Assembly: GCF_011398155.1 (NCBI RefSeq)
Contig: NZ_AP021888.1
Coordinates: forward strand, 1,347,501-1,411,500
Reading direction: 5' to 3'
Source: Thiosulfativibrio zosterae
GTDB taxonomy: Bacteria > Pseudomonadota > Gammaproteobacteria > Thiomicrospirales > Thiomicrospiraceae
DNA: 64,000 bases
Position numbers and translations under genes: made by a program. Below, in pieces: positions 1 through 64,000 of the stretch (the stretch's first letter is position 1; each line of letters begins with the position of its first letter). The notes under the pieces were generated by a model. The model worked only from the letters and a program-made list of their open reading frames with translations. It was not told the origin of the DNA and did not search any database.

Positions 1-764
1 AGCTCGAGTTTCAACGCATGTTCTCTGGTGAAATGGATCCCAATAATGCCTATCTTGAAATCCAGTCAGGTTCAGGCGGCACTGAGGCGCAAGACTGGGC
101 GAATATGTTGCTCAGAATGTACTTGCGTTGGTGCGACCGTAAAGGCTTTAAAGCCGAAATCATGGAAATCTCAGATGGTGATGTGGCAGGCATTAAAGGC
201 GCCACCATTCATGTGCAAGGGGATTATGCTTACGGTTGGCTAAGAACCGAGCTGGGTGTGCATCGTTTGGTGCGTAAATCACCGTTTGACTCTAACTCAA
301 AACGCCATACTTCTTTCTCGTCGGTGTTTGTTTCGCCAGAAATTGATGACAGTTTTGAAATTGATATTAACCCAGCCGATTTGCGAATTGATGTTTATCG
401 TGCCAGTGGGGCGGGTGGTCAGCATGTTAACCGAACAGAATCCGCCGTGCGTATTACCCACTTGCCAACCAATACAGTCACGCAATGTCAAAATGGTCGT
501 TCACAACATCAAAACAAAGCCGAAGCCATGAAACAACTCAGAGCCAAACTCTATGAGCTAGAAATGCTGGCGCGTAATACCGAGAAACAAGCGCTTGAAG
601 ATTCTAAATCGGATATCGGCTGGGGCAGTCAAATTCGTTCTTATGTGTTAGATTCTGGGCGTATTAAAGATTTGCGCACCAGCGTTGAAACCGGCAACAC
701 CAGTGCGGTGTTAGATGGCGACCTAGATCAGTTTATTATTGCGTCGCTCAAAGCTGGCGTTTAA
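1..764 (+). CDS. prfB: Peptide chain release factor 2, 3' part
   Basis: Class I release factor that reads UGA/UAA in the ribosomal A site and triggers peptidyl-tRNA hydrolysis. The frame is open from the first bases of the window (in-frame residues LEFQR precede the first Met), so the gene is cut at its 5' end and about 250 C-terminal residues remain. The anticodon-like SPF tripeptide ([14 protein letters not shown]) and the catalytic GGQ ([15 protein letters not shown]) are both present; SPF is the RF2 signature, as opposed to PxT in RF1. The programmed frameshift site of prfB would lie upstream, outside the window. lysS follows 78 bp downstream, the prfB-lysS order also found in E. coli. 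Confidence 0.97.
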
Positions 765-800
765 AACAAGGCAAAAAGCCTTAAAAAGTATTCAATTTTA

Positions 801-812
801 ACCAGGCCTGGT
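801..812. repeat. ACCAGGCCTGGT palindrome, intergenic copy
   Basis: Perfect copy of the repeated 12-mer, between prfB and lysS. On the minus strand it continues into the A/T-rich tail TAAAATT. The flanks extend the dyad to about 13 bp per arm with two mismatches, so it could fold in RNA, but no T-run follows to make it a clear terminator. Confidence 0.85.
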
Positions 813-842
813 CAAATTTCAGGCAAAGTTTAAGGAAAAATC

Positions 843-2372
843 ATGTCAAACGACAATCAAAATACGCCAGAAGCGGTCGCAGTTGATGAGAACAAAATTA
901 TCGCTGAACGACGCGCTAAACTCACTGCACTCAGAAAAGATTGCCCAGCCAATGCGCATCCAAACAAGTTTAGACGCGATGCTATGGCAGCGGACTTGCA
1001 TGAAAAATATGATGCCATAGAGAAAGAAGCCATGGCAGAGATGGAGCCAATTCGCGTTAAGGTTTCGGGGCGTATGATGTTGCGTCGTATTATGGGTAAA
1101 GCCAGTTTTGCCACTTTGCAAGACATGTCGGGGCGTATTCAAATTTATGTAACTCGTGATGATTTGCCTGAAAACTTCTACAACGAACAATTTAAAAAAT
1201 GGGATTTGGGTGACATTGTTGCCGCAGAAGGTTTCTTGTTTAAAACCAACACGGGTGAGTTATCGATTCATGTCGAGCGTATCGAATTATTGACTAAGTC
1301 ATTGCGTCCGATGCCTGATAAGTTCCATGGTTTGCACGATAAAGAAATTCGTTATCGTCAGCGTTATATTGACCTTATGGTCAATCAAGAAAGCCGTGAT
1401 GTTTTTCAAATGCGCTCCAAAATTGTGGCGCATGTGCGTGCCTTCTTAACCCGCAAAGGGTTTATGGAAGTTGAAACGCCCATGATGCATGTAATTCCCG
1501 GTGGTGCTTCGGCTAAACCTTTTAATACGCATCACAATGCTTTAGATATGCCTTTATTCTTGCGTATTGCGCCAGAACTTTACCTAAAGCGTTTGATTGT
1601 TGGTGGTTTTGAAAAGGTGTTTGAAATTAACCGTAGCTTCCGCAACGAAGGGTTATCAACACGCCATAATCCAGAATTTACCATGGTTGAGTTTTATGAA
1701 GCCTATGAAGATTATGTAACCTTAATGGATCATACCGAAGAGTTGCTTAAAGAATTAGCCGTCTTAACCAAAGGTCAAACAGAGTTTGAATATCAAGGCC
1801 AAGTCTTTGATTTTGGAAAACCTTTTGACCGTTTAACCATGAAAGAATCCGTGTTGAAATACAACCCCAGTATTTCAATGGAACAGCTAGAAGATTTGGA
1901 GCAAGCGCGTGCTTTGGCTAAAAAATTACATTGCCATATAGAAGAGTCTTACGGCATTGGTCGTGTGGTGACAGAAATTTTTGAAGCCACCGTAGAAGAA
2001 AAGTTGATTCAACCAACGTTTATCACTGAATACCCAGCCGAGATTTCTCCATTGGCACGTCGTAATGATGAAAATCCAGAAGTGACAGACCGTTTTGAGT
2101 TGTTTATTGGTGGTCGTGAATTAGCCAATGGTTTCTCAGAATTAAATGATGCAGAAGACCAAGCTGAACGTTTTAAAGCGCAGGTAGAAGCCAAAGATGC
2201 AGGCGACGAAGAAGCCATGCATTATGATGAAGACTACATTACTGCTTTGGAATATGGTATGCCGCCAACGGCTGGAGAAGGGATTGGGATTGACCGTTTG
2301 GTCATGCTGTTTACCAATTCGGCATCGATTCGTGATGTTTTGTTATTCCCACATATGCGTCCTGTTGAATGA
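843..2372 (+). CDS. lysS: Lysyl-tRNA synthetase, class II
   Basis: Charges tRNA-Lys with lysine in the cytoplasm. 509 residues, the normal size for class II LysRS. An N-terminal OB-fold anticodon-binding domain (about 60-170) is followed by the class II catalytic core: motif 2 is seen as [21 protein letters not shown] and motif 3 as [12 protein letters not shown] near the C-terminus. The ATG is supported by an AAGGA 7 nt upstream. It follows prfB, and a strong intrinsic terminator ends the transcript just after the stop codon. Confidence 0.98.
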
Positions 2373-2395
2373 TTTAAGCCTTTCTAACAAACATT

Positions 2396-2421
2396 AAAAA
2401 ACCCGCGCTCGCGGGTTTTTT
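2396..2421. terminator. Bidirectional intrinsic terminator between lysS and ygfZ
   Basis: Stem ACCCGC/GCGGGT with loop GCTC, flanked by an A-run on the left and a T-run on the right. It can end lysS on the plus strand and ygfZ on the minus strand. Confidence 0.9.
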
Positions 2422-2449
2422 AATGGGCTTAACATTGTTAAATCAAGAC

Positions 2450-3514
2450 CTATTCATCGGTTAAATCGTAGGGCATAGGTTCAATCGAAACCGCAACGCC
2501 AGATTCTGTGGCTAAACCACCCGTGACATTTTCAAGCGGTTTAAGCGTTCCAACCCCTAACATCATAGAGCCTTTAAAAATGTCAGGATTTTTATTAATA
2601 ATCATAAACTTATAATGTTTTTCTGCGGCATCATTTAAGATAATCTCCTCACCAATATTAACATCAACCGGTTCATCAAATCTCAAACGCATCATGCGTT
2701 TAGTGACTTTGCCACGGTAGTGCATGCGGGCAATAATCTCTTGCCCTGGAAAACAGCCTTTTTTAAAATTAATCCCCGAAAGTTTATCTAAATTTAAAAA
2801 TTGCGCGACTAGCTTGCCTTGCGTTTGAAGATTGATACTGGGAATGCCCGCAGCAATGTTTAAAAGCTGCCAGTCATGTTGATTGGTTTGTTCCGAGTTA
2901 CTGCGCAGTTTGCTCCATATAAACTCAGCAGAAGACGCATCCGCAAAAATTTCATAGCGATGGTAGGGGCCAGGCACTTTAATCAACGTGGCTTTGGCTT
3001 CTTCTTTATCTAACTGGGCAACTTCGTATTCATTTTTAAGTTTTGTGCCCAATAAACGCTGTACATCTAAATCGGCAAAATCACCTGCAAAACCAATGCG
3101 AATAAGGTTTTGAGATTCGTCAGTAATTTTGACTTTGGAGCGCATAACAAACATGGTTAAGCGCTTTTGAATGATTTCTTTTAGACTGCCATCAAAGCTT
3201 AAAAAGAAATCGTCGCCCACCTTAAAAATTAGAAATATGGCGAGCACATTCCCTTGCGGGTCGCAATAGGCTGATAATTGAGCGTTTTCAACGGTAACAT
3301 CTTTAAGGTCATTTGAAAGTTGTCCTTGTAAAAATGCAAAGGTATCTTCACCGCTTAATTTGAGTAAACCTTGATGGGCTTGGCTGGTCATTACGGGACC
3401 ATTTTTAATTAAGAATCTTTCTAGGTCTGGGTGTCCAAAACTGTCTACACCGAAATTATCGCCAAATATGGCGCCTTGAGAGGCGAGAAATGTTTGCCAT
3501 TGCGGGTTAATCAC
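2450..3514 (-). CDS. ygfZ: YgfZ/GcvT-family folate-binding Fe-S maintenance protein
   Basis: Tetrahydrofolate-dependent protein that helps assemble or repair certain Fe-S enzymes. 354 residues, slightly longer than E. coli YgfZ. The diagnostic motif K-G-C-F-P-G-Q-E is present (NFKKGCFPGQEIIARMHYR, about residue 250), including the conserved cysteine. The start is GTG (GTG ATT AAC) preceded by AAGGA at good spacing. Monocistronic, convergent with lysS across a shared terminator. Confidence 0.93.
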   Translation of the reverse strand: MINPQWQTFLASQGAIFGDNFGVDSFGHPDLERFLIKNGPVMTSQAHQGLLKLSGEDTFAFLQGQLSNDLKDVTVENAQLSAYCDPQGNVLAIFLIFKVGDDFFLSFDGSLKEIIQKRLTMFVMRSKVKITDESQNLIRIGFAGDFADLDVQRLLGTKLKNEYEVAQLDKEEAKATLIKVPGPYHRYEIFADASSAEFIWSKLRSNSEQTNQHDWQLLNIAAGIPSINLQTQGKLVAQFLNLDKLSGINFKKGCFPGQEIIARMHYRGKVTKRMMRLRFDEPVDVNIGEEIILNDAAEKHYKFMIINKNPDIFKGSMMLGVGTLKPLENVTGGLATESGVAVSIEPMPYDLTDE

Positions 3515-3722
3515 GAATTTATCCTTTCTTTGAAAGATGCCTTAGAGGCAAGGTTAACAATTTAGCGTTGTATTATATCGAAATGCGGTTTTTTTTGCAG
3601 ACGCCCTGGGTAACTATAAATAGGTTTCGTAGACCTTAGTGGTATTTTTATTTGAATAAGGTAAAAATTATCGGTAATATCACGAGTATTAAATTAGCGT
3701 AAGCAAAGGAACGAATAAAATC

Positions 3723-4274
3723 ATGGCAACTGAAAAAAAAGAGTTTTTAACCTTTAAGTTGGCCCGCGAAGAATTTGCGGTTGAAATTAATCGAGTGCAA
3801 GAAATTCGTGGTTGGCAAGTTCCCAGCCCTTTACCCAATGTTCCGTCTTTTGTAAAAGGCGTTATCGATTTGCGTGGCACCATCGTGCCGATTTTAGATT
3901 TGCGTGACCGTTTTAAGTTGCCAGCTTCTTATAATGCAACAACGGTAGTCATTGTTGTTCATATTTTGACTAAACAAGGCGAGCGTATTGTTGGGTTAGT
4001 TGTGGATGCGGTGTCTGATGTAAATGAGTTTGATGTTAATAATCTTCAAGCTGCACCTGATATTTCTAACTCAATTGATAACCAGTTTATCTTAGGCTTG
4101 AGTACCATTTTTGACAGCAACTCGCAGTCTGCCGCGCAAGTGGTTTCTGGTCAGGATGCTAAACCTAAAAAAGGCCGAATGGTCATTTTGGTGGATATTG
4201 ACAGCTTGGCAAGTGAAGGCTTGATTGATCAAATTTCTAGCAATGCTGATGGTGTGATTACTGGAAACGGTTAA
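3723..4274 (+). CDS. cheW: CheW-domain chemotaxis coupling protein
   Basis: CheW couples chemoreceptors to the histidine kinase CheA at the inner membrane. 183 residues: one CheW domain (about 8-150; EFLTFKLAREEFAVEI, then VKGVIDLRGTIVPILDLR, the conserved receptor/kinase-contact region). The C-terminal tail past residue 150 is longer than in E. coli CheW. No cheA, receptor or flagellar genes lie nearby, so this is a solo cheW; it might serve a CheV-like or alternative array role. It has its own terminator immediately downstream. Confidence 0.93.
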   Translation: MATEKKEFLTFKLAREEFAVEINRVQEIRGWQVPSPLPNVPSFVKGVIDLRGTIVPILDLRDRFKLPASYNATTVVIVVHILTKQGERIVGLVVDAVSDVNEFDVNNLQAAPDISNSIDNQFILGLSTIFDSNSQSAAQVVSGQDAKPKKGRMVILVDIDSLASEGLIDQISSNADGVITGNG

Positions 4275-4294
4275 TAAACCATGCTAAAAAACAT

Positions 4295-4318
4295 AAGAGC
4301 CGTGAGGCTCTTTTTTTT
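4295..4318 (+). terminator. Intrinsic terminator after cheW
   Basis: Stem AAGAGCC/GGCTCTT, loop GTGA, followed by a run of T. It separates cheW from the convergent nadB. Confidence 0.9.
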
Positions 4319-4342
4319 GGCTTATAAAAGTAACAGCTCTGA

Positions 4343-5950
4343 CTATTTTTGAATAGCAGCAATTTGTTTTTTGGGTTTTAACACTGTATTTTTGGCCTTG
4401 CTGAGTTGTTTAGGGTAATCCAAGTTAAAATGTAACCCTCGGCTTTCTTTGCGTTTTAAGGCGCTCCTAACCATCAGCTCAGCGACTTGAACCAAATTGC
4501 GCAGTTCAAGCAGGTCGGTGTTTAGCGTATGAGAAAAATAGTAGTCATTAATTTCATCTTGCATAATTTCAATACGTTGTAGCGCACGTTTTAAGCGTTT
4601 ATCACGGCGCACTATGCCCACATAATCCCACATCACTCGGCGCACTTCGTCCCAGTCATGGCTGATGGTGACTTTTTCTTTGGGGTCGGTGACAAAACTG
4701 CTGTCCCAATCTTTAATGCAAATCACTGGGCGTTCTTGAAAGTTTGCCAAAATGTGTTGATATGCTGTTTCGGCAAAAACCAAACCTTCTAACAAAGAAT
4801 TACTGGCTAAGCGATTCGCGCCATGCAGTCCGGTATGGGCGGTTTCACCTATTGCATAAAGATTTTGAATATCCGTTGCGCCATTTAAATCGGTTTGAAT
4901 ACCGCCACAAGTGTAGTGCGCGGCGGGAACTACTGGAATCGGTTCTTTGGTGATATCAATCCCGACTTTTAAGCATCGAGCATAGATGGTGGGGAAATGT
5001 TCAATAATGAAGTGTTCTGATTTATGGGTAATGTCTAAATAAACACAGTCAATCCCGTGGCGTTTAATTTCTTCATCAATGGCACGGGCCACAATATCTC
5101 TAGGCGCTAAGTCTTTGCGAGGGTCATGGTCCTCCATAAAAGCATACCCATTGGGCAATCGTAAAATACCCCCTTCGCCACGCACCGCTTCAGAAATTAA
5201 AAACGAACGGTCTTTTGGGTGAAACAGGCAAGTAGGGTGAAATTGGTTAAACTCCATGTTTGTCACAGAGCAACCCGCACGCCAAGCCATGGCAATACCA
5301 TCACCTGTTGAAGTATCCGGATTGCTGGTGTAAAGATAGGCTTTACTCGCACCGCCCGTTGCCAGAATCGTGACATTTGCTGTAATGCTGCTGATGACTC
5401 GGCTTTTTTTATTAAGCGCATAAGACCCAATACAACTGGATTTATCTTGTGACAAAATTAAATCAATGGTCATGTGATTGGGCATAAGTCGAATATTGGG
5501 ATGTTTGGTCACCGCAGAAATCAGCGTGTCTATCACGGATTTGCCAGTATGGTCAGCAGCATGAATAACGCGTCTATGGCTGTGGCCACCTTCTTGGGTT
5601 AGGTGATATTGGTTGCCGATCTGATCTTTGCTAAAAGGCACACCCAGTTCAATCAGTTCATGAATTACGCCAGAGGCTTTTTCGGCGACTAATCGAATGG
5701 CCGCAACATCCCCAAGCCCCGCGCCGGCACTCAGGGTATCTTGAATGTGAGAATCAATGCTGTCAAATGGATCTAAAACGGCGGCGATGCCACCTTGTGC
5801 ATATTGAGAGCTGCCTTCTGCAATATCTGATTTTGCCAGCAGGGTAACCTTGAAGTGTTTAGCCAGCTTTAGAGCAACAGACAAGCCTGCGATGCCGCTG
5901 CCAATGACTAAAATATCAGTATTTAGGTGAGTGTTATTGTCGGGTATCAA
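4343..5950 (-). CDS. nadB: L-aspartate oxidase (NAD biosynthesis)
   Basis: FAD enzyme oxidising L-aspartate to iminoaspartate, the first step of de novo NAD synthesis. 535 residues, normal length. N-terminal dinucleotide-binding motif VIGSGIAGLSVAL; further family signatures QYAQGGIAA, EFNQFHPTC and CGGIQTDLNGAT. The only sensible start is TTG (TTG ATA CCC), with AGGA upstream at fair spacing. Divergent from rseC. In enterics the same position beside nadB is occupied by rpoE-rseA-rseB-rseC; here the first three are missing. nadE and nadC occur elsewhere in the window, nadA does not. Confidence 0.96.
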   Translation of the reverse strand: MIPDNNTHLNTDILVIGSGIAGLSVALKLAKHFKVTLLAKSDIAEGSSQYAQGGIAAVLDPFDSIDSHIQDTLSAGAGLGDVAAIRLVAEKASGVIHELIELGVPFSKDQIGNQYHLTQEGGHSHRRVIHAADHTGKSVIDTLISAVTKHPNIRLMPNHMTIDLILSQDKSSCIGSYALNKKSRVISSITANVTILATGGASKAYLYTSNPDTSTGDGIAMAWRAGCSVTNMEFNQFHPTCLFHPKDRSFLISEAVRGEGGILRLPNGYAFMEDHDPRKDLAPRDIVARAIDEEIKRHGIDCVYLDITHKSEHFIIEHFPTIYARCLKVGIDITKEPIPVVPAAHYTCGGIQTDLNGATDIQNLYAIGETAHTGLHGANRLASNSLLEGLVFAETAYQHILANFQERPVICIKDWDSSFVTDPKEKVTISHDWDEVRRVMWDYVGIVRRDKRLKRALQRIEIMQDEINDYYFSHTLNTDLLELRNLVQVAELMVRSALKRKESRGLHFNLDYPKQLSKAKNTVLKPKKQIAAIQK

Positions 5951-6070
5951 GGAAGTGTCCTAGCAAAGCTTGAAAAATAACAATTATGTTACCATATAGG
6001 TCATTAATCACGAATGCTCTAAACTAACAAAGACCAAGGTATTAAGCCTTAAATCTGAAAGGATCCCCCC

Positions 6071-6529
6071 ATGCAACCTCAAGAATTAACAAATGCAGAT
6101 GAATTAGAAGCTATTGGTAAGGTCGTGATGGCGGATGAATCGTTTATCTGGGTGAAAACACAGCGCCAGTCTGGGTGTTCTGGTTGTCAGTCTGAAAAAG
6201 GCTGCGGCACCTCAACCCTAGCCAAATTGTTTGCGCCCGAATCCAGTAGTCCGCTCAAAATTTTAAATACGCTCAACGCAAAAGAAGGGCAGCAAGTAAT
6301 GTTATCTTTAAATGAGGCAGACTTAATAAAGCACTCCTTTATGGCTTATGGCTTGCCGTTGCTAGGATTGTTTGTCGGCGCATTTGCGTTACAACTGGTT
6401 TTAAAAGACGCCGTTAGCAGTGATTGGCCTGCCATTTTAGGCGGGTTTTTAGGCTTGTTTGCTGGCTGGGGTGTCACGCGCTGGATTTATAAACCCGTTC
6501 AGCCAACTTTAAAATCAATTATTTCTTAA
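6071..6529 (+). CDS. rseC: RseC/MucC-family inner-membrane protein
   Basis: Homologue of RseC, linked in enterics to sigma-E control and to reduction of the SoxR Fe-S cluster. 152 residues. N-terminal cytoplasmic cysteine cluster CSGCQSEKGCG (about residues 38-48), then two hydrophobic helices (about 95-113 and 118-138). Start ATG preceded by AAAGGA. It sits between nadB and a DegP protease with no rpoE, rseA or rseB. The Cys cluster is intact, so a redox role independent of sigma-E is plausible (inference). Confidence 0.88.
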   Translation: MQPQELTNADELEAIGKVVMADESFIWVKTQRQSGCSGCQSEKGCGTSTLAKLFAPESSSPLKILNTLNAKEGQQVMLSLNEADLIKHSFMAYGLPLLGLFVGAFALQLVLKDAVSSDWPAILGGFLGLFAGWGVTRWIYKPVQPTLKSIIS

Positions 6530-6617
6530 ATCTGTTCAAACATAAAACGGGTTTAATGTTAATTAACTTGAGCCGTAATAGCTCTATTAAAATCAGCTAG
6601 ATTTGGAGTCATTTAAA

Positions 6618-8048
6618 ATGATAATGAAATATGCGATGAAATCTACCCTCAAAGCAGCCAGTGGACTGATGATCGTTTGGGCACTGCTCTTACCCATCAA
6701 TGCACAAGCCGCGCCGATGGTTTTACTACCTGACTTTTCTGTGCTGGCAGAAGAAAACAGCCCTGTGGTGGTCAACATCAGTACCACTAAAAAAGTGTCA
6801 CGCTCTCAACAGCAGTTTCAAGGCATTCCAGATGAAATGCTGCGTTACTTCTTTGGTTTGCCAGGTGGCAAAGGCGGACATGGTCAAATGCCTAGAGATG
6901 AAGCACCTAAAGAAGAAGTTTCTTCTCTAGGGTCTGGATTTATCATCAGTGAAGATGGCTATATCGTGACCAATAATCATGTGATTGATGGCGCAGACGA
7001 TATAGTGGTGCGTATGCGTAACCGCCAAGAGCTTAAAGCCAAAGTGGTCGGTGCGGATGCCAGAACAGACATTGCCTTGCTTAAAGTCGAAGCCACTGGG
7101 CTACCGATTGCCAAAATTGGATCCTCAGCTGCATTAAAAGTGGGGCAGTGGGTGGTAGCGATAGGCGAGCCTTTTGGATTAGATTACACCGTGACACACG
7201 GTATTGTCAGCGCTTTAGGTAGATCTTTGCCAGATGATACCTATGTGCCTTTTATTCAAACCGATGTGTCGATAAACCCTGGAAACTCAGGTGGGCCGTT
7301 GTTTGACATGAATGGTGAAGTGGTCGGGGTTAACTCACAAATATATAGCAAAAGTGGCGGTTCAATGGGCTTATCCTTTTCAATTCCGATCGACCTTGCC
7401 ATGCATGTTGTTGAGCAAATCAAAAGCAATGGTAAAGTTAGCCGTGGTTTCTTAGGCGTACAAGTCCAAGAAGTGACTGCCGATTTGGCAAAATCTTTTG
7501 GAATGTCAAAACCCTCGGGCGCACTGGTTGCTGAAACCGTTAAAGGTTCTGCCGCTGAGAAAGCGGGTATTCAGTCGGGTGATGTCATTTTAGAATTTAA
7601 CGGCCGTAAAATTAATAAGTCTTCAGATTTACCACCGGTGGTTGGCACCAGTCCGCTTGATAAAAAACTGCCCATTTTGATTTTGCGTAATGGTGAAGAA
7701 AAATCGTTAAAAGTAAAATTACAATCGATTGGCGATGATGAAATGGCTGACAACGGTGAGTCGGTGTTAGAAAGTAATGCTCTCAATGCTGAACTCGGTG
7801 AAGTGGACGCAGAAGTGCTTAAACGCGCCAACATTCCTTTTGGTGTTAGAGTGGTTCGCCTTGCAGAAGGTGCGGCACAACAAGCGGGCATGATGCCGGG
7901 CGACATTATCGTCACCATCAACTTTCAGCCCGTTAAATCGGTTGATGAGTTAACTAAAATACTCAAAAATGCACCTAAAGGGCGCTCAATTCCTGTCAGA
8001 GTTGTGCGAGATAAGCGTTCGTTGTTTTTACCTTTAGTACTTAAATAA
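6618..8048 (+). CDS. degP: Periplasmic serine protease/chaperone, DegP/MucD family
   Basis: HtrA-type protease that degrades misfolded envelope proteins. 476 residues from the ATG at 6618, chosen because GGAG at 6605-6608 sits 9 nt upstream; a TTG at 6603 would overlap that ribosome site. Signal peptide about 1-31, cleaved after AQA. Catalytic triad His121 (NNHVIDG), Asp151 (TDIALL) and Ser224 (NPGNSGGPL). Two PDZ domains follow (about 265-355 and 385-470). Association with rseC resembles the mucC-mucD order of Pseudomonas. Confidence 0.95.
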   Translation: MIMKYAMKSTLKAASGLMIVWALLLPINAQAAPMVLLPDFSVLAEENSPVVVNISTTKKVSRSQQQFQGIPDEMLRYFFGLPGGKGGHGQMPRDEAPKEEVSSLGSGFIISEDGYIVTNNHVIDGADDIVVRMRNRQELKAKVVGADARTDIALLKVEATGLPIAKIGSSAALKVGQWVVAIGEPFGLDYTVTHGIVSALGRSLPDDTYVPFIQTDVSINPGNSGGPLFDMNGEVVGVNSQIYSKSGGSMGLSFSIPIDLAMHVVEQIKSNGKVSRGFLGVQVQEVTADLAKSFGMSKPSGALVAETVKGSAAEKAGIQSGDVILEFNGRKINKSSDLPPVVGTSPLDKKLPILILRNGEEKSLKVKLQSIGDDEMADNGESVLESNALNAELGEVDAEVLKRANIPFGVRVVRLAEGAAQQAGMMPGDIIVTINFQPVKSVDELTKILKNAPKGRSIPVRVVRDKRSLFLPLVLK

Positions 8049-8072
8049 AGCCAAAAAACAGGTCATTTACAG

Positions 8073-8104
8073 CCTAAAAGTAACCAGGCCTGGTTATTTT
8101 TAGG
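8073..8104. repeat. 32-bp near-perfect palindrome centred on ACCAGGCCTGGT
   Basis: The repeated 12-mer at 8083-8094 is extended by its flanks into two 16-nt arms matching at 15 of 16 positions (CCTAAAAGTAACCAGG against its complement). It lies after degP and before a conventional terminator. It has no loop and no terminal T-run, so its shape suits a protein-binding site at least as well as an RNA hairpin. Confidence 0.85.
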
Positions 8105-8131
8105 TGGCTTATGACCCATTTTGTGCTTCTA

Positions 8132-8160
8132 AAAGGATGCTTTAAAAGCATCCTTTTTAT
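8132..8160 (+). terminator. Intrinsic terminator after degP
   Basis: Stem AAAGGATGC/GCATCCTTT with a 7-nt loop TTTAAAA, followed by T-rich sequence. Confidence 0.88.
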
Positions 8161-8277
8161 TATCCGCATTAAAAATATCTTCGCAAAGCTTAAGGTAAAT
8201 CGCTTAAACACACGAAAATAATGAGATTTAAAAGGAATTAGCGTAAAATACGCCCATAATTTTTTGAGGCCTTGGGA

Positions 8278-8301
8278 ATGATTCTGGGGTTTCTATTTTA
8301 A
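8278..8301 (+). CDS. Possible 7-codon leader peptide upstream of lepA
   Basis: ATG ATT CTG GGG TTT CTA TTT TAA would encode MILGFLF. It is preceded by GAGG about 10 nt upstream and ends 3 nt before a terminator hairpin that precedes lepA. The arrangement of leader, terminator and structural gene is that of an attenuator, but the peptide shows no strong amino-acid bias. An ORF this short can occur by chance, so this is tentative. Confidence 0.25.
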   Translation: MILGFLF

Positions 8302-8304
8302 AAG

Positions 8305-8330
8305 AGGGAGTTCACCAGACTCCCTTTTTT
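8305..8330 (+). terminator. Intrinsic terminator in the lepA 5' leader
   Basis: Stem AGGGAGT/ACTCCCT, loop TCACCAG, then six T. It lies only a few bases before the lepA ribosome-binding site, so it either ends a short upstream transcript or attenuates lepA. Confidence 0.75.
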
Positions 8331-8343
8331 GTTAGAGGTTTTA

Positions 8344-10149
8344 ATGGCAAAGCAACAAATTAAACACATTCGAAATTTTTCAGTCATCGCCCACATAGAT
8401 CACGGAAAGTCCACCTTATCTGATCGCTTTATTCAACTGTGCGGCGGCTTAACCGACCGTGAAATGTCAGCGCAAGTTTTGGATTCTATGGATTTAGAAA
8501 AAGAGCGTGGTATCACCATTAAAGCGCACAGTGTGACGCTTTACTACAAAGCAGACGATGGTGAAACTTATCAGCTTAACTTTATCGATACCCCTGGCCA
8601 TGTTGACTTTTCTTACGAAGTATCGCGTTCTTTAGCGGCTTGTGAAGGCGCTATTTTGGTAGTAGATGCCTCGCAAGGGGTTGAGGCGCAAACCGTAGCC
8701 AACTGTTATACCGCGATTGAACAAGGTTTAGAAGTTTTGCCAGTGTTAAATAAAATCGATTTGCCTGCCGCTGAACCAGAGCGTGTAGTGGATGAAATTG
8801 AAGAAATCATTGGGATTGAAGCCCATGATGCTGTGCATTGTTCTGCTAAAGCCGGTATTGGCATTAAAGAAACCCTTGAAGAAATCGTTAAAAAAATTCC
8901 ACCACCAGAAGGCGATTTAGACGCTCCGTTACGCGCCTTGATTATCGACTCTTGGTTTGATAATTACTTGGGCGTAGTGTCTTTGGTGCGCGTGATTGAT
9001 GGCAAGATTGGTAAAAAAACCAAAATGAAAATCATCTCTACCCAAGAAGAGCATTTGGTAGATTCGGTTGGCGTTTTTACGCCAAAATTGACTCAAACAG
9101 AATTCCTAAAAGCGGGTGAAGTCGGTTTTGTGGTTGCTGGTATTAAAGACATAGATGGTGCGCCAGTGGGTGATACCATTACCCTAGCGGGCAATAATAT
9201 CGAGCCTTTAGCCGGCTTTAAACCTGTGCAACCCCGTGTATTTGCTGGTTTATTCCCCATCAGTTCAGAAGATTATGAAGACTTGCGTGAAGCCCTGCGC
9301 AAACTGCGTTTAAATGATGCCGCGCTTCATTTTGAGCCAGAAAGCTCTGATGCCTTAGGTTTTGGTTTCCGTTGCGGATTCCTTGGAATGCTGCACATGG
9401 AAATCGTACAAGAACGCTTAGAGCGTGAGTACGACATGGACTTGATTACTACCGCTCCCACGGTGGTATATGAAGTGCTGACCAAAAAGGGCGATATTTT
9501 AAAAATAGATAACCCATCCAGTTTGCCCGATCCTAGCTTAATTGATGAAATTCGTGAGCCGATAATTCGTGCCAATATCTTGGTGCCACAAGACTATGTT
9601 GGGTCAGTGATGAAACTGTGTTTAGAAAAACGCGGTGTACAGAAAGATATGTCTTATGCCGGTAATCAGGTTTCAATCAATTATGAATTGCCTTTAAACG
9701 AAGTTGTATTGGATTTCTTTGATCGTTTAAAATCAACCAGTCGTGGTTATGCCTCGATGGACTATGAATTTTTAAGATTCCAAGCAGATCAATTGGTTAG
9801 AATGGACTTTTTAATAAACAGTGAGCCAGTTGATGCCTTGGCGATTATCGTGCACAAAAGCATGGCAGTTCAGCGCGGTAAGGTGTTGATTGAAAAATTG
9901 AAAGATATTATTCCAAGACAGATGTTCGATGTGGCCATTCAGGCCGCCATCGGGGCTAAAATTATTGGTCGTAGCAATGTTAAAGCGTTGCGCAAAAATG
10001 TAACCGCCAAGTGTTACGGTGGCGATGTGTCGCGTAAGAAGAAGCTACTACAAAAACAAAAAGAAGGTAAAAAACGCATGAAGTCTATCGGCAGTGTTGA
10101 TTTACCGCAAGAAGCCTTCTTAGCGGTGTTGAACACCAGCGAAGATTAA
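8344..10149 (+). CDS. lepA: Elongation factor 4 (LepA), ribosomal GTPase
   Basis: Translational GTPase that acts on stalled or assembling ribosomes. 601 residues from ATG 8344 (AGAGG just upstream), the normal length. G1 [10 protein letters not shown]3 DTPGHVDF, G4 NKIDLP; EF-G-like domains follow, then the LepA-specific C-terminal domain with the basic end [15 protein letters not shown]. First gene of the lepA-lepB-rnc-era-recO-pdxJ-acpS run; lepB begins 17 bp after its stop. Confidence 0.98.
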
Positions 10150-10166
10150 TGAATTAAGGAATAGGG

Positions 10167-10937
10167 ATGAATTTTGAACTCATTTTAGTCATAGTGACCG
10201 CTGTCACAGGCATGATTTACTTCGTTGATAAGATGGTATGGAAGCCAAAGCGTGATCGTTCTGTGACCGGTGAAAAAGAACCTTTATTGGTTGAGTATTC
10301 GCGTTCATTATTCCCCGTTTTCATTATTGTCTTGGCATTGCGTTCTTTTGTTTTAGAACCTTTTAGAATTCCATCAGGGTCTATGTATCCAACGCTCGAA
10401 ATTGGTGATTTTATTGTGGTCAATAAATTTGCCTACGGCGTCAAACTGCCTGTTTTGCAGACCAAGGTGATTCCTGTGAGTTTGCCTGAAAGAGGGGATG
10501 TGATTGTTTTCAAGTTTCCTAAAGACCCAAATGTGGATTACATCAAGCGTGTGATTGGATTACCCGGTGATGAAATTACCTATGTTGGCAGAACCTTGTT
10601 TGTGAATGGTAAAGTGGTTAACCAAAAGATGTTGGGTGCTTATGTAGGGCAAGGGTCAGGAAAAATGATGGATGGCGCTTCTCAGGTTGAAGAAACCAAT
10701 ATCGATCAAAAAACCTATCAAGTTTTGTTAGACATGGATAAATCTAGTTTAGACATGAACACCATCAAGGTGCCAGAAGACCATTATTTTGTGATGGGCG
10801 ATAACCGCGACCACAGTAATGACAGTCGTTTTTGGGGCTTTGTACCTGAAGAAAATATCAAGGGTCAAGCCTTTGGTATTTGGATGAACTGGGATGATGG
10901 CGTTCACTTTAATCGCATAGGCCGTGGGATAAATTAG
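10167..10937 (+). CDS. lepB: Signal peptidase I
   Basis: Inner-membrane protease that removes signal peptides from Sec substrates. 256 residues. N-terminal TM segment (about 4-20), cytoplasmic basic loop, second TM (about 48-62). The Ser/Lys dyad is visible as Ser72 in PSGSMYPTL and Lys127 in VDYIKRVIGLPGD; the family motif GDNRDHSNDSRFWGFV is near the end. AAGGA precedes the ATG. rnc begins within 2 bp of its stop, indicating translational coupling. Confidence 0.97.
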   Translation: MNFELILVIVTAVTGMIYFVDKMVWKPKRDRSVTGEKEPLLVEYSRSLFPVFIIVLALRSFVLEPFRIPSGSMYPTLEIGDFIVVNKFAYGVKLPVLQTKVIPVSLPERGDVIVFKFPKDPNVDYIKRVIGLPGDEITYVGRTLFVNGKVVNQKMLGAYVGQGSGKMMDGASQVEETNIDQKTYQVLLDMDKSSLDMNTIKVPEDHYFVMGDNRDHSNDSRFWGFVPEENIKGQAFGIWMNWDDGVHFNRIGRGIN

Positions 10938-10938
10938 T

Positions 10939-11646
10939 GTGACTTCTGAATCTATGACATTTGAGCAACAGGCTAAAATTCAACGCTTAGAAAAAGCTTT
11001 GGGTTATACCTATCAAAATAAAGACTTTTTATTGCGTGCTTTAACACACCGCAGTGTGGGTGCAAGAAACAATGAACGCCTAGAGTTTTTAGGCGACAGT
11101 CTGGTCAATTTCATGATTGCTGATATTTTGTATCACCAATTTGAAAAAATTTCGGAAGGCGATTTGAGTCGTATTCGTGCACACCTAGTCAAAGGTGATA
11201 CCCTGGCTGAAATTGGTAAAGAATTTAATCTCAGTGAGTTTTTAAAGCTCGGCCCGGGTGAGCTCAAAAGTGGCGGGTTCCGCCGTTTGTCAATTATTGC
11301 TGACGCGGTTGAGGCCATTATTGCTTCTATTTATGAGGATGGTGGATTAGATGAATGTCGTGAGTTTGTAAAACGCATTTATGTTTCTCGTTTAGAGGAC
11401 TTAGATCCAAAAGAAGTCGGCAAAGACCCTAAAACTCGGTTACAAGAACTTTTACAGTCTATGCAAGAGCCTTTGCCTGAGTACAGTGTCATCAGTGTCA
11501 ATGGACCTGCCCATGCACAAATGTTTACCATTTCTTGTTATGTGGCTAAACTCAACACTAAATTTGAAGCCACAGCTTCTAATCGTCGCAAAGCTGAACA
11601 AAAATCTGCTAAGCAAGCCTTGTCTAAACTTGAGGAAATAAAATGA
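10939..11646 (+). CDS. rnc: Ribonuclease III
   Basis: Endonuclease for double-stranded RNA, needed in rRNA processing. 235 residues from GTG 10939 (GGGA 8 nt upstream); ATG 10954 is a possible later start. The RNase III signature RLEFLGDSLVNFM is at about residue 42, and the second acidic site is in ADAVEAIIASIYEDGG. A C-terminal dsRNA-binding domain (about 160-233) ends in RRKAEQKSAKQAL. Its stop overlaps the era start (ATGA). Confidence 0.97.
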   Translation: MTSESMTFEQQAKIQRLEKALGYTYQNKDFLLRALTHRSVGARNNERLEFLGDSLVNFMIADILYHQFEKISEGDLSRIRAHLVKGDTLAEIGKEFNLSEFLKLGPGELKSGGFRRLSIIADAVEAIIASIYEDGGLDECREFVKRIYVSRLEDLDPKEVGKDPKTRLQELLQSMQEPLPEYSVISVNGPAHAQMFTISCYVAKLNTKFEATASNRRKAEQKSAKQALSKLEEIK

Positions 11647-12578
11647 CCGAAACTCCAGAAACCCCTGCTGTTGAGGATTATCAAGCTGGCTTTGTCGCGG
11701 TGATTGGTCGCCCCAATGTGGGCAAATCTACTTTGATGAATGAATTGCTTGGTCAAAAATTAAGTATCACCTCTCCAAAACCCCAAACCACTAGACACCG
11801 CATTCATGGTGTGCACACTACAGCAACGCATCAAATCGTTTATGTGGACACGCCTGGAATGCACATAGGCGGCGAGCGTTCAATCAATGCCTATATGAAT
11901 CGAACGGCCAATAGTGCTTTTGCTGATGTTGATTTGGTATTGTTTGTGGTGGAAGCAGGGCGTTGGACTCATGAAGATCAGGCTGTTGCAGATAAGTGTA
12001 AAACCATTGATGTGCCAGTGGTGATTTTGGTTAACAAAATAGACAAGTTTAAAAAGAAAGAAGAGCTCTTCCCGTTTTTACAAAAAATTGGCGAAAACGC
12101 TGAATTTACAACCTTAATCCCTGTGTCGGCTTATAAAAAATCTGGACTCGATTTGATTGAAAAAGAAGTGCTTAAGTATATTCCTCATCAATCTATGATT
12201 TTCCCTGAGGATTATATTACTGACCGTTCAACCCGTTTCTTAGCCTCTGAAATCGTGCGTGAAAAACTCATGCGTGTTTTGGGTGAGGAAGTACCTTATG
12301 GCGCTACGGTTGAAATCGAGCAGTTTAAATATGATGAGGCTGAAGGGCGCTGGATAGTCAATGCGTTGATTTTGGTAGAGCGCGAAGGCCAGAAACTCAT
12401 CGTCATTGGGGCTAAGGGCGACATGATTAAGCAAATTGGAACTCAAGCTCGTAAAGATTTAATTACCTTGCTAGAAGGTCGTGTGCATTTAGAATTATGG
12501 GTTAAGGTTAAAGAAAACTGGGCAGATGATGAACGCGCTTTAGCCAGTTTGGGTTACAACGATACCCATTCTGGGTAA
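11643..12578 (+). CDS. era: GTPase Era, 16S rRNA/30S assembly
   Basis: Ras-like GTPase that binds the 3' end of 16S rRNA during 30S maturation. 311 residues. G1 GRPNVGKST, G3 DTPGMH, G4 NKID; the C-terminal KH domain (about 215-300) contains VIGAKGDMIKQIGTQARKDL. Start ATG overlaps the rnc stop, with GAGG upstream. The stop codon lies inside a cluster of TACCCA/TGGGTA inverted repeats (12563-12596). Confidence 0.98.
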   Translation: MTETPETPAVEDYQAGFVAVIGRPNVGKSTLMNELLGQKLSITSPKPQTTRHRIHGVHTTATHQIVYVDTPGMHIGGERSINAYMNRTANSAFADVDLVLFVVEAGRWTHEDQAVADKCKTIDVPVVILVNKIDKFKKKEELFPFLQKIGENAEFTTLIPVSAYKKSGLDLIEKEVLKYIPHQSMIFPEDYITDRSTRFLASEIVREKLMRVLGEEVPYGATVEIEQFKYDEAEGRWIVNALILVEREGQKLIVIGAKGDMIKQIGTQARKDLITLLEGRVHLELWVKVKENWADDERALASLGYNDTHSG

Positions 12579-12596
12579 CCATTTTACCCATGGGTA
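12563..12596. repeat. Tandem TACCCA/TGGGTA inverted repeats at the era-recO junction
   Basis: Arms TACCCA (12563-12568), TGGGTA (12572-12577), TACCCA (12585-12590) and TGGGTA (12591-12596). Each TACCCA can pair with either TGGGTA, giving alternative hairpins. The first dyad spans the end of era and the second lies just before the recO ribosome site, so an effect on recO translation is conceivable. Confidence 0.55.
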
Positions 12597-12619
12597 TTGA
12601 AAGAGATTAGGCCGCTGCG

Positions 12620-13366
12620 ATGGCTCTCGAAATTGAACAGGTGGCGTTGGTTTTACACAGCCGACCTTACAAAGAAACCAGTTTATTATTGACGCTCATT
12701 ACCCCTGATCAAGGCAAAATCAATGCTTTGGTAAAAGGGGTCAGAAGCAAAAGCAAATCAGCTGCCATCAAACAAGCCTGGTGCCAGCCCTTTCAAGAAA
12801 TCCGAGTGCGCTGGACTGAAAAAGGGCTTCAAAAACAACCAGGCCTGGTTAATATTCATCAGTTTGAGCCCACACAAATTCGCTTTCCGTTGCAGGGTGA
12901 AGCCAATATTTGTGGTTTGTATGTCAATGAATTACTGTACCGTTTGTTATATCCTCAAGTGCCTGTTGAATCCTTATATCAAATTTATCAGCAAACCCTC
13001 TATGATTTGGCCATTGCCCAAGATAGGCACGCTCAAGCTTGGGCGCTACGCCAGTTTGAATATGAATTGTTAATGTCACTTGGCATCGCATTTGAATTGT
13101 CTTTTGATACGCAACAGTTGCCGATTGAAGCGCATTTAAAATATCGCTTTTATCCAGAGTTGGGCGCAGTGCTTGAAACAACAGCCAGTCAGTCTTCAGA
13201 GTTGAGTGCTTTTGGCAGTCAAATTTCAGGGCAATGTTTGTTACAATTCGCGCAGTTTGAGCCGTGTGAAAGTTGCATGCAGGAATGGAAAAGATTATTT
13301 AGAAACCTGCTAAATCATTATTTGGGCGGCAAACCCATACAAACACGCGCTTTATTTCAGTCTTAA
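12620..13366 (+). CDS. recO: DNA repair protein RecO
   Basis: Recombination mediator that loads RecA on SSB-coated DNA with RecR in the RecF pathway. 248 residues: N-terminal OB-fold (about 1-80; VLHSRPYKETSLLLTLITPDQGKIN is cut here as the typical RecO opening, beginning VLHSRPYKETS) and a helical C-terminal domain. The residues KQPGLVNI are encoded through a copy of the ACCAGGCCTGGT repeat. It is in the standard position between era and pdxJ. Confidence 0.93.
   Translation: MALEIEQVALVLHSRPYKETSLLLTLITPDQGKINALVKGVRSKSKSAAIKQAWCQPFQEIRVRWTEKGLQKQPGLVNIHQFEPTQIRFPLQGEANICGLYVNELLYRLLYPQVPVESLYQIYQQTLYDLAIAQDRHAQAWALRQFEYELLMSLGIAFELSFDTQQLPIEAHLKYRFYPELGAVLETTASQSSELSAFGSQISGQCLLQFAQFEPCESCMQEWKRLFRNLLNHYLGGKPIQTRALFQS
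12838..12849. repeat. ACCAGGCCTGGT palindrome within recO
   Basis: Perfect copy, read in frame as PGLV, with an A/T-rich tail (TAATATT) downstream on the coding strand. Confidence 0.85.
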
Positions 13367-13393
13367 ATTACTTTTCTATAAGGAATTACCACG

Positions 13394-14140
13394 ATGCATC
13401 CTATTTTTCTTGGGTTAAATATTGACCATGTTGCCACACTTAGACAAGCACGAGGCACCCGTTACCCAGACCCGATTAAAGCAGCACTTGATGCAGAAAT
13501 GGCAGGGGCAGATAGCATTACACTGCATTTAAGAGAAGACCGCCGTCATATTCAAGACCATGATGTGGCACGCATCAGTGCCATGCGTCAAACCAAGGTC
13601 AATTTGGAAATGGCGGCCACTCAAGAAATGTTAGACATTGCTTTGCAATTTCACCCAGAAGATGTCTGTTTAGTGCCAGAAAAACGCGAAGAGTTAACCA
13701 CCGAAGGCGGCTTGGATGTGGCTGGTCAGCAACCTTGGTTGACAGAAGTCTGTGCAAAATTGGCAGAAATCGGTTCAAGAGTCAGCTTGTTTATTGACCC
13801 TGATAAAACACAAATTGACGCGGCAAAAGCGGTGGGCGCACCGGTAATCGAGTTGCATACCGGTACCTATGCTGAACTGGAAAAACCTGCCGAAATTGCC
13901 GCTGAATTACAGCGCATTCGTGAAGCGGCCGTTTATGCCAAATCGATTGGTTTAGTGGTTAACGCGGGTCATGGTTTACATTATCACAATGTGCAAGCCA
14001 TTGCCGCCATCACCGAAATTGAAGAGCTCAATATTGGTCATGCCATCATTGCCCAAGCCGTTTTCAGTGGTTTACCTTCGGCCGTTTCAGAAATGAAGCG
14101 CTTGATGGTTGAAGCAAGACAGCAAGCTTACTTAGGTTAA
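13394..14140 (+). CDS. pdxJ: Pyridoxine 5'-phosphate synthase
   Basis: Condenses 3-amino-2-oxopropyl phosphate with 1-deoxyxylulose 5-phosphate, the last ring-closing step of DXP-dependent vitamin B6 synthesis. 248 residues, a TIM barrel. Family motifs: [16 protein letters not shown] at the N-terminus, [16 protein letters not shown], and [12 protein letters not shown] near 195. AAGGA precedes the ATG. It is adjacent to acpS, as in E. coli. Confidence 0.97.
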
Positions 14141-14163
14141 AAGATTCAAAGCAGTTTGTGACT

Positions 14164-14550
14164 ATGATTGTTGGCATCGGCACTGACATTGTTGAGATAG
14201 AACGCATTACCCAGGTGTATCAACGCCAAGGGGAAGCGTTTGCCAAACGCTTGCTCTCAAAAACAGAACTGCTTGAATTAGCCAAACACCGCTTCCCCGA
14301 GCGATTACTTGCCAAACGCTGGGCTTTAAAAGAAGCGGTTTCTAAGGCTTTAGGCACTGGCATTAGCCAAGGCGTTTGTTTTCATGATATGACCATTGCC
14401 CACCAAGCATCTGGCCAACCCTATCTTATTCTGACCGATAAAACGCTTGAAAAAGCCAATTCACTGGGCATAACGCATTGGTCAATCAGTGTCAGTGATG
14501 AAAAAAATCATGCCGTAGCATTTGTCATTGCTGAGAATCAAACTTTATAA
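14164..14550 (+). CDS. acpS: Holo-[acyl-carrier-protein] synthase
   Basis: Transfers 4'-phosphopantetheine from CoA to apo-ACP. 128 residues from ATG 14164 (MIVGIGTDIVEIERI, the usual N-terminus); a GTG two codons earlier is an alternative and neither has a clear ribosome site. Magnesium-binding Asp in GTDIVE, and the second signature RWALKEAVSKALGTGI with its Glu. It ends the lepA-acpS run. Confidence 0.95.
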   Translation: MIVGIGTDIVEIERITQVYQRQGEAFAKRLLSKTELLELAKHRFPERLLAKRWALKEAVSKALGTGISQGVCFHDMTIAHQASGQPYLILTDKTLEKANSLGITHWSISVSDEKNHAVAFVIAENQTL

Positions 14551-14597
14551 TCAGAGTTTCATCTCTTAAATCCATTCTTTAAATTTTAGAGGACTTT

Positions 14598-15317
14598 ATG
14601 GATAAAAGTTTTTTAACCAATTTAATTGCCTTTTTCATCTTAGCAGCCGGTTTAATCCTTGAGAACTCTTTGTTAATTTGGGTTGGTCTATTTGCCTTGT
14701 CTGGTGCTTTAACCAATGCTTTAGCGATTCATATGCTGTTCGAAAAAGTACCAGGCCTGGTCGGTTCTGGGGTTATTCCTGCGCGTTTTGAGGCTTTTAA
14801 AGCAGCGATTAAACACCTAATGATGTCGCAGTTTTTTACTCAAGAAAATATTGATCGATTCATGAGCAACTCAAACACTGCAATGCCAACGCTGCAGTTA
14901 GCGCCTGTCATTGAAAAAGTGAATCTTGAGCCAGCCTTTGACAAACTGGTTGAAGTGATTATGCAGTCTTCTTTTGGCAGTATGCTTAGCATGTTTGGTG
15001 GAGCATGTGCTTTAACGCCTTTAAAAGAACCTTTTGTGATTAACCTAAAAGAGTCTTTGATTGAAATGACTGAAAAAGCAGAGTTTCACGAGTTGCTCAA
15101 ACAAGAAGTTGATCAGCCTTCGGTGATGAGCAGCATTCAATCTAAGGTTGCTAATATTATTGATGCTCGACTTGAAGAATTAACGCCGCAAGTGGTTAAA
15201 GAGATGGTTCAAAACATGATTCATGAACATCTGGGTTGGCTGGTGGTTTGGGGTGGCGTTTTTGGTGGTTTAATTGGGGCCTTGTCGGTATTAATTCCCT
15301 ACTTTTGGAGTTATTGA
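14598..15317 (+). CDS. DUF445-family membrane protein
   Basis: 239 residues with hydrophobic helices at both ends (about 7-45 and 212-236) and a soluble middle part, as in DUF445 proteins. The conserved segment SGALTNALAIHMLFEKVPG is present. Function unknown; the family is membrane-anchored and sometimes associated with envelope integrity. GAGG precedes the ATG. It contains an in-frame copy of the ACCAGGCCTGGT repeat. A terminator follows, so it is likely monocistronic or at the end of the acpS transcript. Confidence 0.75.
   Translation: MDKSFLTNLIAFFILAAGLILENSLLIWVGLFALSGALTNALAIHMLFEKVPGLVGSGVIPARFEAFKAAIKHLMMSQFFTQENIDRFMSNSNTAMPTLQLAPVIEKVNLEPAFDKLVEVIMQSSFGSMLSMFGGACALTPLKEPFVINLKESLIEMTEKAEFHELLKQEVDQPSVMSSIQSKVANIIDARLEELTPQVVKEMVQNMIHEHLGWLVVWGGVFGGLIGALSVLIPYFWSY
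14750..14761. repeat. ACCAGGCCTGGT palindrome within the DUF445 gene
   Basis: Perfect copy, read as PGLV. This is the one coding copy whose T/A-rich flank (ACTTTTT) is on the antisense side. Confidence 0.85.
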
Positions 15318-15337
15318 TAAACACACCTTAACAAAAA

Positions 15338-15360
15338 ACCGGGTTGCCCCGGTTTTTTTG
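15338..15360 (+). terminator. Intrinsic terminator after the DUF445 gene
   Basis: Stem ACCGGG/CCCGGT, loop TTGC, with an A-run before and a T-run after; likely bidirectional. Confidence 0.9.
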
Positions 15361-15383
15361 TTTTAGCTGTTTTTAATGTCAGC

Positions 15384-15770
15384 TTATTTGACCAATTGTT
15401 TAACCCATGCTTCCATGGTTTCGTTGGCGATAGGGTTAGGGGCTTCCATAAAGTTGACGACAAATTTGTCTGCAAACTCAGTCACACCAATCGAGCGAGG
15501 GCGAACAGCCACAGGTTCTGCACCTGGCAGTTGCATCCCAAAACAAAGAATGATGTTTTGCGCATCTAAAATAGCAGGGTTAATTTCACCATTGATATTT
15601 TTAGTGTGGCTGTAATGGTCAAAGCGGGCAATATTAACTGCCTTAGCATGAGCATCAATTTGCGCGGCTAGAAAATCTAAAATAGCAGGCACATTGGCAA
15701 ACTTACATTCTTCTTTAGAAATTTCTAAGGTAAAAATTGGGTATTTTTCTTTGAAAATAGATTGTTTCAT
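15384..15770 (-). CDS. Small soluble protein paired with an SQR-like flavoprotein
   Basis: 128 residues, no signal peptide or membrane helix; AGGA precedes the ATG. I do not recognise a named family. It contains two cysteines (EECKF and IILCFGMQLPG) and a conserved-looking core VRPRSIGVTEFADKFVVNF. It starts 24 bp after the SQR-like gene on the same strand, so they are probably co-transcribed, suggesting a role in sulfide or sulfane-sulfur handling (inference from context only). Confidence 0.7.
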   Translation of the reverse strand: MKQSIFKEKYPIFTLEISKEECKFANVPAILDFLAAQIDAHAKAVNIARFDHYSHTKNINGEINPAILDAQNIILCFGMQLPGAEPVAVRPRSIGVTEFADKFVVNFMEAPNPIANETMEAWVKQLVK

Positions 15771-15794
15771 TTTAATCCTAACTGTTTGTAAATA

Positions 15795-16919
15795 TTAACG
15801 ATATTGTCTTGTGTAAAACCATTCAAAGGCGCGCTTGGCATAATGCATCAAACGACAAGGAGGCAACATAATGGTGCCTTTTTCGGTGCGCTTAATTAAT
15901 ACGCCGTGAGTTAAGGTATCGACAATACAGACCAATTCATGTTTAAAGGTTTCAAAGTCGCTTTCACCCTTTAATTCTTTAATCAAATTACGAGCTGATG
16001 CTAAGGCTTGCAAATCTGCCATGTGTGCTTGCTTGGCCTGCCAGTCTGGCCCAGGATAACTCCCAGAATCGCCTGCAACATAAGTGTGGCTGTAACCCGG
16101 AATTTGGCAATGTTCGTTAGCTAAAATTAATCCACCTGCTGATTTTGGAATTTCAGAGTTAGCAGACCAAGCAGGGCCAGTCATTCCTGGCATAAACAAA
16201 ATCAAATCTGCGTGGAATTCACCACCTTCGGTTTTCACTTTGTTGGCTTCAAAGGCTACCATCTTATGACCTAAATGCGTTTCGATATCACGCTTTTGCA
16301 TCATCTTTAATACGGCAGCGGGTACTTTATCGCCTAGACGCATCCCAGGTTTGGCGGCCGGATTGAAGAAGATAATCTTAAACTTGTCACGGCGACCTTG
16401 CTTGCGTAGTAAGTTATCAATGCCAAATAAGAATTCAAACATTGGCCCACCACGCATGGCAGAAGGCTCGTTAGGGTTGCCCCCAAATCCAATGGCAATG
16501 GTGCCACCACTCAAAGCGTCTAAACGGCTTTTAATTTTTTCAGCGGCAGGAATCCCTTCACAAGGCGTGATGGCATTTTCAATGCCAGGCAATTTTTTAA
16601 TAAAACGACCACCTGAGGCAATAATCAGACCATCATTTTTAAAATCACCTTGATCCGTTTTGACCGTGCGGCCTCCGTCTATAACATCTTCAACACGGGC
16701 TTTCACAAATTGCACATTCATGCGATTGAAAAAGTTGTGCAGATTAATACGAAGGTCATCTCCAGTGCGAATACCTGCCGGAATCCAAATTAAACTGGGG
16801 TAATAAATCATTTCTTTTTCAGGCGCTATCACCGTGATGATACTGCTGGGTGCTTGTTTTCTAACTTCTTTAATGGCTGTTAGAGCTGCAAAGCCCGCGC
16901 CTAAGATGGTAATGTTCAT
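15795..16919 (-). CDS. FAD-dependent sulfide:quinone oxidoreductase-like protein
   Basis: 374 residues, two-dinucleotide-binding-domain flavoprotein. N-terminal FAD motif ILGAGFAALTA; second nucleotide fold around IAIGFGGNP; C-terminal FAD segment TYVAGDSGSYPG. SQRs reduce quinone with electrons from sulfide at the membrane surface using redox cysteines. Here Cys120 (TPCEGIP) and Cys331 (ELVCIVDTLTHG) fit two of the three known positions. The segment expected to carry the middle one (AMRGGPMFEF, about 154-163) has none. The protein may therefore be a divergent SQR or a related NAD(P)/FAD oxidoreductase with another substrate. Confidence 0.75.
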   Translation of the reverse strand: MNITILGAGFAALTAIKEVRKQAPSSIITVIAPEKEMIYYPSLIWIPAGIRTGDDLRINLHNFFNRMNVQFVKARVEDVIDGGRTVKTDQGDFKNDGLIIASGGRFIKKLPGIENAITPCEGIPAAEKIKSRLDALSGGTIAIGFGGNPNEPSAMRGGPMFEFLFGIDNLLRKQGRRDKFKIIFFNPAAKPGMRLGDKVPAAVLKMMQKRDIETHLGHKMVAFEANKVKTEGGEFHADLILFMPGMTGPAWSANSEIPKSAGGLILANEHCQIPGYSHTYVAGDSGSYPGPDWQAKQAHMADLQALASARNLIKELKGESDFETFKHELVCIVDTLTHGVLIKRTEKGTIMLPPCRLMHYAKRAFEWFYTRQYR

Positions 16920-17183
16920 AACCTGGTAACCTCATATTGAATCATGGTTAGACGGATGCGATGAATCACCGCAATATCGTTATTATAAGAAAATTTTATC
17001 TAGGATTAATAGAATCTATTACTATTTACATATAAGTAATGATTATAGGCAATTCTGAGAACATTTGCACTTGTGGCTAACAGGAAAGAATCAATAACTC
17101 TGTTGATGTCTAGTAATAACAACTTAAAAGCCTTAAAATCAACGGGTATCAAAATTGGGTTGACTAACAACAAGGATAAAAAC

Positions 17184-17447
17184 ATGAAAAAAATTGCTTT
17201 AACTTTAACATTGTTATTTTCAGTAGTGACAACTGCGCAAGCTGGTTTTTGGGATGATGTAAAAGCAGATGCCGCAAAAGCATGGGAAGGCACTAAAGCA
17301 ACGGCGGGTGGTATTGCCGATGATGCAAAAGAAGCCTACAAAGAAGGGGAAAATACTTCATTGGATAAAATCAAAGAAGATACTGAAAAACAAGGCTACT
17401 TACCCGTTAAACCTAAAACGGACGAAGCGGGCATTCCGCAGCAATAA
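17184..17447 (+). CDS. Small exported protein
   Basis: 87 residues from ATG 17184 (AAGGAT upstream). Clear signal peptide (MKKIALTLTLLFSVVTTAQA, cleaved before GFWDDV); the mature part is about 67 residues, highly charged, rich in Lys/Glu/Asp/Ala and predicted helical. Family not recognised. First of three small exported proteins that lead into a GGDEF gene on the same strand (17477, 17801, 18180). Confidence 0.75.
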   Translation: MKKIALTLTLLFSVVTTAQAGFWDDVKADAAKAWEGTKATAGGIADDAKEAYKEGENTSLDKIKEDTEKQGYLPVKPKTDEAGIPQQ

Positions 17448-17476
17448 CACAAAGGTATCTACTTAAAGGTTGTCAT

Positions 17477-17779
17477 GTGAAAAAATTTATTTTAATGTCT
17501 TCTTTTTTGACGCTATTACTCAGTCTTCAAGGTTGTGAAAAAGTGTCAAACAGCGCTAAAAATATTCAATCAGATTGGATAGGTTTGGATCGAAAGGTCG
17601 AACTTTATTCTTGCATGACTGGCCAATTAATCAAATCGTATCAAGGCAGTATTCGTTTAAATCCAGAGGACCAATACGGGACTTCTTTATTAATAAACGG
17701 AAAAAAACTTCATACCAATCTTTGTTATGTCATCAGTGAAATTGGTATTAAAGAAATGCCGATTTCAGTTGTCAAATAA
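17477..17779 (+). CDS. Small lipoprotein
   Basis: 100 residues, GTG start with AAAGGT upstream. Lipoprotein signal with lipobox LQGC (Cys20), so it is probably lipidated and membrane-anchored facing the periplasm. Two further cysteines (YSCMTG and NLCYV) could form a disulfide. Family not recognised; 29 bp after the preceding exported protein. Confidence 0.7.
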   Translation: MKKFILMSSFLTLLLSLQGCEKVSNSAKNIQSDWIGLDRKVELYSCMTGQLIKSYQGSIRLNPEDQYGTSLLINGKKLHTNLCYVISEIGIKEMPISVVK

Positions 17780-17800
17780 CGTTTAAATTAAAAGAATTTC

Positions 17801-18163
17801 ATGAAACAAATTGCAACTTTATCCAGTTTAGTGGGCACTTTAGCAGTGCTTTTTTTATTCACCGGTTGTAGCTCTGTGCAAACTCAAGCTCTGCAAGCCG
17901 AGGATGGGGAGCAAAGATTTTTGTTGCAAGACTTTTATCATGAGCCTCCACAAGCCCTTGAAAGCCGATCTTTAGCATCGGCCGCTGAAGATGCTTGCCC
18001 TAAAGGTTATGACATTCTTTTAAAACAAGCCAGTAAGCATGCTCAATTTGGACAAGATCATGCCCAATGTGCTTCTCCTGGTGGCTGTGATTTTGTTTTG
18101 GAATGGCGAATTATATGCGCTGAAAAACCCGAGAAAAAATTCTCAATTTTCGGTAAATATTAA
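17801..18163 (+). CDS. Small lipoprotein
   Basis: 120 residues. Signal sequence with lipobox FTGC (about Cys23). The mature part has four cysteines (EDACPKGY, HAQCASPGGC, RIICAEK), likely disulfide-bonded in the periplasm. Family not recognised. It follows the other small lipoprotein by 21 bp and precedes the GGDEF gene by 16 bp, so probably one transcript. Confidence 0.7.
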   Translation: MKQIATLSSLVGTLAVLFLFTGCSSVQTQALQAEDGEQRFLLQDFYHEPPQALESRSLASAAEDACPKGYDILLKQASKHAQFGQDHAQCASPGGCDFVLEWRIICAEKPEKKFSIFGKY

Positions 18164-18179
18164 TTTGGCTTTAAGTTAA

Positions 18180-19385
18180 ATGATTCATTTAATCTGGCAA
18201 CTGCCTTTAATGTGGTTTGCCTATTCTCAAATAACTGAAATTCAACACTGGCCAATCGCTTGGCAGTCTTTGCTGATGATGGCGCCTTATGTGATTTCCG
18301 CATTAGGCGTGTTTATTGCGGTTTGGTTAAACCGAGCCCAGCCTGTGATGATTTTGCTCACATTAATGGCCTTAAATGCCATGCTTTTTTACTTTTTGGG
18401 GCAAGAGCGTCACGACATCAGCGCTCAAGTTGCCTATCCTTTATTAACCATTCTATTGCCCTTGAGTTTTTTTGTTTGGCTCATTATTCCTGAGCGGGGC
18501 ATTCAAAATAAACCCTATCTATTCTCGGCAGCCAGCATTTTTGCCATGCTAGGCGTGACTTTTTTCTGGGCGTTAGAAGGCTTACCGATTGATTTGATTA
18601 AACATTTATCCATGCCGGTGCAAAATATTTCAATGGCCATTAAAATCCCAATGATTGGCATGGTCATCTCATTAGTGATTTTATTATTAATGCTGACCCG
18701 AAATGCCATGTGCCAACGCTTAAAAGTGCTTGATAACACGCTGATTTTAGTGCTAATTCTGCTGATGATTGGTTTGAATGACTTTCAAACCTATGGTGTG
18801 ATGGCATGGGTGTCGAGCTTATCGGCGTTGATGATTTTATTGGCCATTATTTTTGATGCGCATCACATGGCTTATGTTGATGAACTCACGGGTTTAAAGG
18901 GGCGACGAGCCCTATTTGAAACCTTTATGGGGCTCGGTCGAAAATATTCTATTGCGATGATGGATATTGACCATTTCAAAAAATTTAATGATACCTATGG
19001 GCATGATATTGGCGATGTGGTGTTACGAGCTGTGGCAGATAATCTCGCCATGATTGAAACGGGATCCGTTTATCGCTATGGTGGTGAGGAGTTTACGGTT
19101 GTGCTCAAAGGTAAAACACCTGAAGAAGCAAAACCCTATCTCGAACAAGTTCGCCAAGCGATTGAACACATGAAACTCAAAGTGCCTGTTAAAAATAAAA
19201 TGACCGAAGTTAAGGTGACCGTTAGTTTTGGGGTTGCTGCCCGTGATGACACACATAAAAAACCCACGCAAGTCATGAAAGCTGCGGATGAGGCGCTTTA
19301 TCAAGCCAAACAAGCAGGGCGCAACTGCACTTTTATTTCTGGCGAAAAAACCACTAAAACGCCCGCAAAAAGGATTAAGCAATGA
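18180..19385 (+). CDS. Membrane-bound diguanylate cyclase (GGDEF)
   Basis: Makes cyclic-di-GMP from two GTP. 401 residues: an N-terminal half with about seven hydrophobic helices (1-225, a possible membrane sensor of unassigned type) and a C-terminal GGDEF domain (about 230-390). Active-site signature RYGGEEF is intact, with DIDHFKKFNDTYGHDIGD upstream and SFGVA downstream. No RxxD inhibitory site in the usual place. No clear ribosome site; its 3' end overlaps fkpB by 4 bp. Confidence 0.9.
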   Translation: MIHLIWQLPLMWFAYSQITEIQHWPIAWQSLLMMAPYVISALGVFIAVWLNRAQPVMILLTLMALNAMLFYFLGQERHDISAQVAYPLLTILLPLSFFVWLIIPERGIQNKPYLFSAASIFAMLGVTFFWALEGLPIDLIKHLSMPVQNISMAIKIPMIGMVISLVILLLMLTRNAMCQRLKVLDNTLILVLILLMIGLNDFQTYGVMAWVSSLSALMILLAIIFDAHHMAYVDELTGLKGRRALFETFMGLGRKYSIAMMDIDHFKKFNDTYGHDIGDVVLRAVADNLAMIETGSVYRYGGEEFTVVLKGKTPEEAKPYLEQVRQAIEHMKLKVPVKNKMTEVKVTVSFGVAARDDTHKKPTQVMKAADEALYQAKQAGRNCTFISGEKTTKTPAKRIKQ

Positions 19386-19840
19386 ACCAAACCTCCGAAT
19401 CTCAAGTCCTATTAGTCACAGAAAATTCTCGTCTGGATATAGAATTTGAGCTGTCAGTATTTGATGGCCCACTGATTGAAAAAACCGCTGAGGGAGAAGT
19501 CTTTAGTTTTCAAATCGGCGATGGACAGTTATTGCCGCAACTAGAGAATTTGTTGATTGGTTTAGAAGTGGATACCACCGCAAAATTTACTTTAGTTCCA
19601 GAACAAGCCTTTGGCCGTAGTGACCCAAATAACTTTCAAGTCATGCCCAAAAGTGATTTTCCGGCAGATATGCCTTTAAGCTTGGGTCATGTGATTGGTT
19701 TTGACACCCCAACGGGTGATGAAGTTCCTGGGACGATTATCGCCGTGAATGGTGATGAGGTGACCATCAATTTTAATCACCCCTTAGCAGATAAAGTCAT
19801 TGTTTTTAGCGCAACGATCAAAGCCATTTATCAAGATTGA
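19382..19840 (+). CDS. fkpB: FKBP-type peptidyl-prolyl isomerase (SlpA/FkpB)
   Basis: Cytoplasmic proline isomerase/chaperone of the SlyD/SlpA group. 152 residues with the FKBP fold interrupted by the insert-in-flap domain (about 75-130). Recognisable residues: FELSVFDG, FQIGDGQLLPQLENLLIGL, PEQAFGRSDPNNFQ and INFNHPLA. Unlike SlyD there is no His-rich tail. ATG overlaps the preceding stop (ATGA) and is preceded by AAGGA. The 3' end overlaps a convergent gene by 10 bp. Confidence 0.92.
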   Translation: MNQTSESQVLLVTENSRLDIEFELSVFDGPLIEKTAEGEVFSFQIGDGQLLPQLENLLIGLEVDTTAKFTLVPEQAFGRSDPNNFQVMPKSDFPADMPLSLGHVIGFDTPTGDEVPGTIIAVNGDEVTINFNHPLADKVIVFSATIKAIYQD

Positions 19841-20091
19841 GCCTTGTTAGCCATCTGGTGATGTGCTTCGCTACAATAAAAAGCATCTCCATCTTGGATG
19901 GCTTCATTTTGCGGTAAATGCACTTGGCACACTTGGCAAATCACCATGGTTTCTGCGGCGACTTTTTGCGCATGTTCTTGAGCTCTGGCTTCGGCGTCTT
20001 GTTGAGCGCGAATGAATCGAATGCGTTGTAAAGTAAAGCGAACGACCAAAAATATCAGAACAATCAACAGTAAAAAAAGGATAGCGCGCAT
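19831..20091 (-). CDS. PP0621-family small membrane protein
   Basis: 86 residues from the ATG at 20091 (AAGGA upstream; a longer upstream reading lacks support). One N-terminal TM helix (about 3-19), a basic helical linker, and a C-terminal metal-ribbon-like motif CQVCQVHLPQNEA ... YCSEAHH. Resembles the PP0621 family, which has no known function. The four Cys/His groups suggest zinc binding (inference). Confidence 0.75.
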   Translation of the reverse strand: MRAILFLLLIVLIFLVVRFTLQRIRFIRAQQDAEARAQEHAQKVAAETMVICQVCQVHLPQNEAIQDGDAFYCSEAHHQMANKAQS

Positions 20092-20225
20092 ATTTTTCCT
20101 TAAATTGTCAGGTTGTTTATAGCAACTAAACCCATATCCTACCCGATAAATAATGCATTTGTAGGGCAAAACTCATAAAATAAGCGTAATTTTTTGCATC
20201 TCACTTAATTCTTCAAAGGGTTGAA

Positions 20226-21395
20226 ATGAATTTACACGAATACCAAGCCAAGGCTCTTTTTCAAGAAGTCGGCATAGCGGTTCCTGCTGGACAGTTAATC
20301 ACGGAACTTTCACAATTAGACGCAGCATTGAATGCCATCAACAGCGATGGCTGGGTTGTAAAAGCGCAAATTCATGCGGGTGCACGCGGTAAAGCCGGTG
20401 GGGTTAAGTTGGTTAAAACCGCAACAGAAGCTCATGAAGTTGCTGCTAGCTTGTTGGGGTCTTCTTTGGCCACCATTCAAACCGCTGGAAAAGCCTTACC
20501 GATCAACAGTCTGTTAATTGAACAAACACTACAAATCCAAGAAGAATTATATTTAAGTTTATTGGTTGACCGAGAAGCCAAAAGCTACGCATTTGTGATT
20601 TCAGCCGCAGGCGGCATGGACATTGAAGCAGTTGCCGAGCATTCTCCTGAAAAAATCCTCAATTTCCCCATAGACCCTGTGGTGGGCGTGATGCCTTACC
20701 AAATGCGAGAAGCTGGGTTTGCCTTGGGGTTAACCGGCGATGCCTTTAAACAACTCGGTTCAATGATGCAAAAGTTTTATCAGTTAGCCTTAGACAAAGA
20801 CATAGCGCTGTTAGAAATAAATCCATTAGTGGTTACAACTGACAATCAATTAATTGCCCTAGATGCCAAGGTTAATATTGATTCCAATGGCCTTTACAGA
20901 CAACCAGGCCTGGTTAAAATTCGTGACTTTTCGCAAGAAGATACCCGCGAAGCCAAGGCTTCGGAGCACCAACTTAACTATATTGCCCTAGACGGTAACA
21001 TTGGGTGTATGGTGAATGGTGCAGGTCTAGCAATGGCGACGATGGACCTGATCAAACTCTATGGTGGCGAGCCGGCTAACTTTTTAGATGTAGGTGGTGG
21101 CGCAACGCCTGAGCGAGTGTCTGAAGCATTTAAATTGATTTTGTCCTCCTCAGAAGTGAAATCGATTTTGGTCAATATCTTTGGCGGCATCGTGCGTTGT
21201 GATTTGATTGCTGAAGGCATTATTCAGGCGGTTAAGGAAGTTGGGTTGACCATTCCGGTGGTGGTGCGTTTAGAAGGTACCAATGTTGAACAAGGGCGTG
21301 CATTGTTAGCCCAAAGTGGATTGAGCATTATCAGCGCAACAGGATTAACCGATGCCGCACAACAAGCTGTGGCTGCCGCAGGAGTGAAGGCATGA
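20226..21395 (+). CDS. sucC: Succinyl-CoA synthetase, beta subunit
   Basis: ATP-grasp subunit of succinyl-CoA synthetase in the TCA cycle. 389 residues, normal length. N-terminus [12 protein letters not shown], the ATP-grasp core [16 protein letters not shown], and the C-terminal CoA-ligase part with [19 protein letters not shown] precedes the ATG. It carries a perfect ACCAGGCCTGGT copy in RQPGLVKI. sucD begins within its last codons (ATGA). Confidence 0.98.
20903..20914. repeat. ACCAGGCCTGGT palindrome within sucC
   Basis: Perfect copy, read as PGLV, followed on the coding strand by the tail TAAAATT, the best match to the extended consensus. Confidence 0.85.
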
Positions 21396-22276
21396 GTATA
21401 TTAATTAACAAAGACACCAAAGTCATTTGCCAAGGTTTTACCGGTAAACAAGGCACTTTTCACTCAGAACAAGCCATGGCTTATGGCACTAAAATGGTTG
21501 GCGGTGTGACACCAGGCAAGGGCGGTCAAACGCATTTAGGTCTGCCCGTTTTTAATACGGTGAGAGAAGCGGTTGAACAAGCGGGCGCAGAAGCCTCGAT
21601 GATTTATGTGCCACCGGCCTTTGCCGCTGACTCCATTATTGAAGCCATTATGGCGGGTATTAAAGTCATTACCTGTATCACAGAAGGCATTCCCGTGGCG
21701 GATATGATTAAAGTAAAAGCGGTCTTAGAAAAGTCCGATGCTTATTTAATCGGTCCTAATTGCCCAGGTTTGATTACACCAGGTGTCAATGGAGAAGGCT
21801 GTAAAATCGGTATTATGCCAGGGCATATTCATCAGCCAGGCAGTATCGGTATCGTTTCTCGTTCGGGTACCTTAACCTATGAAGCTGTGCATCAAACCAC
21901 CCAAGTCGGCTTGGGGCAATCCACCTGTGTGGGCATAGGCGGCGACCCGATTAATGGCATGAACTTTATCGATTGTTTGCGTTTGTTTGAGGCAGATTCT
22001 CAAACCCAAGGCATTATTATGGTGGGTGAAATCGGTGGACAAGCCGAAGAAAATGCGGCCGCCTTTATTCAAACCAAGGTAACCAAACCTGTTGTGGCTT
22101 ATATTGCTGGGGTCACAGCTCCTGCGGGTAAACGCATGGGGCATGCTGGGGCAATCGTGTCAGGTGGTCAAGGAACGGCTGAGGCAAAATTTGCAGCCTT
22201 AGAAGCCGCTGGCGTGACAGTTGTGCGCTCACCCGCAGAACTGGGAACAGCCATTGCGGCAAGACTTAAAGCTTAA
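21392..22276 (+). CDS. sucD: Succinyl-CoA synthetase, alpha subunit
   Basis: CoA-binding, phosphohistidine-carrying subunit. 294 residues. CoA-binding N-terminus [27 protein letters not shown], and the phosphorylated-His segment [18 protein letters not shown] near 250. Overlaps sucC by 4 bp with GGAG upstream, ensuring 1:1 synthesis. No other TCA genes lie nearby. Confidence 0.98.
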
Positions 22277-22318
22277 TTCAGACAAACTCGGTTTAGCGAC
22301 GCAAAGGAAACACTCACT

Positions 22319-23950
22319 ATGTCAGAAAATATTATGGTTGTCATGGCGCAAATAAACCCGGTGGTGGGTGATATTGCGGGCAATGTTGCGCGTATTATCC
22401 AAACTGCACAACAAGCCAAAACCCAACACAATGCTGATATCGTGGTGTTTCCAGAAATGACCATCACCGGTTATCCGCCAGAAGATTTATTGTTGCGCCC
22501 CAGTTTATACACCCAAGTTAATCAAGCCTTAACTCAAATATGTGAAGCTGTAACCGATGTGGTTTTAGTGGTTGGTTACCCCATGCAAGATGATTTAGGC
22601 GACCGTTATAATATGGCTGCCTGGATTGAAAAGGGTGTGATTCAAGGCAGCTATATGAAGCAAAACTTGCCTAATTACAGTGTCTTTGATGAAAAACGCT
22701 ATTTTTCGCCAGGCTCTTTGCCCTGTGTTTTGGAGTACCGTGGCGTTAAGTTTGGACTTTTGGTGTGCGAAGATATTTGGAAATTTTCTCCTAGCGAGCA
22801 AGCTGCGTCTGCGGGTGCCGATGTACTGCTTAATCTAAATGCCTCTCCTTTCTCGTCTGAAAAACATCAAGATCGTTTAGCGGTGGTAAAGCGTCGTGTA
22901 TCAGAAGTAAAAAAACCCATCATTTATGTCAACCAAGTCGGTGGCCAAGATGATTTGGTGTTTGATGGTGGATCTTTCGCGGTCAGTGCCGATGGGGAAA
23001 TTCAAGTTCAAGCACCAGAGTTTAAAGAATCTCTAACCACTGTGTCTATTCTTAAGCAATTAGATGCCATAGCAGTGATGCCAGGTGAACAGGCAGAATT
23101 GTATGAAGATGAAGCGCGTGTTTATCAAGCCTTGGTTTTAGGCGTTAAAGATTATATCCAGAAAAACGGCTTTCCAGGTGCGTTGTTAGGGCTTTCGGGT
23201 GGCATAGATTCCGCGCTAACCTTAGCCATAGCGGTAGATGCTTTGGGCGCTGAAAATGTTGAAGCGGTGATGATGCCGTTTCGTTATACCGAACAAATCA
23301 GCCAGTTAGATGCCGCAGAACAAGCCAAAACCATGCGTGTTCGTTATGAGTCTTTGCCGATTGAGTCAATTTATAGCGGTTTAGAAAATGTTCTATCGGA
23401 ACGCTTTACAGGCTATGAACCTGATTTAACCGAAGAAAACTTACAAGCCAGAATTCGCGGCACTTTGCTGATGGCTATTTCAAACAAAACCGGGCGTTTA
23501 GTATTAGCGACCAGTAATAAAAGTGAAGTAGCGGTGGGTTATTCAACGCTTTATGGTGATATGGTCGGTGGATTCTCGCCCTTAAAAGATGTGCCAAAAA
23601 CTTTGGTGTATCGATTAGCCAATTATCGCAACAGCTTGTCACCGGTGATTCCGCAAAGAGTGATTACCCGAGCTCCATCTGCCGAATTGCGTCCCAATCA
23701 AACCGATCAAGATTCATTGCCTGATTATGAGATTTTAGACAATATCATCAAAGCGTTTGTCAAACACGACCTTAGCCCCATGCAAATCGTTGAAACCTAT
23801 GGTTATGATGAAACCGAAGTACGCCGTGTCATACAAATGATAAACCGTAGCGAATACAAACGCCGTCAATCGGCACCGGGTATTAAAATAACACCTCGCG
23901 CTTTTGGTCGTGACCGCCGCTATCCCATTACCAACCGTTATCAAGAGTAG
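22319..23950 (+). CDS. nadE: Glutamine-dependent NAD+ synthetase
   Basis: Amidates nicotinic acid adenine dinucleotide, the last step of NAD synthesis, using ammonia released from glutamine. 543 residues: N-terminal nitrilase-type glutaminase (about 5-250) with Glu in FPEMTITGYPPEDLL, Lys in KQNLPNYSVFDE and Cys in LLVCEDIWKF; C-terminal synthetase with the PP-loop GLSGGIDSAL (about 296). AAGGAAA precedes the ATG. A terminator follows. Confidence 0.97.
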   Translation: MSENIMVVMAQINPVVGDIAGNVARIIQTAQQAKTQHNADIVVFPEMTITGYPPEDLLLRPSLYTQVNQALTQICEAVTDVVLVVGYPMQDDLGDRYNMAAWIEKGVIQGSYMKQNLPNYSVFDEKRYFSPGSLPCVLEYRGVKFGLLVCEDIWKFSPSEQAASAGADVLLNLNASPFSSEKHQDRLAVVKRRVSEVKKPIIYVNQVGGQDDLVFDGGSFAVSADGEIQVQAPEFKESLTTVSILKQLDAIAVMPGEQAELYEDEARVYQALVLGVKDYIQKNGFPGALLGLSGGIDSALTLAIAVDALGAENVEAVMMPFRYTEQISQLDAAEQAKTMRVRYESLPIESIYSGLENVLSERFTGYEPDLTEENLQARIRGTLLMAISNKTGRLVLATSNKSEVAVGYSTLYGDMVGGFSPLKDVPKTLVYRLANYRNSLSPVIPQRVITRAPSAELRPNQTDQDSLPDYEILDNIIKAFVKHDLSPMQIVETYGYDETEVRRVIQMINRSEYKRRQSAPGIKITPRAFGRDRRYPITNRYQE

Positions 23951-23970
23951 TCACTGCTGGTTTAAAACAA

Positions 23971-23998
23971 AAGGCTTCCACTGGAAGCCTTTTTTTTG
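23971..23998 (+). terminator. Intrinsic terminator after nadE
   Basis: Stem AAGGCTTCC/GGAAGCCTT with loop ACT and a T-run; may also serve the convergent antiporter gene. Confidence 0.9.
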
Positions 23999-24033
23999 TG
24001 AGTTGAAAATCAGCGCGACCTATCAGAGTCCTA

Positions 24034-26022
24034 TCAGCGACCCAATCGAATAAAGCTGGTAATTTTTTCGACATCTTCGGGTAATCCAGCCACAATTAAA
24101 ATATCGTGGGCTCTTAGACGGGTTTTATCATCTGGAGAATCCCCTCTAACACTGCCACGCTTAATCCCTTGAACCGTTATATTCATATCCTTAAAAGGCA
24201 ACTCTCGCAGTCTTTTGCCAACCCCATAGGCACTTTCTTCAAGCGGAATGGTTTGAATAATACTGCCGATAACCTGATGCTGTTCACTGGTAGACACATC
24301 CATTTCACCTGGGTAAAAATTGTCCAGAAAACGATAACGGTTTTTACGAACTTCGCGGGTTTGGCGCAGCACTTGACTGGGTGGATGACCAATCATTAAC
24401 AACAAATGTGACGCTAACATGATGCTCGATTCAAAAATATCTGGCACAACTTCAGTGGCACCCGCTTCCAAAATATCATTGACATGGGAGTCATCCGTGG
24501 TTCTAACCAAGATGGGTAAATCGGTACGCAGGTTTTTAACGGCGCGAATAATTTTGAGGGTGGAGTGATAGTCACTGAAGGTGATGATTAAAATCTTGGC
24601 AGATTCAATATGCGTTGCCTCTAAAATACTTTGTCTTGAGGAATCACCATAAAAAACCCGTTCACCGGCTTGTTGAGCTTCTTTTACACGCGTGATGTCC
24701 AAGTCCAATGCCAAGTAGGGAACCCCAGATGTTTTTAGGAACTTAGCCGTGGTTTGACCAACACGACCAAAGCCGCAAAGGATGACATGGTCTTTGAGGT
24801 ATTGCGTATCGATTTCGATTTTATGCTCAATATCGATAAAGTTTTGTTGATAGGTTTTTGAGAAAATACGCTTGGTGATTCGACCATTAAATTTAATTAA
24901 GAAGGCAGAAATCATCATACTCATCACCGCAGAGGTTAAGAGCAATTGACCCAACTCACCCGTTATTAAAGAATAACTCAGCGCGAGGGTAATCAATACC
25001 AGACCAAACTCACCGACTTGAGAAACCGATAAGGCTGTGCGCAGAGCAACGCCTTCTTCTTTCTTAAAACCGTATTTCATCATGCCGTAAATTACTGAGC
25101 CTTTCACAACAAAAATACCTAAGGTAATGAGCGCAATCATTGCCCAGTTTTCAATCACAATCATCGGTGAAATCATCATACCCACGGTGATAAAAAACAG
25201 ACCTAACAGAATGTTTTGGAAAGGTTTAATGTCAGATTCAATTTGATGTCTAAACTCAGTTTCGCCCAGCATCATACCGGCTAAAAAAGCACCTAGCGTC
25301 ATGGAAATATCCATTTCTTCGGTAAAGGCAGCTGCGGTTAATACCACCGTTAAGACGGTTAGGGTAAAGAGTTCGCTGGATTTTGAAGAGGCCACTTCAT
25401 GAAATAATGGGCGCAATAAATAACGGCCTGCCAATAACATGACCACCACCACAAAAGCACCTTTCAAAAAGGCAATCGCCAAATCATTGGCAAGCGCATC
25501 GGCTGACGCCGTTCCCAAAGCAGGAATCAAAATCAACAAGGGAATGGCCATAATGTCTTGAAAAATTAAGATGCCAACGGCCGATTTCCCATGGCGCGAT
25601 TGAATTTCAGATTGTTCAGACAGCTGTTTAATCACTATGGCTGTGGAAGAAAGCGCAAAAGCACTGGCAACGATGATGTTAGTCACACGGTCTAACCCAA
25701 CGACTTCTCCGATGATAAAAGCCAGTAAAGTGGTGATAAAAACCTGTGCTGTGCCTAAGCCAAACACTTGTTTGCGCATTGCAATCATTTGCGATAGAGA
25801 AAACTCCAAGCCAATCGAGAAGAGTAAAAACACTATCCCAAATTCCGCTAGGAAATGTATATTGCCTTCGCTACGAATCCACTCAAAACCATAAGGCCCA
25901 ACAATAATCCCAACAAAAATATAGTTGAGTATCGGGGGAACATGAATTCGACGCGACAGGGATACAATGATCACCGTTAAGGTGAGTAATAATACAATGC
26001 TAAATAAAATATGATCTTGCAT
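24034..26022 (-). CDS. CPA2-family cation:proton antiporter with TrkA domains (KefB/C-like)
   Basis: Monovalent cation/proton antiporter or potassium-efflux channel of the inner membrane. 662 residues: about 12 TM helices (1-380), a TrkA-N/RCK nucleotide-binding domain (VILCGFGRVGQTTAKFL, about 412) and a C-terminal TrkA-C domain (about 565-655; RELPFKDMNITVQGIKR). The conserved membrane core is recognisable (GIVFLLFSIGLEFS, MTLGAFLAGMML). It starts 5 bp after nadC on the same strand, so the two are likely co-transcribed. Confidence 0.92.
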   Translation of the reverse strand: MQDHILFSIVLLLTLTVIIVSLSRRIHVPPILNYIFVGIIVGPYGFEWIRSEGNIHFLAEFGIVFLLFSIGLEFSLSQMIAMRKQVFGLGTAQVFITTLLAFIIGEVVGLDRVTNIIVASAFALSSTAIVIKQLSEQSEIQSRHGKSAVGILIFQDIMAIPLLILIPALGTASADALANDLAIAFLKGAFVVVVMLLAGRYLLRPLFHEVASSKSSELFTLTVLTVVLTAAAFTEEMDISMTLGAFLAGMMLGETEFRHQIESDIKPFQNILLGLFFITVGMMISPMIVIENWAMIALITLGIFVVKGSVIYGMMKYGFKKEEGVALRTALSVSQVGEFGLVLITLALSYSLITGELGQLLLTSAVMSMMISAFLIKFNGRITKRIFSKTYQQNFIDIEHKIEIDTQYLKDHVILCGFGRVGQTTAKFLKTSGVPYLALDLDITRVKEAQQAGERVFYGDSSRQSILEATHIESAKILIITFSDYHSTLKIIRAVKNLRTDLPILVRTTDDSHVNDILEAGATEVVPDIFESSIMLASHLLLMIGHPPSQVLRQTREVRKNRYRFLDNFYPGEMDVSTSEQHQVIGSIIQTIPLEESAYGVGKRLRELPFKDMNITVQGIKRGSVRGDSPDDKTRLRAHDILIVAGLPEDVEKITSFIRLGR

Positions 26023-26027
26023 AAGCC

Positions 26028-26894
26028 TTATTCTTTAAACTTGAAACGCATTGAAAAATCAATGGCTTGAACATGCTTAGTTAATGCTCCAGTTGAGATA
26101 AAATCGACGCCAGTTTTAACCAAGCCTGGTAGATTTTGGTGTTCTACATTGCCAGAAACCTCTAATTTTGCGGGCGTGGCATGGTGCTTATTGATAGCCA
26201 CTGCTTCTGCGATTTGTGGCAAGGTAAAGTTGTCTAACATAACGATATTGGCCTTAGCATCTAAGGCCTCTCGAAGTTCGGTGAGGTTTTCGGTTTCTAC
26301 TTCTATCGACACACCAGGGTGCATTTTTTGCGCCGCCTGAACCGCTTGCGTAATGCCACCTGCAGACATAATGTGATTTTCTTTAATCAAAATGGCATCA
26401 TAAAGACCAATGCGATGATTGGTACCGCCACCACAAGCCACGGCATATTTTTGTGCCAAACGAAGTCCTGGAAGGGTTTTACGGGTGTCAAGTAATTTGG
26501 TTTGGGTGTTTCCCATAGCTTGAATGTAAGTGGCTGTTTGAGTGGCCGTTCCTGAAAGGGTTTGCAAAAAATTTAAGGCGGTTCTTTCTGCGGTTAAGAT
26601 ATGTGCCGCATTTCCTTGAACCGTAAAAATTAAAGTATCCTTAGCAACGCTTTGACCTTCTTCAACCAACCATTCTATCGTGAGGTGTTTATCGATTTGA
26701 TGAAACACTTCATCTACCCAAGGGCGTCCGCAAATGATGGCGGTTTCGCGACAAAAAACTTGGGCAAATGCTTGTTCATTGGGTGAAATTAAGCCAGCCG
26801 TTAGGTCGCCTTGACCAATATCTTCGGCAAGGGCTCGACTGACGGTTTCAACAAGATCGGAAAAATAAAACTCTGGAAATTCAATGGACGACAT
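26028..26894 (-). CDS. nadC: Quinolinate phosphoribosyltransferase
   Basis: Converts quinolinate and PRPP to nicotinate mononucleotide in de novo NAD synthesis. 288 residues from ATG 26894; an in-frame TTG at 26912 is less likely. Motifs: AEDIGQGDLTAGLI, ERTALNFLQTLSGTAT, DTRKTLPGLRLAQKYAV and the GGGTNHRIGLYD loop. Contains a one-mismatch copy of the palindrome in LPGLVKTG. Divergent from ampD. Confidence 0.97.
   Translation of the reverse strand: MSSIEFPEFYFSDLVETVSRALAEDIGQGDLTAGLISPNEQAFAQVFCRETAIICGRPWVDEVFHQIDKHLTIEWLVEEGQSVAKDTLIFTVQGNAAHILTAERTALNFLQTLSGTATQTATYIQAMGNTQTKLLDTRKTLPGLRLAQKYAVACGGGTNHRIGLYDAILIKENHIMSAGGITQAVQAAQKMHPGVSIEVETENLTELREALDAKANIVMLDNFTLPQIAEAVAINKHHATPAKLEVSGNVEHQNLPGLVKTGVDFISTGALTKHVQAIDFSMRFKFKE
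26119..26130. repeat. Variant palindrome ACCAAGCCTGGT within nadC
   Basis: One mismatch to the 12-mer. On the coding (minus) strand it reads PGLV and is followed by TAAAACT, keeping the A-rich tail. Confidence 0.5.
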
Positions 26895-26987
26895 AGGAAA
26901 CTTTGGTATCAATTTTAAAAGATACTATACTATCATACTGTGAAAATTCTGCACTCCGAACCCCTAAAACTCTAGAAAAAATCAGCT

Positions 26988-27581
26988 ATGGCCAACCAAA
27001 AAACTGTTTTTGAAATCGATTTAAATACCCACCTGCTTAAAAATGTAAGCTATGTCGCCAGCCCTAATTATGACGAACGACCCAATGACATCAATCCTGA
27101 GTTGATTGTGGTGCATGGTATCAGTCTGCCACCGCAACAATTTGGCGGGCCAGGGGTAGTGCAACTGTTTACCAATCAACTGAATCCCTTAGAGCACCCG
27201 TATTATGCTGAAATTCATCAGTTAAAAGTGTCTGCTCATGTGTTTATTAGACGGGATGGACAGGTTATTCAATTTGTCCCGTTTCATCAGCGAGCTTGGC
27301 ATGCGGGTTTATCAAATTTTAACGGGCGTGAACGCTGTAATGATTTTTCGGTGGGTATAGAGTTAGAAGGAACGGATGATAAGCCTTATGAGCCGATTCA
27401 ATATGAACAGCTGGCTAAGATTATTTTGGCACTGCGGAAAGCTTATCCAACCATCAAAACTGAAAATTTAGTTGGGCATAATGACATCTCGCCGGGGCGA
27501 AAAACTGACCCAGGCGAACACTTTTGCTGGCAAACTTTGCAGTCATCGTTAAACAAATCCGCCGAGCAAACTCAGGTTTAA
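26988..27581 (+). CDS. ampD: 1,6-anhydro-N-acetylmuramyl-L-alanine amidase
   Basis: Cytoplasmic zinc amidase that removes the peptide from anhydromuropeptides during cell-wall recycling. 197 residues, normal for AmpD; no signal peptide. Zinc ligands His43 (VVHGISL), His164 (VGHNDISPGRKTDPG) and Asp174, with the adjacent conserved WHAGLSNFNGRERCND. Acts with NagZ, encoded at 41373. The 3' end overlaps a convergent small gene by 4 bp. Confidence 0.96.
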   Translation: MANQKTVFEIDLNTHLLKNVSYVASPNYDERPNDINPELIVVHGISLPPQQFGGPGVVQLFTNQLNPLEHPYYAEIHQLKVSAHVFIRRDGQVIQFVPFHQRAWHAGLSNFNGRERCNDFSVGIELEGTDDKPYEPIQYEQLAKIILALRKAYPTIKTENLVGHNDISPGRKTDPGEHFCWQTLQSSLNKSAEQTQV

Positions 27582-27805
27582 GCGACCCAACCTGTTTTAT
27601 TACTGGAGCGCGGTGGCGGTGGATTTTTGGGAGAAAACTTCAAACACTTTTCTCCAGAAGCGTCTAAAACCACGACACTGGGCATCAGGTGCGTTTTAAA
27701 ACCAAACGCCTTACAACCCTTAGGATTGCTGGCTTCCCAAGTGACATAAAAGTGACGGCATTGAAAGCAGTCAATGATTTCGTTTTCAGAATTAGTTTTA
27801 CTCAT
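27578..27805 (-). CDS. Small four-cysteine protein, unknown function
   Basis: 75 residues, soluble. Pattern C-x2-C-x13-C-x22-C (DCFQCRHF, KGCKAFG, EKCLKF) suggests a small zinc or Fe-S site. Proteins of this type are widespread in proteobacteria next to housekeeping genes. Weak ribosome site. Convergent with ampD, overlapping it by 4 bp. Confidence 0.7.
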   Translation of the reverse strand: MSKTNSENEIIDCFQCRHFYVTWEASNPKGCKAFGFKTHLMPSVVVLDASGEKCLKFSPKNPPPPRSSNKTGWVA

Positions 27806-27829
27806 AATGACCGATAAAATTTTTTTGAA

Positions 27830-27857
27830 TTGTCCGCCTAAACAAGTGTGCTAGAAT
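27830..27857 (+). promoter_or_regulatory. Candidate sigma-70 promoter for the flavodoxin gene
   Basis: TTGTCC (27830-27835, 4 of 6 consensus) and TAGAAT (27852-27857, 5 of 6) with a 16-bp spacer, about 110 bp before the ATG. Prediction by eye. Confidence 0.4.
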
Positions 27858-27969
27858 TCAGCTATCAAATAAAGTGATGCGCTATAAATGAAATTTTGGG
27901 CGATAAAAGTCCAATCCCATTCATAGCAAAGTATTTTACCGAAAAATCAGAAACAAAAAGGATTAAACC

Positions 27970-28485
27970 ATGAGCAAAGTTGGCCTATTCTATGGAACGG
28001 ATACAGGAAACACCGAGCGCGTAGCCGATATGATTAAAGATAAAATCGGGGCAGATTTGGTTGAAGTGCATGATATTGCTTCAGCTTCTGTTGCCGATTT
28101 TGGTAAATATGACAAGATCATCTTAGGCCAACCGACCTGGTATTATGGTGAGTTGCAGAGCAGCTGGGATGATTTTTGGGAAGATTTCAAGACCATAGAC
28201 TTCACGGATAAAACCGTCGCATGTTTTGGTTTAGGTGACCAAGCGGATTACTCAGAGTACTTTTTAGATGCCATGGGTATGATGCATGATATCGCGGTTG
28301 AAAATGGTGCCGCTCCAGCGGGTTACTGGCCAACAGCGGGTTATGAGTTTGATGAATCTAAAGCAGTGACTGACGACAACGAGTTTTTTGTGGGGCTTGC
28401 GATTGATGAAGATCAGCAACCTGAAAAAACCGCTGAACGCATTGATGTTTGGGTTGACCAAATCAAAGAAGAAATGGGTTTATAA
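27970..28485 (+). CDS. fldA: Long-chain flavodoxin
   Basis: FMN electron carrier. 171 residues, long-chain type. FMN phosphate loop GLFYGTDTGNTERVADM, 50s loop with Trp in GQPTWYYGELQSSWDDF, and 90s loop FGLGDQADYSEYFLDAMG. Strongly acidic, as is usual. AAGGA precedes the ATG, and a strong terminator follows. No nif or fur genes adjoin. Confidence 0.97.
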   Translation: MSKVGLFYGTDTGNTERVADMIKDKIGADLVEVHDIASASVADFGKYDKIILGQPTWYYGELQSSWDDFWEDFKTIDFTDKTVACFGLGDQADYSEYFLDAMGMMHDIAVENGAAPAGYWPTAGYEFDESKAVTDDNEFFVGLAIDEDQQPEKTAERIDVWVDQIKEEMGL

Positions 28486-28512
28486 TTTTATTTTTTAACC
28501 CTTCAACTTTCT

Positions 28513-28539
28513 AAAAGCCCGATTTATCGGGCTTTTTTT
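28513..28539 (+). terminator. Intrinsic terminator after the flavodoxin gene
   Basis: Stem AAAAGCCCGA/TCGGGCTTTT with loop TTTA and a T-run. Confidence 0.9.
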
Positions 28540-28562
28540 ATCTGATATATTACTACTATTAT

Positions 28563-28651
28563 CGTGCGTTTATTGCACGTTTAGCCCGTCTTAGCTCACC
28601 TCCCTTAGTTCGTACGTTATTTGAATATTATTTTCGTGCAGATATTGCACG
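28563..28651. repeat. Two CGTGC...GCACG inverted repeats upstream of yefM
   Basis: Copy 1 at 28563-28579 (CGTGC, 7 nt, GCACG) and copy 2 at 28635-28651 (CGTGCA, 5 nt, TGCACG), 72 bp apart. They share the wider pattern TCGTGC-N3-TATTGCACGTTT. They are candidate binding sites for a dimeric regulator, distinct from the YefM TGTACA site further downstream. Confidence 0.5.
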
Positions 28652-28703
28652 TTTCATTCTGAGATTAGTTTAGCTTGCGAAAAAACCGCTACAAATATAA
28701 ACA

Positions 28704-28716
28704 TGTACAGTATAAT
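28704..28716 (+). promoter_or_regulatory. YefM-type operator core and -10 box for yefM-yoeB
   Basis: TGTACA (28704-28709) is the core recognised by YefM in E. coli. It abuts a perfect TATAAT (28711-28716), as expected for autorepression. The -35 region is weak. Confidence 0.6.
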
Positions 28717-28754
28717 GTCCATGTTGTGATAAAATAATAAAAAAGGAGGTGCTT

Positions 28755-29012
28755 ATGCAAGTTGTAAGCTATACAGACGCAAGAAACAGTCTAAAAAGCG
28801 TATTGGATTCTGTTGTCGATAATGTTGATGTCACAATCATTACACGTCGGGATGCTGATAACGCGGTAGTGATGTCTCAAGACTATTTTAATAGCCTAAT
28901 GGAAACGGTACATTTATTGAAATCGCCTGCCAATGTGGCGCACCTGAAAGAATCTATTGCACAGTATCGTTCAGGCAAAACCATCCCAAAAGGTTTAATT
29001 GATGAAGATTGA
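28755..29012 (+). CDS. yefM: Antitoxin of the YefM/Phd family
   Basis: 85 residues from ATG 28755, with GGAGG 5 nt upstream. N-terminal DNA-binding/dimer fold (MQVVSYTDARNSLKSVLDSV ... VTIITRRDADNAVVMSQDYFNSL) and a flexible toxin-neutralising C-terminus. It should bind and neutralise the following YoeB and repress its own operon. Its last 11 bp overlap the toxin gene. Confidence 0.92.
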   Translation: MQVVSYTDARNSLKSVLDSVVDNVDVTIITRRDADNAVVMSQDYFNSLMETVHLLKSPANVAHLKESIAQYRSGKTIPKGLIDED

Positions 29013-29268
29013 AATTCTCTCTTGGACTGAATGTGCCTGGAGCGATTATCTTTACTGGCAAACTCAAGACAAAAAAACGCTTAAACGAATTAACAAACTC
29101 ATTACTGATGCAATGCGTTCGCCATTTGAAGGAATCGGTAAGCCTGAACCATTAAAAGAAAACCTTTCAGGATTTTGGTCAAGACGCATAGATGAGTCAA
29201 ATCGACTTGTTTATGCGGTTGATGATAACCAGATAACGATAATCGCTTGCCGATACCACTACGATTGA
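29002..29268 (+). CDS. yoeB: Toxin of the Txe/YoeB family (ribosome-dependent mRNA interferase)
   Basis: 88 residues from ATG 29002, inside the antitoxin reading region. Typical YoeB features: SWTECAWSDYLYWQTQDK, the catalytic Glu in PEPLKENLSG, Arg in FWSRRIDESNRLVY, and the C-terminal CRYHYD with the catalytic His and Tyr. Cleaves mRNA in the ribosomal A site. The complete catalytic set suggests an active toxin. Confidence 0.93.
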   Translation: MKIEILSWTECAWSDYLYWQTQDKKTLKRINKLITDAMRSPFEGIGKPEPLKENLSGFWSRRIDESNRLVYAVDDNQITIIACRYHYD

Positions 29269-29359
29269 TGGCAATAGTTAAGTTTGGCTAGTTAATAGTT
29301 CAGGTATCCCGTTGTGGCTAAAATTTCATTCAAGACTCAAAAATTCAGCGCTTAAACAT

Positions 29360-31939
29360 TTAAGTGTTCAAGAACCTTTTCTTGTGAGAGTGTCCGGGTT
29401 TTTCAAGAAGCGGCTGTTCTGGCCAGCGATGTTTGGGATAGCGACCGCGCATTTCTTTAGCGATTTCAATATAGGAATTTTGCCAAAAATGATGTAAGTC
29501 AGCGGTCACTTGCAAAGGGCGCATGGCCGGAGACAACAATTCAAAGGTCAGAGCTTGCCCTTGACATCCACCTAAGATGGGCGAATGAACTTGACCAAAT
29601 AATTCTTGGAGTTTAACGGATACAAAAGGTGAACGATGTAATTCATAGTGTATCGCAACCGTTTGACCACTTGGCGTTTGATAGTGCGCAGGCGCATCTT
29701 TGTCTAGGGTTTGCTGTTGTGAGTAATCTAAGCGATTCTGTAACAATGCCAAAAGGTTTAATTTTTTTAAATCATTTAAGCTCTTAAAGTTGGTGCAGTA
29801 GGGCATCAACCAATCATCCATACTTTCTAAAAGCGCAGCCATTGAAAAGTCTGGAAAGGTTTCTTGAACACTATGGAGCCACTGCGCTCGCTTAAGCCAA
29901 TGCTCAGATGCGGGTGTCCAGTTTAGTAAACTCAGTTGAGTCTGCCGAAGGGCTTGTTTTAAACACATTAGAAATGCGCTGGCATCAAACTCTTGACTAG
30001 GTTGTTCAGCCAAAACCAACCCCTTAAATTGTTGTCGAGTGATTCCTAGAAGCGTATTTTTTTGAGCATCATACTCATAACGGGTCGAGCGAGTAATTTG
30101 GCTCTGATAAAGACTTTCTAGGTGCGACGGGCTTATTTCACAGGCTAAAAAAATACGCCCGCCTTGTCGTTGACCATCAATTTCTGCCGCAATTAACCAA
30201 GCAGCCTGTCCCAACCGATCCTCATTTGAAATGCTTGCCGCTTTTCCGTTGGACAGTAAATAATTGCCTTCAAGACCTGGGCGGCGTTTGGCAATACGAT
30301 CTGGGTAAGCTATTGCCAAAAGGGCGGCTGTCCATTCGGCTAATTCAGCCGTGTTAAATGTGTTTGCGCGTTTAACCCCTAAGCGTTTTTGCCATTGCTG
30401 ACCGAGTTGTTCAACTTGTTTTAAACGGTTTAAATGCACTTGCGTGGCCGAAAATGGCTGATGATGTTGTCTGGCATGAACATAATCGTGTAATAAACTT
30501 AACCGCTCTAAAACATCCACACTGGGGCGTTCACTCAGGTTTTTAAGGAAGTCTTGTTCAGACAAAATAGCGGCTAAATCACAGGCTAAAACAACCCATT
30601 CTTCGATATTCGATTGCTGAGCAAAGCTCATCATTTTCGCGACACGAGGTTCAAAACCCATTTGCAAGGTTTGCTGACCGATGGCTGGTAGCGTGCCTTG
30701 TGGTGTCATTAACCCCAACTCGATCAACAATGCCTTGGCTTTTGCAACATGGCTATTGGGTGGCGGTGTTAGCCAGTTGAGTTGATAGATGTCGGTTTCA
30801 CCCCAGAGTGCTACTTCAAGACACAGTTGACTTAGGTCAGCACGCAGTATTTCAACGGTTTCATGGGGCGCTCGTTGATTGTTTTCAGCTTGCGTCCACA
30901 GTCGATAACATTTTCCGGGCCCTAAACGACCTGCACGACCACAGCGCTGTTGGCTGGCAGCTTGTGAAATGGTTTGAGTTTGTAAGCGACTCATGCCACT
31001 GCTAGGGTCATAAGTTTGTTGCCGCGCCAGACCTGAGTCAATTACACAACCAATATTGGGCAGGGTTAAACTGGTTTCGGCAATATTGGTGGCAAAAATG
31101 ATTTTTCGTTGCGAATTTTGACCAGGCCTGGTGGCTAAATCTTGGTCTTGGGCGCTTAATCCTGCATATAAAGGGAGTAACAAAGGTTGTGGGGTTAAGC
31201 TGAGTTCTTTTGCCTGGGCGATGGCATTTAAAATTTCTCGCTGTCCCGGCAGAAACACCAAAATATCTTGTTGAGTTTGATGAAAGGCTTTACTCAAGGT
31301 TGGCATTAACGCATTTAACGCTTTGTGTGAAAAATTTTGGTGTGGATTGGCGTAAGATTGCAGATATTCAATGTCAACTGGATATTGGCGACCTTCACAA
31401 AACACACTATGGGCTTGGGGTAAAAAGGTTTGAATTTGTTGGGCATCAAGGGTTGCTGACATAATCAAGAGTTTTAAATCCTCTCGCAAAGCAGCCTGAA
31501 TTTCTAAACTGAGTGCTAAAGACAAATCGGCTTGCAAAGAACGCTCGTGAAATTCATCAAAAATGATGAGCGCCACATCCTTAAGCTCTGGGTCAGACTG
31601 AATGCGGCGCGTTAATATCCCTTCGGTGACTATTTCGAGTTTAGTCTGTGCGCTAGACTTTTTATCGTTGCGAATGTGATAACCAATGGTTTGCCCAATG
31701 GGTTCATTTAGCAATTTGGCTAAATAACGCGCGATGGATTGCGCCGACAATCTGCGTGGCTCTAGCATAATGATTTTTTGCTGGCCTAACCAATCGGCCT
31801 TAAGCAAACTCAAAGGCACTTGGGTTGACTTACCCGCGCCCGGCTCTGCTTGCAAGACCACTTGCTGACTGAGTTGCAGGGCTTTTAAAATGTCGGGTAA
31901 CTTGGCAACAATCGGCAGATTAGAATCAATGATGTGCAT
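29360..31939 (-). CDS. hrpB: ATP-dependent helicase HrpB (DEAH/RHA family)
   Basis: Large RNA-helicase-like ATPase of unclear cellular role. 859 residues. Walker A EPGAGKSTQVP, DEAH-type box DEFHERS, SAT motif MSATLD, motif VI QRCGRAGRLGPGKCYRLW, then the HrpB-specific C-terminal domains. Residues ATRPGQNS are encoded through a palindrome copy. It starts 21 bp after a MazG-like gene, the third member of a minus-strand group beginning with MYG1. Confidence 0.95.
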   Translation of the reverse strand: MHIIDSNLPIVAKLPDILKALQLSQQVVLQAEPGAGKSTQVPLSLLKADWLGQQKIIMLEPRRLSAQSIARYLAKLLNEPIGQTIGYHIRNDKKSSAQTKLEIVTEGILTRRIQSDPELKDVALIIFDEFHERSLQADLSLALSLEIQAALREDLKLLIMSATLDAQQIQTFLPQAHSVFCEGRQYPVDIEYLQSYANPHQNFSHKALNALMPTLSKAFHQTQQDILVFLPGQREILNAIAQAKELSLTPQPLLLPLYAGLSAQDQDLATRPGQNSQRKIIFATNIAETSLTLPNIGCVIDSGLARQQTYDPSSGMSRLQTQTISQAASQQRCGRAGRLGPGKCYRLWTQAENNQRAPHETVEILRADLSQLCLEVALWGETDIYQLNWLTPPPNSHVAKAKALLIELGLMTPQGTLPAIGQQTLQMGFEPRVAKMMSFAQQSNIEEWVVLACDLAAILSEQDFLKNLSERPSVDVLERLSLLHDYVHARQHHQPFSATQVHLNRLKQVEQLGQQWQKRLGVKRANTFNTAELAEWTAALLAIAYPDRIAKRRPGLEGNYLLSNGKAASISNEDRLGQAAWLIAAEIDGQRQGGRIFLACEISPSHLESLYQSQITRSTRYEYDAQKNTLLGITRQQFKGLVLAEQPSQEFDASAFLMCLKQALRQTQLSLLNWTPASEHWLKRAQWLHSVQETFPDFSMAALLESMDDWLMPYCTNFKSLNDLKKLNLLALLQNRLDYSQQQTLDKDAPAHYQTPSGQTVAIHYELHRSPFVSVKLQELFGQVHSPILGGCQGQALTFELLSPAMRPLQVTADLHHFWQNSYIEIAKEMRGRYPKHRWPEQPLLEKPGHSHKKRFLNT
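31121..31132. repeat. ACCAGGCCTGGT palindrome within hrpB
   Basis: Perfect copy. On the coding (minus) strand it is read as T-R-P-G, a different frame from PGLV, and is followed by the tail CAAAATT. Confidence 0.85.
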
Positions 31940-31960
31940 AGGGCGCAGAGGGGTTGATAT

Positions 31961-32542
31961 TTAATCTAACGGAATATGCGAAAAATTAGGTTCGGAAAAA
32001 TGAATAGATTTTAAAATTTTCCCGCCTCGATAGGCTTTACCATCTATACCTGTTTGGTCATGGGTGGAGCGTATTACAAAAAAATCATCGACTTTTTCAT
32101 AACTCACAGCAACGTCCAAGGACTCTTTATAAAAGGCTTGGGTTTGTTGTGCTTCAGCTTCATGTTGACAAAACTTCGAGAGATTAGAACGCACCACTTC
32201 CTGAAAAACAGCCAAACTGACTTCATAAGGTTGTTTTAATTGCAGTTGATCCAACACATATAAAATCGACATTTGACTGGCCACCATGGGCGTTGTTTGC
32301 TGTAAGTGATGCGCTATGCCCCAAGCCACAAAAATCATATCCCCCAAGGCATCCAGTTTTTCTGTCAAATCTTGAGCGGATTGCGCATCCCAAAACTCTT
32401 TGGCTTCTTCATCATAAAAAAAGACATGGTTAATGGCATGTTGGGTAGCGGGTGCATTGCCGGCAATGGTTTGCCAGCGTGCTGTCGGTTCTAAGAATAA
32501 AGTTTGCGCTTCTGGTGAGTCAAAAAGGTGCTTTCTTAACAT
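31961..32542 (-). CDS. Predicted all-alpha NTP pyrophosphohydrolase (MazG-like)
   Basis: 193 residues, mostly helical. The segment TEKLDALGDMIFVAWGIAHHL carries spaced acidic residues, followed by FQEVVRSNLSKFC and a C-terminal YRGGKILKS-like end. This is the pattern of MazG-like proteins of the all-alpha NTP-PPase superfamily, but the match is by eye. It lies between MYG1 and hrpB with 12 and 21 bp gaps, so probably one operon. Confidence 0.6.
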   Translation of the reverse strand: MLRKHLFDSPEAQTLFLEPTARWQTIAGNAPATQHAINHVFFYDEEAKEFWDAQSAQDLTEKLDALGDMIFVAWGIAHHLQQTTPMVASQMSILYVLDQLQLKQPYEVSLAVFQEVVRSNLSKFCQHEAEAQQTQAFYKESLDVAVSYEKVDDFFVIRSTHDQTGIDGKAYRGGKILKSIHFSEPNFSHIPLD

Positions 32543-32554
32543 TGCTCAAACCTC

Positions 32555-33400
32555 TTATTGACTTTTTGCCATGAACAAAGCACTTTCAAAACTTTTGCAA
32601 ACCGCCATAAAGCCAGACTTATGACAGAAAACTGCGTCTGTTAAACCTGTAACAGGGTTTAATTCATCTGCACGCAACCCTCTAAAACGCTCTGGTAAAT
32701 GATTTTCTGCGCCATTGCAATAAATGCCATAACCTTCGTCACCTTTTGGGTAAACCACACGCTGTATTTCTGGGTGTGAGCGAATAAAATCTTTAAAGGG
32801 TAGGTTTTTATCCAAAATCAAAATGCCATCTTGAATATGGGTTGCCAATAATTTTGATAATTCGGTAAAAACCTCAGCTTCTTTCATGGCGGCTTTTAAA
32901 AAGTTGACCAAAATCCCTTGGGTAAAATCGATGGCTTTATAAAAAGCGGCAGTTTGCTGTTCCTCATCATCCGTCGATGAGGCGTTCATCATGCCTATCA
33001 CTTGCGAAATAGAAGGGCGTGGGTCGTCATTAAACCAACCATTATCAACGGCATCGATATCACGAATAATTTTTTGATCTACCCATTGGGTTGCAAAATC
33101 AATTTCAGACGCATCCTTTAAACCCAGGTGTTTGAATATTTGCTCAGCATAGTGACGCCAAACCAAACCTGCCGTGGCAAACGGAATGCCATCGGCGCGG
33201 GTTTCTGTAAAACTGTTTTGATGATGGTCAAATCTTAAGTTAGCAGGGTCATATTCTGCGCCCACATCTAACACGATATTGGCTTGTTGAATCACCGCCA
33301 TATCGCGTGATCGGGTAATGGTTTGTGGGCCAAGTAGGGTAATCATCGCAATGGCGAAAATCTCGTCGGCGTGAAAACGCCCTGAATGGGTAACAAGCAT
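32555..33400 (-). CDS. MYG1-family putative exonuclease (DHH-like)
   Basis: 281 residues. N-terminal HSGRFHADEIFAIAMI and the metal-site motif RFDHHQNSF are diagnostic for the MYG1/UPF0160 family, related to DHH phosphoesterases; eukaryotic MYG1 is an RNA exonuclease. No signal peptide. First gene of the group with the MazG-like protein and HrpB, which hints at a shared role in RNA or nucleotide metabolism (inference). Confidence 0.88.
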   Translation of the reverse strand: MLVTHSGRFHADEIFAIAMITLLGPQTITRSRDMAVIQQANIVLDVGAEYDPANLRFDHHQNSFTETRADGIPFATAGLVWRHYAEQIFKHLGLKDASEIDFATQWVDQKIIRDIDAVDNGWFNDDPRPSISQVIGMMNASSTDDEEQQTAAFYKAIDFTQGILVNFLKAAMKEAEVFTELSKLLATHIQDGILILDKNLPFKDFIRSHPEIQRVVYPKGDEGYGIYCNGAENHLPERFRGLRADELNPVTGLTDAVFCHKSGFMAVCKSFESALFMAKSQ

Positions 33401-33477
33401 GGTTACAACCTTTAAAATCGGATTATAAAAAACAAAATCGCCGATGAACGGCGATTGGCAATGGGAGTTAGACCGTT

Positions 33478-33945
33478 TTATTGCATCACGAAACGCGTGA
33501 TATAAACATCTTCTAACAAGTCTGGATAGATATTGTGATGTTCTAAAATTTTACGCGCTTCTTTTAAAATTTCTTCACGCAAAATATCTGGGCCATCCGG
33601 CTTGCTTAAGTTGGTGTAGGTTTGGTTTCTTAAAACACGATCTAAATTGTTTTTTAGAATTGGGCGTAGATGTTCCATTTCACCTTCTTCAGCGACAACT
33701 TGAGGATAGTAAGACATAAACTTCAAATCCACGGCTAAAAACTTTGCTTTACCTTCACCCCTAAAATTGACCACATTTTTTTCCATGGTGAAATAACTTG
33801 GAGGACTACCTGGGGCTGGCGGTGGAAACTGTTTAAATTTTGGCGAATATTGTTTTTCTAGGGGGTTGTGTTCATCACTGGCATGAACCATAGGTGTGAC
33901 TAAAAATGATAAAAGAGCAAACGCATAGACGGCCAATTTCAACAT
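33478..33945 (-). CDS. fliL: FliL-like protein
   Basis: 155 residues, N-terminal signal or anchor helix (about 4-22), a proline-rich linker, then a FliL domain (about 50-155) ending in the typical ITRFVMQ with upstream DILREEILKEARKILE. FliL sits at the flagellar motor and supports stator function. No flagellar genes lie nearby, and the hydrophobic segment looks cleavable (VHA-S), so this may be a periplasmic FliL paralogue. AAGGA precedes the ATG. Confidence 0.82.
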   Translation of the reverse strand: MLKLAVYAFALLSFLVTPMVHASDEHNPLEKQYSPKFKQFPPPAPGSPPSYFTMEKNVVNFRGEGKAKFLAVDLKFMSYYPQVVAEEGEMEHLRPILKNNLDRVLRNQTYTNLSKPDGPDILREEILKEARKILEHHNIYPDLLEDVYITRFVMQ

Positions 33946-33985
33946 TTTGATTCCTTATTAAATTTATTTATTTTAACTATTATAC

Positions 33986-34024
33986 AAAAAGCCCCGCCAA
34001 AATAAATTTTAAGCGGGGCTTTTT
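33986..34024. terminator. Intrinsic terminator between infA and the FliL-like gene
   Basis: Stem AAAAAGCCCCGC/GCGGGGCTTTTT with a 15-nt loop. On the minus strand it ends infA; A- and T-runs on both sides. Confidence 0.85.
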
Positions 34025-34054
34025 AAGGGGAATCTTTAAAATGGCTTTAAAAGA

Positions 34055-34273
34055 TTATTTACCGCGATAGGTAATACGACCTTTGGTTAAGTCATAAGGC
34101 GTTAATTCAACTTTAACTTTATCACCTGCAAGGATGCGAATGTAGTTTTTACGCATACGACCTGAGATGTGCGCCAGAATTTCATGACCATTTTCTAAGC
34201 GGACTTTGAACATAGTGTTGGGTAGGGTGTCGATGACTTCGCCATCAAATTCAATAACATCTTGTTTAGACAT
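34055..34273 (-). CDS. infA: Translation initiation factor IF-1
   Basis: 72 residues from ATG 34273 ([15 protein letters not shown]), with AGG upstream; this matches the usual IF-1 length. A single OB-fold S1-like domain: [26 protein letters not shown], ending KGRITYRGK. Binds the 30S A site during initiation. Located just downstream of aat, the same pairing as in E. coli, where infA is transcribed separately. Confidence 0.98.
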
Positions 34274-34386
34274 AAAAACCTGCTTATTAGGCACCTTTGT
34301 AAAAAATAAGCGCGGATTATACCAGTCACAACACTAATATACAATTAAAATTATATGACTTATCTTTTTGAAAAAACTCAGAGTTT

Positions 34387-35157
34387 TTAAAGGGCGCTGC
34401 TTTGGTGAGAAGAATCACATGGGATTGCCAAAAAAGGGGCTTGCCAATCGACTTCAAATTGCCAAGCTTTTGGAGGGAATTTTTTTTGCGTGTTTCGCTT
34501 TAAGATTGACTCAAAATGTTCGCGCGTAATGAGCTGTGTTCCGAGGGATTTTAAATGTTGGGTTTCAACCTGACTGTCAATAATTTCAAATCCCCAAGCC
34601 TTAAGCTGTTGGCATAAAGCCACAAAACCCACCTTGGAAGCATCTGAAACCAGACTGAACATCGATTCGCCATAGAACATTTTACCCAGCGCAACGCCGT
34701 ATAATCCGCCAACCAATTCGCCGTTTTGCCAAACCTCTACCGAATGGGCATGTCCTTTTTGATGGAGCTGTGTATAGGCGTCACGCATTTTCGGTAAAAT
34801 CCAGGTGCCATTTTGACCAGGCCTGGTTATTTTTGAACAGTTTTCCATCACTTTTTCAAAAGCCGTGTCTAAAGTCACCGTAAACTTTTGTTTACGAATC
34901 ACTTTTATTAAACTTTTACGAACAATTAAATTCTCTAAAAATAAAACAGAACGCGGATTGGGTGACCACCATAAGATGGGGTCGTCTTCATTAAACCAAG
35001 GGAAAATACCTTTTTGATAGGCATTTAACAACCATTCAGGCGAGAGGTCGCCCCCTATGGCCAATAATCCATCTGGGTCGGTTAAGGCCAGTTGCGTGGG
35101 TGGAAACAGCACTGGATAAGGGTCAAGCCAAAAAGGTTTTTGAATAGGTCTGGCCAT
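34387..35157 (-). CDS. aat: Leucyl/phenylalanyl-tRNA-protein transferase
   Basis: Adds Leu or Phe to N-terminal Arg/Lys of proteins, marking them for ClpS/ClpAP. 256 residues from ATG 35157, chosen over an in-frame upstream TTG; no strong ribosome site. Family motifs: GLLAIGGDLSPEWLLNAYQKGIFPWF at the N-terminus, WWSPNPRSVLF, GESMFS and the C-terminal DSQVETQHLKSLG. Residues TRPGQNGTW are encoded through a palindrome copy. Confidence 0.96.
   Translation of the reverse strand: MARPIQKPFWLDPYPVLFPPTQLALTDPDGLLAIGGDLSPEWLLNAYQKGIFPWFNEDDPILWWSPNPRSVLFLENLIVRKSLIKVIRKQKFTVTLDTAFEKVMENCSKITRPGQNGTWILPKMRDAYTQLHQKGHAHSVEVWQNGELVGGLYGVALGKMFYGESMFSLVSDASKVGFVALCQQLKAWGFEIIDSQVETQHLKSLGTQLITREHFESILKRNTQKKFPPKAWQFEVDWQAPFLAIPCDSSHQSSAL
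34816..34827. repeat. ACCAGGCCTGGT palindrome within aat
   Basis: Perfect copy; on the coding strand it is read T-R-P-G and followed by CAAAAT. It has the same frame and tail as the copy in hrpB although the proteins are unrelated. Confidence 0.85.
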
Positions 35158-35276
35158 AAATGTCAACAAAAAACGGTGTTATAAAAAAGCCTATTTTGTC
35201 AGCGTTATCAGACAAATTGGCATAGAATACACCGCATATTATAAATAAAATCACCTAAGACGATACGCCACTTTCT

Positions 35277-38200
35277 ATGACGCAATTTGTACACCTTCAT
35301 GTTCACTCAGAATACTCTGTGATTGACTCAACACTTAAAGTGAAACCTTTGGTTGGTTTAGCCGCAAAAAATCAACAACCTGCTTTGGCTTTGACTGACC
35401 ATATTAACTTGTTTGCGTTGATAAAATTTTATGGCGCAGCCATGAGTGCAGGGGTAAAACCCATTATTGGCGCCGATGTTTGGATTGAAAATGATGCCGG
35501 TGAAGTGTTTAAAGTGGTGCTGTTATGTCAAAACACCCCAGGTTATTTGAATTTATCGCATTTAATTTCACAGGCCTATTTAAAGAACCAAAAAGTCATC
35601 GACAACCAAAACCGTGCTTTGATTAAACAAAGCTGGTTAGCGCAAGGCAATGAGGGGTTAATTGTGCTGTCCGGGGGCCGAGAGGGCGATGTGGGGCAAG
35701 CCATCTTGGCAGAAAAACCCAATTTGGTGGCTTCTCGTTTAAAGTGGTGGCAACAATATTTTCCAGAGCGTTTTTATCTAGAGTTGGTGCGCACCGGCCG
35801 TGAAAACGAAGAAGTCTATATTGCCGATGCACTCGAGGTGGCATCGCGTTATGAGATTCCGGTGGTGGCCACCAATGATGTGCGTTTTGAAGAGCCTGAA
35901 GATTTTGATGCACATGAAGTGCGAGTTTGCATTAACGAAGGCTTTGTATTAGAAGACCCCAATCGTCCTAAGCGTTATTCTGAAGAACAATATTTTCGCA
36001 GTTCAGAAGAAATGATTGAGCTGTTTAAAGATATTCCAGAAGCCATTGAAAATACAGTAGAAATTGCTCGGCGTTGTAGTTTAAGTTTAACACTAGGTAC
36101 TTATTTCTTACCGGATTTCCCGGTGCCAGAGGGCATGACCGAGGCTGAGTATTTTATTGATGAATCGCAAAAAGGCTTGGAAGAGCGTTTAGCGTTTTTA
36201 TATGGCCATTTATCAGCGGAAGAATTTGCAGAAAAGCGTAAAGAATATGACGAACGCCTCAAGTTTGAGCTCGACATCATTATCCAAATGGGATTCCCCG
36301 GTTACTTCTTTATCGTTGCCGACTTTATTCAATGGGGTAAAGATCATGGGGTTCCGGTGGGGCCAGGGCGGGGTTCGGGTGCAGGTTCTTTGGTGGCTTA
36401 TGTGCTTAAGATTACCGACCTTGACCCGCTTGAATATGATTTGCTGTTTGAGCGTTTCTTAAACCCAGAAAGGGTTTCCATGCCCGACTTTGATGTCGAC
36501 TTTTGTATGGATCGTCGTGATGAAGTGATTGACTATGTGTCACGCAACTACGGCAAAGACCATGTATCGCAAATTGTCACTTTCGGTACCATGGCTGCCA
36601 AAGCGGTGGTGCGTGATGTTGGGCGAGTGCTGAGTTTGGGATATGGCATGGTAGATGGCATCGCCAAATTGATCCCCAATGATTTGGGTATTAAGCTCAA
36701 AGACGCTCTTAAGCAAGAAGAACAATTGCAACAGCGTTATGACACCGAAGAAGATGTTAAGCAACTCTTAGACTTGGCGCTCAAGCTCGAAGGCACTGTG
36801 CGTAATACCGGTAAACACGCCGGTGGCGTGGTGATCGCCCCCAAACCACTGGATTATTATTGCCCCATTTTGTGTGATGCTGATGGCAATAGCGTGGTCA
36901 CGCAACTGGATAAAAACGATGTGGAATATGCAGGCCTGGTTAAATTTGACTTCTTGGGGCTGCGAACCCTCACGATTATCGACTGGGCTTTGCAAGAAAT
37001 TAACGCCGGCAAAAAACCGGGAGACGAAGGGTTTGTGGATATTGCGCGAATTCCGCTGGATGATCCGCAAGTTTTTGAGTTGATTAAAACGGGTAAAACC
37101 ACGGGGATTTTCCAGCTGGAATCTTCGGGTATGCAGAACCTCATTGTTAAACTAAAACCCGACTGTTTTGAAGACATTATCGCTTTGGTCGCCTTGTTCC
37201 GTCCCGGGCCATTGGATTCGGGAATGGTGGACAATTTTATTGCCCGTAAACATGGTAAAGAAAAGGTTTCTTATCCAGATGCGCAATATCAGCATATGTC
37301 GTTGCAACCGATTTTAGAGCCGACCTACGGGATTATTTTGTACCAAGAACAGGTCATGCAAATTGCACAGGTCTTGGCGGGTTATACGCTTGGCGGTGCG
37401 GATATGCTGCGTCGTGCCATGGGTAAAAAACAACCTGAAGAGATGGAAAAGCAACGCTCTATCTTTAAAGAAGGTGCCATCAAGAATAATGTCGATGGCG
37501 ACCTAGCGATGAAAATTTTCGACTTGGTAGAAAAGTTTGCCGGTTATGGATTTAACAAATCTCACTCCGCCGCCTATGCTTTGGTGTCTTATCAATCGGC
37601 CTGGCTCAAAACGCATTTCCCGGCTGAATTTATGGCTGCACAGATTTCATCAGATATGGACAACACCGACAAGGTGGTTCACATGGTCAATGAGTGTTAT
37701 TCGATGGGTTTAAAAGTGCGTCAGCCGCATATTAATGAATGCCAAATCCACTTTAAAGCCGTCAAAGGCAAACCTAAAGGTCAAGAAGAACTTTATTATG
37801 GATTGGGTGCGATTAAAGGCGTGGGTGCTGCGGCGTTAGAGGGCATTATTGAATCGCGTCAGCAAGATGGGCCTTATAAAGACTTGTTTGATTTTTGTAT
37901 GCGTTCCAATAAAAAAGCCAATAAACGCGTTATGGAAGCTTTGATTTTGTCTGGGGCATTTGATTGTTTGCATGATAATCGTAATGCTATGTTAGAAAGC
38001 TTGCCAATGGCAATTCAAAAAGCCGAACAAAAACAAAAAGATATTGACGCGGGTCAAAGCGATTTGTTTGGCGATTTGATGGCGTTTGAAGACGAAAATG
38101 CCGATACTTTGTTGGATGTTGCTCCTTTTATCGACAAGGTTAAACTCAAACACGAAAAAGAAGTCTTGGGTCATTACATGACAGGCCACCCAATTCATGC

Positions 38201-38774
38201 CTATCGTCAAGAACTGGATGCTATCGTTGGATATCGTTTGAGCAGTTTAAAACCCGAAAAATGGAACAAACGCTGGGCGGCAGGCTTAATTGTTGAAACC
38301 CGCGCTAAAGTGACCAAATCCGGAACCAAGATGGGGTTTTTGGCATTAGATGACCAGACGGCGCGTTTAGAAGTGGTTTTAAAACCGGCGGTATTTGAGT
38401 CCTCTAGAGAAATTCTCAAAGTCGATACCGTGGTATTGGTTTTTGGCGAAGTGGCGGAAGACTCTTTTAACGGCGGTATTAAACTGGATGCTGAGCAGGT
38501 GGTTTCTTTAGCAGAATATCGGGCTGAAAAGGCTCGTGCCATTAAAATTCAAGCCAATGAGCAGACAGGCCTGGTTAAAATTGAGCAACTTTTAGCCTTG
38601 TTAAACGACTATCGCGTTGAACAATCGGATAGTGGATTGCCTTTGGTCGTCAATTATCAAAATGCCCAAGCAACCGCCCAGTTGGTCAGTCAAGAGGGGT
38701 GGTATTTATTACCTGAAGATGATTTATTAGATGTGTTGCGCAGTCAAGGTTGGCAACCTGAAGTGGTTAACTAG
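35277..38774 (+). CDS. dnaE: DNA polymerase III alpha subunit
   Basis: Catalytic subunit of the replicative polymerase. 1165 residues, normal for DnaE1. N-terminal PHP domain (FVHLHVHSEYSVIDST), C-family polymerase core with the catalytic aspartates in PDFDVDFCMDRRDEVI, then helix-hairpin-helix, OB-fold and tau-binding regions. Two near-complete palindrome copies occur in it (36931 and 38566). The L,D-transpeptidase gene starts about 40 bp after its stop. Confidence 0.98.
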   Translation: MTQFVHLHVHSEYSVIDSTLKVKPLVGLAAKNQQPALALTDHINLFALIKFYGAAMSAGVKPIIGADVWIENDAGEVFKVVLLCQNTPGYLNLSHLISQAYLKNQKVIDNQNRALIKQSWLAQGNEGLIVLSGGREGDVGQAILAEKPNLVASRLKWWQQYFPERFYLELVRTGRENEEVYIADALEVASRYEIPVVATNDVRFEEPEDFDAHEVRVCINEGFVLEDPNRPKRYSEEQYFRSSEEMIELFKDIPEAIENTVEIARRCSLSLTLGTYFLPDFPVPEGMTEAEYFIDESQKGLEERLAFLYGHLSAEEFAEKRKEYDERLKFELDIIIQMGFPGYFFIVADFIQWGKDHGVPVGPGRGSGAGSLVAYVLKITDLDPLEYDLLFERFLNPERVSMPDFDVDFCMDRRDEVIDYVSRNYGKDHVSQIVTFGTMAAKAVVRDVGRVLSLGYGMVDGIAKLIPNDLGIKLKDALKQEEQLQQRYDTEEDVKQLLDLALKLEGTVRNTGKHAGGVVIAPKPLDYYCPILCDADGNSVVTQLDKNDVEYAGLVKFDFLGLRTLTIIDWALQEINAGKKPGDEGFVDIARIPLDDPQVFELIKTGKTTGIFQLESSGMQNLIVKLKPDCFEDIIALVALFRPGPLDSGMVDNFIARKHGKEKVSYPDAQYQHMSLQPILEPTYGIILYQEQVMQIAQVLAGYTLGGADMLRRAMGKKQPEEMEKQRSIFKEGAIKNNVDGDLAMKIFDLVEKFAGYGFNKSHSAAYALVSYQSAWLKTHFPAEFMAAQISSDMDNTDKVVHMVNECYSMGLKVRQPHINECQIHFKAVKGKPKGQEELYYGLGAIKGVGAAALEGIIESRQQDGPYKDLFDFCMRSNKKANKRVMEALILSGAFDCLHDNRNAMLESLPMAIQKAEQKQKDIDAGQSDLFGDLMAFEDENADTLLDVAPFIDKVKLKHEKEVLGHYMTGHPIHAYRQELDAIVGYRLSSLKPEKWNKRWAAGLIVETRAKVTKSGTKMGFLALDDQTARLEVVLKPAVFESSREILKVDTVVLVFGEVAEDSFNGGIKLDAEQVVSLAEYRAEKARAIKIQANEQTGLVKIEQLLALLNDYRVEQSDSGLPLVVNYQNAQATAQLVSQEGWYLLPEDDLLDVLRSQGWQPEVVN
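36931..36940. repeat. Near-complete palindrome CAGGCCTGGT in dnaE, copy 1
   Basis: Lacks the first AC of the 12-mer; read as AGLV and followed by TAAATTT on the coding strand. Confidence 0.6.
38566..38575. repeat. Near-complete palindrome CAGGCCTGGT in dnaE, copy 2
   Basis: Preceded by A instead of AC; read as TGLV and followed by TAAAATT, matching the tail in sucC exactly. Confidence 0.6.
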
Positions 38775-38814
38775 GCTAAGAACTCATCAGGTTGAAAAGG
38801 TTAAAGGTGCAATT

Positions 38815-39291
38815 TTGAAACTGGTTATCTCGGTATCACAACAAACAGCGTATCTTCTTGATGGCCTAGAGGTCATATTGGAGTGTGCCGTCAGCACCGC
38901 TTTAAATGGCGTTGGCTGTGAGAAAGGTTCCAACCAAACCCCTTTAGGAAAACACCTTGTGCGTGCCAAAATCGGGCAGGATGAACCGCTAAATGCGGTA
39001 TTTAAAGGTCGTCGTCCAACCGGTGAGATTTACACGCCAGCTTTAGGCCAAGCCTACCCCAACAGAGATTGGATTTTAACCCGTATTTTATGGTTATCCG
39101 GCACGGAAAAAGGCAAAAATCGTTTAGGAAGCGTCGATACCATGCAGCGTTATATTTATATTCACGGAACCCCCGATACCGAACCGATGGGGATTGCACT
39201 CTCTCATGGTTGTATTCGTATGCGCAATAGCGATTTGGTGAAGCTGTTTGATTTAATTGCTGTTGGCACCCCTGTGGTGATTGAAGCATGA
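38815..39291 (+). CDS. L,D-transpeptidase (YkuD domain)
   Basis: About 159 residues from a TTG at 38815, chosen because AAAGGT lies just upstream and the family begins near LVISVSQQTAYLL; longer in-frame readings would start inside dnaE. The catalytic signature is complete: YIHGT followed by SHGCIRMRNSDLVKL. Such enzymes cross-link peptidoglycan or attach proteins to it. No signal peptide is visible from this start, which is common for the short ErfK/YkuD variant but leaves location uncertain. Confidence 0.88.
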   Translation: MKLVISVSQQTAYLLDGLEVILECAVSTALNGVGCEKGSNQTPLGKHLVRAKIGQDEPLNAVFKGRRPTGEIYTPALGQAYPNRDWILTRILWLSGTEKGKNRLGSVDTMQRYIYIHGTPDTEPMGIALSHGCIRMRNSDLVKLFDLIAVGTPVVIEA

Positions 39292-39315
39292 TGGGTGATT
39301 TATGAAGGCTAATTT

Positions 39316-40239
39316 ATGATCAGCTATTTAATGCGCTTAGGAATTAATGTGGCCTTTATTTCCTGGGTGGTGGGTTCTTTGGTGTTTTTATTGATTCATC
39401 TGGTGCCTGGTGATCCGGTGGCGGTGATGTTAGGCGATTGGGCCAGTCCGGCGGATGAAGAAGCCTTGCGTGAACAGTTAGGGTTAAATCTACCCTTAAC
39501 CCAGCAGTATCTAAATTATTGGTTAGGGTTGGTGCAAGGTAATCTGGGGCAGTCGTTGTTTTTTAATCAACCTGTGTCGAGCTTAATTGGTGAGCGTTTT
39601 CCCTATACCTTGCAACTGGCATTATCTTCTTTGGCGATTGCTTTATTGATTTCTTTTCCGCTGGGCTTATGGGCTGCTTTGAAAGCAGGGCGTTGGCAAG
39701 ATCATATGGCAATGACCGTGTCTTTAGTTGGGGTTTCTATTCCAAACTTTTGGCTAGGACCTATGTTGATTTTAGCTTTTTCGATAGGTTTGGCTTGGTT
39801 TCCTGTGAGTGGTGCAGAACAACCTTGGGCGTGGGTTTTGCCCTCAGTGACCCTGGGCACCGCCTTGGCTGCCATTCTTGCGCGGATGTTACGTGCCTCT
39901 TTACTAGAGATTTTTCATGAAGATTACATCCGCACCGCACAAGCCAAGGGTTTATCGGCTTGGGGCGTTTATGGCAATCATGCGCTCCGCAATGCATTAT
40001 TACCCGTGGTGACCATTTTGGGATTACAGTTAGGCACGCTCTTAGGCGGAGCGGTGATTACCGAAGTGGTGTTTGATTGGCCGGGCTTAGGGCAACTTTT
40101 GGTGGAGTCGATTCAGCGTCGTGATTATCCAGTGGTGCAGGCATGTATTTTAATTATCAGCGTGGCTTACATTACGGTGAATGGATTAACCGAAATTGTC
40201 TATGCCGCCTTAGACCCTCGGATTAGGTTAGCCAAATGA
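39316..40239 (+). CDS. ABC transporter permease, oligo/dipeptide type (DppB-like)
   Basis: Inner-membrane permease, 307 residues, about six TM helices. N-terminus MISYLMRLGINVAFISWVVG, PGDPVAVMLGDWASP, and the EAA loop EDYIRTAQAKGLSAWGVYGNHALRNALLPV. It would form a heterodimer with the following gene, which overlaps it by 4 bp. No ATPase or binding-protein gene adjoins, so these must be encoded elsewhere. The neighbouring L,D-transpeptidase and nagZ suggest murein-peptide uptake (inference). Confidence 0.92.
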   Translation: MISYLMRLGINVAFISWVVGSLVFLLIHLVPGDPVAVMLGDWASPADEEALREQLGLNLPLTQQYLNYWLGLVQGNLGQSLFFNQPVSSLIGERFPYTLQLALSSLAIALLISFPLGLWAALKAGRWQDHMAMTVSLVGVSIPNFWLGPMLILAFSIGLAWFPVSGAEQPWAWVLPSVTLGTALAAILARMLRASLLEIFHEDYIRTAQAKGLSAWGVYGNHALRNALLPVVTILGLQLGTLLGGAVITEVVFDWPGLGQLLVESIQRRDYPVVQACILIISVAYITVNGLTEIVYAALDPRIRLAK

Positions 40240-41036
40240 TGAATCGCTTCGCTTATTTGCTACTGATTATTTGGGTTTTGATGGCCTTAGGCGCGTTTGC
40301 GATAGGCGAGTCGGCTAATCAGGTGAACCTTGCTGGGTTTTTAAAGCCACCTTCGACTGATGCTTTACTGGGAACGGATGAATTAGGGCGATCTGTTTGG
40401 CAACGCTTGGTGTTAGGGGCGCAAACTTCTTTTGTGGTGGCGCTGGGCGTGGTGGTTTTTTCTGCCATTATTGGCACCACAATTGGCGTTTATTCGGCCT
40501 ATCAAGGTGGTTGGGTAGATAAGCTGATTACCAAATTGATTGATGTATTTTTAGCGTTTCCGGGTTTATTATTAGCGATTGCCCTTGCTGCAATCTTAGG
40601 ACCCGGCATTGAGAATGTGGTATTTGCATTGGTGGTGGTTGGCTGGGTGGGATATGCGCGTTTGGCGCGGGCGCAAACCCTCAGCCTAAAACACCGTGAA
40701 CATATTTTGGCCGCTAAAGCCTTGGGTTCGAACACCTGGGTGATTATGACCCGTCATTTAATGCCGTTGATTTTAGCGCCCCTAGGGGTGGAGGCCACCT
40801 TTGGCATCGCTGGAGCGGTTATTTCTGAAGCCGGTTTAAGTTTTTTAGGATTAGGGGTACAAGCCCCAGATGCCTCTTGGGGCAGTATGATTCGGGAAGG
40901 CACGCGGTATTTATTGGTCGCTCCGCATTTGGTGCTCGCACCCGGTTTGGCCTTAATGCTGGTGGTGCTGGCGGTGAACATCGCCGGCGACCGATGGCGA
41001 GACAGTTTGGATGTTCGCAGTCGCCAAAGTCGTTAG
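40236..41036 (+). CDS. ABC transporter permease, oligo/dipeptide type (DppC-like)
   Basis: 266 residues, about six TM helices, partner of the DppB-like permease. The segment LLGTDELGRSVWQRLVLGAQTS is typical of DppC/OppC, and the EAA loop is REHILAAKALGSNTWVIMTRHLMP. Start ATG overlaps the previous stop. No nucleotide-binding subunit follows; the next gene on this strand is nagZ, after an opposing small gene. Confidence 0.92.
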   Translation: MMNRFAYLLLIIWVLMALGAFAIGESANQVNLAGFLKPPSTDALLGTDELGRSVWQRLVLGAQTSFVVALGVVVFSAIIGTTIGVYSAYQGGWVDKLITKLIDVFLAFPGLLLAIALAAILGPGIENVVFALVVVGWVGYARLARAQTLSLKHREHILAAKALGSNTWVIMTRHLMPLILAPLGVEATFGIAGAVISEAGLSFLGLGVQAPDASWGSMIREGTRYLLVAPHLVLAPGLALMLVVLAVNIAGDRWRDSLDVRSRQSR

Positions 41037-41053
41037 TGCTTAAAGCCTAATTC

Positions 41054-41302
41054 CTAAAGCCAAAGTTTTAAAACCAAATAGGGGGTTAAGCCAAAAATGA
41101 CGATGAGTATTTTATAAATGGCTAAAATCACAAAATAGGTCTGTGAAAATTGTGCTTCGGTCATTTTAAGTAATGGACAATACCATCGACAAATCAGTGG
41201 CTGAGCAAACAGCCAAATGGCAAAACTTAACAGTAAAAATCCAAAGTTAATCACGGTAAAACCCAGTAAAAAATTTTCTAAACTCATAATATCCACTGAC
41301 AT
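41054..41302 (-). CDS. Small membrane protein, DUF6868-like
   Basis: 82 residues, two TM helices (about 10-32 and 56-78) flanking a basic/aromatic loop QPLICRWYCPLLKMTEAQF. The pattern, including YKILIVIFGLTPYLVLKL at the end, resembles DUF6868 proteins of unknown function. A strong AAAGGAG precedes the ATG. It points against its neighbours. Confidence 0.7.
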   Translation of the reverse strand: MSVDIMSLENFLLGFTVINFGFLLLSFAIWLFAQPLICRWYCPLLKMTEAQFSQTYFVILAIYKILIVIFGLTPYLVLKLWL

Positions 41303-41372
41303 AAAGCGCTCCTTTGCTAAGTATTAATCTCATCTTAGCGCAAATGTCACTTAACCGAAAAGAAAAACACTT

Positions 41373-42446
41373 ATGATGAAAAAACTGTCCGGAGAGTCGA
41401 TGCCATTAGGTTGCGTAATGGTCGATTTGGCAGGCACGCAACTGCAACCTCACGAAAAAGTAAGATTGCTGGATCCTTTGGTGGCTGGGGTTATTTTATT
41501 TGCGCGTAATTATGAATCACCACAACAAATCGCTGAACTCTGTGAAACCATCCACAATTTGCGTCATCCACGACTGTTAATTGGGGTGGACCATGAAGGT
41601 GGCAGAGTACAACGCTTTAAAGAAGGCTTTACCCGCATTCCGCCGATGGGACTCTTGGGCAAACTATATCAACAAGCCCCCGACAAGGCCTTAGATTTGG
41701 CCGAAAAAGCAGGCTGGTTATTAGCCACTGAGCTGTTGTCCGTGGGTGTCGATTTTAGTTTTACCCCTGTTGTGGATTTGGATTATGGCGATAGCCGAGT
41801 GATCGGGGATAGAGCGTTTCACAGTGATCCCATCGTGGTGGGTAAGTTGGCCTTTAGGTTAATGAAGGGGATGCGAGAAGCCGGCATGGCGGCTGTGGCC
41901 AAACATTTTCCTGGGCATGGTTATATTCAAGCAGATACTCATGTAGAAATTGCCGTTGATGAGCGAAGCTTTGAACAAATCAGACTTCAAGATTTACAAC
42001 CCTTTTTAAAGTTAATTGAAAATGGCGTTGATGCCATTATGCCTGCGCATGTGCGTTATCCCAAAGTGGATGATTTGCCGGCCGGTTTTTCAGCCACTTG
42101 GTTAAAACAGGTCTTGCGCCAGCAATGTCATTTTGAGGGCGTTATCGTCAGTGATGATTTATCCATGCATGCTGCGAGTGCTTATGGCGATGTGACCCAA
42201 CGCGTTGCCATGGCACTGAATGCTGGGTGTGATTTGGCGTTGGTGTGTAATTCTCCGCAAGAAGCCGTTCAAGTATTGGCGCAATTAAAAGTCAGTGCCA
42301 ATCCCTTGTCACACGCCCGCTTAATTCGATTACATGGACATGCGCACCACCATTATGCGCAACTGGCAACCAATCCTTTATGGCAAGCAGCCAGTTTAAT
42401 TGTTAATAGAGCGCTATCGCAAGATGGACAACAGGAGTTAATTTAA
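41373..42446 (+). CDS. nagZ: Beta-N-acetylhexosaminidase NagZ
   Basis: Cytoplasmic glycosidase that removes GlcNAc from GlcNAc-anhydromuropeptides in peptidoglycan recycling; AmpD (26988) acts on the same substrates. 357 residues, a GH3 TIM barrel. Signatures: LIGVDHEGGRVQRFKEGFTRIP, KHFPGHGYIQADTH with the catalytic His, and VIVSDDLSMHAA containing the nucleophile Asp. The mscS-type gene begins in its stop codon (TAATG). Confidence 0.96.
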   Translation: MMKKLSGESMPLGCVMVDLAGTQLQPHEKVRLLDPLVAGVILFARNYESPQQIAELCETIHNLRHPRLLIGVDHEGGRVQRFKEGFTRIPPMGLLGKLYQQAPDKALDLAEKAGWLLATELLSVGVDFSFTPVVDLDYGDSRVIGDRAFHSDPIVVGKLAFRLMKGMREAGMAAVAKHFPGHGYIQADTHVEIAVDERSFEQIRLQDLQPFLKLIENGVDAIMPAHVRYPKVDDLPAGFSATWLKQVLRQQCHFEGVIVSDDLSMHAASAYGDVTQRVAMALNAGCDLALVCNSPQEAVQVLAQLKVSANPLSHARLIRLHGHAHHHYAQLATNPLWQAASLIVNRALSQDGQQELI

Positions 42447-43576
42447 TGGAAATGATCTTTCCTTACATAGAACAAAACTGGCCTAATTTAGTTGCCGTAT
42501 TTGGCGGTCATGTTTGGTTATTAATTGTAATGGTCATTTTAACGGCCACGCTCGTGATTGATCTGGTCACCAGAACCTTAATTAGAAAAACGCATTATTT
42601 ATTGGCGCGCAAAAAAAAGCATGTTTTGGATGCATTTGTGGATGGATCCATCTCTCCGGTCAGCTTTTTTATTTGGGTCAATGGTTCTGTTTTAGCTTTA
42701 AGTTCAATCCTCACGACTTTTCAGTTGGGTTTAACGCTGATGGATTATGTTGAATCCACCAAATCTTCGGTTTTAATCTTAGCGCTGGGTTGGTATGTCA
42801 TTCGGGTGGTCAATCGTCTGGAAGGGGAGCTCAAGCTCTATGCTCGTCATGACGAACACCTAGACGAAGTCACCGTTGAGGCGCTGGTTAAAATCATTAA
42901 ACTCACGGCATTTGTCATTACGGGTTTAATTATTCTCAGTGCGTTTCATGTTAATTTAACCGGTTTATTGGCCTTTGGGGGCATGGGCGGTGTTGCTGTT
43001 GGGTTTGCTGCAAAAGATTTACTGGGCAATATTTTTGGTGGCCTTATGATTTATATGGATAAACCCTTTGTGGTTGGCGAATGGATTCGTTCTCCAAATC
43101 AAGAGTTAGAAGGGACGGTTGAAAAAATTGGCTGGCGCATGACCATCGTGCGTACTTTTGATAAACGCCCCTTGTATATTCCAAACGGAACCTTCTCTAA
43201 TATTTCTATCGAGAACCCATCACGCATGAGTAATCGCCGTATCAAAGAGATCGTGGGGGTGCGTTATAACGATGTGCATCGTGTTAAAGCCATTAGCGAT
43301 GGAATTCGTGAGATGTTAAAAAATCATCCTGAAATAGACACCAACCAAACCCTAATTGTGAATTTCTTAGAGTTTTCAGCGTCTTCATTGAACTTATTAG
43401 TTTATACCTTTACCAAAACCACTGATTGGGTAACTTTTCATCATATTAAAGAAGATGTCTTGTTGAAGATTGCACAGGTGATTGAGGATAATGGCGGTGA
43501 AATTGCCTTCCCAACACGCACTTTACATTTGGCTGAACCGCTTGAGTTTCAAAGCGTTCAGCAGACTGCGCCATGA
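42446..43576 (+). CDS. MscS-family mechanosensitive ion channel
   Basis: 376 residues, inner membrane. Several TM helices (about 20-40, 68-95, 105-122, 150-172), the pore helix and conserved MscS segment GGMGGVAVGFAAKDLLGNIFGGLMIYMDKPFVVGE, then a cytoplasmic beta domain (PNQELEGTVEKIGWRMT, PNGTFSNISIENPSRM). Relieves osmotic stress on downshift. Translationally coupled to nagZ by a one-base overlap. Confidence 0.93.
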   Translation: MEMIFPYIEQNWPNLVAVFGGHVWLLIVMVILTATLVIDLVTRTLIRKTHYLLARKKKHVLDAFVDGSISPVSFFIWVNGSVLALSSILTTFQLGLTLMDYVESTKSSVLILALGWYVIRVVNRLEGELKLYARHDEHLDEVTVEALVKIIKLTAFVITGLIILSAFHVNLTGLLAFGGMGGVAVGFAAKDLLGNIFGGLMIYMDKPFVVGEWIRSPNQELEGTVEKIGWRMTIVRTFDKRPLYIPNGTFSNISIENPSRMSNRRIKEIVGVRYNDVHRVKAISDGIREMLKNHPEIDTNQTLIVNFLEFSASSLNLLVYTFTKTTDWVTFHHIKEDVLLKIAQVIEDNGGEIAFPTRTLHLAEPLEFQSVQQTAP

Positions 43577-43609
43577 CATTTGGAAACTAGATAAGTTAGA
43601 TACGATAGT

Positions 43610-44632
43610 TTAGATAATAATGACTTCTGGCTCTAAATGAATGCCGTATTTTTGGTCAACATCGCCCTGTATTTTATGGGCGAGTTGACGAATTTCTTCA
43701 CCGCTGGCGCCGCCTAGGTTGACTAGAAATAGGGCATGTTTTTCAGAAACAGCGGCTTTTTCCTGTTTAACACCTTTCCAACCCGAGTTTTCAATCAACC
43801 AAGCAGCAGGGATTTTATATTGATTCTCAACCGTTTTATGATGAGGTAAATCAGGATAGGTTTCGAGCAGTTTTTCGAAATACTCTGGCGTAATCAAAGG
43901 GTTTTTGAAAAAACTGCCGGCATTGCCGTAAATTCTGGGGTCTGGAACACGCAGTTTGCGAATTTCGACCACCTTGTCATAGACTTCTTTGGGGGTTAAT
44001 TTGGGAATCTGCTCATGCGGAAAAGCATCTCTTAGATGGTCATACACCAAATTAGCACGCCCATGACTTAGCTTTCTAAGACGAAAGGTCACTCGATGAA
44101 CAAGCAGTTGATTGGTATAGCTTTGTTTAAAAATGCTGGTGCGATAACCAAAGTTGCATTCTGAATTACGAAATTCAATGCGCTCGCCACTGAAGAGATT
44201 CAAAGTTTGCACTCGGGTAATGGTGTCGCGAGCTTCGGCACCATAAGCCCCAATATTTTGCACGGGCGCAGCCCCCACTTTACCGGGAATTAACGCTAAA
44301 TTCTCAAGTCCCCAGAGATTTTGCTCTACGGTGTAGGTCACCAAATCGTGCCAGTTCATACCAGCGCCAACCGAAATCCACACATTTTCCTCATCCTCTT
44401 TAACCACTTTGAGCTTGTCGTAGCTGCAAGTGACGATGACACAATTCATGTCGTGGGTAAACAGAATGTTGCTACCGCCACCGATAATGACCCAGGGCAT
44501 AGAGGTTAATTTTAGGTCGGAGCGTAAAACCGGAATATCTGATTGCTTGGTCACTTCAACAAAATACTTTGCTGAAACATCAACCTTAAAGGAGTTGTGC
44601 GGTTTTAAGGAATAGTTCGCCTGAATATGCAT
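43610..44632 (-). CDS. murB: UDP-N-acetylenolpyruvoylglucosamine reductase
   Basis: FAD/NADPH enzyme making UDP-MurNAc for peptidoglycan. 340 residues, type I MurB length. FAD-binding part HNSFKVDVSAKYFVEV and WVIIGGGSNILF; IPGKVGAAPVQNIGAYG; RIYGNAGSFFKNP with the catalytic Ser; C-terminal HALFLVNLGGASGEEI. Divergent from the NSS transporter; the rest of the mur genes are not here. Confidence 0.97.
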   Translation of the reverse strand: MHIQANYSLKPHNSFKVDVSAKYFVEVTKQSDIPVLRSDLKLTSMPWVIIGGGSNILFTHDMNCVIVTCSYDKLKVVKEDEENVWISVGAGMNWHDLVTYTVEQNLWGLENLALIPGKVGAAPVQNIGAYGAEARDTITRVQTLNLFSGERIEFRNSECNFGYRTSIFKQSYTNQLLVHRVTFRLRKLSHGRANLVYDHLRDAFPHEQIPKLTPKEVYDKVVEIRKLRVPDPRIYGNAGSFFKNPLITPEYFEKLLETYPDLPHHKTVENQYKIPAAWLIENSGWKGVKQEKAAVSEKHALFLVNLGGASGEEIRQLAHKIQGDVDQKYGIHLEPEVIII

Positions 44633-44685
44633 ATTTGTTTATAATCAAATTCAAATAATAATTATGTAATTATAGAGGAATTAAT

Positions 44686-46044
44686 ATGGCGCGGTTGAAA
44701 CTTTCGCACCAAGCGTGGAGCACTCAAACAGCTTTTATTTTAGCGGCCATAGGTTCGGCGGTGGGATTAGGTAACCTATGGAAGTTTCCCTATATTACCG
44801 GTGAAAATGGTGGCGGGGCTTTTGTTTTGGTCTATCTTGGCTGCATTGTTTTAATTGGGTTGCCCATTTTAATCGCTGAACTTACCCTAGGGCGATCTGG
44901 GCAAGCCAGTCCGCCTCAAGCAATGGCTATTTTAGCGCAAGAAGCCAAAGCCTCTAAATCTTGGGTTTTTTTAGGGGTTAATGGTGTATTGGGTGGACTG
45001 TTTATTTTGTCATTTTATACCGTGATTGCCGGATGGGGTTTATCGTATTTTTTTGACAGTCTTTCGGGTCAATTTATCGCGATGGATGCTGATGCCGCAG
45101 GGGTTAATTTTGATGCGTTGGTTTCGAGCAGTGGACAGTTAATTTTTTGGCATTCTGTGGTCATGATCATTACGGTGTGGATTGTTTCTAAGGGCGTTAA
45201 AAGCGGACTCGAAAAAGCCATCAATTTAATGATGCCCGGCTTGTTTATTATTTTGGCGATTTTGCTAGGTTATGCCACCACAACCGGCGCTTTTAGCGAA
45301 AGTTTTCACTTTTTGTTTGATCCTGATTTTTCTAAACTGACATGGAATTCGGTTTTGATTGCATTGGGTCATGCCTTTTTTACCCTCAGTTTAGGGTTTG
45401 GCACCATGATGGTTTATGGTTCTTATATTCCAGCTCAATATTCAATTGTGCGTGCGGCTTTATGGATAGTGGTTGCGGATACGGTCATTGCTTTAGTGGC
45501 AGGCCTGGTTATTTTTTCGATTGTTTTTGGCAATAATTTGGCGGCAGGTTCGGGGCCAGGTTTACTTTTTCAAACCTTGCCAATTGCCTTTGGGCAAATG
45601 TCTGGCGGATGGATATTTGGCACTCTGTTTTTTGGTATGGTGGTTTTAGCGGCCTTGAGCTCATCAATTTCCATGATTGAACCAGGCATCAGTTGGCTTG
45701 AGCAAAATTGGGGATATAGTAGACAAAAGGCGGCGTGGAGTTTGGGTCTAGCGACTTGGGCATTAGGCCTAGGCACTGTTTGGTCATTTAATTGGCTGAG
45801 TGACATGCACTGGATTGGACAGCGCAACTTTTTTGAATCGCTCGACTTTTTAACCGCCAATGTCATGTTGCCTTTGGGTGGATTATTTACCGCTTTGTTT
45901 GTGGGTTGGGTTTGGTCTCAGACAAGACGCAACCAAGAAATTGAGCTGTCCAATCCAATGCAAAAAATCTTTAGCATAACCATTAGATGGGTTGCGCCGA
46001 TACTGGTCGCCTTAGTCTTTGTTGCTAATCTTATACAGTCATAA
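44686..46044 (+). CDS. Sodium-dependent transporter, NSS/SNF family
   Basis: Sodium-coupled symporter, probably for an amino acid or other small amine. 452 residues, 11-12 TM helices, a LeuT fold. TM1 unwound region AAIGSAVGLGNLWKFPYITGENGGGAF is the family signature (given in part: SAVGLGNLWKFPY). An incomplete palindrome copy lies in VAGLVIFS. GAGG precedes the ATG, and a terminator follows. Substrate not determinable from sequence. Confidence 0.93.
   Translation: MARLKLSHQAWSTQTAFILAAIGSAVGLGNLWKFPYITGENGGGAFVLVYLGCIVLIGLPILIAELTLGRSGQASPPQAMAILAQEAKASKSWVFLGVNGVLGGLFILSFYTVIAGWGLSYFFDSLSGQFIAMDADAAGVNFDALVSSSGQLIFWHSVVMIITVWIVSKGVKSGLEKAINLMMPGLFIILAILLGYATTTGAFSESFHFLFDPDFSKLTWNSVLIALGHAFFTLSLGFGTMMVYGSYIPAQYSIVRAALWIVVADTVIALVAGLVIFSIVFGNNLAAGSGPGLLFQTLPIAFGQMSGGWIFGTLFFGMVVLAALSSSISMIEPGISWLEQNWGYSRQKAAWSLGLATWALGLGTVWSFNWLSDMHWIGQRNFFESLDFLTANVMLPLGGLFTALFVGWVWSQTRRNQEIELSNPMQKIFSITIRWVAPILVALVFVANLIQS
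45500..45509. repeat. Near-complete palindrome CAGGCCTGGT in the NSS gene
   Basis: Lacks the leading AC; read as AGLV and followed by TATTTTTT on the coding strand. Confidence 0.6.
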
Positions 46045-46061
46045 CATGATTTTCTAGACAT

Positions 46062-46090
46062 AAAAAAACCGAGCAGTCCTCGGTTTTTTT
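46062..46090. terminator. Intrinsic terminator between the NSS and cNMP-binding genes
   Basis: Stem AACCGAG/CTCGGTT with loop CAGTC and long A- and T-runs on either side; likely bidirectional for the two convergent genes. Confidence 0.9.
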
Positions 46091-46111
46091 ATGGAATTTG
46101 CTATTTGCCAA

Positions 46112-46594
46112 TTAGGTCATGTATTCATTTTTGACCATGCGTTGCATATCCATGTTTTCTTGCAGCATTCTGCGTTGCAATTGGTGCGAGAAGCGCAGAA
46201 TTGAACGCATAACATTAAAGACAACTTTGGGGTGAGCGTCTAGCAAGCCTTCAAAGTCTTCTCTAGATAACACTAACACTTTAGAGGATTTACGCGCTTT
46301 AATTCGCATAGTGTGCGCATTACCATCAATAAAGCTCAACTCGCCAATCATGGCACCTTCTTTAAGCACATTAATGCTAACGCTGTTGTTAGGCCCCAAT
46401 ACCTTAATGATTTCTAATTTGCCTTCTATCAATAGGTAGAGGTTACCATCAACTGTATCTGGCTCAAATAAGACATCATCTAGCTCTAACGAGCGGTATT
46501 TGACGATTTCTGAAAGAATTTCACATTCAGCAATGGAAAGGTCGGTTCCTAATACGGACTCTGAAATGAGTTTTGCTTCGGCTTGTTTTGCCAT
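46112..46594 (-). CDS. Cyclic-nucleotide-binding domain protein without a DNA-binding domain
   Basis: 160 residues from ATG 46594. One cNMP-binding domain (about 20-140): beta-roll signature VDGNLYLLIEGKLEII and phosphate-binding-cassette-like GAMIGELSFIDGNAHTMRIKA. It ends in a helix (FNVMRSILRFSHQLQRRM) and has no CRP-type helix-turn-helix. The cassette has MRIKA in place of the usual RxA arrangement, so nucleotide binding is uncertain. Probably a regulatory module acting on a partner. Last gene of the yffB-dapE strand group. Confidence 0.85.
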   Translation of the reverse strand: MAKQAEAKLISESVLGTDLSIAECEILSEIVKYRSLELDDVLFEPDTVDGNLYLLIEGKLEIIKVLGPNNSVSINVLKEGAMIGELSFIDGNAHTMRIKARKSSKVLVLSREDFEGLLDAHPKVVFNVMRSILRFSHQLQRRMLQENMDMQRMVKNEYMT

Positions 46595-46634
46595 ATCTAT
46601 CTGCCTTATAAAATTAAACCCAAAGATTGTACGC

Positions 46635-46850
46635 CTATTTATCCAGCCTTTCAACCGGGAAAAAGACATCCAAAAAGACGCTCATGCCCAATACAAACCC
46701 TAAAATAAGAACAAAAACAATCAATAACGAAAATGCTTGTTTATTTTGGATAAACTTTTCTTTCCACTCTTCATTCTTGAGGTGTGGCCAGATTAAGAAA
46801 ATAAACAATGCTAAGGCAAAAATTTGTAACAATATTAACCAAGTACTCAT
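46635..46850 (-). CDS. Small two-TM membrane protein
   Basis: 71 residues: TM1 about 4-20 (LILLQIFALALFIFLIW), a charged loop KNEEWKEKFIQNKQ, TM2 about 40-62. AAGGG precedes the ATG. It starts 9 bp after dapE, so it is probably in that operon. Family not recognised. Confidence 0.65.
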   Translation of the reverse strand: MSTWLILLQIFALALFIFLIWPHLKNEEWKEKFIQNKQAFSLLIVFVLILGFVLGMSVFLDVFFPVERLDK

Positions 46851-46859
46851 GCTAACCCT

Positions 46860-47996
46860 TTATTTTAGAAGCAGTAATTCAAGCGTGCGCTGATAAATTG
46901 CGGTGAGCTTTTCTAAGTCAGCAACGCTGACACATTCGTTCACCTTGTGAATCGTGGCATTGAGTGGCCCCATTTCAATAACCTGAGCACCGGTGGGCGC
47001 GATAAATCGACCGTCTGAAGTGCCACCAGCGGTAGAAAGGTTAGGTTCGTAGCCCATCTCAATTTTAATGGCTTTACGAATCGCTTGAATCAGCTCTCCT
47101 TCAGCAGGTGTAATAAAAGGTAAGCCTGATAAATTCCAGTCAATCTCATACGCAAAATGATATTGATCGAGAATTGCGTGAATCCCTTTTTTTAGACTTT
47201 CTGGGGTTTGTTCCGTTGAAAAACGGAAGTTAAATAACATTTCAACATCACCCGGAATAATATTGGTCGCGCCAGTTCCTGAGTTAATGTTTGAAATTTG
47301 AAAAGAGGTGGGCGGAAAGTATTGATTGCCCGCATCCCAGCGCACATTCACCATTTGCTCTAATGCGGGTGCAAGCCTATGAATGGGATTGTCAGCCAAC
47401 TCAGGATAGGCTATGTGCCCTTGAATCCCTTTAACAATCAATTTACCGTTTAATGAGCCGCGGCGACCATTTTTGATGGAGTCGCCTAATTTATCTGAGC
47501 TTGAAGGTTCGCCCACCAAACAATAATCTATTTTTTCTTGGCGCGCTTCTAAGGTCTCAATCACTTTAACCGTGCCATCAACCGCTGGACCTTCTTCATC
47601 ACTGGTAATTAAAAAGCCAATCGAGCCTTTTGCATTAGGATGCTCTGCTAAAAACTGTTTGGTTGCCACCATAAAGCAGGCAATTGAGCTTTTCATATCG
47701 GCCGCACCGCGGGCATACAGCATGCCATCATCCGCAATGGTGGCTGAAAAGGGCGGGTATTTCCAAGCAGACTCTTTGCCGGTGGGCACCACATCTGTGT
47801 GGCCTGCAAAAACCACTAATGGGCCATCACTTCCTCTTCTGGCCCATAAATTGTCAACCTCGCCGAATTTCATCGGTTCAATATTAAACCCCAGTGGAGA
47901 GAGATAATCGGCGATCAAAATTTGGCAGCCTTTATCGTGAGGCGTAACCGAGTCAATGGTGAGGAGTTGTTGGGCAAGCTGAATGGTTTCTGACAT
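46860..47996 (-). CDS. dapE: Succinyl-diaminopimelate desuccinylase
   Basis: Zinc metallohydrolase that removes succinate from N-succinyl-DAP in lysine and DAP synthesis. 378 residues, M20 fold. Metal ligands in [22 protein letters not shown] and [13 protein letters not shown]-terminal [12 protein letters not shown] and metal His near the end. It lies 11 bp after yffB, the same order as in E. coli, and dapD lies divergently at 48567. Confidence 0.97.
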
Positions 47997-48007
47997 GATG
48001 CGCTCTC

Positions 48008-48349
48008 TTAGGCCAATAAAGTTTGATACTGGGCTTCATTAAAGCCAAATATTACAAGGTTGTCGGAAAATAAGACCGGGCGTTTGATTAAAGTTGGATA
48101 CTCAACCAACAGTCCAAGATCTTGTTGCGATTTAACCGCTTGTGTTTGTTCTGCGGTTAGTGTTTTCCAAGCGGTGCTTTTGGGGTTTAAAACCGTTTCA
48201 AAAGGCACTAATTTTAACCAGGCCTGGATGTCTTTTTGAGTAAAATCGCCTTTTCTAAAGTCTATAAACTCATGGGCAATCTGATGTGTTTCTAGCCATT
48301 TTCTGGCTTTGCGAACGGTATCACAGTTGGGTATGCCGTATAAAATCAT
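48008..48349 (-). CDS. yffB: ArsC/Spx-family protein YffB
   Basis: 113 residues, thioredoxin-like ArsC fold. N-terminal [18 protein letters not shown] with a single cysteine, then [18 protein letters not shown] and the C-terminal LIKRPVLF. YffB-type proteins are thought to act on glutathione-linked thiols, not arsenate. Its middle carries an 11/12 palindrome copy encoding QAWL. Operon with dapE. Confidence 0.92.
48217..48227. repeat. Near-complete palindrome ACCAGGCCTGG in yffB
   Basis: One base short of the 12-mer. On the coding (minus) strand it is read Q-A-W-L, a third frame, and followed by TAAAATT. Confidence 0.65.
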
Positions 48350-48494
48350 ACTTTTCCTAATGTTTAGTTTTCTAATCTGCCAATTTTAAAGCATTTTAAG
48401 CAGGGATGATGGATTCAGTCTAAAAAAACTCCAAGAAATGGCTGGTTTATAAACATTTGCTGCGGATAAATTGAAGCTTTTGGGGCGCAATTTA

Positions 48495-48523
48495 TTCTCA
48501 GCTGGCGTTGGAGCGGGTATAAT
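48495..48523 (+). promoter_or_regulatory. Candidate sigma-70 promoter for dapD
   Basis: TTCTCA (48495-48500, 4 of 6) and a perfect TATAAT (48518-48523) with a 17-bp spacer, about 40 bp before the dapD start. Confidence 0.6.
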
Positions 48524-48566
48524 CTTGGCTTTATTTATTTTTGTGTTTATGTAAGAGAGTAGCATT

Positions 48567-49466
48567 ATGACCATCAAACGAATCGGGCATCGTTATAGAG
48601 ATTCTAAAACAGGCGTCACCTTGGATGTGTGGTTTCCACGCAGTAACAAAGAAATTGCGCGTAACTGTTTGGCTTTAAAAGCGGGCATCATTATGGGGGA
48701 ATTTGTCACGGTTGAAATCGCATCGGTTGATGAAGCTCCTAAGTCTGCAGAAGACGCTTATTTGCGCCTACATTTATTATCAGAGTGCGCCTATAAACCT
48801 CATCAACTTAATCTAGATGGCATGTTCGGTTTGTTGGCAAATGTTGCTTGGACCTCTGCGGGTCCAGTTTTGCCTGCAGAAGTGGAAAACCTGCGCGAAG
48901 CGATTGCCGGTGAAACGCATCATTTAAATGTCACCTCTATCGACAAATTCCCACGCATGACGGACTATGTAATCCCTGAAGGTGTGCGTATTGGTGATGC
49001 AGACCGTGTGCGTTTAGGCGCACATTTAGCGCCAGGCACCACGGTTATGCACGAAGGTTTCTGTAACTTTAATGCCGGTACTCTAGGAAACTCTATGGTC
49101 GAAGGGCGTATCAGCGCCGGTGTTGTGGTCGCAGAAAACTCTGATATTGGCGGTGGCGCATCGATTATGGGCACACTTTCTGGGGGCGGTAAGCAAGTGA
49201 TCTCTATGGGTCAAAGAAACCTATTGGGCGCAAATGCTGGCTTGGGGATTTCGTTGGGCGATGACTGTATTGTTGAATCAGGTCTTTATTTAACAGCGGG
49301 CACCAAAGTCCAAATGCCCGATGGTTCGATTGTTTCGGCACGCGATTTATCTGGGCAATCTAAATTATTGTTCAGACGCCATAGCCAAACGGGCGCAGTA
49401 CAAGCCATCGTCACTGACGGCACTTTGTGGGGTGGTTTAAACACCACTTTGCATAGTAATGATTGA
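48567..49466 (+). CDS. dapD: Tetrahydrodipicolinate N-succinyltransferase (long form)
   Basis: Succinylates tetrahydrodipicolinate, the step that commits lysine/DAP synthesis to the succinylase branch. 299 residues: N-terminal domain, then a left-handed beta helix of hexapeptide repeats (about 140-260; [28 protein letters not shown] in part, [26 protein letters not shown]). It is the longer, Pseudomonas-like form, not the E. coli form. Divergent from yffB-dapE, which encodes a later step of the same pathway. Confidence 0.94.
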
Positions 49467-49526
49467 TTAAAGGTCGCAAGCCGTTGAGTTAACGCTTTAG
49501 GTAACTCATTCTGCTGTAATCATCTT

Positions 49527-49563
49527 AACGCTCAGTCTTGCCTAGCAAGCTGAGCGTTTTTGT
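49527..49563 (+). terminator. Intrinsic terminator after dapD
   Basis: Two-part stem: AACGCTCAG/CTGAGCGTT outside and CTTGC/GCAAG inside, loop CTA, followed by T-rich sequence. Confidence 0.88.
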
Positions 49564-49591
49564 TTGTAGGACTTACTTTAAAGGAGCACAC

Positions 49592-49963
49592 ATGGCCAAA
49601 GTCATTGGATTCGATCATGTCAGTATTATTGTTAAAGACGCTGAAAAGTCGTTGAAGTTTTATCAAGATTTATTGGGCTTAAAACTTTTGGATAGACCTA
49701 ATTTAGGTTTTCCAGGTTATTGGTTAGATTTGTTGGCTGGGCAGAGTTTGCACATTATGGAATTAAGCAATCCCAACGAAAATACTCTGCGTCCAGAACA
49801 TGGCGGAAGAGATTATCATTTTGCGTTACGCGTGGATTCTATCGATGAGTATATAGAGGTTTTGGAAAATCAAAAGGCCATCTTTACCAAAAGTAAGTCA
49901 GGACGAAAAGCACTCTTTATCAAGGACTTAGATAACAATGCTTTTGAATTGTTTGCGGTTTAA
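49592..49963 (+). CDS. VOC-family protein (glyoxalase/dioxygenase superfamily)
   Basis: 123 residues from ATG 49592 (GGAG upstream; the in-frame region before it is the dapD terminator). Paired beta-alpha-beta-beta-beta units: FDHVSIIVKDAEKSLKFYQDLLGLKL and HFALRVDSIDEYIEVLE, ending FIKDLDNNAFELF. Metal-ligand candidates are His in FDHVS, His in DYHFAL and Glu in NAFEL. Small VOC proteins include lactoylglutathione lyases and resistance proteins; the substrate is unknown here. Confidence 0.88.
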   Translation: MAKVIGFDHVSIIVKDAEKSLKFYQDLLGLKLLDRPNLGFPGYWLDLLAGQSLHIMELSNPNENTLRPEHGGRDYHFALRVDSIDEYIEVLENQKAIFTKSKSGRKALFIKDLDNNAFELFAV

Positions 49964-49976
49964 TCTTATATACAAA

Positions 49977-50000
49977 AAACCCAGCATGAGTGCTGGGTTT
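49977..50000. terminator. Intrinsic terminator between the VOC and rhodanese genes
   Basis: Stem AAACCCAGCA/TGCTGGGTTT with loop TGAG; suits both convergent genes. Confidence 0.85.
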
Positions 50001-50020
50001 AAGTGATAAGTTTTTACTAA

Positions 50021-50626
50021 TTAGTACTTAACACCGTAAGTTTTGAAATAAACTTTATCGGCTTCAATATTGTAAGTCCACTCAGCCCCAGAATGTTTCC
50101 AGCCACTGTGTGCACGGTAGCCTTTCAAATCACCGTCTTTGTTTTTGCCGCCTTCAAAACCATCAGTCATCACATACACATTTTTATAACCATATTGGTC
50201 CATTAGTTTTGCCACTGGCGCAGCACGAGTTGCCCCTGAGCGACACATAATGACATAAGTGGTTTTTTCATCTGCACCTAAGTCTGCAATTTTGTCTTCA
50301 AATTGTGAAATCCACTGTGGATTAGGGGCTGGCATATAACGAGGCTTGTTTTGTTTGGTATCCATTTGTGAATAATCAAACATCACGGCCGGTATCATGA
50401 TTTGAGCTGCTTTGGTATAGCCAACAAACTGCCATTCTTCAGGCGTACGAACATCCACTAAAATAACGGAAGGATCTTTGGCCATCATGGCTTGGGTTTC
50501 TTTAGCATCTACATAAAGCCCTTGCGGAGATTGACGCGTTGGGTCTTTAGGTACGGGTGAAGCGTGACTGAAAGAAACTACACTCAAAAGTGTGGCTGCA
50601 GCAATTAATTTTAAAGAATGTTGCAT
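50021..50626 (-). CDS. Periplasmic rhodanese-domain protein
   Basis: 201 residues with a signal peptide (about 1-22, cleaved after SHA). One rhodanese domain (about 45-165) with VDVRTPEEWQFVGY and the active-site loop MCRSGATRAAP (Cys within CRSGATR). It would carry persulfide sulfur in the periplasm, in keeping with a sulfur-oxidising lifestyle. The C-terminal 35 residues (SGWKHSGAEWTYNIEADK) extend beyond the domain. Confidence 0.88.
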   Translation of the reverse strand: MQHSLKLIAAATLLSVVSFSHASPVPKDPTRQSPQGLYVDAKETQAMMAKDPSVILVDVRTPEEWQFVGYTKAAQIMIPAVMFDYSQMDTKQNKPRYMPAPNPQWISQFEDKIADLGADEKTTYVIMCRSGATRAAPVAKLMDQYGYKNVYVMTDGFEGGKNKDGDLKGYRAHSGWKHSGAEWTYNIEADKVYFKTYGVKY

Positions 50627-50769
50627 TGATAATATCCCTATAGAGTTTAATAATCATTATTTCGGGCTCATTATCCTCAATTATATTAGAATATCCTAAT
50701 ACATTGTGCTTATGATCTTATCTAAAGATAATTTATGGCGTTCAGTTTATTTTGAAAAAGGAAACAATC

Positions 50770-51324
50770 ATGTCATCTGAAAACTTTAAAATTCAAGATA
50801 TCAGTCCAGAGCAATATCGCAAAAAATCACGCAACGCAACCCTCATTATTATGGGCATTTTTCTTGTCATAGGCTTTGCGATGGCCGTGTCTTTTGTGAA
50901 CTGGTGGGGCGAATATACCCACAATCAATTGGTCTTAAATTTTATGGGCGCACTGGTGGGATTGGCCATTACGGCGATCATCGTCAAAACTTTTTTTATT
51001 AAACAACCTTGGATGGCCGAAGCAATGTATGGTGTGCGTCTTAAGCGTCATCTCATGATGGTTACTAATAAATTGCGCCCCGTTCAAGAAGCGGCAGAAA
51101 GCGGGGATGAGAACGCCATGAAGATTATGCGCTTTTATCATTTAGGGTTGACTCAAATGCATAAGTTTGAAAATAATCATACGGCTTTATTGGACATGGC
51201 CGCTGAAAAACAAACGCTAGAAAATCGTCTCATTGAGCACCAAATTGACCTAAACCAAATTGAGCTCAATCCAGAAATACTTGAACCTTATCAATATTCA
51301 GACAAACAATCAGATTCAGATTAA
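50770..51324 (+). CDS. DUF3087-family membrane protein
   Basis: 184 residues from ATG 50770 (AAAAGG upstream). Two TM helices (about 22-42 and 55-75), then a cytoplasmic part with the family-typical QPWMAEAMYGVRLKRHLMMVTNKL and MRFYHLGLTQMHKFENN. Function of DUF3087 unknown. Convergent with the following gene, overlapping by 4 bp. Confidence 0.8.
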   Translation: MSSENFKIQDISPEQYRKKSRNATLIIMGIFLVIGFAMAVSFVNWWGEYTHNQLVLNFMGALVGLAITAIIVKTFFIKQPWMAEAMYGVRLKRHLMMVTNKLRPVQEAAESGDENAMKIMRFYHLGLTQMHKFENNHTALLDMAAEKQTLENRLIEHQIDLNQIELNPEILEPYQYSDKQSDSD

Positions 51325-51764
51325 GAGTCGGGTTTTGTGTTTTCAAACAGGCTTTTATATTGTTTCATCACATTGAAAGCCGAGGTTTTAAAACGCACCG
51401 ATACCTTTTGAATGGCCTCTTGCTTGGGTAAGCCGCTATCCATTAGCTGTTGCACTGCTTGAGCAATCGTGTCGTTATTGATTGCCGTATTCATTTGCGT
51501 ATTTGGCTTTTGAAAAAACGCGGCCAGTAATTGTTGGTTTTTTTGGCTTTCGTCAAGTGCCAAGATAATTTGTTTCGCATAGTAGGGCAATACATTGTCT
51601 GGCAAAAGGCGGTGCTTTAATAATAAGGTCGCAATTCGAAAACTGTCGGTGTCAAACTCCACCACACCATTTTGCCAGCCTTTAATGAGTTCAGCGTGCT
51701 GACTCTTTAATTTTGTTTTTTCAATGGGATTCAGCGGGGTTAAATCAGTTGTTAATTCAATCAT
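51321..51764 (-). CDS. Hypothetical soluble protein
   Basis: 147 residues, no signal peptide or membrane segment, mainly helical. I do not recognise the family. The C-terminal part MDSGLPKQEAIQKVSVRF is reminiscent of small helical DNA- or RNA-binding segments, but this is weak. It starts 8 bp after the porin gene on the same strand. Confidence 0.65.
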   Translation of the reverse strand: MIELTTDLTPLNPIEKTKLKSQHAELIKGWQNGVVEFDTDSFRIATLLLKHRLLPDNVLPYYAKQIILALDESQKNQQLLAAFFQKPNTQMNTAINNDTIAQAVQQLMDSGLPKQEAIQKVSVRFKTSAFNVMKQYKSLFENTKPDS

Positions 51765-51772
51765 AATCTCAA

Positions 51773-53098
51773 TTAAAACTCGTAGCGTAAAGAGGCGGTT
51801 GAATAGGCATTATCGTATCTGGGGTTAGAGCAATCTCTATCGTCATAACTTAAGCGAAGTTTAAGTTGCTTAGAAAGATTTGCACTATAAATGAAACCCC
51901 AAATACGCATATCGGTATTTAGCAAAATTTTATCAGGTGTTTGCGTTTGAATATAGCTTACCACAAGGGTTTGCTTAAGGTTTTTTGGGTAATAAAATGG
52001 CAGCTTAACCGCTAACTTTCCAGCTTGAGTGCCTGCAACCGCAGACGCTACCTGTCCCTCTGGGTTTAAAAAAGGGATACCGACAAATTCTGGATATCCA
52101 CCCCAGTTACCAAATGCGGTGACTGTGTTTTCGTTGCCAGTATAGTGATTATATGCGGCAGAAAAAGTAATTTCTTTTGGTAAATATGTCAGATTGGCTT
52201 TTACACCAAAGAGTTCATAGTCGGCATTTAAATGTTTTGTTTCTAAAAAGTTTTTAAATTTACCAACAGCCGATACTTGATAAATTTGGGCTTGTATGGA
52301 AGCTTTAAAGGTTTCATTAAGCGTAAGTTTTAATTGCCCATCTGCATACCAAGTATTAAGCGTATCAACACCCAAATAATTCCATATTTGCAATGAATGG
52401 GTTTTGTCATATTGCCACCCCAGCATCCAAACCCCGTTGTGACCCACAACCGTTGATAAGTCAAGAATGTCACTGTTATCGGCATCAACTTGCCCCTGAG
52501 CATCCAAAGCCAATGAGGTATAAGCTTGCTGCGACATGCTTTTGAAATCTGAGAAACTCACCAAACTATCAAGGCCAGTCATCTTTTCTACATAAGAAAT
52601 GGTTAGGCGTTGATTGTCAAAAGACTCATTGCTAAAGGTATAAGCTTGATAAAGGTTAGGGATAATTCGGTAATCGTAGGTTTCTATTAGCGGTGAAGAT
52701 ATTTCTTGGCGTCCCAAAATAAGCTCATTGTGATTTTTTTGATAGATCAACTGAGCTTCACCCAAAACTGAAAAAGGTTTTTTATCAATATCAAACATAT
52801 ACAAATCGGTTTCTTTGGCATTTTGGCTAGCCAATCCCAAATCCGTGGCGGTATAGCCCGCCAATTTGATTTTAAAGTCAGAAATTATCCCCGTTTCAAC
52901 GCCTAATTTACCGCCGAAACCTGGTGTTAATTGGTCTAATCGACCACCTTTTTTGTCGTCATAAACCACCATGGATTTTGCAAAACCATAAACTTGAGAT
53001 TGGCTGATTGCATCGATAAAGGTTTGTGCATAAAGAGCCGGGGCGCTCAATAAACCAATACAAAATAAGCTGACTTTTGAGGTTTTAACCACTAACAA
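51773..53098 (-). CDS. Outer-membrane porin-like beta-barrel protein
   Basis: 441 residues with a signal peptide (cleaved after LYA, about residue 24). The mature protein is built of alternating amphipathic strands and ends in aromatic YEF, the outer-membrane insertion signal. Features such as ELILGRQEISSPLIETYDYRIIPN resemble OprD-type channels. Substrate unknown. Its 5' end overlaps the preceding GGDEF gene by 14 bp. Confidence 0.75.
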   Translation of the reverse strand: MLVVKTSKVSLFCIGLLSAPALYAQTFIDAISQSQVYGFAKSMVVYDDKKGGRLDQLTPGFGGKLGVETGIISDFKIKLAGYTATDLGLASQNAKETDLYMFDIDKKPFSVLGEAQLIYQKNHNELILGRQEISSPLIETYDYRIIPNLYQAYTFSNESFDNQRLTISYVEKMTGLDSLVSFSDFKSMSQQAYTSLALDAQGQVDADNSDILDLSTVVGHNGVWMLGWQYDKTHSLQIWNYLGVDTLNTWYADGQLKLTLNETFKASIQAQIYQVSAVGKFKNFLETKHLNADYELFGVKANLTYLPKEITFSAAYNHYTGNENTVTAFGNWGGYPEFVGIPFLNPEGQVASAVAGTQAGKLAVKLPFYYPKNLKQTLVVSYIQTQTPDKILLNTDMRIWGFIYSANLSKQLKLRLSYDDRDCSNPRYDNAYSTASLRYEF

Positions 53099-54473
53099 CT
53101 TGATTGCGCCCCTGTTTTTTTGCTAGGTAGAGCGCTCTATCCGCTCTTTCTATGAGCTGGTGGACTTCCTCATTATTTTGACAGCAAGCGATACCGAAAC
53201 TGGCTGTTGTTTGATAATCATTTGCAAAGTGAAGGTCTTCAACGACCACTCTCAATTTTTCAGCATAGGTAAAAAGTCCTTCCAATTCAGTTTCTGGGCA
53301 AATAATCAGAAATTCTTCACCACCCCAACGACCGATAATATCAACTTCTCGGCTATGAGTTTGTAAGGTATTTGCAATGGCTTTCAAAACATCATCACCA
53401 AATTGGTGACCATATTGATCATTTACTTTTTTAAAAAAATCAATGTCCAGCAAAATAACCCCAAAAGTCTTTTGAGTTCGCTTAAATCTCATGTGCTCTT
53501 TTTCAAGAGTTTCATCGGTTTTCAATCGATTATAAAGGCCTGTTAAGCGATCCGTTATCGACAAAACTTCTAATTGTTTATTGAGCGAATTGAGTTTTCT
53601 AATCCACCAAAACAGTAACGCAAAAATTAAAAAAGAACCGATCAAAATTTGCAAAACTAAATAGATGTCAAAGCTTTTTTCAATTTTCACATTAATATAA
53701 TTATTAACAATAGAATCGCGTTCTTGGAGGGTAATCGTTGCAATACCCTTATCTAAAATAGATTTTAAAATTGGCTGGTTTTTTAAAACCCCCATTCTAA
53801 GATGATTGGTATATTCAGGTACTTGCCCCGCAATTTTTAAGTTAAACCAACCTTCATTACGTATCGTGTAGGCAGCAATTATCAAAGACCGAATCGTTAA
53901 ATCGGCTTTGCGTTGATCAATTAATCGGAAAGACTCTCTTTCATCTTCTGTGGTGATCATTTTCAGATTTGGATAATCATTTTGAATTCGCTCTTCAATC
54001 ATGGTATCTCTAGGGACAGCAATTTTATGGTTACTAAGGCTATTGAGGTTTGCCACAAAACCATGTTCTTCGCGGGTAATAATGACATTGGGGTCAGACA
54101 TCAAAGGTTGTGTAAAAACTAACCATTCTTCGCGTTCCGGCGTTTGATTTAAAAAGCTCATGGTTTCACACAAACCGTCTTTAGAGGCCTTAATGCTCTG
54201 GGCCCAAGTTTTAGTCGGATAGCGTGAAATGTTTATACCAATTCTATGAGAAAGAATTGCAATTAAGTCTGCCGAAATACCATAGAAATTCCCTTGTTGA
54301 TCAATGGCTTCAAAAGGATACCAATCGGGATCGGTGCAAACATAAATTGATGGGTGAGAAGCGATGTAGTCTTTTTCTTGTTGAGTAAACTGTATATTGC
54401 TAGGCGAATTTTCTTCAGCAAAAGAAGGGGATACAAAAAAATTTATTAAAACAAGCAATATAATTTTTAGCAT
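53085..54473 (-). CDS. Diguanylate cyclase with periplasmic solute-binding sensor
   Basis: 462 residues. Signal/anchor segment (about 1-19), a periplasmic SBP_bac_3-type domain (about 30-255; EKDYIASHPSIYVCTDPDWYPFEAIDQ in part), one TM helix (about 272-292; IYLVLQILIGSFLIFALLFWW in part), then a GGDEF domain (about 305-460). The active site RWGGEEF is intact. It should make c-di-GMP in response to a small periplasmic ligand. Last core gene before the tRNA-Leu scar; co-transcription with the porin hints at a nutrient-sensing pair. Confidence 0.9.
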   Translation of the reverse strand: MLKIILLVLINFFVSPSFAEENSPSNIQFTQQEKDYIASHPSIYVCTDPDWYPFEAIDQQGNFYGISADLIAILSHRIGINISRYPTKTWAQSIKASKDGLCETMSFLNQTPEREEWLVFTQPLMSDPNVIITREEHGFVANLNSLSNHKIAVPRDTMIEERIQNDYPNLKMITTEDERESFRLIDQRKADLTIRSLIIAAYTIRNEGWFNLKIAGQVPEYTNHLRMGVLKNQPILKSILDKGIATITLQERDSIVNNYINVKIEKSFDIYLVLQILIGSFLIFALLFWWIRKLNSLNKQLEVLSITDRLTGLYNRLKTDETLEKEHMRFKRTQKTFGVILLDIDFFKKVNDQYGHQFGDDVLKAIANTLQTHSREVDIIGRWGGEEFLIICPETELEGLFTYAEKLRVVVEDLHFANDYQTTASFGIACCQNNEEVHQLIERADRALYLAKKQGRNQVVSG

Positions 54474-54568
54474 GAAAATGACTCAGGTTATTTACCTGTC
54501 ATTTTAATTCAATTAAGTAAAACTTGGGATAAAAATAGAAATTTGACTTAGATATGATATCTAGAAAA

Positions 54569-54625
54569 TGGTGCCCGGGGCCGGACTCGAACCGGCACGG
54601 AGTTTCCTCCGAGGGATTTTAAGTC
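54569..54625 (-). tRNA. 3' fragment of tRNA-Leu(UAA), integration scar (att site)
   Basis: On the minus strand the sequence reads from the anticodon stem-loop (GACTTAAAATCCCT, anticodon TAA) through the long variable arm (CGGAGGAAACTCCG), the T-arm (GCCGGTTCGAGTCCGGC) and acceptor 3' strand to an encoded CCA at 54569-54571. The 5' half (acceptor 5' strand, D-arm) is absent to the right, where unrelated sequence begins. This is the footprint left when an element integrates into a tRNA 3' end; the intact gene should lie at the far right end of the element, beyond this window. Confidence 0.88.
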
Positions 54626-54815
54626 GTAAACAATCGAATAATAGAGTTTTTTGATGTTACTTACAGTTCTTTATAATACCTTCAAATTCTTTGACTTACA
54701 AACTCTTTCAAGTAATTCTTCTTCACATGCATTACACATTAATATTTCCTTCATGTGTAAATATTGTCAGAAATTTACACACAAATTACTGCTGAGTATT
54801 GTGAGCCTATGGTGT
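54626..54815. other. Island left edge, no gene seen
   Basis: AT-rich sequence next to the att scar. A 61-codon open stretch on the plus strand (54651-54836) has no ribosome site and unconvincing composition. I see no integrase at this end. Confidence 0.5.
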
Positions 54816-55245
54816 TTACTGCTTAAAAAGTTTTAACTCTAATCTGTAGGGGGGTATTCGGTTAATGAATGATCTAATGCCATACAATGTTTGTGTGATC
54901 TTTTTTAATCTTATATCCAGTTTCAAATTCGGACTATCCAAGCGAAGATAACCACTCTCATTATAGGCAGGGTCAGGATTCGCCTTTAAATACTCTAAAA
55001 ACTCCTCACGGCTCTTAAAGGTAATCCTTTCAGTACCTTTAGGCGTTGTTTAAAAAATGATTAGATGTGACATTCGCCTTCAATATTTCAATTCGCTCAG
55101 GGTCAGTAGATATCCAGAAACAACGTAATTGCAGTTTGAGAGTCTTGTCATGATTATTCTCAAAAAAGCACATAAATCTTTTAACTCAATGAAGACTTCT
55201 AATGTGTCTGTATTACCTGAACTACAACTTGCGCGGCTCGTGGAC
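54816..55245 (-). pseudogene. Decayed gene with frameshifts, family unknown
   Basis: On the minus strand, protein-like sequence runs through three frames in succession: DTLEVFIELK, then RFMCFFENNHDKTLKLQLRC... to WISTDPERIEILKANV, then TPKGTERITFKSREEFLEYL to DSPNLKLDIRLKKI and a stop at 54816. The last frame is open for 78 codons (54816-55049) without a usable start. The pieces join smoothly, suggesting one former gene interrupted by at least two frameshifts. Family not recognised. Confidence 0.5.
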
Positions 55246-55721
55246 ATTGGGCCCGGTCTAAATCAGACTATTTATAAATATATCTGAAGTCAAACAAGTG
55301 TGTACGTCTATACTTTTTGGGTAAAATAAAGCTTCCTGGTAAACATCGTTGTTATATCGACCAGTCAAATGTGCACTAAACTATTTTTAATGCACTGCCA
55401 TAAGAAAAATTTCTAATTTTATTATTGGCCAAAAAATTGAATACCAAATGCACGTTAAATGCCTTATGGGTAGATAAAATTCGCTGGGATTTATCAGGGC
55501 AAAGATTCAATGAAATGTTAAGGAGACATATGATGATCTTCGAGTGGTGAATTAAATCCAGATAGAGTTTGTTAAATTCTAATTTTTTAGAACATCATGA
55601 GACGCTTCTAAATATGTTTATAAGTATTCCCTTTAGTCGCAAAAGCGAATGAAAGATTAAAGCGGGTTAGACAGTTGATTATTTGTATAGTCTGACCGAT
55701 TCAATTATTAGTGAAGATTAA
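55246..55721. other. Non-coding island stretch
   Basis: About 480 bp without a supported gene. A short plus-strand open stretch around 55420-55549 (ALWVDKIRWDLSGQRFNEML) has no start or ribosome site. Probably debris plus the promoter region of the next gene. Confidence 0.4.
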
Positions 55722-57266
55722 ATGAAGCTAAAAGTACAATTTACAAATTTTTGGGTAGCACTACTTTTATTCACAGCAGCAATTTTCGTGATTTTTTTTG
55801 TGGTGCTTCATACTTGGGAGTCGATTGCAGGTTTTCTGGGATTATTAGATATCAACTTCGTTGAGAGCAAAGAAAATATTAAAGGTAATATTGTTGTCGA
55901 CCCCGGTAAGTTCTTAGACTCAATCAGTAACTCATTGGGGTTAATTATCGGAGCTCCAGTTGCTCTGGCAGGCTCTGCTGTAGCGATTATTCTTGCACAA
56001 AGAGCATTGGCTGTATCCGAACGCCAAGAGTACAGTGATAACATAAATTTAATTGATGAAAAAGTAAGCGAATTAAAAGAATTGATTTGGAGTTTGTCAA
56101 AAGCATACAGAGAGTTTTCTAACAATGCTCAAAAGCTTACGATAAGCTACCATAACTATTATTTACTATTTAAAGATGATGAGCCTGAAAGAAAAAATTT
56201 TTTAGATTTATCTAAGAAGGTTGAAAATTCGCAGAAAGAATTTATAGATTGTTTTTTAAAAGCTGTGAAAAACCCAACTATCAATGAGTACATTAAGGAT
56301 ACAAAATATAGCTTATTTATCAATCAATTTATTGAGACTGTTTATAAAAACAATAGTTGTGAACGTTCTACATGGGGCGAACAAGAACTTTACCAAATTC
56401 CTGATTTAGCAGAGCTTGCTTTAAAGTTAGAGTTTGCATTTTGCGCAGATGATTATGAAAAAATGCTTGACGATTATTTTTCAGAGGTAAAAACAGCCAT
56501 GCTTATTGGCCAAGGGAGTTTGGAGGGTTGGGATAAGGTTTATTTTGGATATTATACTTCAGGTTTTCATTTTTTTAAAGACAAGTCATCTTATGATTTT
56601 AATGAGCGCATTAAAGCCTCTATAATAAATTATTCTCCTGAAAAGTTTTTTATGGAAGGTGCTTTATTTAATAAGCAAGAATATTTTCTTTCAAGGTTCC
56701 GAGACGAACCTCTATTGAGCCTTGATGGCTCAGTCTACTACCCATATTCTGAATTTGTAAAGCTTGATTTTTATGACCCAGACGAATCATATGTATGGGA
56801 TGAAATGGAAGGAGTTGTTTCAGATTTAAATTTAGGTTCTGCTTTTATTCTGGAGTTGGTAAACTTTTTAAAAATTGATAATGAAAAGTTAAAAGAACTT
56901 TTTATAAAAGGTAATCATCTTTTTTTTACACAGGAAAATAAATTGCTTAGAGAATTGGTTGATCGAGAATTCTCTACTATTCAGTTGACTTCTCTTCTAC
57001 CCAAAAGAGTTTTTGATTATTTAGATTTTATAAAACATTATCAAATGTTTAACTTTGCAGATAGTAAGTTTGTTGGTTTCTATGAGATATTTGATTACAT
57101 AGAGCTTATAAAAAAAGAACAAGATGTGTGGCCAGATGATCTTGAAACTATTACTAGTGAACAAGTTAAATTATTAGAATTGATTTTTGTAAGAAAGAAG
57201 AGAAATATTCCTAATGAGTCCGGACCTACTGATTTCGTTCAAGAAGATGATTTTCCTTTTTTTTAG
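55722..57266 (+). CDS. Two-TM protein with large cytoplasmic domain, unknown
   Basis: 514 residues, noticeably AT-rich coding. TM1 about 12-32 (VALLLFTAAIFVIFFVVL), a 40-residue loop, TM2 about 70-94 (GLIIGAPVALAGSAVAIILA), then a likely coiled-coil (EYSDNINLIDEKVSELKELI and following) and a long soluble helical domain rich in aromatic and acidic residues. No catalytic motif recognised. Membrane-anchored proteins of this architecture occur beside defence genes, and the position supports but does not prove such a role. Confidence 0.75.
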   Translation: MKLKVQFTNFWVALLLFTAAIFVIFFVVLHTWESIAGFLGLLDINFVESKENIKGNIVVDPGKFLDSISNSLGLIIGAPVALAGSAVAIILAQRALAVSERQEYSDNINLIDEKVSELKELIWSLSKAYREFSNNAQKLTISYHNYYLLFKDDEPERKNFLDLSKKVENSQKEFIDCFLKAVKNPTINEYIKDTKYSLFINQFIETVYKNNSCERSTWGEQELYQIPDLAELALKLEFAFCADDYEKMLDDYFSEVKTAMLIGQGSLEGWDKVYFGYYTSGFHFFKDKSSYDFNERIKASIINYSPEKFFMEGALFNKQEYFLSRFRDEPLLSLDGSVYYPYSEFVKLDFYDPDESYVWDEMEGVVSDLNLGSAFILELVNFLKIDNEKLKELFIKGNHLFFTQENKLLRELVDREFSTIQLTSLLPKRVFDYLDFIKHYQMFNFADSKFVGFYEIFDYIELIKKEQDVWPDDLETITSEQVKLLELIFVRKKRNIPNESGPTDFVQEDDFPFF

Positions 57267-57488
57267 TATTAAAGCATCTGTATTTTTATAAATCATAATA
57301 GGTTGTCAAAGACCTAACCTCTTATGGTTGATTTAACTTTAAATCTGGAGGCTATGAAGCCCTCAGTGCTTTATACTGCAGATATAAATCTTGGCCTCTC
57401 ATGATCTAAAAACTCTTCGATGCCTTGTAGATATTCAAAACTCTAAATGCTGAGTAGGATGTAATACCTTGACCTCAGAAATATTAAA

Positions 57489-57893
57489 ATGTCTAAGAAT
57501 TTAAATATCAAACAAGTAACCGCAGCCATTGCGATACAAAATGGCAAGGTGTTAATAACTCGCCGGGCAACAAATGAAAAGTTAGCCGGCTTATGGGAAT
57601 TTCCAGGCGGCAAGCTTGAAGCAAACGAAACACTCTTTGAATGCATTGAGCGTGAAATCAAAGAAGAGTTAGGTGTTCTGTGCTTGGCCAAAGAAATCTT
57701 CACCGAGGCCATTTACGAATATGAATTTGGAGCTATTAAACTGATAGCCATATTTATTGAATTTGAATCGACAGAATTTAAGCTTACTGTTCACGACCAA
57801 GCTGAATGGTGTTTTATAAGCGAGCTAGGGCAATATGAACTTGCGCCTGCAGATATCCCAATAGCAAAGGAACTCATTAAATGTCATCAATAG
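57489..57893 (+). CDS. Nudix hydrolase, MutT-like nucleotide pyrophosphohydrolase
   Basis: 134 residues, close to E. coli MutT in length. The Nudix box is complete at 41-63: Gly41, Glu47, Arg55-Glu56, Glu59-Glu60, Gly62. N-terminal TAAIAIQNGKVLITRR and LAGLWEFPGGKLEANE are typical of 8-oxo-dGTP and related (d)NTP diphosphatases. Its last 13 bp overlap the start of an SRA-like/HNH nuclease gene, implying coupled translation. This is probably an island-specific copy, with a role tied to the nuclease (inference). Confidence 0.9.
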   Translation: MSKNLNIKQVTAAIAIQNGKVLITRRATNEKLAGLWEFPGGKLEANETLFECIEREIKEELGVLCLAKEIFTEAIYEYEFGAIKLIAIFIEFESTEFKLTVHDQAEWCFISELGQYELAPADIPIAKELIKCHQ

Positions 57894-58714
57894 GCCTCTC
57901 AGAACTCAAGATCGGTAATATCCTTAATAATGGTGAGCTTTGTGAAGTTTTCAAATGCAGTCCCCAGGGAGGGATGAGACGTGCGCTTAAAACTAATTCA
58001 CTCGTACTGATATCAAACCATGTTGATGCCATTTATGACGATCGTTGGGCAGAAGATGTATTGCACTATACCGGCATGGGGCAAATCGGCGATCAAAAGC
58101 TAGAGGGCAATCAAAACAAAACGCTTTATGAGTCAGAGAAAAACGGGGTTGATATTCACTTATTCGAAGTTTTTGAAGACAAACAGTACACTTACACAGG
58201 ATTAATGGCCCTAGCAGATAAGCCATATCAAGAGATTCAGCCTGATATAGAAGGCAACCCTCGACTTGTATATGTTTTTCCTATTAAAAGGGCATTTGAC
58301 TCCTCATATAAGCCTGCAAAAGAGCAATTCGAAAAGCCTTTTATTAAAAAACAAAAACAGGCGAGAAAGCTCTCAGATAAAGAATTATTAGCCAAAGCAA
58401 AACAAAACCCACATCAAGAACCAAGTTCTAGAGAAGTATCATCTAAGCAGTATATTCGAAGTCCTTGGGTAGTAGAACATGCGCTTAGGCAAGCGAACGG
58501 GGTTTGTCAACTATGCGATTCTCCGGCGCCCTTTAAGACGGTTGATGATAAACCTTTTCTTGAGGTCCACCACATCGTTTGGTTGGCAAACGGTGGTGCA
58601 GACAGCATCGATAATGCAGTTGCCCTATGCCCCAATTGTCATAGAAAAATGCACGCATTGAATATTCCAAGTGACGTACAAAAGCTCAAACTGAAAGTTA
58701 AAGGTATTACATGA
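57881..58714 (+). CDS. Probable modification-dependent endonuclease, SRA-like plus HNH
   Basis: 277 residues. The N-terminal part (about 20-137) has the look of an SRA-type modified-base-binding fold: LVLISNHVDAIYDDRW, YTGMGQIGDQKLEGNQNKTL, then HLFEVFEDKQYTYTGLM and RLVYVFPI. A charged linker follows. The C-terminal HNH domain (about 195-260) is complete: zinc cysteines C209, C212, C250 and C253, with VHHI (His230/231), Asn245 and His254. By analogy to SRA-HNH enzymes it should cut DNA carrying modified cytosine. Start overlaps the Nudix gene; the SNase gene starts 1 bp after its stop. Confidence 0.82.
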   Translation: MSSIGLSELKIGNILNNGELCEVFKCSPQGGMRRALKTNSLVLISNHVDAIYDDRWAEDVLHYTGMGQIGDQKLEGNQNKTLYESEKNGVDIHLFEVFEDKQYTYTGLMALADKPYQEIQPDIEGNPRLVYVFPIKRAFDSSYKPAKEQFEKPFIKKQKQARKLSDKELLAKAKQNPHQEPSSREVSSKQYIRSPWVVEHALRQANGVCQLCDSPAPFKTVDDKPFLEVHHIVWLANGGADSIDNAVALCPNCHRKMHALNIPSDVQKLKLKVKGIT

Positions 58715-58715
58715 A

Positions 58716-59423
58716 ATGAATGTTTTCTCACCAATTATCATGATTACTTTAGCCTTATTTTGCGGCGTTTCATTAGTTCAAGCGGAAACCCTCACCGGCA
58801 AAGTTATTAGTGTCACTGACGGCGATACTATAAAGCTTTTGGTCAAAGAAGGTGACCATCAAACCCAAGTCAAAATAAGACTAGCCGAAATAGATGCGCC
58901 TGAAAAGAATCAGCCTTGGGGGCAGAAATCAAAACAGGCATTGTCTGACTTAATATTTGGAAAAATTATTACCGCTGAAGTACAAACAACAGATCGTTAT
59001 GGGAGAAGGGTTGCTGACTTGTTTAAAGGGGAGTCTTGGATTAATGGAACTATGGTTCGTTCAGGACATGCATGGGTGTACACAAAGTACAGCAAGGATC
59101 CTCAAATAAGGGGGCTTGAGCAACAAGCTAAAGCAGAACGCTTAGGTTTATGGGGGCTACCTGAGCCAGAAAGAATACCGCCTTGGGAATGGCGACACAA
59201 TAAGAAGAGTTCTTCGGCGACAGGAACTACTAGCTCATCTAGTCCAATCAAAAATTACCCAACCCAATCTAGTGTTCAAAGCCAAAGCAGAAAATGTGAG
59301 GGGAAAAGAACATGTGGGCAAATGACGTCCTGTTCTGAAGCATATTTTTATTTGAATCAGTGTGGAGTGGGTTCACTTGATAGAGACAGGGATGGTATTC
59401 CTTGCGAGAAGATTTGTAAATAA
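58716..59423 (+). CDS. Secreted thermonuclease-like protein with Excalibur domain
   Basis: 235 residues. Signal peptide about 1-23 (cleaved after VQA). SNase domain about 24-150 with calcium/catalytic residues in TDGDTIKLL (Asp35, Asp37), Arg55 and Glu63 in IRLAEIDAPE, and Arg97 in DRYGRR. A Ser/Thr-rich linker, then a C-terminal Excalibur calcium-binding motif (CSEAYFYLNQCG ... LDRDRDGIPCE). It should digest nucleic acid outside the cytoplasm. Begins 1 bp after the HNH gene, so it is probably the third gene of that transcript. Confidence 0.93.
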   Translation: MNVFSPIIMITLALFCGVSLVQAETLTGKVISVTDGDTIKLLVKEGDHQTQVKIRLAEIDAPEKNQPWGQKSKQALSDLIFGKIITAEVQTTDRYGRRVADLFKGESWINGTMVRSGHAWVYTKYSKDPQIRGLEQQAKAERLGLWGLPEPERIPPWEWRHNKKSSSATGTTSSSSPIKNYPTQSSVQSQSRKCEGKRTCGQMTSCSEAYFYLNQCGVGSLDRDRDGIPCEKICK

Positions 59424-59517
59424 AGACTAATTTTTATATTGTCACGACATACTATCAGAATAATAATTATAGATCTTGAAACTTTTTTAAGTGTTTTGTG
59501 AAAAAACTGGGATACTC

Positions 59518-59874
59518 ATGAATAAAAATTTAGATTTATCGAAAATTACATCTGAAATTAACAGCTTCAGAGACGATAGGGATTGGAAGAAATTTCACAC
59601 AATTAAAAACCTATCAATGGCACTTTCCGTTGAGGCCTCTGAATTAATGGAGATATTTCAATGGGCCTCCTACGATGACTTAAGTAATTTAGTCGCTGAA
59701 AAGGAATTGGCTATTTCTGAAGAAATCGCAGATATATTCATTTATTTGTTACTCATTGCGAATGAGGCAAATATAGATATCGAGACAGCAGTTTTTAACA
59801 AAATGGCAAAGAACGCCAAGAAATACCCTATAGATAAGTCTAAAAGTTGCAGTAAAAAGTACTCAGAGCTTTAG
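59518..59874 (+). CDS. MazG-type nucleotide pyrophosphohydrolase
   Basis: 118 residues from ATG 59518; an in-frame start 27 nt earlier is possible. Metal-binding helices are intact: SVEASELME (Glu39, Glu42) and EEIADIF (Glu69, Asp72), with the end KNAKKYP typical of small MazG/dCTPase-like enzymes that hydrolyse (d)NTPs to monophosphates. It is followed after 2 bp by the GIY-YIG/DUF2075 gene. AT-rich, unlike the core genes. Confidence 0.9.
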   Translation: MNKNLDLSKITSEINSFRDDRDWKKFHTIKNLSMALSVEASELMEIFQWASYDDLSNLVAEKELAISEEIADIFIYLLLIANEANIDIETAVFNKMAKNAKKYPIDKSKSCSKKYSEL

Positions 59875-59876
59875 TC

Positions 59877-61559
59877 ATGTCATTTGAATTTATAGACAGA
59901 ACCTTCATTTTTAGTTCTTTAACGTCCCAACAAATAACCTACGAATATCCTACTTACGTAAACTTTCCAGTTGTCTACATAATTTATTCTGAAAGTGAAG
60001 GGTTGGCATATGTTGGAGAATCAACAAATATTCCATTAAGGATCAAACAGCACTTAGGGAATGAGCAGAAAAAGGGTTTGAAAAATATTAAAGTGATTTT
60101 CAGCCATTTTTTTAATAAGTCAGCCGTGTGGGATATTGAATCAAATTTAATAAAGTACATGGGAGCTGATGGTACTTATAAACTTCTGAATGGTAATGAT
60201 GGAATTTCTGGTCACCATTATTATCAAAGGCAACAGTATCACGAAGTCTTTAAAAATATCTGGAGTGGGTTGAAGCTAAATAATTTAGTCAAGACAGATT
60301 TACTAGATATCGAGAACTCTGATTTGTTCAAGTTTTCTCCATATAAAAAGCTTTCAGACGATCAATACCTTTCTCTAAAGGCATTTTTAGAGTTCACCGT
60401 TATGGGAAAGACTCAAACCGCCTTTTTTGAAGGTAGTGCTGGCACAGGTAAAACTATCCTAGCAATCTATTTAATCAAATTACTTTTGAATAATGTAAAA
60501 AAGGATGATTTAAAAGAGTCTTCTGAAAATAATTCATTAATAGAACTTGCAAATAAAGCAAAGCTTTCTCTTTTTATAGACCCAGAAAACCCAAAAATTG
60601 CTCTAGTTGTGCCCGTCAAGTCATTAAGAAAAACATTAAAAGGGGTATTTAAGAGCATATATGGATTATCACCCAAAATGGTTATTGGCCCTAGCGAAGT
60701 AACTAAGTTAAAGGACAAATATGACTTATTAATAGTTGATGAATCTCATCGACTTAAAAGAAGAAAAAATCTTGTAGGTTACGGTGCATTTGATACTACG
60801 AATATAGAGTTTGGATTAGATAAGTTAGACGGGACTGAATTAGATTGGGTTGTTTTATCGTCAAGGAGTATTGTTTTTTTCTATGATGATAAACAATCAA
60901 TTAAACCATCAGATGTTCCAAAAGTTAAATTTGATCAGATTAAAGATCAATCAACTGTATTCAAACTCAAGTCTCAAATGAGAGTTCAAGGGGGTTCTGA
61001 CTATATTGAGTTTGTTGATAAATTATTAAGCAATTCAGAGTCCTTGATTCCGTGGATTTCGGACGACTACGAAGTAAAATTATTTGAAAATATTCATGAA
61101 TTTGTAGAGGCGATAAAGCAAAAAGAAGCTATATTTGGCCTGTGTCGTACTATTTCAGGATACTCATGGGAATGGCTTTCAAAAAAAGATAAAACTCAAC
61201 CAGATATCACCATTGATGGAATAGAATTTTTTTGGAATAGAACAGACGAAGACTGGATAAACTCTACTAAAGATGTTTGCGAGATGGGGTGTATTCATAC
61301 AACGCAAGGCTATGACCTAAACTATGCGGGCATTATTTTTGGGAGTGATATTACGTACAATGAGTATACCCAAAAAATAGAAATCATACCTTCAAACTAC
61401 TTCGACAAAAAAGGTAAAGCAGGTGCTAGTGAAATCGAGCTACATGATTACATACTAAATATTTACAAAACAATTATGTACAGAGGTATTAAGGGAACAT
61501 ACGTATTTTGCTTTGATAAGAAATTAGAGAGTTATTTTAAGAAATATATTCCAGTTTAA
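59877..61559 (+). CDS. GIY-YIG nuclease fused to DUF2075 P-loop helicase-like domain
   Basis: 560 residues. The GIY-YIG domain (about 30-110) retains its likely active residues: VVYIIY and AYVGES tyrosines, Arg in PLRIKQHL, Glu88 in WDIESNLI and Asn in KLLNGND. A SF1-like ATPase of the DUF2075 group follows (about 160-560): Walker A GSAGTGKT (186-193), Walker B LLIVDESH (284-291), FFYDDKQS, an arginine motif LKSQMRVQGG and HTTQGYDLNYAGIIFG. All motifs appear intact, so an active nucleic-acid translocase-nuclease is likely. Coupled to the MazG gene. Confidence 0.88.
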   Translation: MSFEFIDRTFIFSSLTSQQITYEYPTYVNFPVVYIIYSESEGLAYVGESTNIPLRIKQHLGNEQKKGLKNIKVIFSHFFNKSAVWDIESNLIKYMGADGTYKLLNGNDGISGHHYYQRQQYHEVFKNIWSGLKLNNLVKTDLLDIENSDLFKFSPYKKLSDDQYLSLKAFLEFTVMGKTQTAFFEGSAGTGKTILAIYLIKLLLNNVKKDDLKESSENNSLIELANKAKLSLFIDPENPKIALVVPVKSLRKTLKGVFKSIYGLSPKMVIGPSEVTKLKDKYDLLIVDESHRLKRRKNLVGYGAFDTTNIEFGLDKLDGTELDWVVLSSRSIVFFYDDKQSIKPSDVPKVKFDQIKDQSTVFKLKSQMRVQGGSDYIEFVDKLLSNSESLIPWISDDYEVKLFENIHEFVEAIKQKEAIFGLCRTISGYSWEWLSKKDKTQPDITIDGIEFFWNRTDEDWINSTKDVCEMGCIHTTQGYDLNYAGIIFGSDITYNEYTQKIEIIPSNYFDKKGKAGASEIELHDYILNIYKTIMYRGIKGTYVFCFDKKLESYFKKYIPV

Positions 61560-61754
61560 TTAAAAATAATTCAATTTAAACCTCAAAGGTTTATTTAGAT
61601 TAAAGCAATTAATAGTTTAATATTCAACGATGAAAGACTTTAGAAGCATTCTATTTTATGCTGGGACTGGAGTACATGAAATCACAATAAAGGTCCTAGC
61701 TATTTAATAGACTAAACAGTAAAAAGGGACTTTTCTCTCAACATCTAAAGTTAG

Positions 61755-62051
61755 TTAATCCATAACTTTGTTATCACGCATCCAAGTCGGAATATCCAAC
61801 AGCTCATCATTCGCATTCTGAGGCCGAATTCGCTCACTAAATGGAATGCCGAATACTTGCTTATGCGCGTTATTAATAATGGCTTGCAGATCCGTTTTAT
61901 TAACCACATTCAAGACCAGTCCAGCCTCCATAAAACCCTCAATTTTAGGGTCCGACTTCTTACGCATGCCGCCATCTTTTATCAAGGTGTAATTCTCTAT
62001 CAGTAACTGGGTTAAACGTTCTTGGTAGGGAAGGGTATCCATGGTCTGCTC
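61755..62051 (-). CDS. Hypothetical island protein
   Basis: About 98 residues from ATG 62051 (MEQTMDTLPYQERL; earlier and later Met codons are possible). Soluble, helical; MRKKSDPKIEGFMEAGLV suggests a short basic segment. Not recognised. Lies alone on the minus strand; a perfect dyad AAGATA-AG-TATCTT at 62069-62082 is just upstream and may be an operator. Confidence 0.55.
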   Translation of the reverse strand, partial: EQTMDTLPYQERLTQLLIENYTLIKDGGMRKKSDPKIEGFMEAGLVLNVVNKTDLQAIINNAHKQVFGIPFSERIRPQNANDELLDIPTWMRDNKVMD

Positions 62052-62160
62052 CATATGTAAGATCAATAAAGATAAGTATCTTACTGTTTTTGATCGCCAA
62101 ATATCAGCAGATGTTAAGCTATAAAAATAGAGTTACAAGTAAGTTAAGTTGTTGTTATTA

Positions 62161-62188
62161 TTACATTTTAAGTGGTTTATGATATAAT
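62161..62188 (+). promoter_or_regulatory. Candidate promoter for the Xre operon
   Basis: TTACAT (62161-62166, 4 of 6) and a perfect TATAAT (62183-62188), spacer 16 bp, about 33 bp before the small gene at 62221. Confidence 0.55.
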
Positions 62189-62220
62189 TAACTTGTTGAA
62201 ATTAAACAGAATTAACCCAA

Positions 62221-62382
62221 ATGAGCCTATACAAAATACGTCGCAAAATTCTTAATGTGATGCTCTTAGAAGCCTATGACAAGGCACAATCTGCAAAAGA
62301 AAAGATTGCTGCAATTAAGGTGCTGGGAAAAGTAAACGGGCTCTATCCACATAAAAGGAAAAAATATGACCATTATGTATGA
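62221..62382 (+). CDS. 53-residue basic protein preceding an Xre regulator
   Basis: ATG to TGA with no interruption: MSLYKIRRKILNVMLLEAYD and then AKEKIAAIKVLGKVNGLYPHKRKKYDHYV (given in two parts). Strongly basic, helical. The last 17 bp overlap the Xre gene, giving the compact layout of many two-gene regulatory or toxin-antitoxin units. The IAAIKVLGKVNGLY segment recalls small phage terminase or regulator helices, but this is weak. A good promoter lies upstream. Confidence 0.55.
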   Translation: MSLYKIRRKILNVMLLEAYDKAQSAKEKIAAIKVLGKVNGLYPHKRKKYDHYV

Positions 62383-62788
62383 TCCCATCAAAGACCAACT
62401 CGACATCTATCTATTCGACAAAGACCATTTAGGCGAGCCTTTCAAACACGAATTGAACACGGATATAGAAATATGCCACTATGACCTAGAGCTACATGGC
62501 CCTAATTGCCCGCAGGTCATCAGTATTTCTAATGCATCACAACACGGTTTTTGGCCGATACAGTTAGCCAATTACAGCGGCAATCCTATCGCAGACCTAC
62601 GACACAAGTACGGCTTAACTCAAGCGGATCTGGGAGCCATTATGAAGGTCAGCAAGGCCAGAATCAGTCAAATGGAAAATGGCGGCAATGTCAGTGTGGA
62701 AAACTTCGAGCGTGTGCGTAAGGCAGTAACAGGCTTAGCTTCCAGTCATTGGGCTAATAATAAGGTTACCACAGAGCTGCTCAGCTAA
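62366..62788 (+). CDS. Xre-family transcriptional regulator
   Basis: 140 residues. N-terminal domain about 1-70 of unknown type, then an Xre/Cro helix-turn-helix (about 72-125): IADLRHKYGLTQADLGAIMKVSKARISQMENG in part, with LTQADLGAIM and SKARISQMENG as helices 2 and 3. AAAGGA precedes the ATG. Probably regulates its own two-gene operon and perhaps the replication gene facing it. Confidence 0.85.
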   Translation: MTIMYDPIKDQLDIYLFDKDHLGEPFKHELNTDIEICHYDLELHGPNCPQVISISNASQHGFWPIQLANYSGNPIADLRHKYGLTQADLGAIMKVSKARISQMENGGNVSVENFERVRKAVTGLASSHWANNKVTTELLS

Positions 62789-62902
62789 AGGCATAGCCAG
62801 CCGTTTAATAGGCTTGCGATTGGCCACCAGTCTGCTCACCTACGAGGCGGCAGTGCGTGCCGGTTAAGACTGCTTTACTTCTGTGATGCCGAACAACAAA
62901 AA

Positions 62903-62930
62903 AAGGCCACGATTGAGTGGCCTTAGTTTT
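62903..62930 (+). terminator. Intrinsic terminator after the Xre gene
   Basis: Stem AAGGCCAC/GTGGCCTT, loop GATTGA, flanked by A- and T-runs. Confidence 0.85.
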
Positions 62931-62966
62931 TACCAACAATTTTTGATAGTTGGTCGATGTATCGAT

Positions 62967-63119
62967 GTGGGTTAGGTGGGTTATGTGGGGTGGAATTTGC
63001 TTATAAGATAATTGATAATTTTAAAAACTATTTTTTTCACAGAATAAGAATTTACCCCACTTAACCCACTTTAACCTGCTCCAGCCCTTTAAATACAAGG
63101 CCTGCAGCTAGGTGGGTTA
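62967..63119. repeat. GTGGGTTA repeats, direct and inverted
   Basis: GTGGGTTA at 62967-62974, 62976-62983 and 63112-63119, and its complement TAACCCAC at 63062-63069. The block around 62976-62996 (GTGGGTTATGTGGGGT) faces an inverted near-copy (ACCCCACTTAACCCAC) ending at 63069, forming a large imperfect inverted repeat with an A/T-rich centre. Iteron-like layout next to a replication gene; could be an origin or regulator site. Confidence 0.5.
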
Positions 63120-63130
63120 TGCAAAAACAA

Positions 63131-63160
63131 CCCCACTTTGACCCCACTATTTAGTGGGGT
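63131..63160 (-). terminator. Hairpin with alternative pairing at the end of the replication gene
   Basis: ACCCCACTA-TT-TAGTGGGGT (63141-63160) is a perfect dyad spanning the minus-strand stop codon. A second CCCCACTT at 63131-63138 can compete for the same arm, and on the minus strand that version is followed by TTGTTTTT, as in a terminator. Confidence 0.55.
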
Positions 63161-64000
63161 AGAGTAACACCTCCTTCGCTCGAACCTGCATCAAACCCCA
63201 TAGCGACGGGCGAGATTGTAAGCCCTGGCTTAACCCGTGCAAGCGCAGAGGCAATTTGAGTTGCAAGATTTGCATCTAACACCTCAACCCAATAACTTTT
63301 AGAGCCACTGACATTAGTGCTTCTTAAGACAAGCCCCTTAGTAATGCGATCCACTCGGTAACTGAGTTGATTGCCAATGCTTCGGGCACTTTGAGCAGCA
63401 TGTTGCCCTGCAAGCCCTGTTAAGGTTTCATAGACATTGGTCTCTGTCTCGCCAGCCATGCCGTTGCGGGCATGACGTATGTTATTGTGCAATTCACCAG
63501 CTTTAAAACGTTCTTGGTTAGGGTACAACTTGGCTAAGTTGTAAAGTAGCTCAAAAAGGTCATCAAGCTCTGGATTAGCTTGCGCATTTTTGAGCATTAC
63601 CGTCATAGGATCAACCAACTTAGACTCGGGTAAAGTCCTTGCTAAGAATGCAATCGGCTGGCGGACTAACTTATCCCAGCTAGAAAAGGAAGCTGCGCGA
63701 CCTTTTTCTTCTGGTGCACCTGCATCTATCCAGTATTGCACTAATGCCAACACTGACATAATGATTTTAGGTCGAGTTTCCCTAGCCAATTCAATCGGGT
63801 CAAAATCAAAAGTACGATTAATCGGTTGTTCAGATTGAGGATTAATACGACACATCAAAACCCGTCGACTCATATCGCCATTCATCTGCAGGTTATTACC
63901 CGTGAAGATAAAAACGCAGTTGTTAATAGTATCCTGCATGTGACTAATACCCAGTTCACGATCTGAATAGCCTTCTTGTGTTATGACCGAAGCCATAGAA
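63151..64000 (-). CDS. Replication-type ATPase/primase of a mobile element, C-terminal part
   Basis: At least 281 residues are visible; the frame runs off the right edge, so the first Met inside the window is probably internal. The segment FIFTGNNLQMNGDMSRRVLMCRI in part, with GNNL ... GDMSRRV, is the C-terminal sensor-like region seen in phage/plasmid primase-helicases and DUF927/DUF3987-type ATPases. W-D-K-LVRQPIAFLA follows. Likely needed for replication or maintenance of the island. Exact family is uncertain because the ATPase core is outside the window. Confidence 0.7.
   Translation of the reverse strand, partial: SMASVITQEGYSDRELGISHMQDTINNCVFIFTGNNLQMNGDMSRRVLMCRINPQSEQPINRTFDFDPIELARETRPKIIMSVLALVQYWIDAGAPEEKGRAASFSSWDKLVRQPIAFLARTLPESKLVDPMTVMLKNAQANPELDDLFELLYNLAKLYPNQERFKAGELHNNIRHARNGMAGETETNVYETLTGLAGQHAAQSARSIGNQLSYRVDRITKGLVLRSTNVSGSKSYWVEVLDANLATQIASALARVKPGLTISPVAMGFDAGSSEGGVTLPH

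What the first reader, a model, noticed from the sequence alone, without database searches (positions are those of the whole stretch)
57489..61559. Two consecutive pyrophosphohydrolase-plus-nuclease pairs: candidate defence module
A Nudix hydrolase overlaps an SRA-like/HNH nuclease, and a MazG enzyme is 2 bp from a GIY-YIG/DUF2075 helicase-nuclease. An exported SNase lies between. In each pair a nucleotide-hydrolysing enzyme is translated just before a nucleic-acid-cutting enzyme. A logic of destroying modified or signal nucleotides and then DNA, or of protecting the host pool from the nuclease partner, is conceivable. That two different pairs share this design in one island is unusual.
Basis: inference. 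Interest (0 to 1): 0.75.

Follow-up and report, generated by a model that had tools for sequence, protein, structure and literature searches.

The report
Nucleotide-hydrolase plus modified-DNA-nuclease double module
A small mobile DNA island carries two gene pairs, each joining an enzyme related to ones that destroy methylated DNA building blocks to an enzyme predicted to cut DNA; similar pairs recur in unrelated bacteria, which suggests a shared and largely undescribed way of resisting viruses with modified DNA.

Summary
The HNH protein is an SRA-HNH (type IV-like) enzyme by sequence and predicted fold.

Neither pair is a chance neighbour. MazG adjoins the GIY-YIG/SLFN-g3 helicase or a relative in 19 of 25 loci (window included) from several phyla. 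A Nudix gene adjoins, or is fused to, 11 of 38 independent SRA-HNH clusters, and the same Nudix family sits beside SauUSI homologues. The double design recurs: Priestia has Nudix/MrcB_N-HNH/MazG/SLFN helicase, and L. plantarum has Nudix/SauUSI-like/MazG/GIY-YIG helicase.

The hydrolases are related to the two enzymes the literature names as specific 5-methyl-dCTP hydrolases (NudG/Orf135 and RS21-C6/DCTPP1). Best reading: modification-dependent restriction with a dedicated pool-cleaning partner. Whether the hydrolase protects the host or starves the phage is undecided; no substrate or phenotype was tested.

The module is cargo of a 14.2-kb tRNA-Leu island. New variant of a known kind: MutT beside SauUSI, and MazG as a defence candidate, are already noted; I found no description of the composite.

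The parts
54565..54625 (.). 61-bp left repeat of the island, a perfect copy of the 3' part of a tRNA-Leu gene about 14.2 kb away
   Evidence: blastn 61/61 identical to L071 4785-4845, which holds tRNA-Leu 4789-4875 next to an integrase at L071 3579-4652
57489..57893 (+). Nudix hydrolase, NudG/MutT-like; predicted (modified) dNTP pyrophosphohydrolase
   Evidence: PF00293 9.5e-17; PADLOC PDC-S07 6.7e-43; PDB 2rrk (E. coli NudG) 5e-18; Nudix box intact and box residues invariant in 11 relatives
57881..58714 (+). SRA-HNH nuclease, predicted modification-dependent (type IV-like) restriction enzyme
   Evidence: PADLOC mREase_IV 1.8e-23; EcoKMcrA 8.5e-23; predicted fold SRA plus HNH, Z 13.9 each
58716..59423 (+). 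SNase-like nuclease with Excalibur domain and a likely signal peptide (by eye); optional neighbour
   Evidence: PF00565 1.3e-22, PF05901 4.2e-8; one parallel, an SNase/Excalibur gene 26 bp before an HNH-Nudix fusion in L094
59518..59874 (+). MazG-like pyrophosphohydrolase of the RS21-C6/DCTPP1 type (alternative GTG start 59491)
   Evidence: PF12643 6.5e-19; RS21-C6/DCTPP1 2.2e-18; catalytic E39, E42, E69, D72 invariant in 11 relatives
59877..61559 (+). GIY-YIG nuclease fused to a Schlafen group 3 (former DUF2075) helicase
   Evidence: PF09848 4.7e-55; PF01541 2e-8; GIY-YIG and Walker residues conserved; Foldseek best match human SLFN11 helicase

Best explanation
This is a two-layer anti-phage cassette carried by an integrative island. 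In each layer a DNA-cutting enzyme works with its own dNTP pyrophosphohydrolase. Layer 1: the SRA domain recognises modified cytosine (5mC or 5hmC type) in incoming DNA and the HNH domain cuts it; the Nudix enzyme hydrolyses the matching modified dCTP to the monophosphate. Layer 2: a GIY-YIG nuclease on a SLFN-type helicase motor cuts foreign DNA, with a DCTPP1-type MazG hydrolysing dCTP or 5-modified dCTP. The hydrolase keeps modified dCTP, made by the phage or released from its DNA, out of the pool; this stops the mark from entering host DNA, where the nuclease would cut it, and would also starve phages that modify at the nucleotide level. Shown here: gene identities, intact motifs, SRA and HNH folds, recurrent pairing, natural fusions, no detectable C5-cytosine methyltransferase in this genome. 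Inferred: substrates, cutting, defence, and the protecting or starving role. For layer 2 no modified-base sensor domain was found, so that part is weaker.
For: SRA and HNH folds and mREase_IV match. Nudix adjacent or fused to SRA-HNH in 11 of 38 clusters and adjacent to SauUSI homologues. MazG next to the helicase in 19 of 25 loci. Double design in L090 and L062. HNH-Nudix fusions. PMC10742078 names Orf135/NudG and RS21-C6/DCTPP1 as highly specific 5-methyl-dCTP hydrolases, and the two hydrolases here match these. Separate MutT-like Nudix elsewhere in the genome, and no C5-cytosine methyltransferase found. Island cargo.
Against: No substrate, cutting or phage data. The Nudix fails the NudG equivalog cut-off and scores equally on the general MutT model. 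DCTPP1 His38, which contacts the cytosine, is Ile14 here. 27 of 38 SRA-HNH clusters have no adjacent Nudix, so the partner is optional. In one fusion (L126) the Nudix box is degraded. The GC split suggests the two pairs were acquired apart.
Confidence: 0.47

Rival explanations
1. General housecleaning: the hydrolases remove oxidised or excess dNTPs (such as 8-oxo-dGTP or dUTP) that arise during infection or DNA repair after the nuclease acts, without any link to the modified base that the nuclease reads.
For: The general MutT model scores the Nudix as high as the NudG model and the best PDB hit is annotated MutT.
Against: A separate MutT-like Nudix is encoded elsewhere. The score is nearer NudG than E. 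coli MutT. The second hydrolase is from a dCTP-type family. The Nudix partners seen are mostly modified-DNA nucleases.
Confidence: 0.18
2. Nucleotide sensor or toxin-antitoxin logic: the hydrolase binds a nucleotide signal and gates or restrains the nuclease, rather than cleaning the pool.
For: Overlapping genes with the hydrolase first, and direct fusions. One fused Nudix has a degraded catalytic box (RHVKEKLG), as expected for a binding-only domain.
Against: In the aligned free-standing Nudix and MazG proteins the catalytic residues are invariant, which a pure sensor would not need. SRA-HNH is found without the hydrolase in 27 of 38 clusters, so it need not be an antitoxin.
Confidence: 0.15
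3. Island neighbours only: two ordinary pairs, each with its own function, collected in a defence hotspot; the double arrangement has no joint meaning.
For: GC differs between the pairs. Each pair occurs without the other in most loci. Defence genes cluster in islands.
Against: The same order (Nudix, modified-DNA nuclease, MazG, SLFN helicase) recurs in Priestia and L. plantarum with different nucleases, and further loci carry both hydrolases.
Confidence: 0.2

Closest known systems
TagI, ScoMcrA and EcoKMcrA: SRA-HNH and McrA modification-dependent (type IV) restriction enzymes
   Same: SRA sensor plus McrA-type HNH by sequence and predicted fold
   Different: Here translated in overlap with a Nudix hydrolase; target modification untested
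SauUSI with a neighbouring MutT gene (noted in a legend of PMC7641849)
   Same: A type IV enzyme next to a Nudix hydrolase; homologues of SauUSI pair with the same Nudix family
   Different: The window has SRA-HNH instead of a PLD-helicase-SRA protein, and carries a second, MazG-based pair
NudG/Orf135 and RS21-C6/DCTPP1 5-methyl-dCTP hydrolases
   Same: Sequence relatives with intact catalytic motifs
   Different: Here encoded in a mobile island beside nucleases; substrate unknown; DCTPP1 His38 not kept
Schlafen group 3 / AbiO and Nhi type helicases
   Same: Helicase domain
   Different: GIY-YIG nuclease at the N-terminus and a MazG partner; no Schlafen RNase domain found by Pfam
PADLOC candidates PDC-S07 (Nudix) and PDC-S14 (GIY-YIG); MazG as a predicted defence domain in DefensePredictor (PMC13092281)
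   Same: Single components already flagged as defence candidates
   Different: No model or paper found that joins them as one module

Membership tests
SRA-HNH modification-dependent restriction enzymes | SRA-fold base-reading domain | tested here: met
   Model residues 6-146 match SUVH5 SRA, Z 13.9, rmsd 2.6 over 129 residues
SRA-HNH modification-dependent restriction enzymes | McrA-type HNH domain with metal-binding cysteines and HNH histidines | tested here: met
   C209, C212, C250, C253, H230, H231, H254, H258 invariant; EcoKMcrA match Z 13.9
SRA-HNH modification-dependent restriction enzymes | Cuts DNA with 5mC or 5hmC and spares unmodified DNA | not testable with these tools
   Needs purified protein; only indirect support, no C5-methyltransferase found in this genome
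NudG/Orf135 5-methyl-dCTP pyrophosphohydrolase | Intact Nudix box | tested here: met
   GGKLEANETLFECIEREIKEELGV in the window; box residues invariant in 11 relatives
NudG/Orf135 5-methyl-dCTP pyrophosphohydrolase | Passes the curated NudG equivalog cut-off | tested here: not met
   PRK10546 90.6 bits against a cut-off of 156; so a relative, not filed as NudG
RS21-C6/DCTPP1 dCTP pyrophosphatase | MazG catalytic residues and nucleotide pocket | tested here: inconclusive
   Seven of eight pocket residues kept (W23, E39, E42, W49, E69, D72, Y76); His38 is Ile14
RS21-C6/DCTPP1 dCTP pyrophosphatase | Prefers dCTP and 5-modified dCTP | not testable with these tools
   Needs an enzyme assay
GIY-YIG nuclease | GIY-YIG motif with catalytic Arg and Glu | tested here: met
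   Y34, Y45, G47, R55, E88 invariant in 14 relatives
Schlafen proteins | Schlafen-type helicase domain | tested here: met
   PF09848 4.7e-55; SLFN11 best structural match
Schlafen proteins | N-terminal Schlafen RNase core | tested here: not met
   Pfam gives GIY-YIG at the N-terminus and no Schlafen core; so not filed as a Schlafen RNase
Multi-gene defence systems of PADLOC | All components of one described system present | tested here: not met
   Matches are single-gene models (PDC-S07, mREase_IV, PDC-S14) or partial AbiO/Nhi helicase matches; MazG and SNase have none

The most novel reading that the evidence does not exclude
A general but undescribed principle: modification-dependent nucleases travel with a dedicated hydrolase for the same modified nucleotide, so defence acts on the mark twice, in DNA and in the dNTP pool. 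Two unrelated enzyme folds (Nudix and MazG) have been recruited for this, and some islands stack both.
Probability: 0.33. Interest if true: 0.82.

Novelty: new variant of a known kind. Interest (0 to 1): 0.62.

Why it matters
If true, it explains why type IV restriction enzymes and former-DUF2075 nuclease-helicases keep a nucleotide hydrolase beside them. It would also answer how a host with an enzyme against 5mC or 5hmC avoids cutting its own DNA when modified dCTP enters the pool, and it predicts a simple enzymatic test. It would give enzymes of the 5-methyl-dCTP hydrolase type a concrete role in phage defence.

Tried and rejected
(1) Chance neighbours: rejected for each pair. (2) SRA call too weak: Pfam 19.9 bits was under cut-off, so the fold was tested; it is SRA. 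(3) Sequence homology between the window SRA and the SauUSI-like C-terminus: inconclusive (hmmsearch 3e-4 for one member, hhalign probability 0.8%); only the structure match supports it. (4) A viral-contig scan with the helicase alignment found nothing, though MazG loci there do show SLFN helicases (L290, L297). (5) SNase as a conserved third partner: one close parallel only, so kept as optional. (6) The 514-aa ORF 55722-57266 as part of the module: no Pfam match and no plasmid relative; left out. (7) Literature: no paper held joins DUF2075 with MazG, and nothing found describes the pairing beyond the SauUSI/MutT legend; only open-licence papers are held, so absence is weak. (9) Most loci were found by similarity, so frequencies are not population estimates.

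Full report
WHAT IS THERE. Five co-directional genes occupy 57489-61559. Nudix (57489-57893) overlaps SRA-HNH (57881-58714) by 13 bp; SNase-Excalibur (58716-59423) follows by 1 bp; after a 94-bp gap MazG-like (59518-59874) ends 2 bp before a GIY-YIG/SLFN-g3 helicase (59877-61559). The family once called DUF2075 is now the Pfam family SLFN-g3_helicase. GC splits the genes into 39.5-42% (Nudix, HNH, SNase) and 32.5-34% (MazG, helicase), so the two pairs probably arrived separately.

ISLAND. A 61-bp perfect repeat at window 54565-54625 copies the 3' part of a tRNA-Leu gene about 14.2 kb away, and a phage-type integrase lies next to that tRNA. The module is therefore cargo of a tRNA-integrated element.

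IDENTITIES. The HNH protein was modelled with 24 relatives (pLDDT 90.2). Its N-terminus is an SRA domain (SUVH5 Z 13.9; SauUSI SRA region Z 10.7) and its C-terminus the EcoKMcrA HNH (Z 13.9). HNH cysteines and histidines are invariant in 13 relatives. The Nudix has an intact box, matches PADLOC PDC-S07 (6.7e-43) and is nearer E. coli NudG (68.6 bits) than E. coli MutT (47.7 bits), but it fails the NudG equivalog cut-off and scores equally on the general MutT model. The MazG protein matches RS21-C6/DCTPP1 over residues 16-118 (2.2e-18) with seven of eight pocket residues kept; His38 is Ile14 (pocket from PMC4491611). The last gene has GIY-YIG catalytic residues and a helicase fold whose best match is human SLFN11, but no Schlafen RNase domain.

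PAIR 1 IS CONSERVED. Among 38 independent clusters (80% identity) of full-length SRA-HNH from plasmids, genomes and viral contigs, 11 (window included) have an adjacent or fused Nudix: nine directly upstream, one downstream, one fused. L126 is a Nudix-SRA-HNH fusion with a degraded Nudix box; Paenibacillus polymyxa L094 and prophage contig L190 have a McrA-type HNH followed by Nudix in one protein. The same Nudix family also adjoins other modified-DNA enzymes. One is a SauUSI homologue in L. plantarum (2e-252 to 7clg), with the same arrangement in L. curvatus, L. fermentum and Hymenobacter. Others are MrcB_N-HNH in Priestia aryabhattai (213 bp away) and an HNH protein in Sphingomonas whose N-terminal domain looks EVE-like by eye.

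PAIR 2 IS CONSERVED. MazG lies next to the helicase, up- or downstream, in 19 of 25 loci (window included), across Proteobacteria, Firmicutes, Actinobacteria, Bacteroidota and a Bacteriovorax MAG. In one of these (L051) MazG is convergent, and in another (L101) the helicase frame is broken and the gap is 0.6 kb. Where MazG is missing, other nucleases can stand in its place: SRA-HNH (L053), MrcB_N-HNH (L055), PD-(D/E)XK (L046). Of 25 plasmids with MazG hits, 12 also have helicase hits, against 0.013 expected under independence (my arithmetic; large plasmids inflate this). In 398 Pseudomonadota genomes, 9 of 21 strong SLFN-g3 helicases have an adjacent MazG (partly the same loci). MazG also sits beside HNH enzymes without the helicase (L106, L292, L295, L296).

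THE DOUBLE DESIGN RECURS. L090 (Priestia aryabhattai): Nudix, MrcB_N-HNH, MazG and SLFN-g3 helicase in a row, with restriction and ABC-three-component genes around them. L062 (L. plantarum): Nudix, SauUSI-like, MazG, GIY-YIG-SLFN helicase. L096 (L. fermentum): Nudix, SauUSI-like, MazG. L190 (prophage contig): MazG and, 2.1 kb on, an HNH-Nudix fusion. The window is thus one of about five such loci seen here. A related link inside the host's own family: in G016 a 54%-identical SRA-HNH overlaps an SLFN-g3 helicase by 8 bp.

MECHANISM. [quoted passage not shown] coli (Orf135, that is NudG) and in mammals (RS21-C6/DCTPP1). The two hydrolases in this island are relatives of these two unrelated enzymes, and characterised relatives of the first nuclease read modified cytosine. 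The simplest reading is that each nuclease travels with a hydrolase for the nucleotide form of the mark it attacks. That would keep the mark out of host DNA and starve phages that modify at the nucleotide level. The genome has no detectable C5-cytosine methyltransferase and keeps a separate MutT-like Nudix elsewhere; both fit. Shown: identity, motifs, folds, linkage. Inferred: substrate, cutting, defence, direction of benefit. For layer 2 no modified-base sensor was found, so its share of the model is weaker.

KNOWN AND NEW. MutT beside SauUSI homologues was noted in a legend (PMC7641849). MazG is a predicted defence domain in DefensePredictor (PMC13092281). PDC-S07 and mREase_IV are PADLOC single-gene models. 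I found no description of the MazG/GIY-YIG-SLFN pair or of the double module in the open-licence library. Hence a new variant of a known kind.

Noticed in passing
window 54565-54625 and L071 4785-4845: 61-bp perfect direct repeat copying the 3' part of tRNA-Leu bounds a 14.2-kb integrative island with a tyrosine integrase and a DUF6387 gene.
   Followed up: partly
L070 15652-18516 (minus strand; starts at window 63151): 954-aa ORF of the island with no Pfam match; by position it could be the replication protein of a satellite-like element.
   Followed up: partly
window 55722-57266: 514-aa ORF with apparent N-terminal membrane segments, 31.6% GC, no Pfam or PADLOC match and no relative among plasmids.
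   Followed up: partly
L085 5871-8069 and L086 237-2711: Relatives of the SLFN-g3 helicase carry a C-terminal S24 (LexA-like) peptidase domain, which may link them to DNA-damage signalling.
   Followed up: no
L126 5611-6831: Natural Nudix-SRA-HNH fusion in which the Nudix box is degraded (RHVKEKLG), so the domain may bind rather than hydrolyse.
   Followed up: partly
L053 1162-4363 (Enterococcus raffinosus megaplasmid): Hachiman-like HamA/HamB genes lie divergently beside the SRA-HNH plus GIY-YIG helicase pair.
   Followed up: no
L046 3699-4850 (Psychrobacter): In the closest helicase relative (64% identity) a PD-(D/E)XK nuclease (PADLOC PDC-S26) stands where MazG is expected.
   Followed up: partly
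L106 5935-8232: Prophage contig with SRA-HNH, MazG and a second HNH protein in a row, with no Nudix.
   Followed up: no
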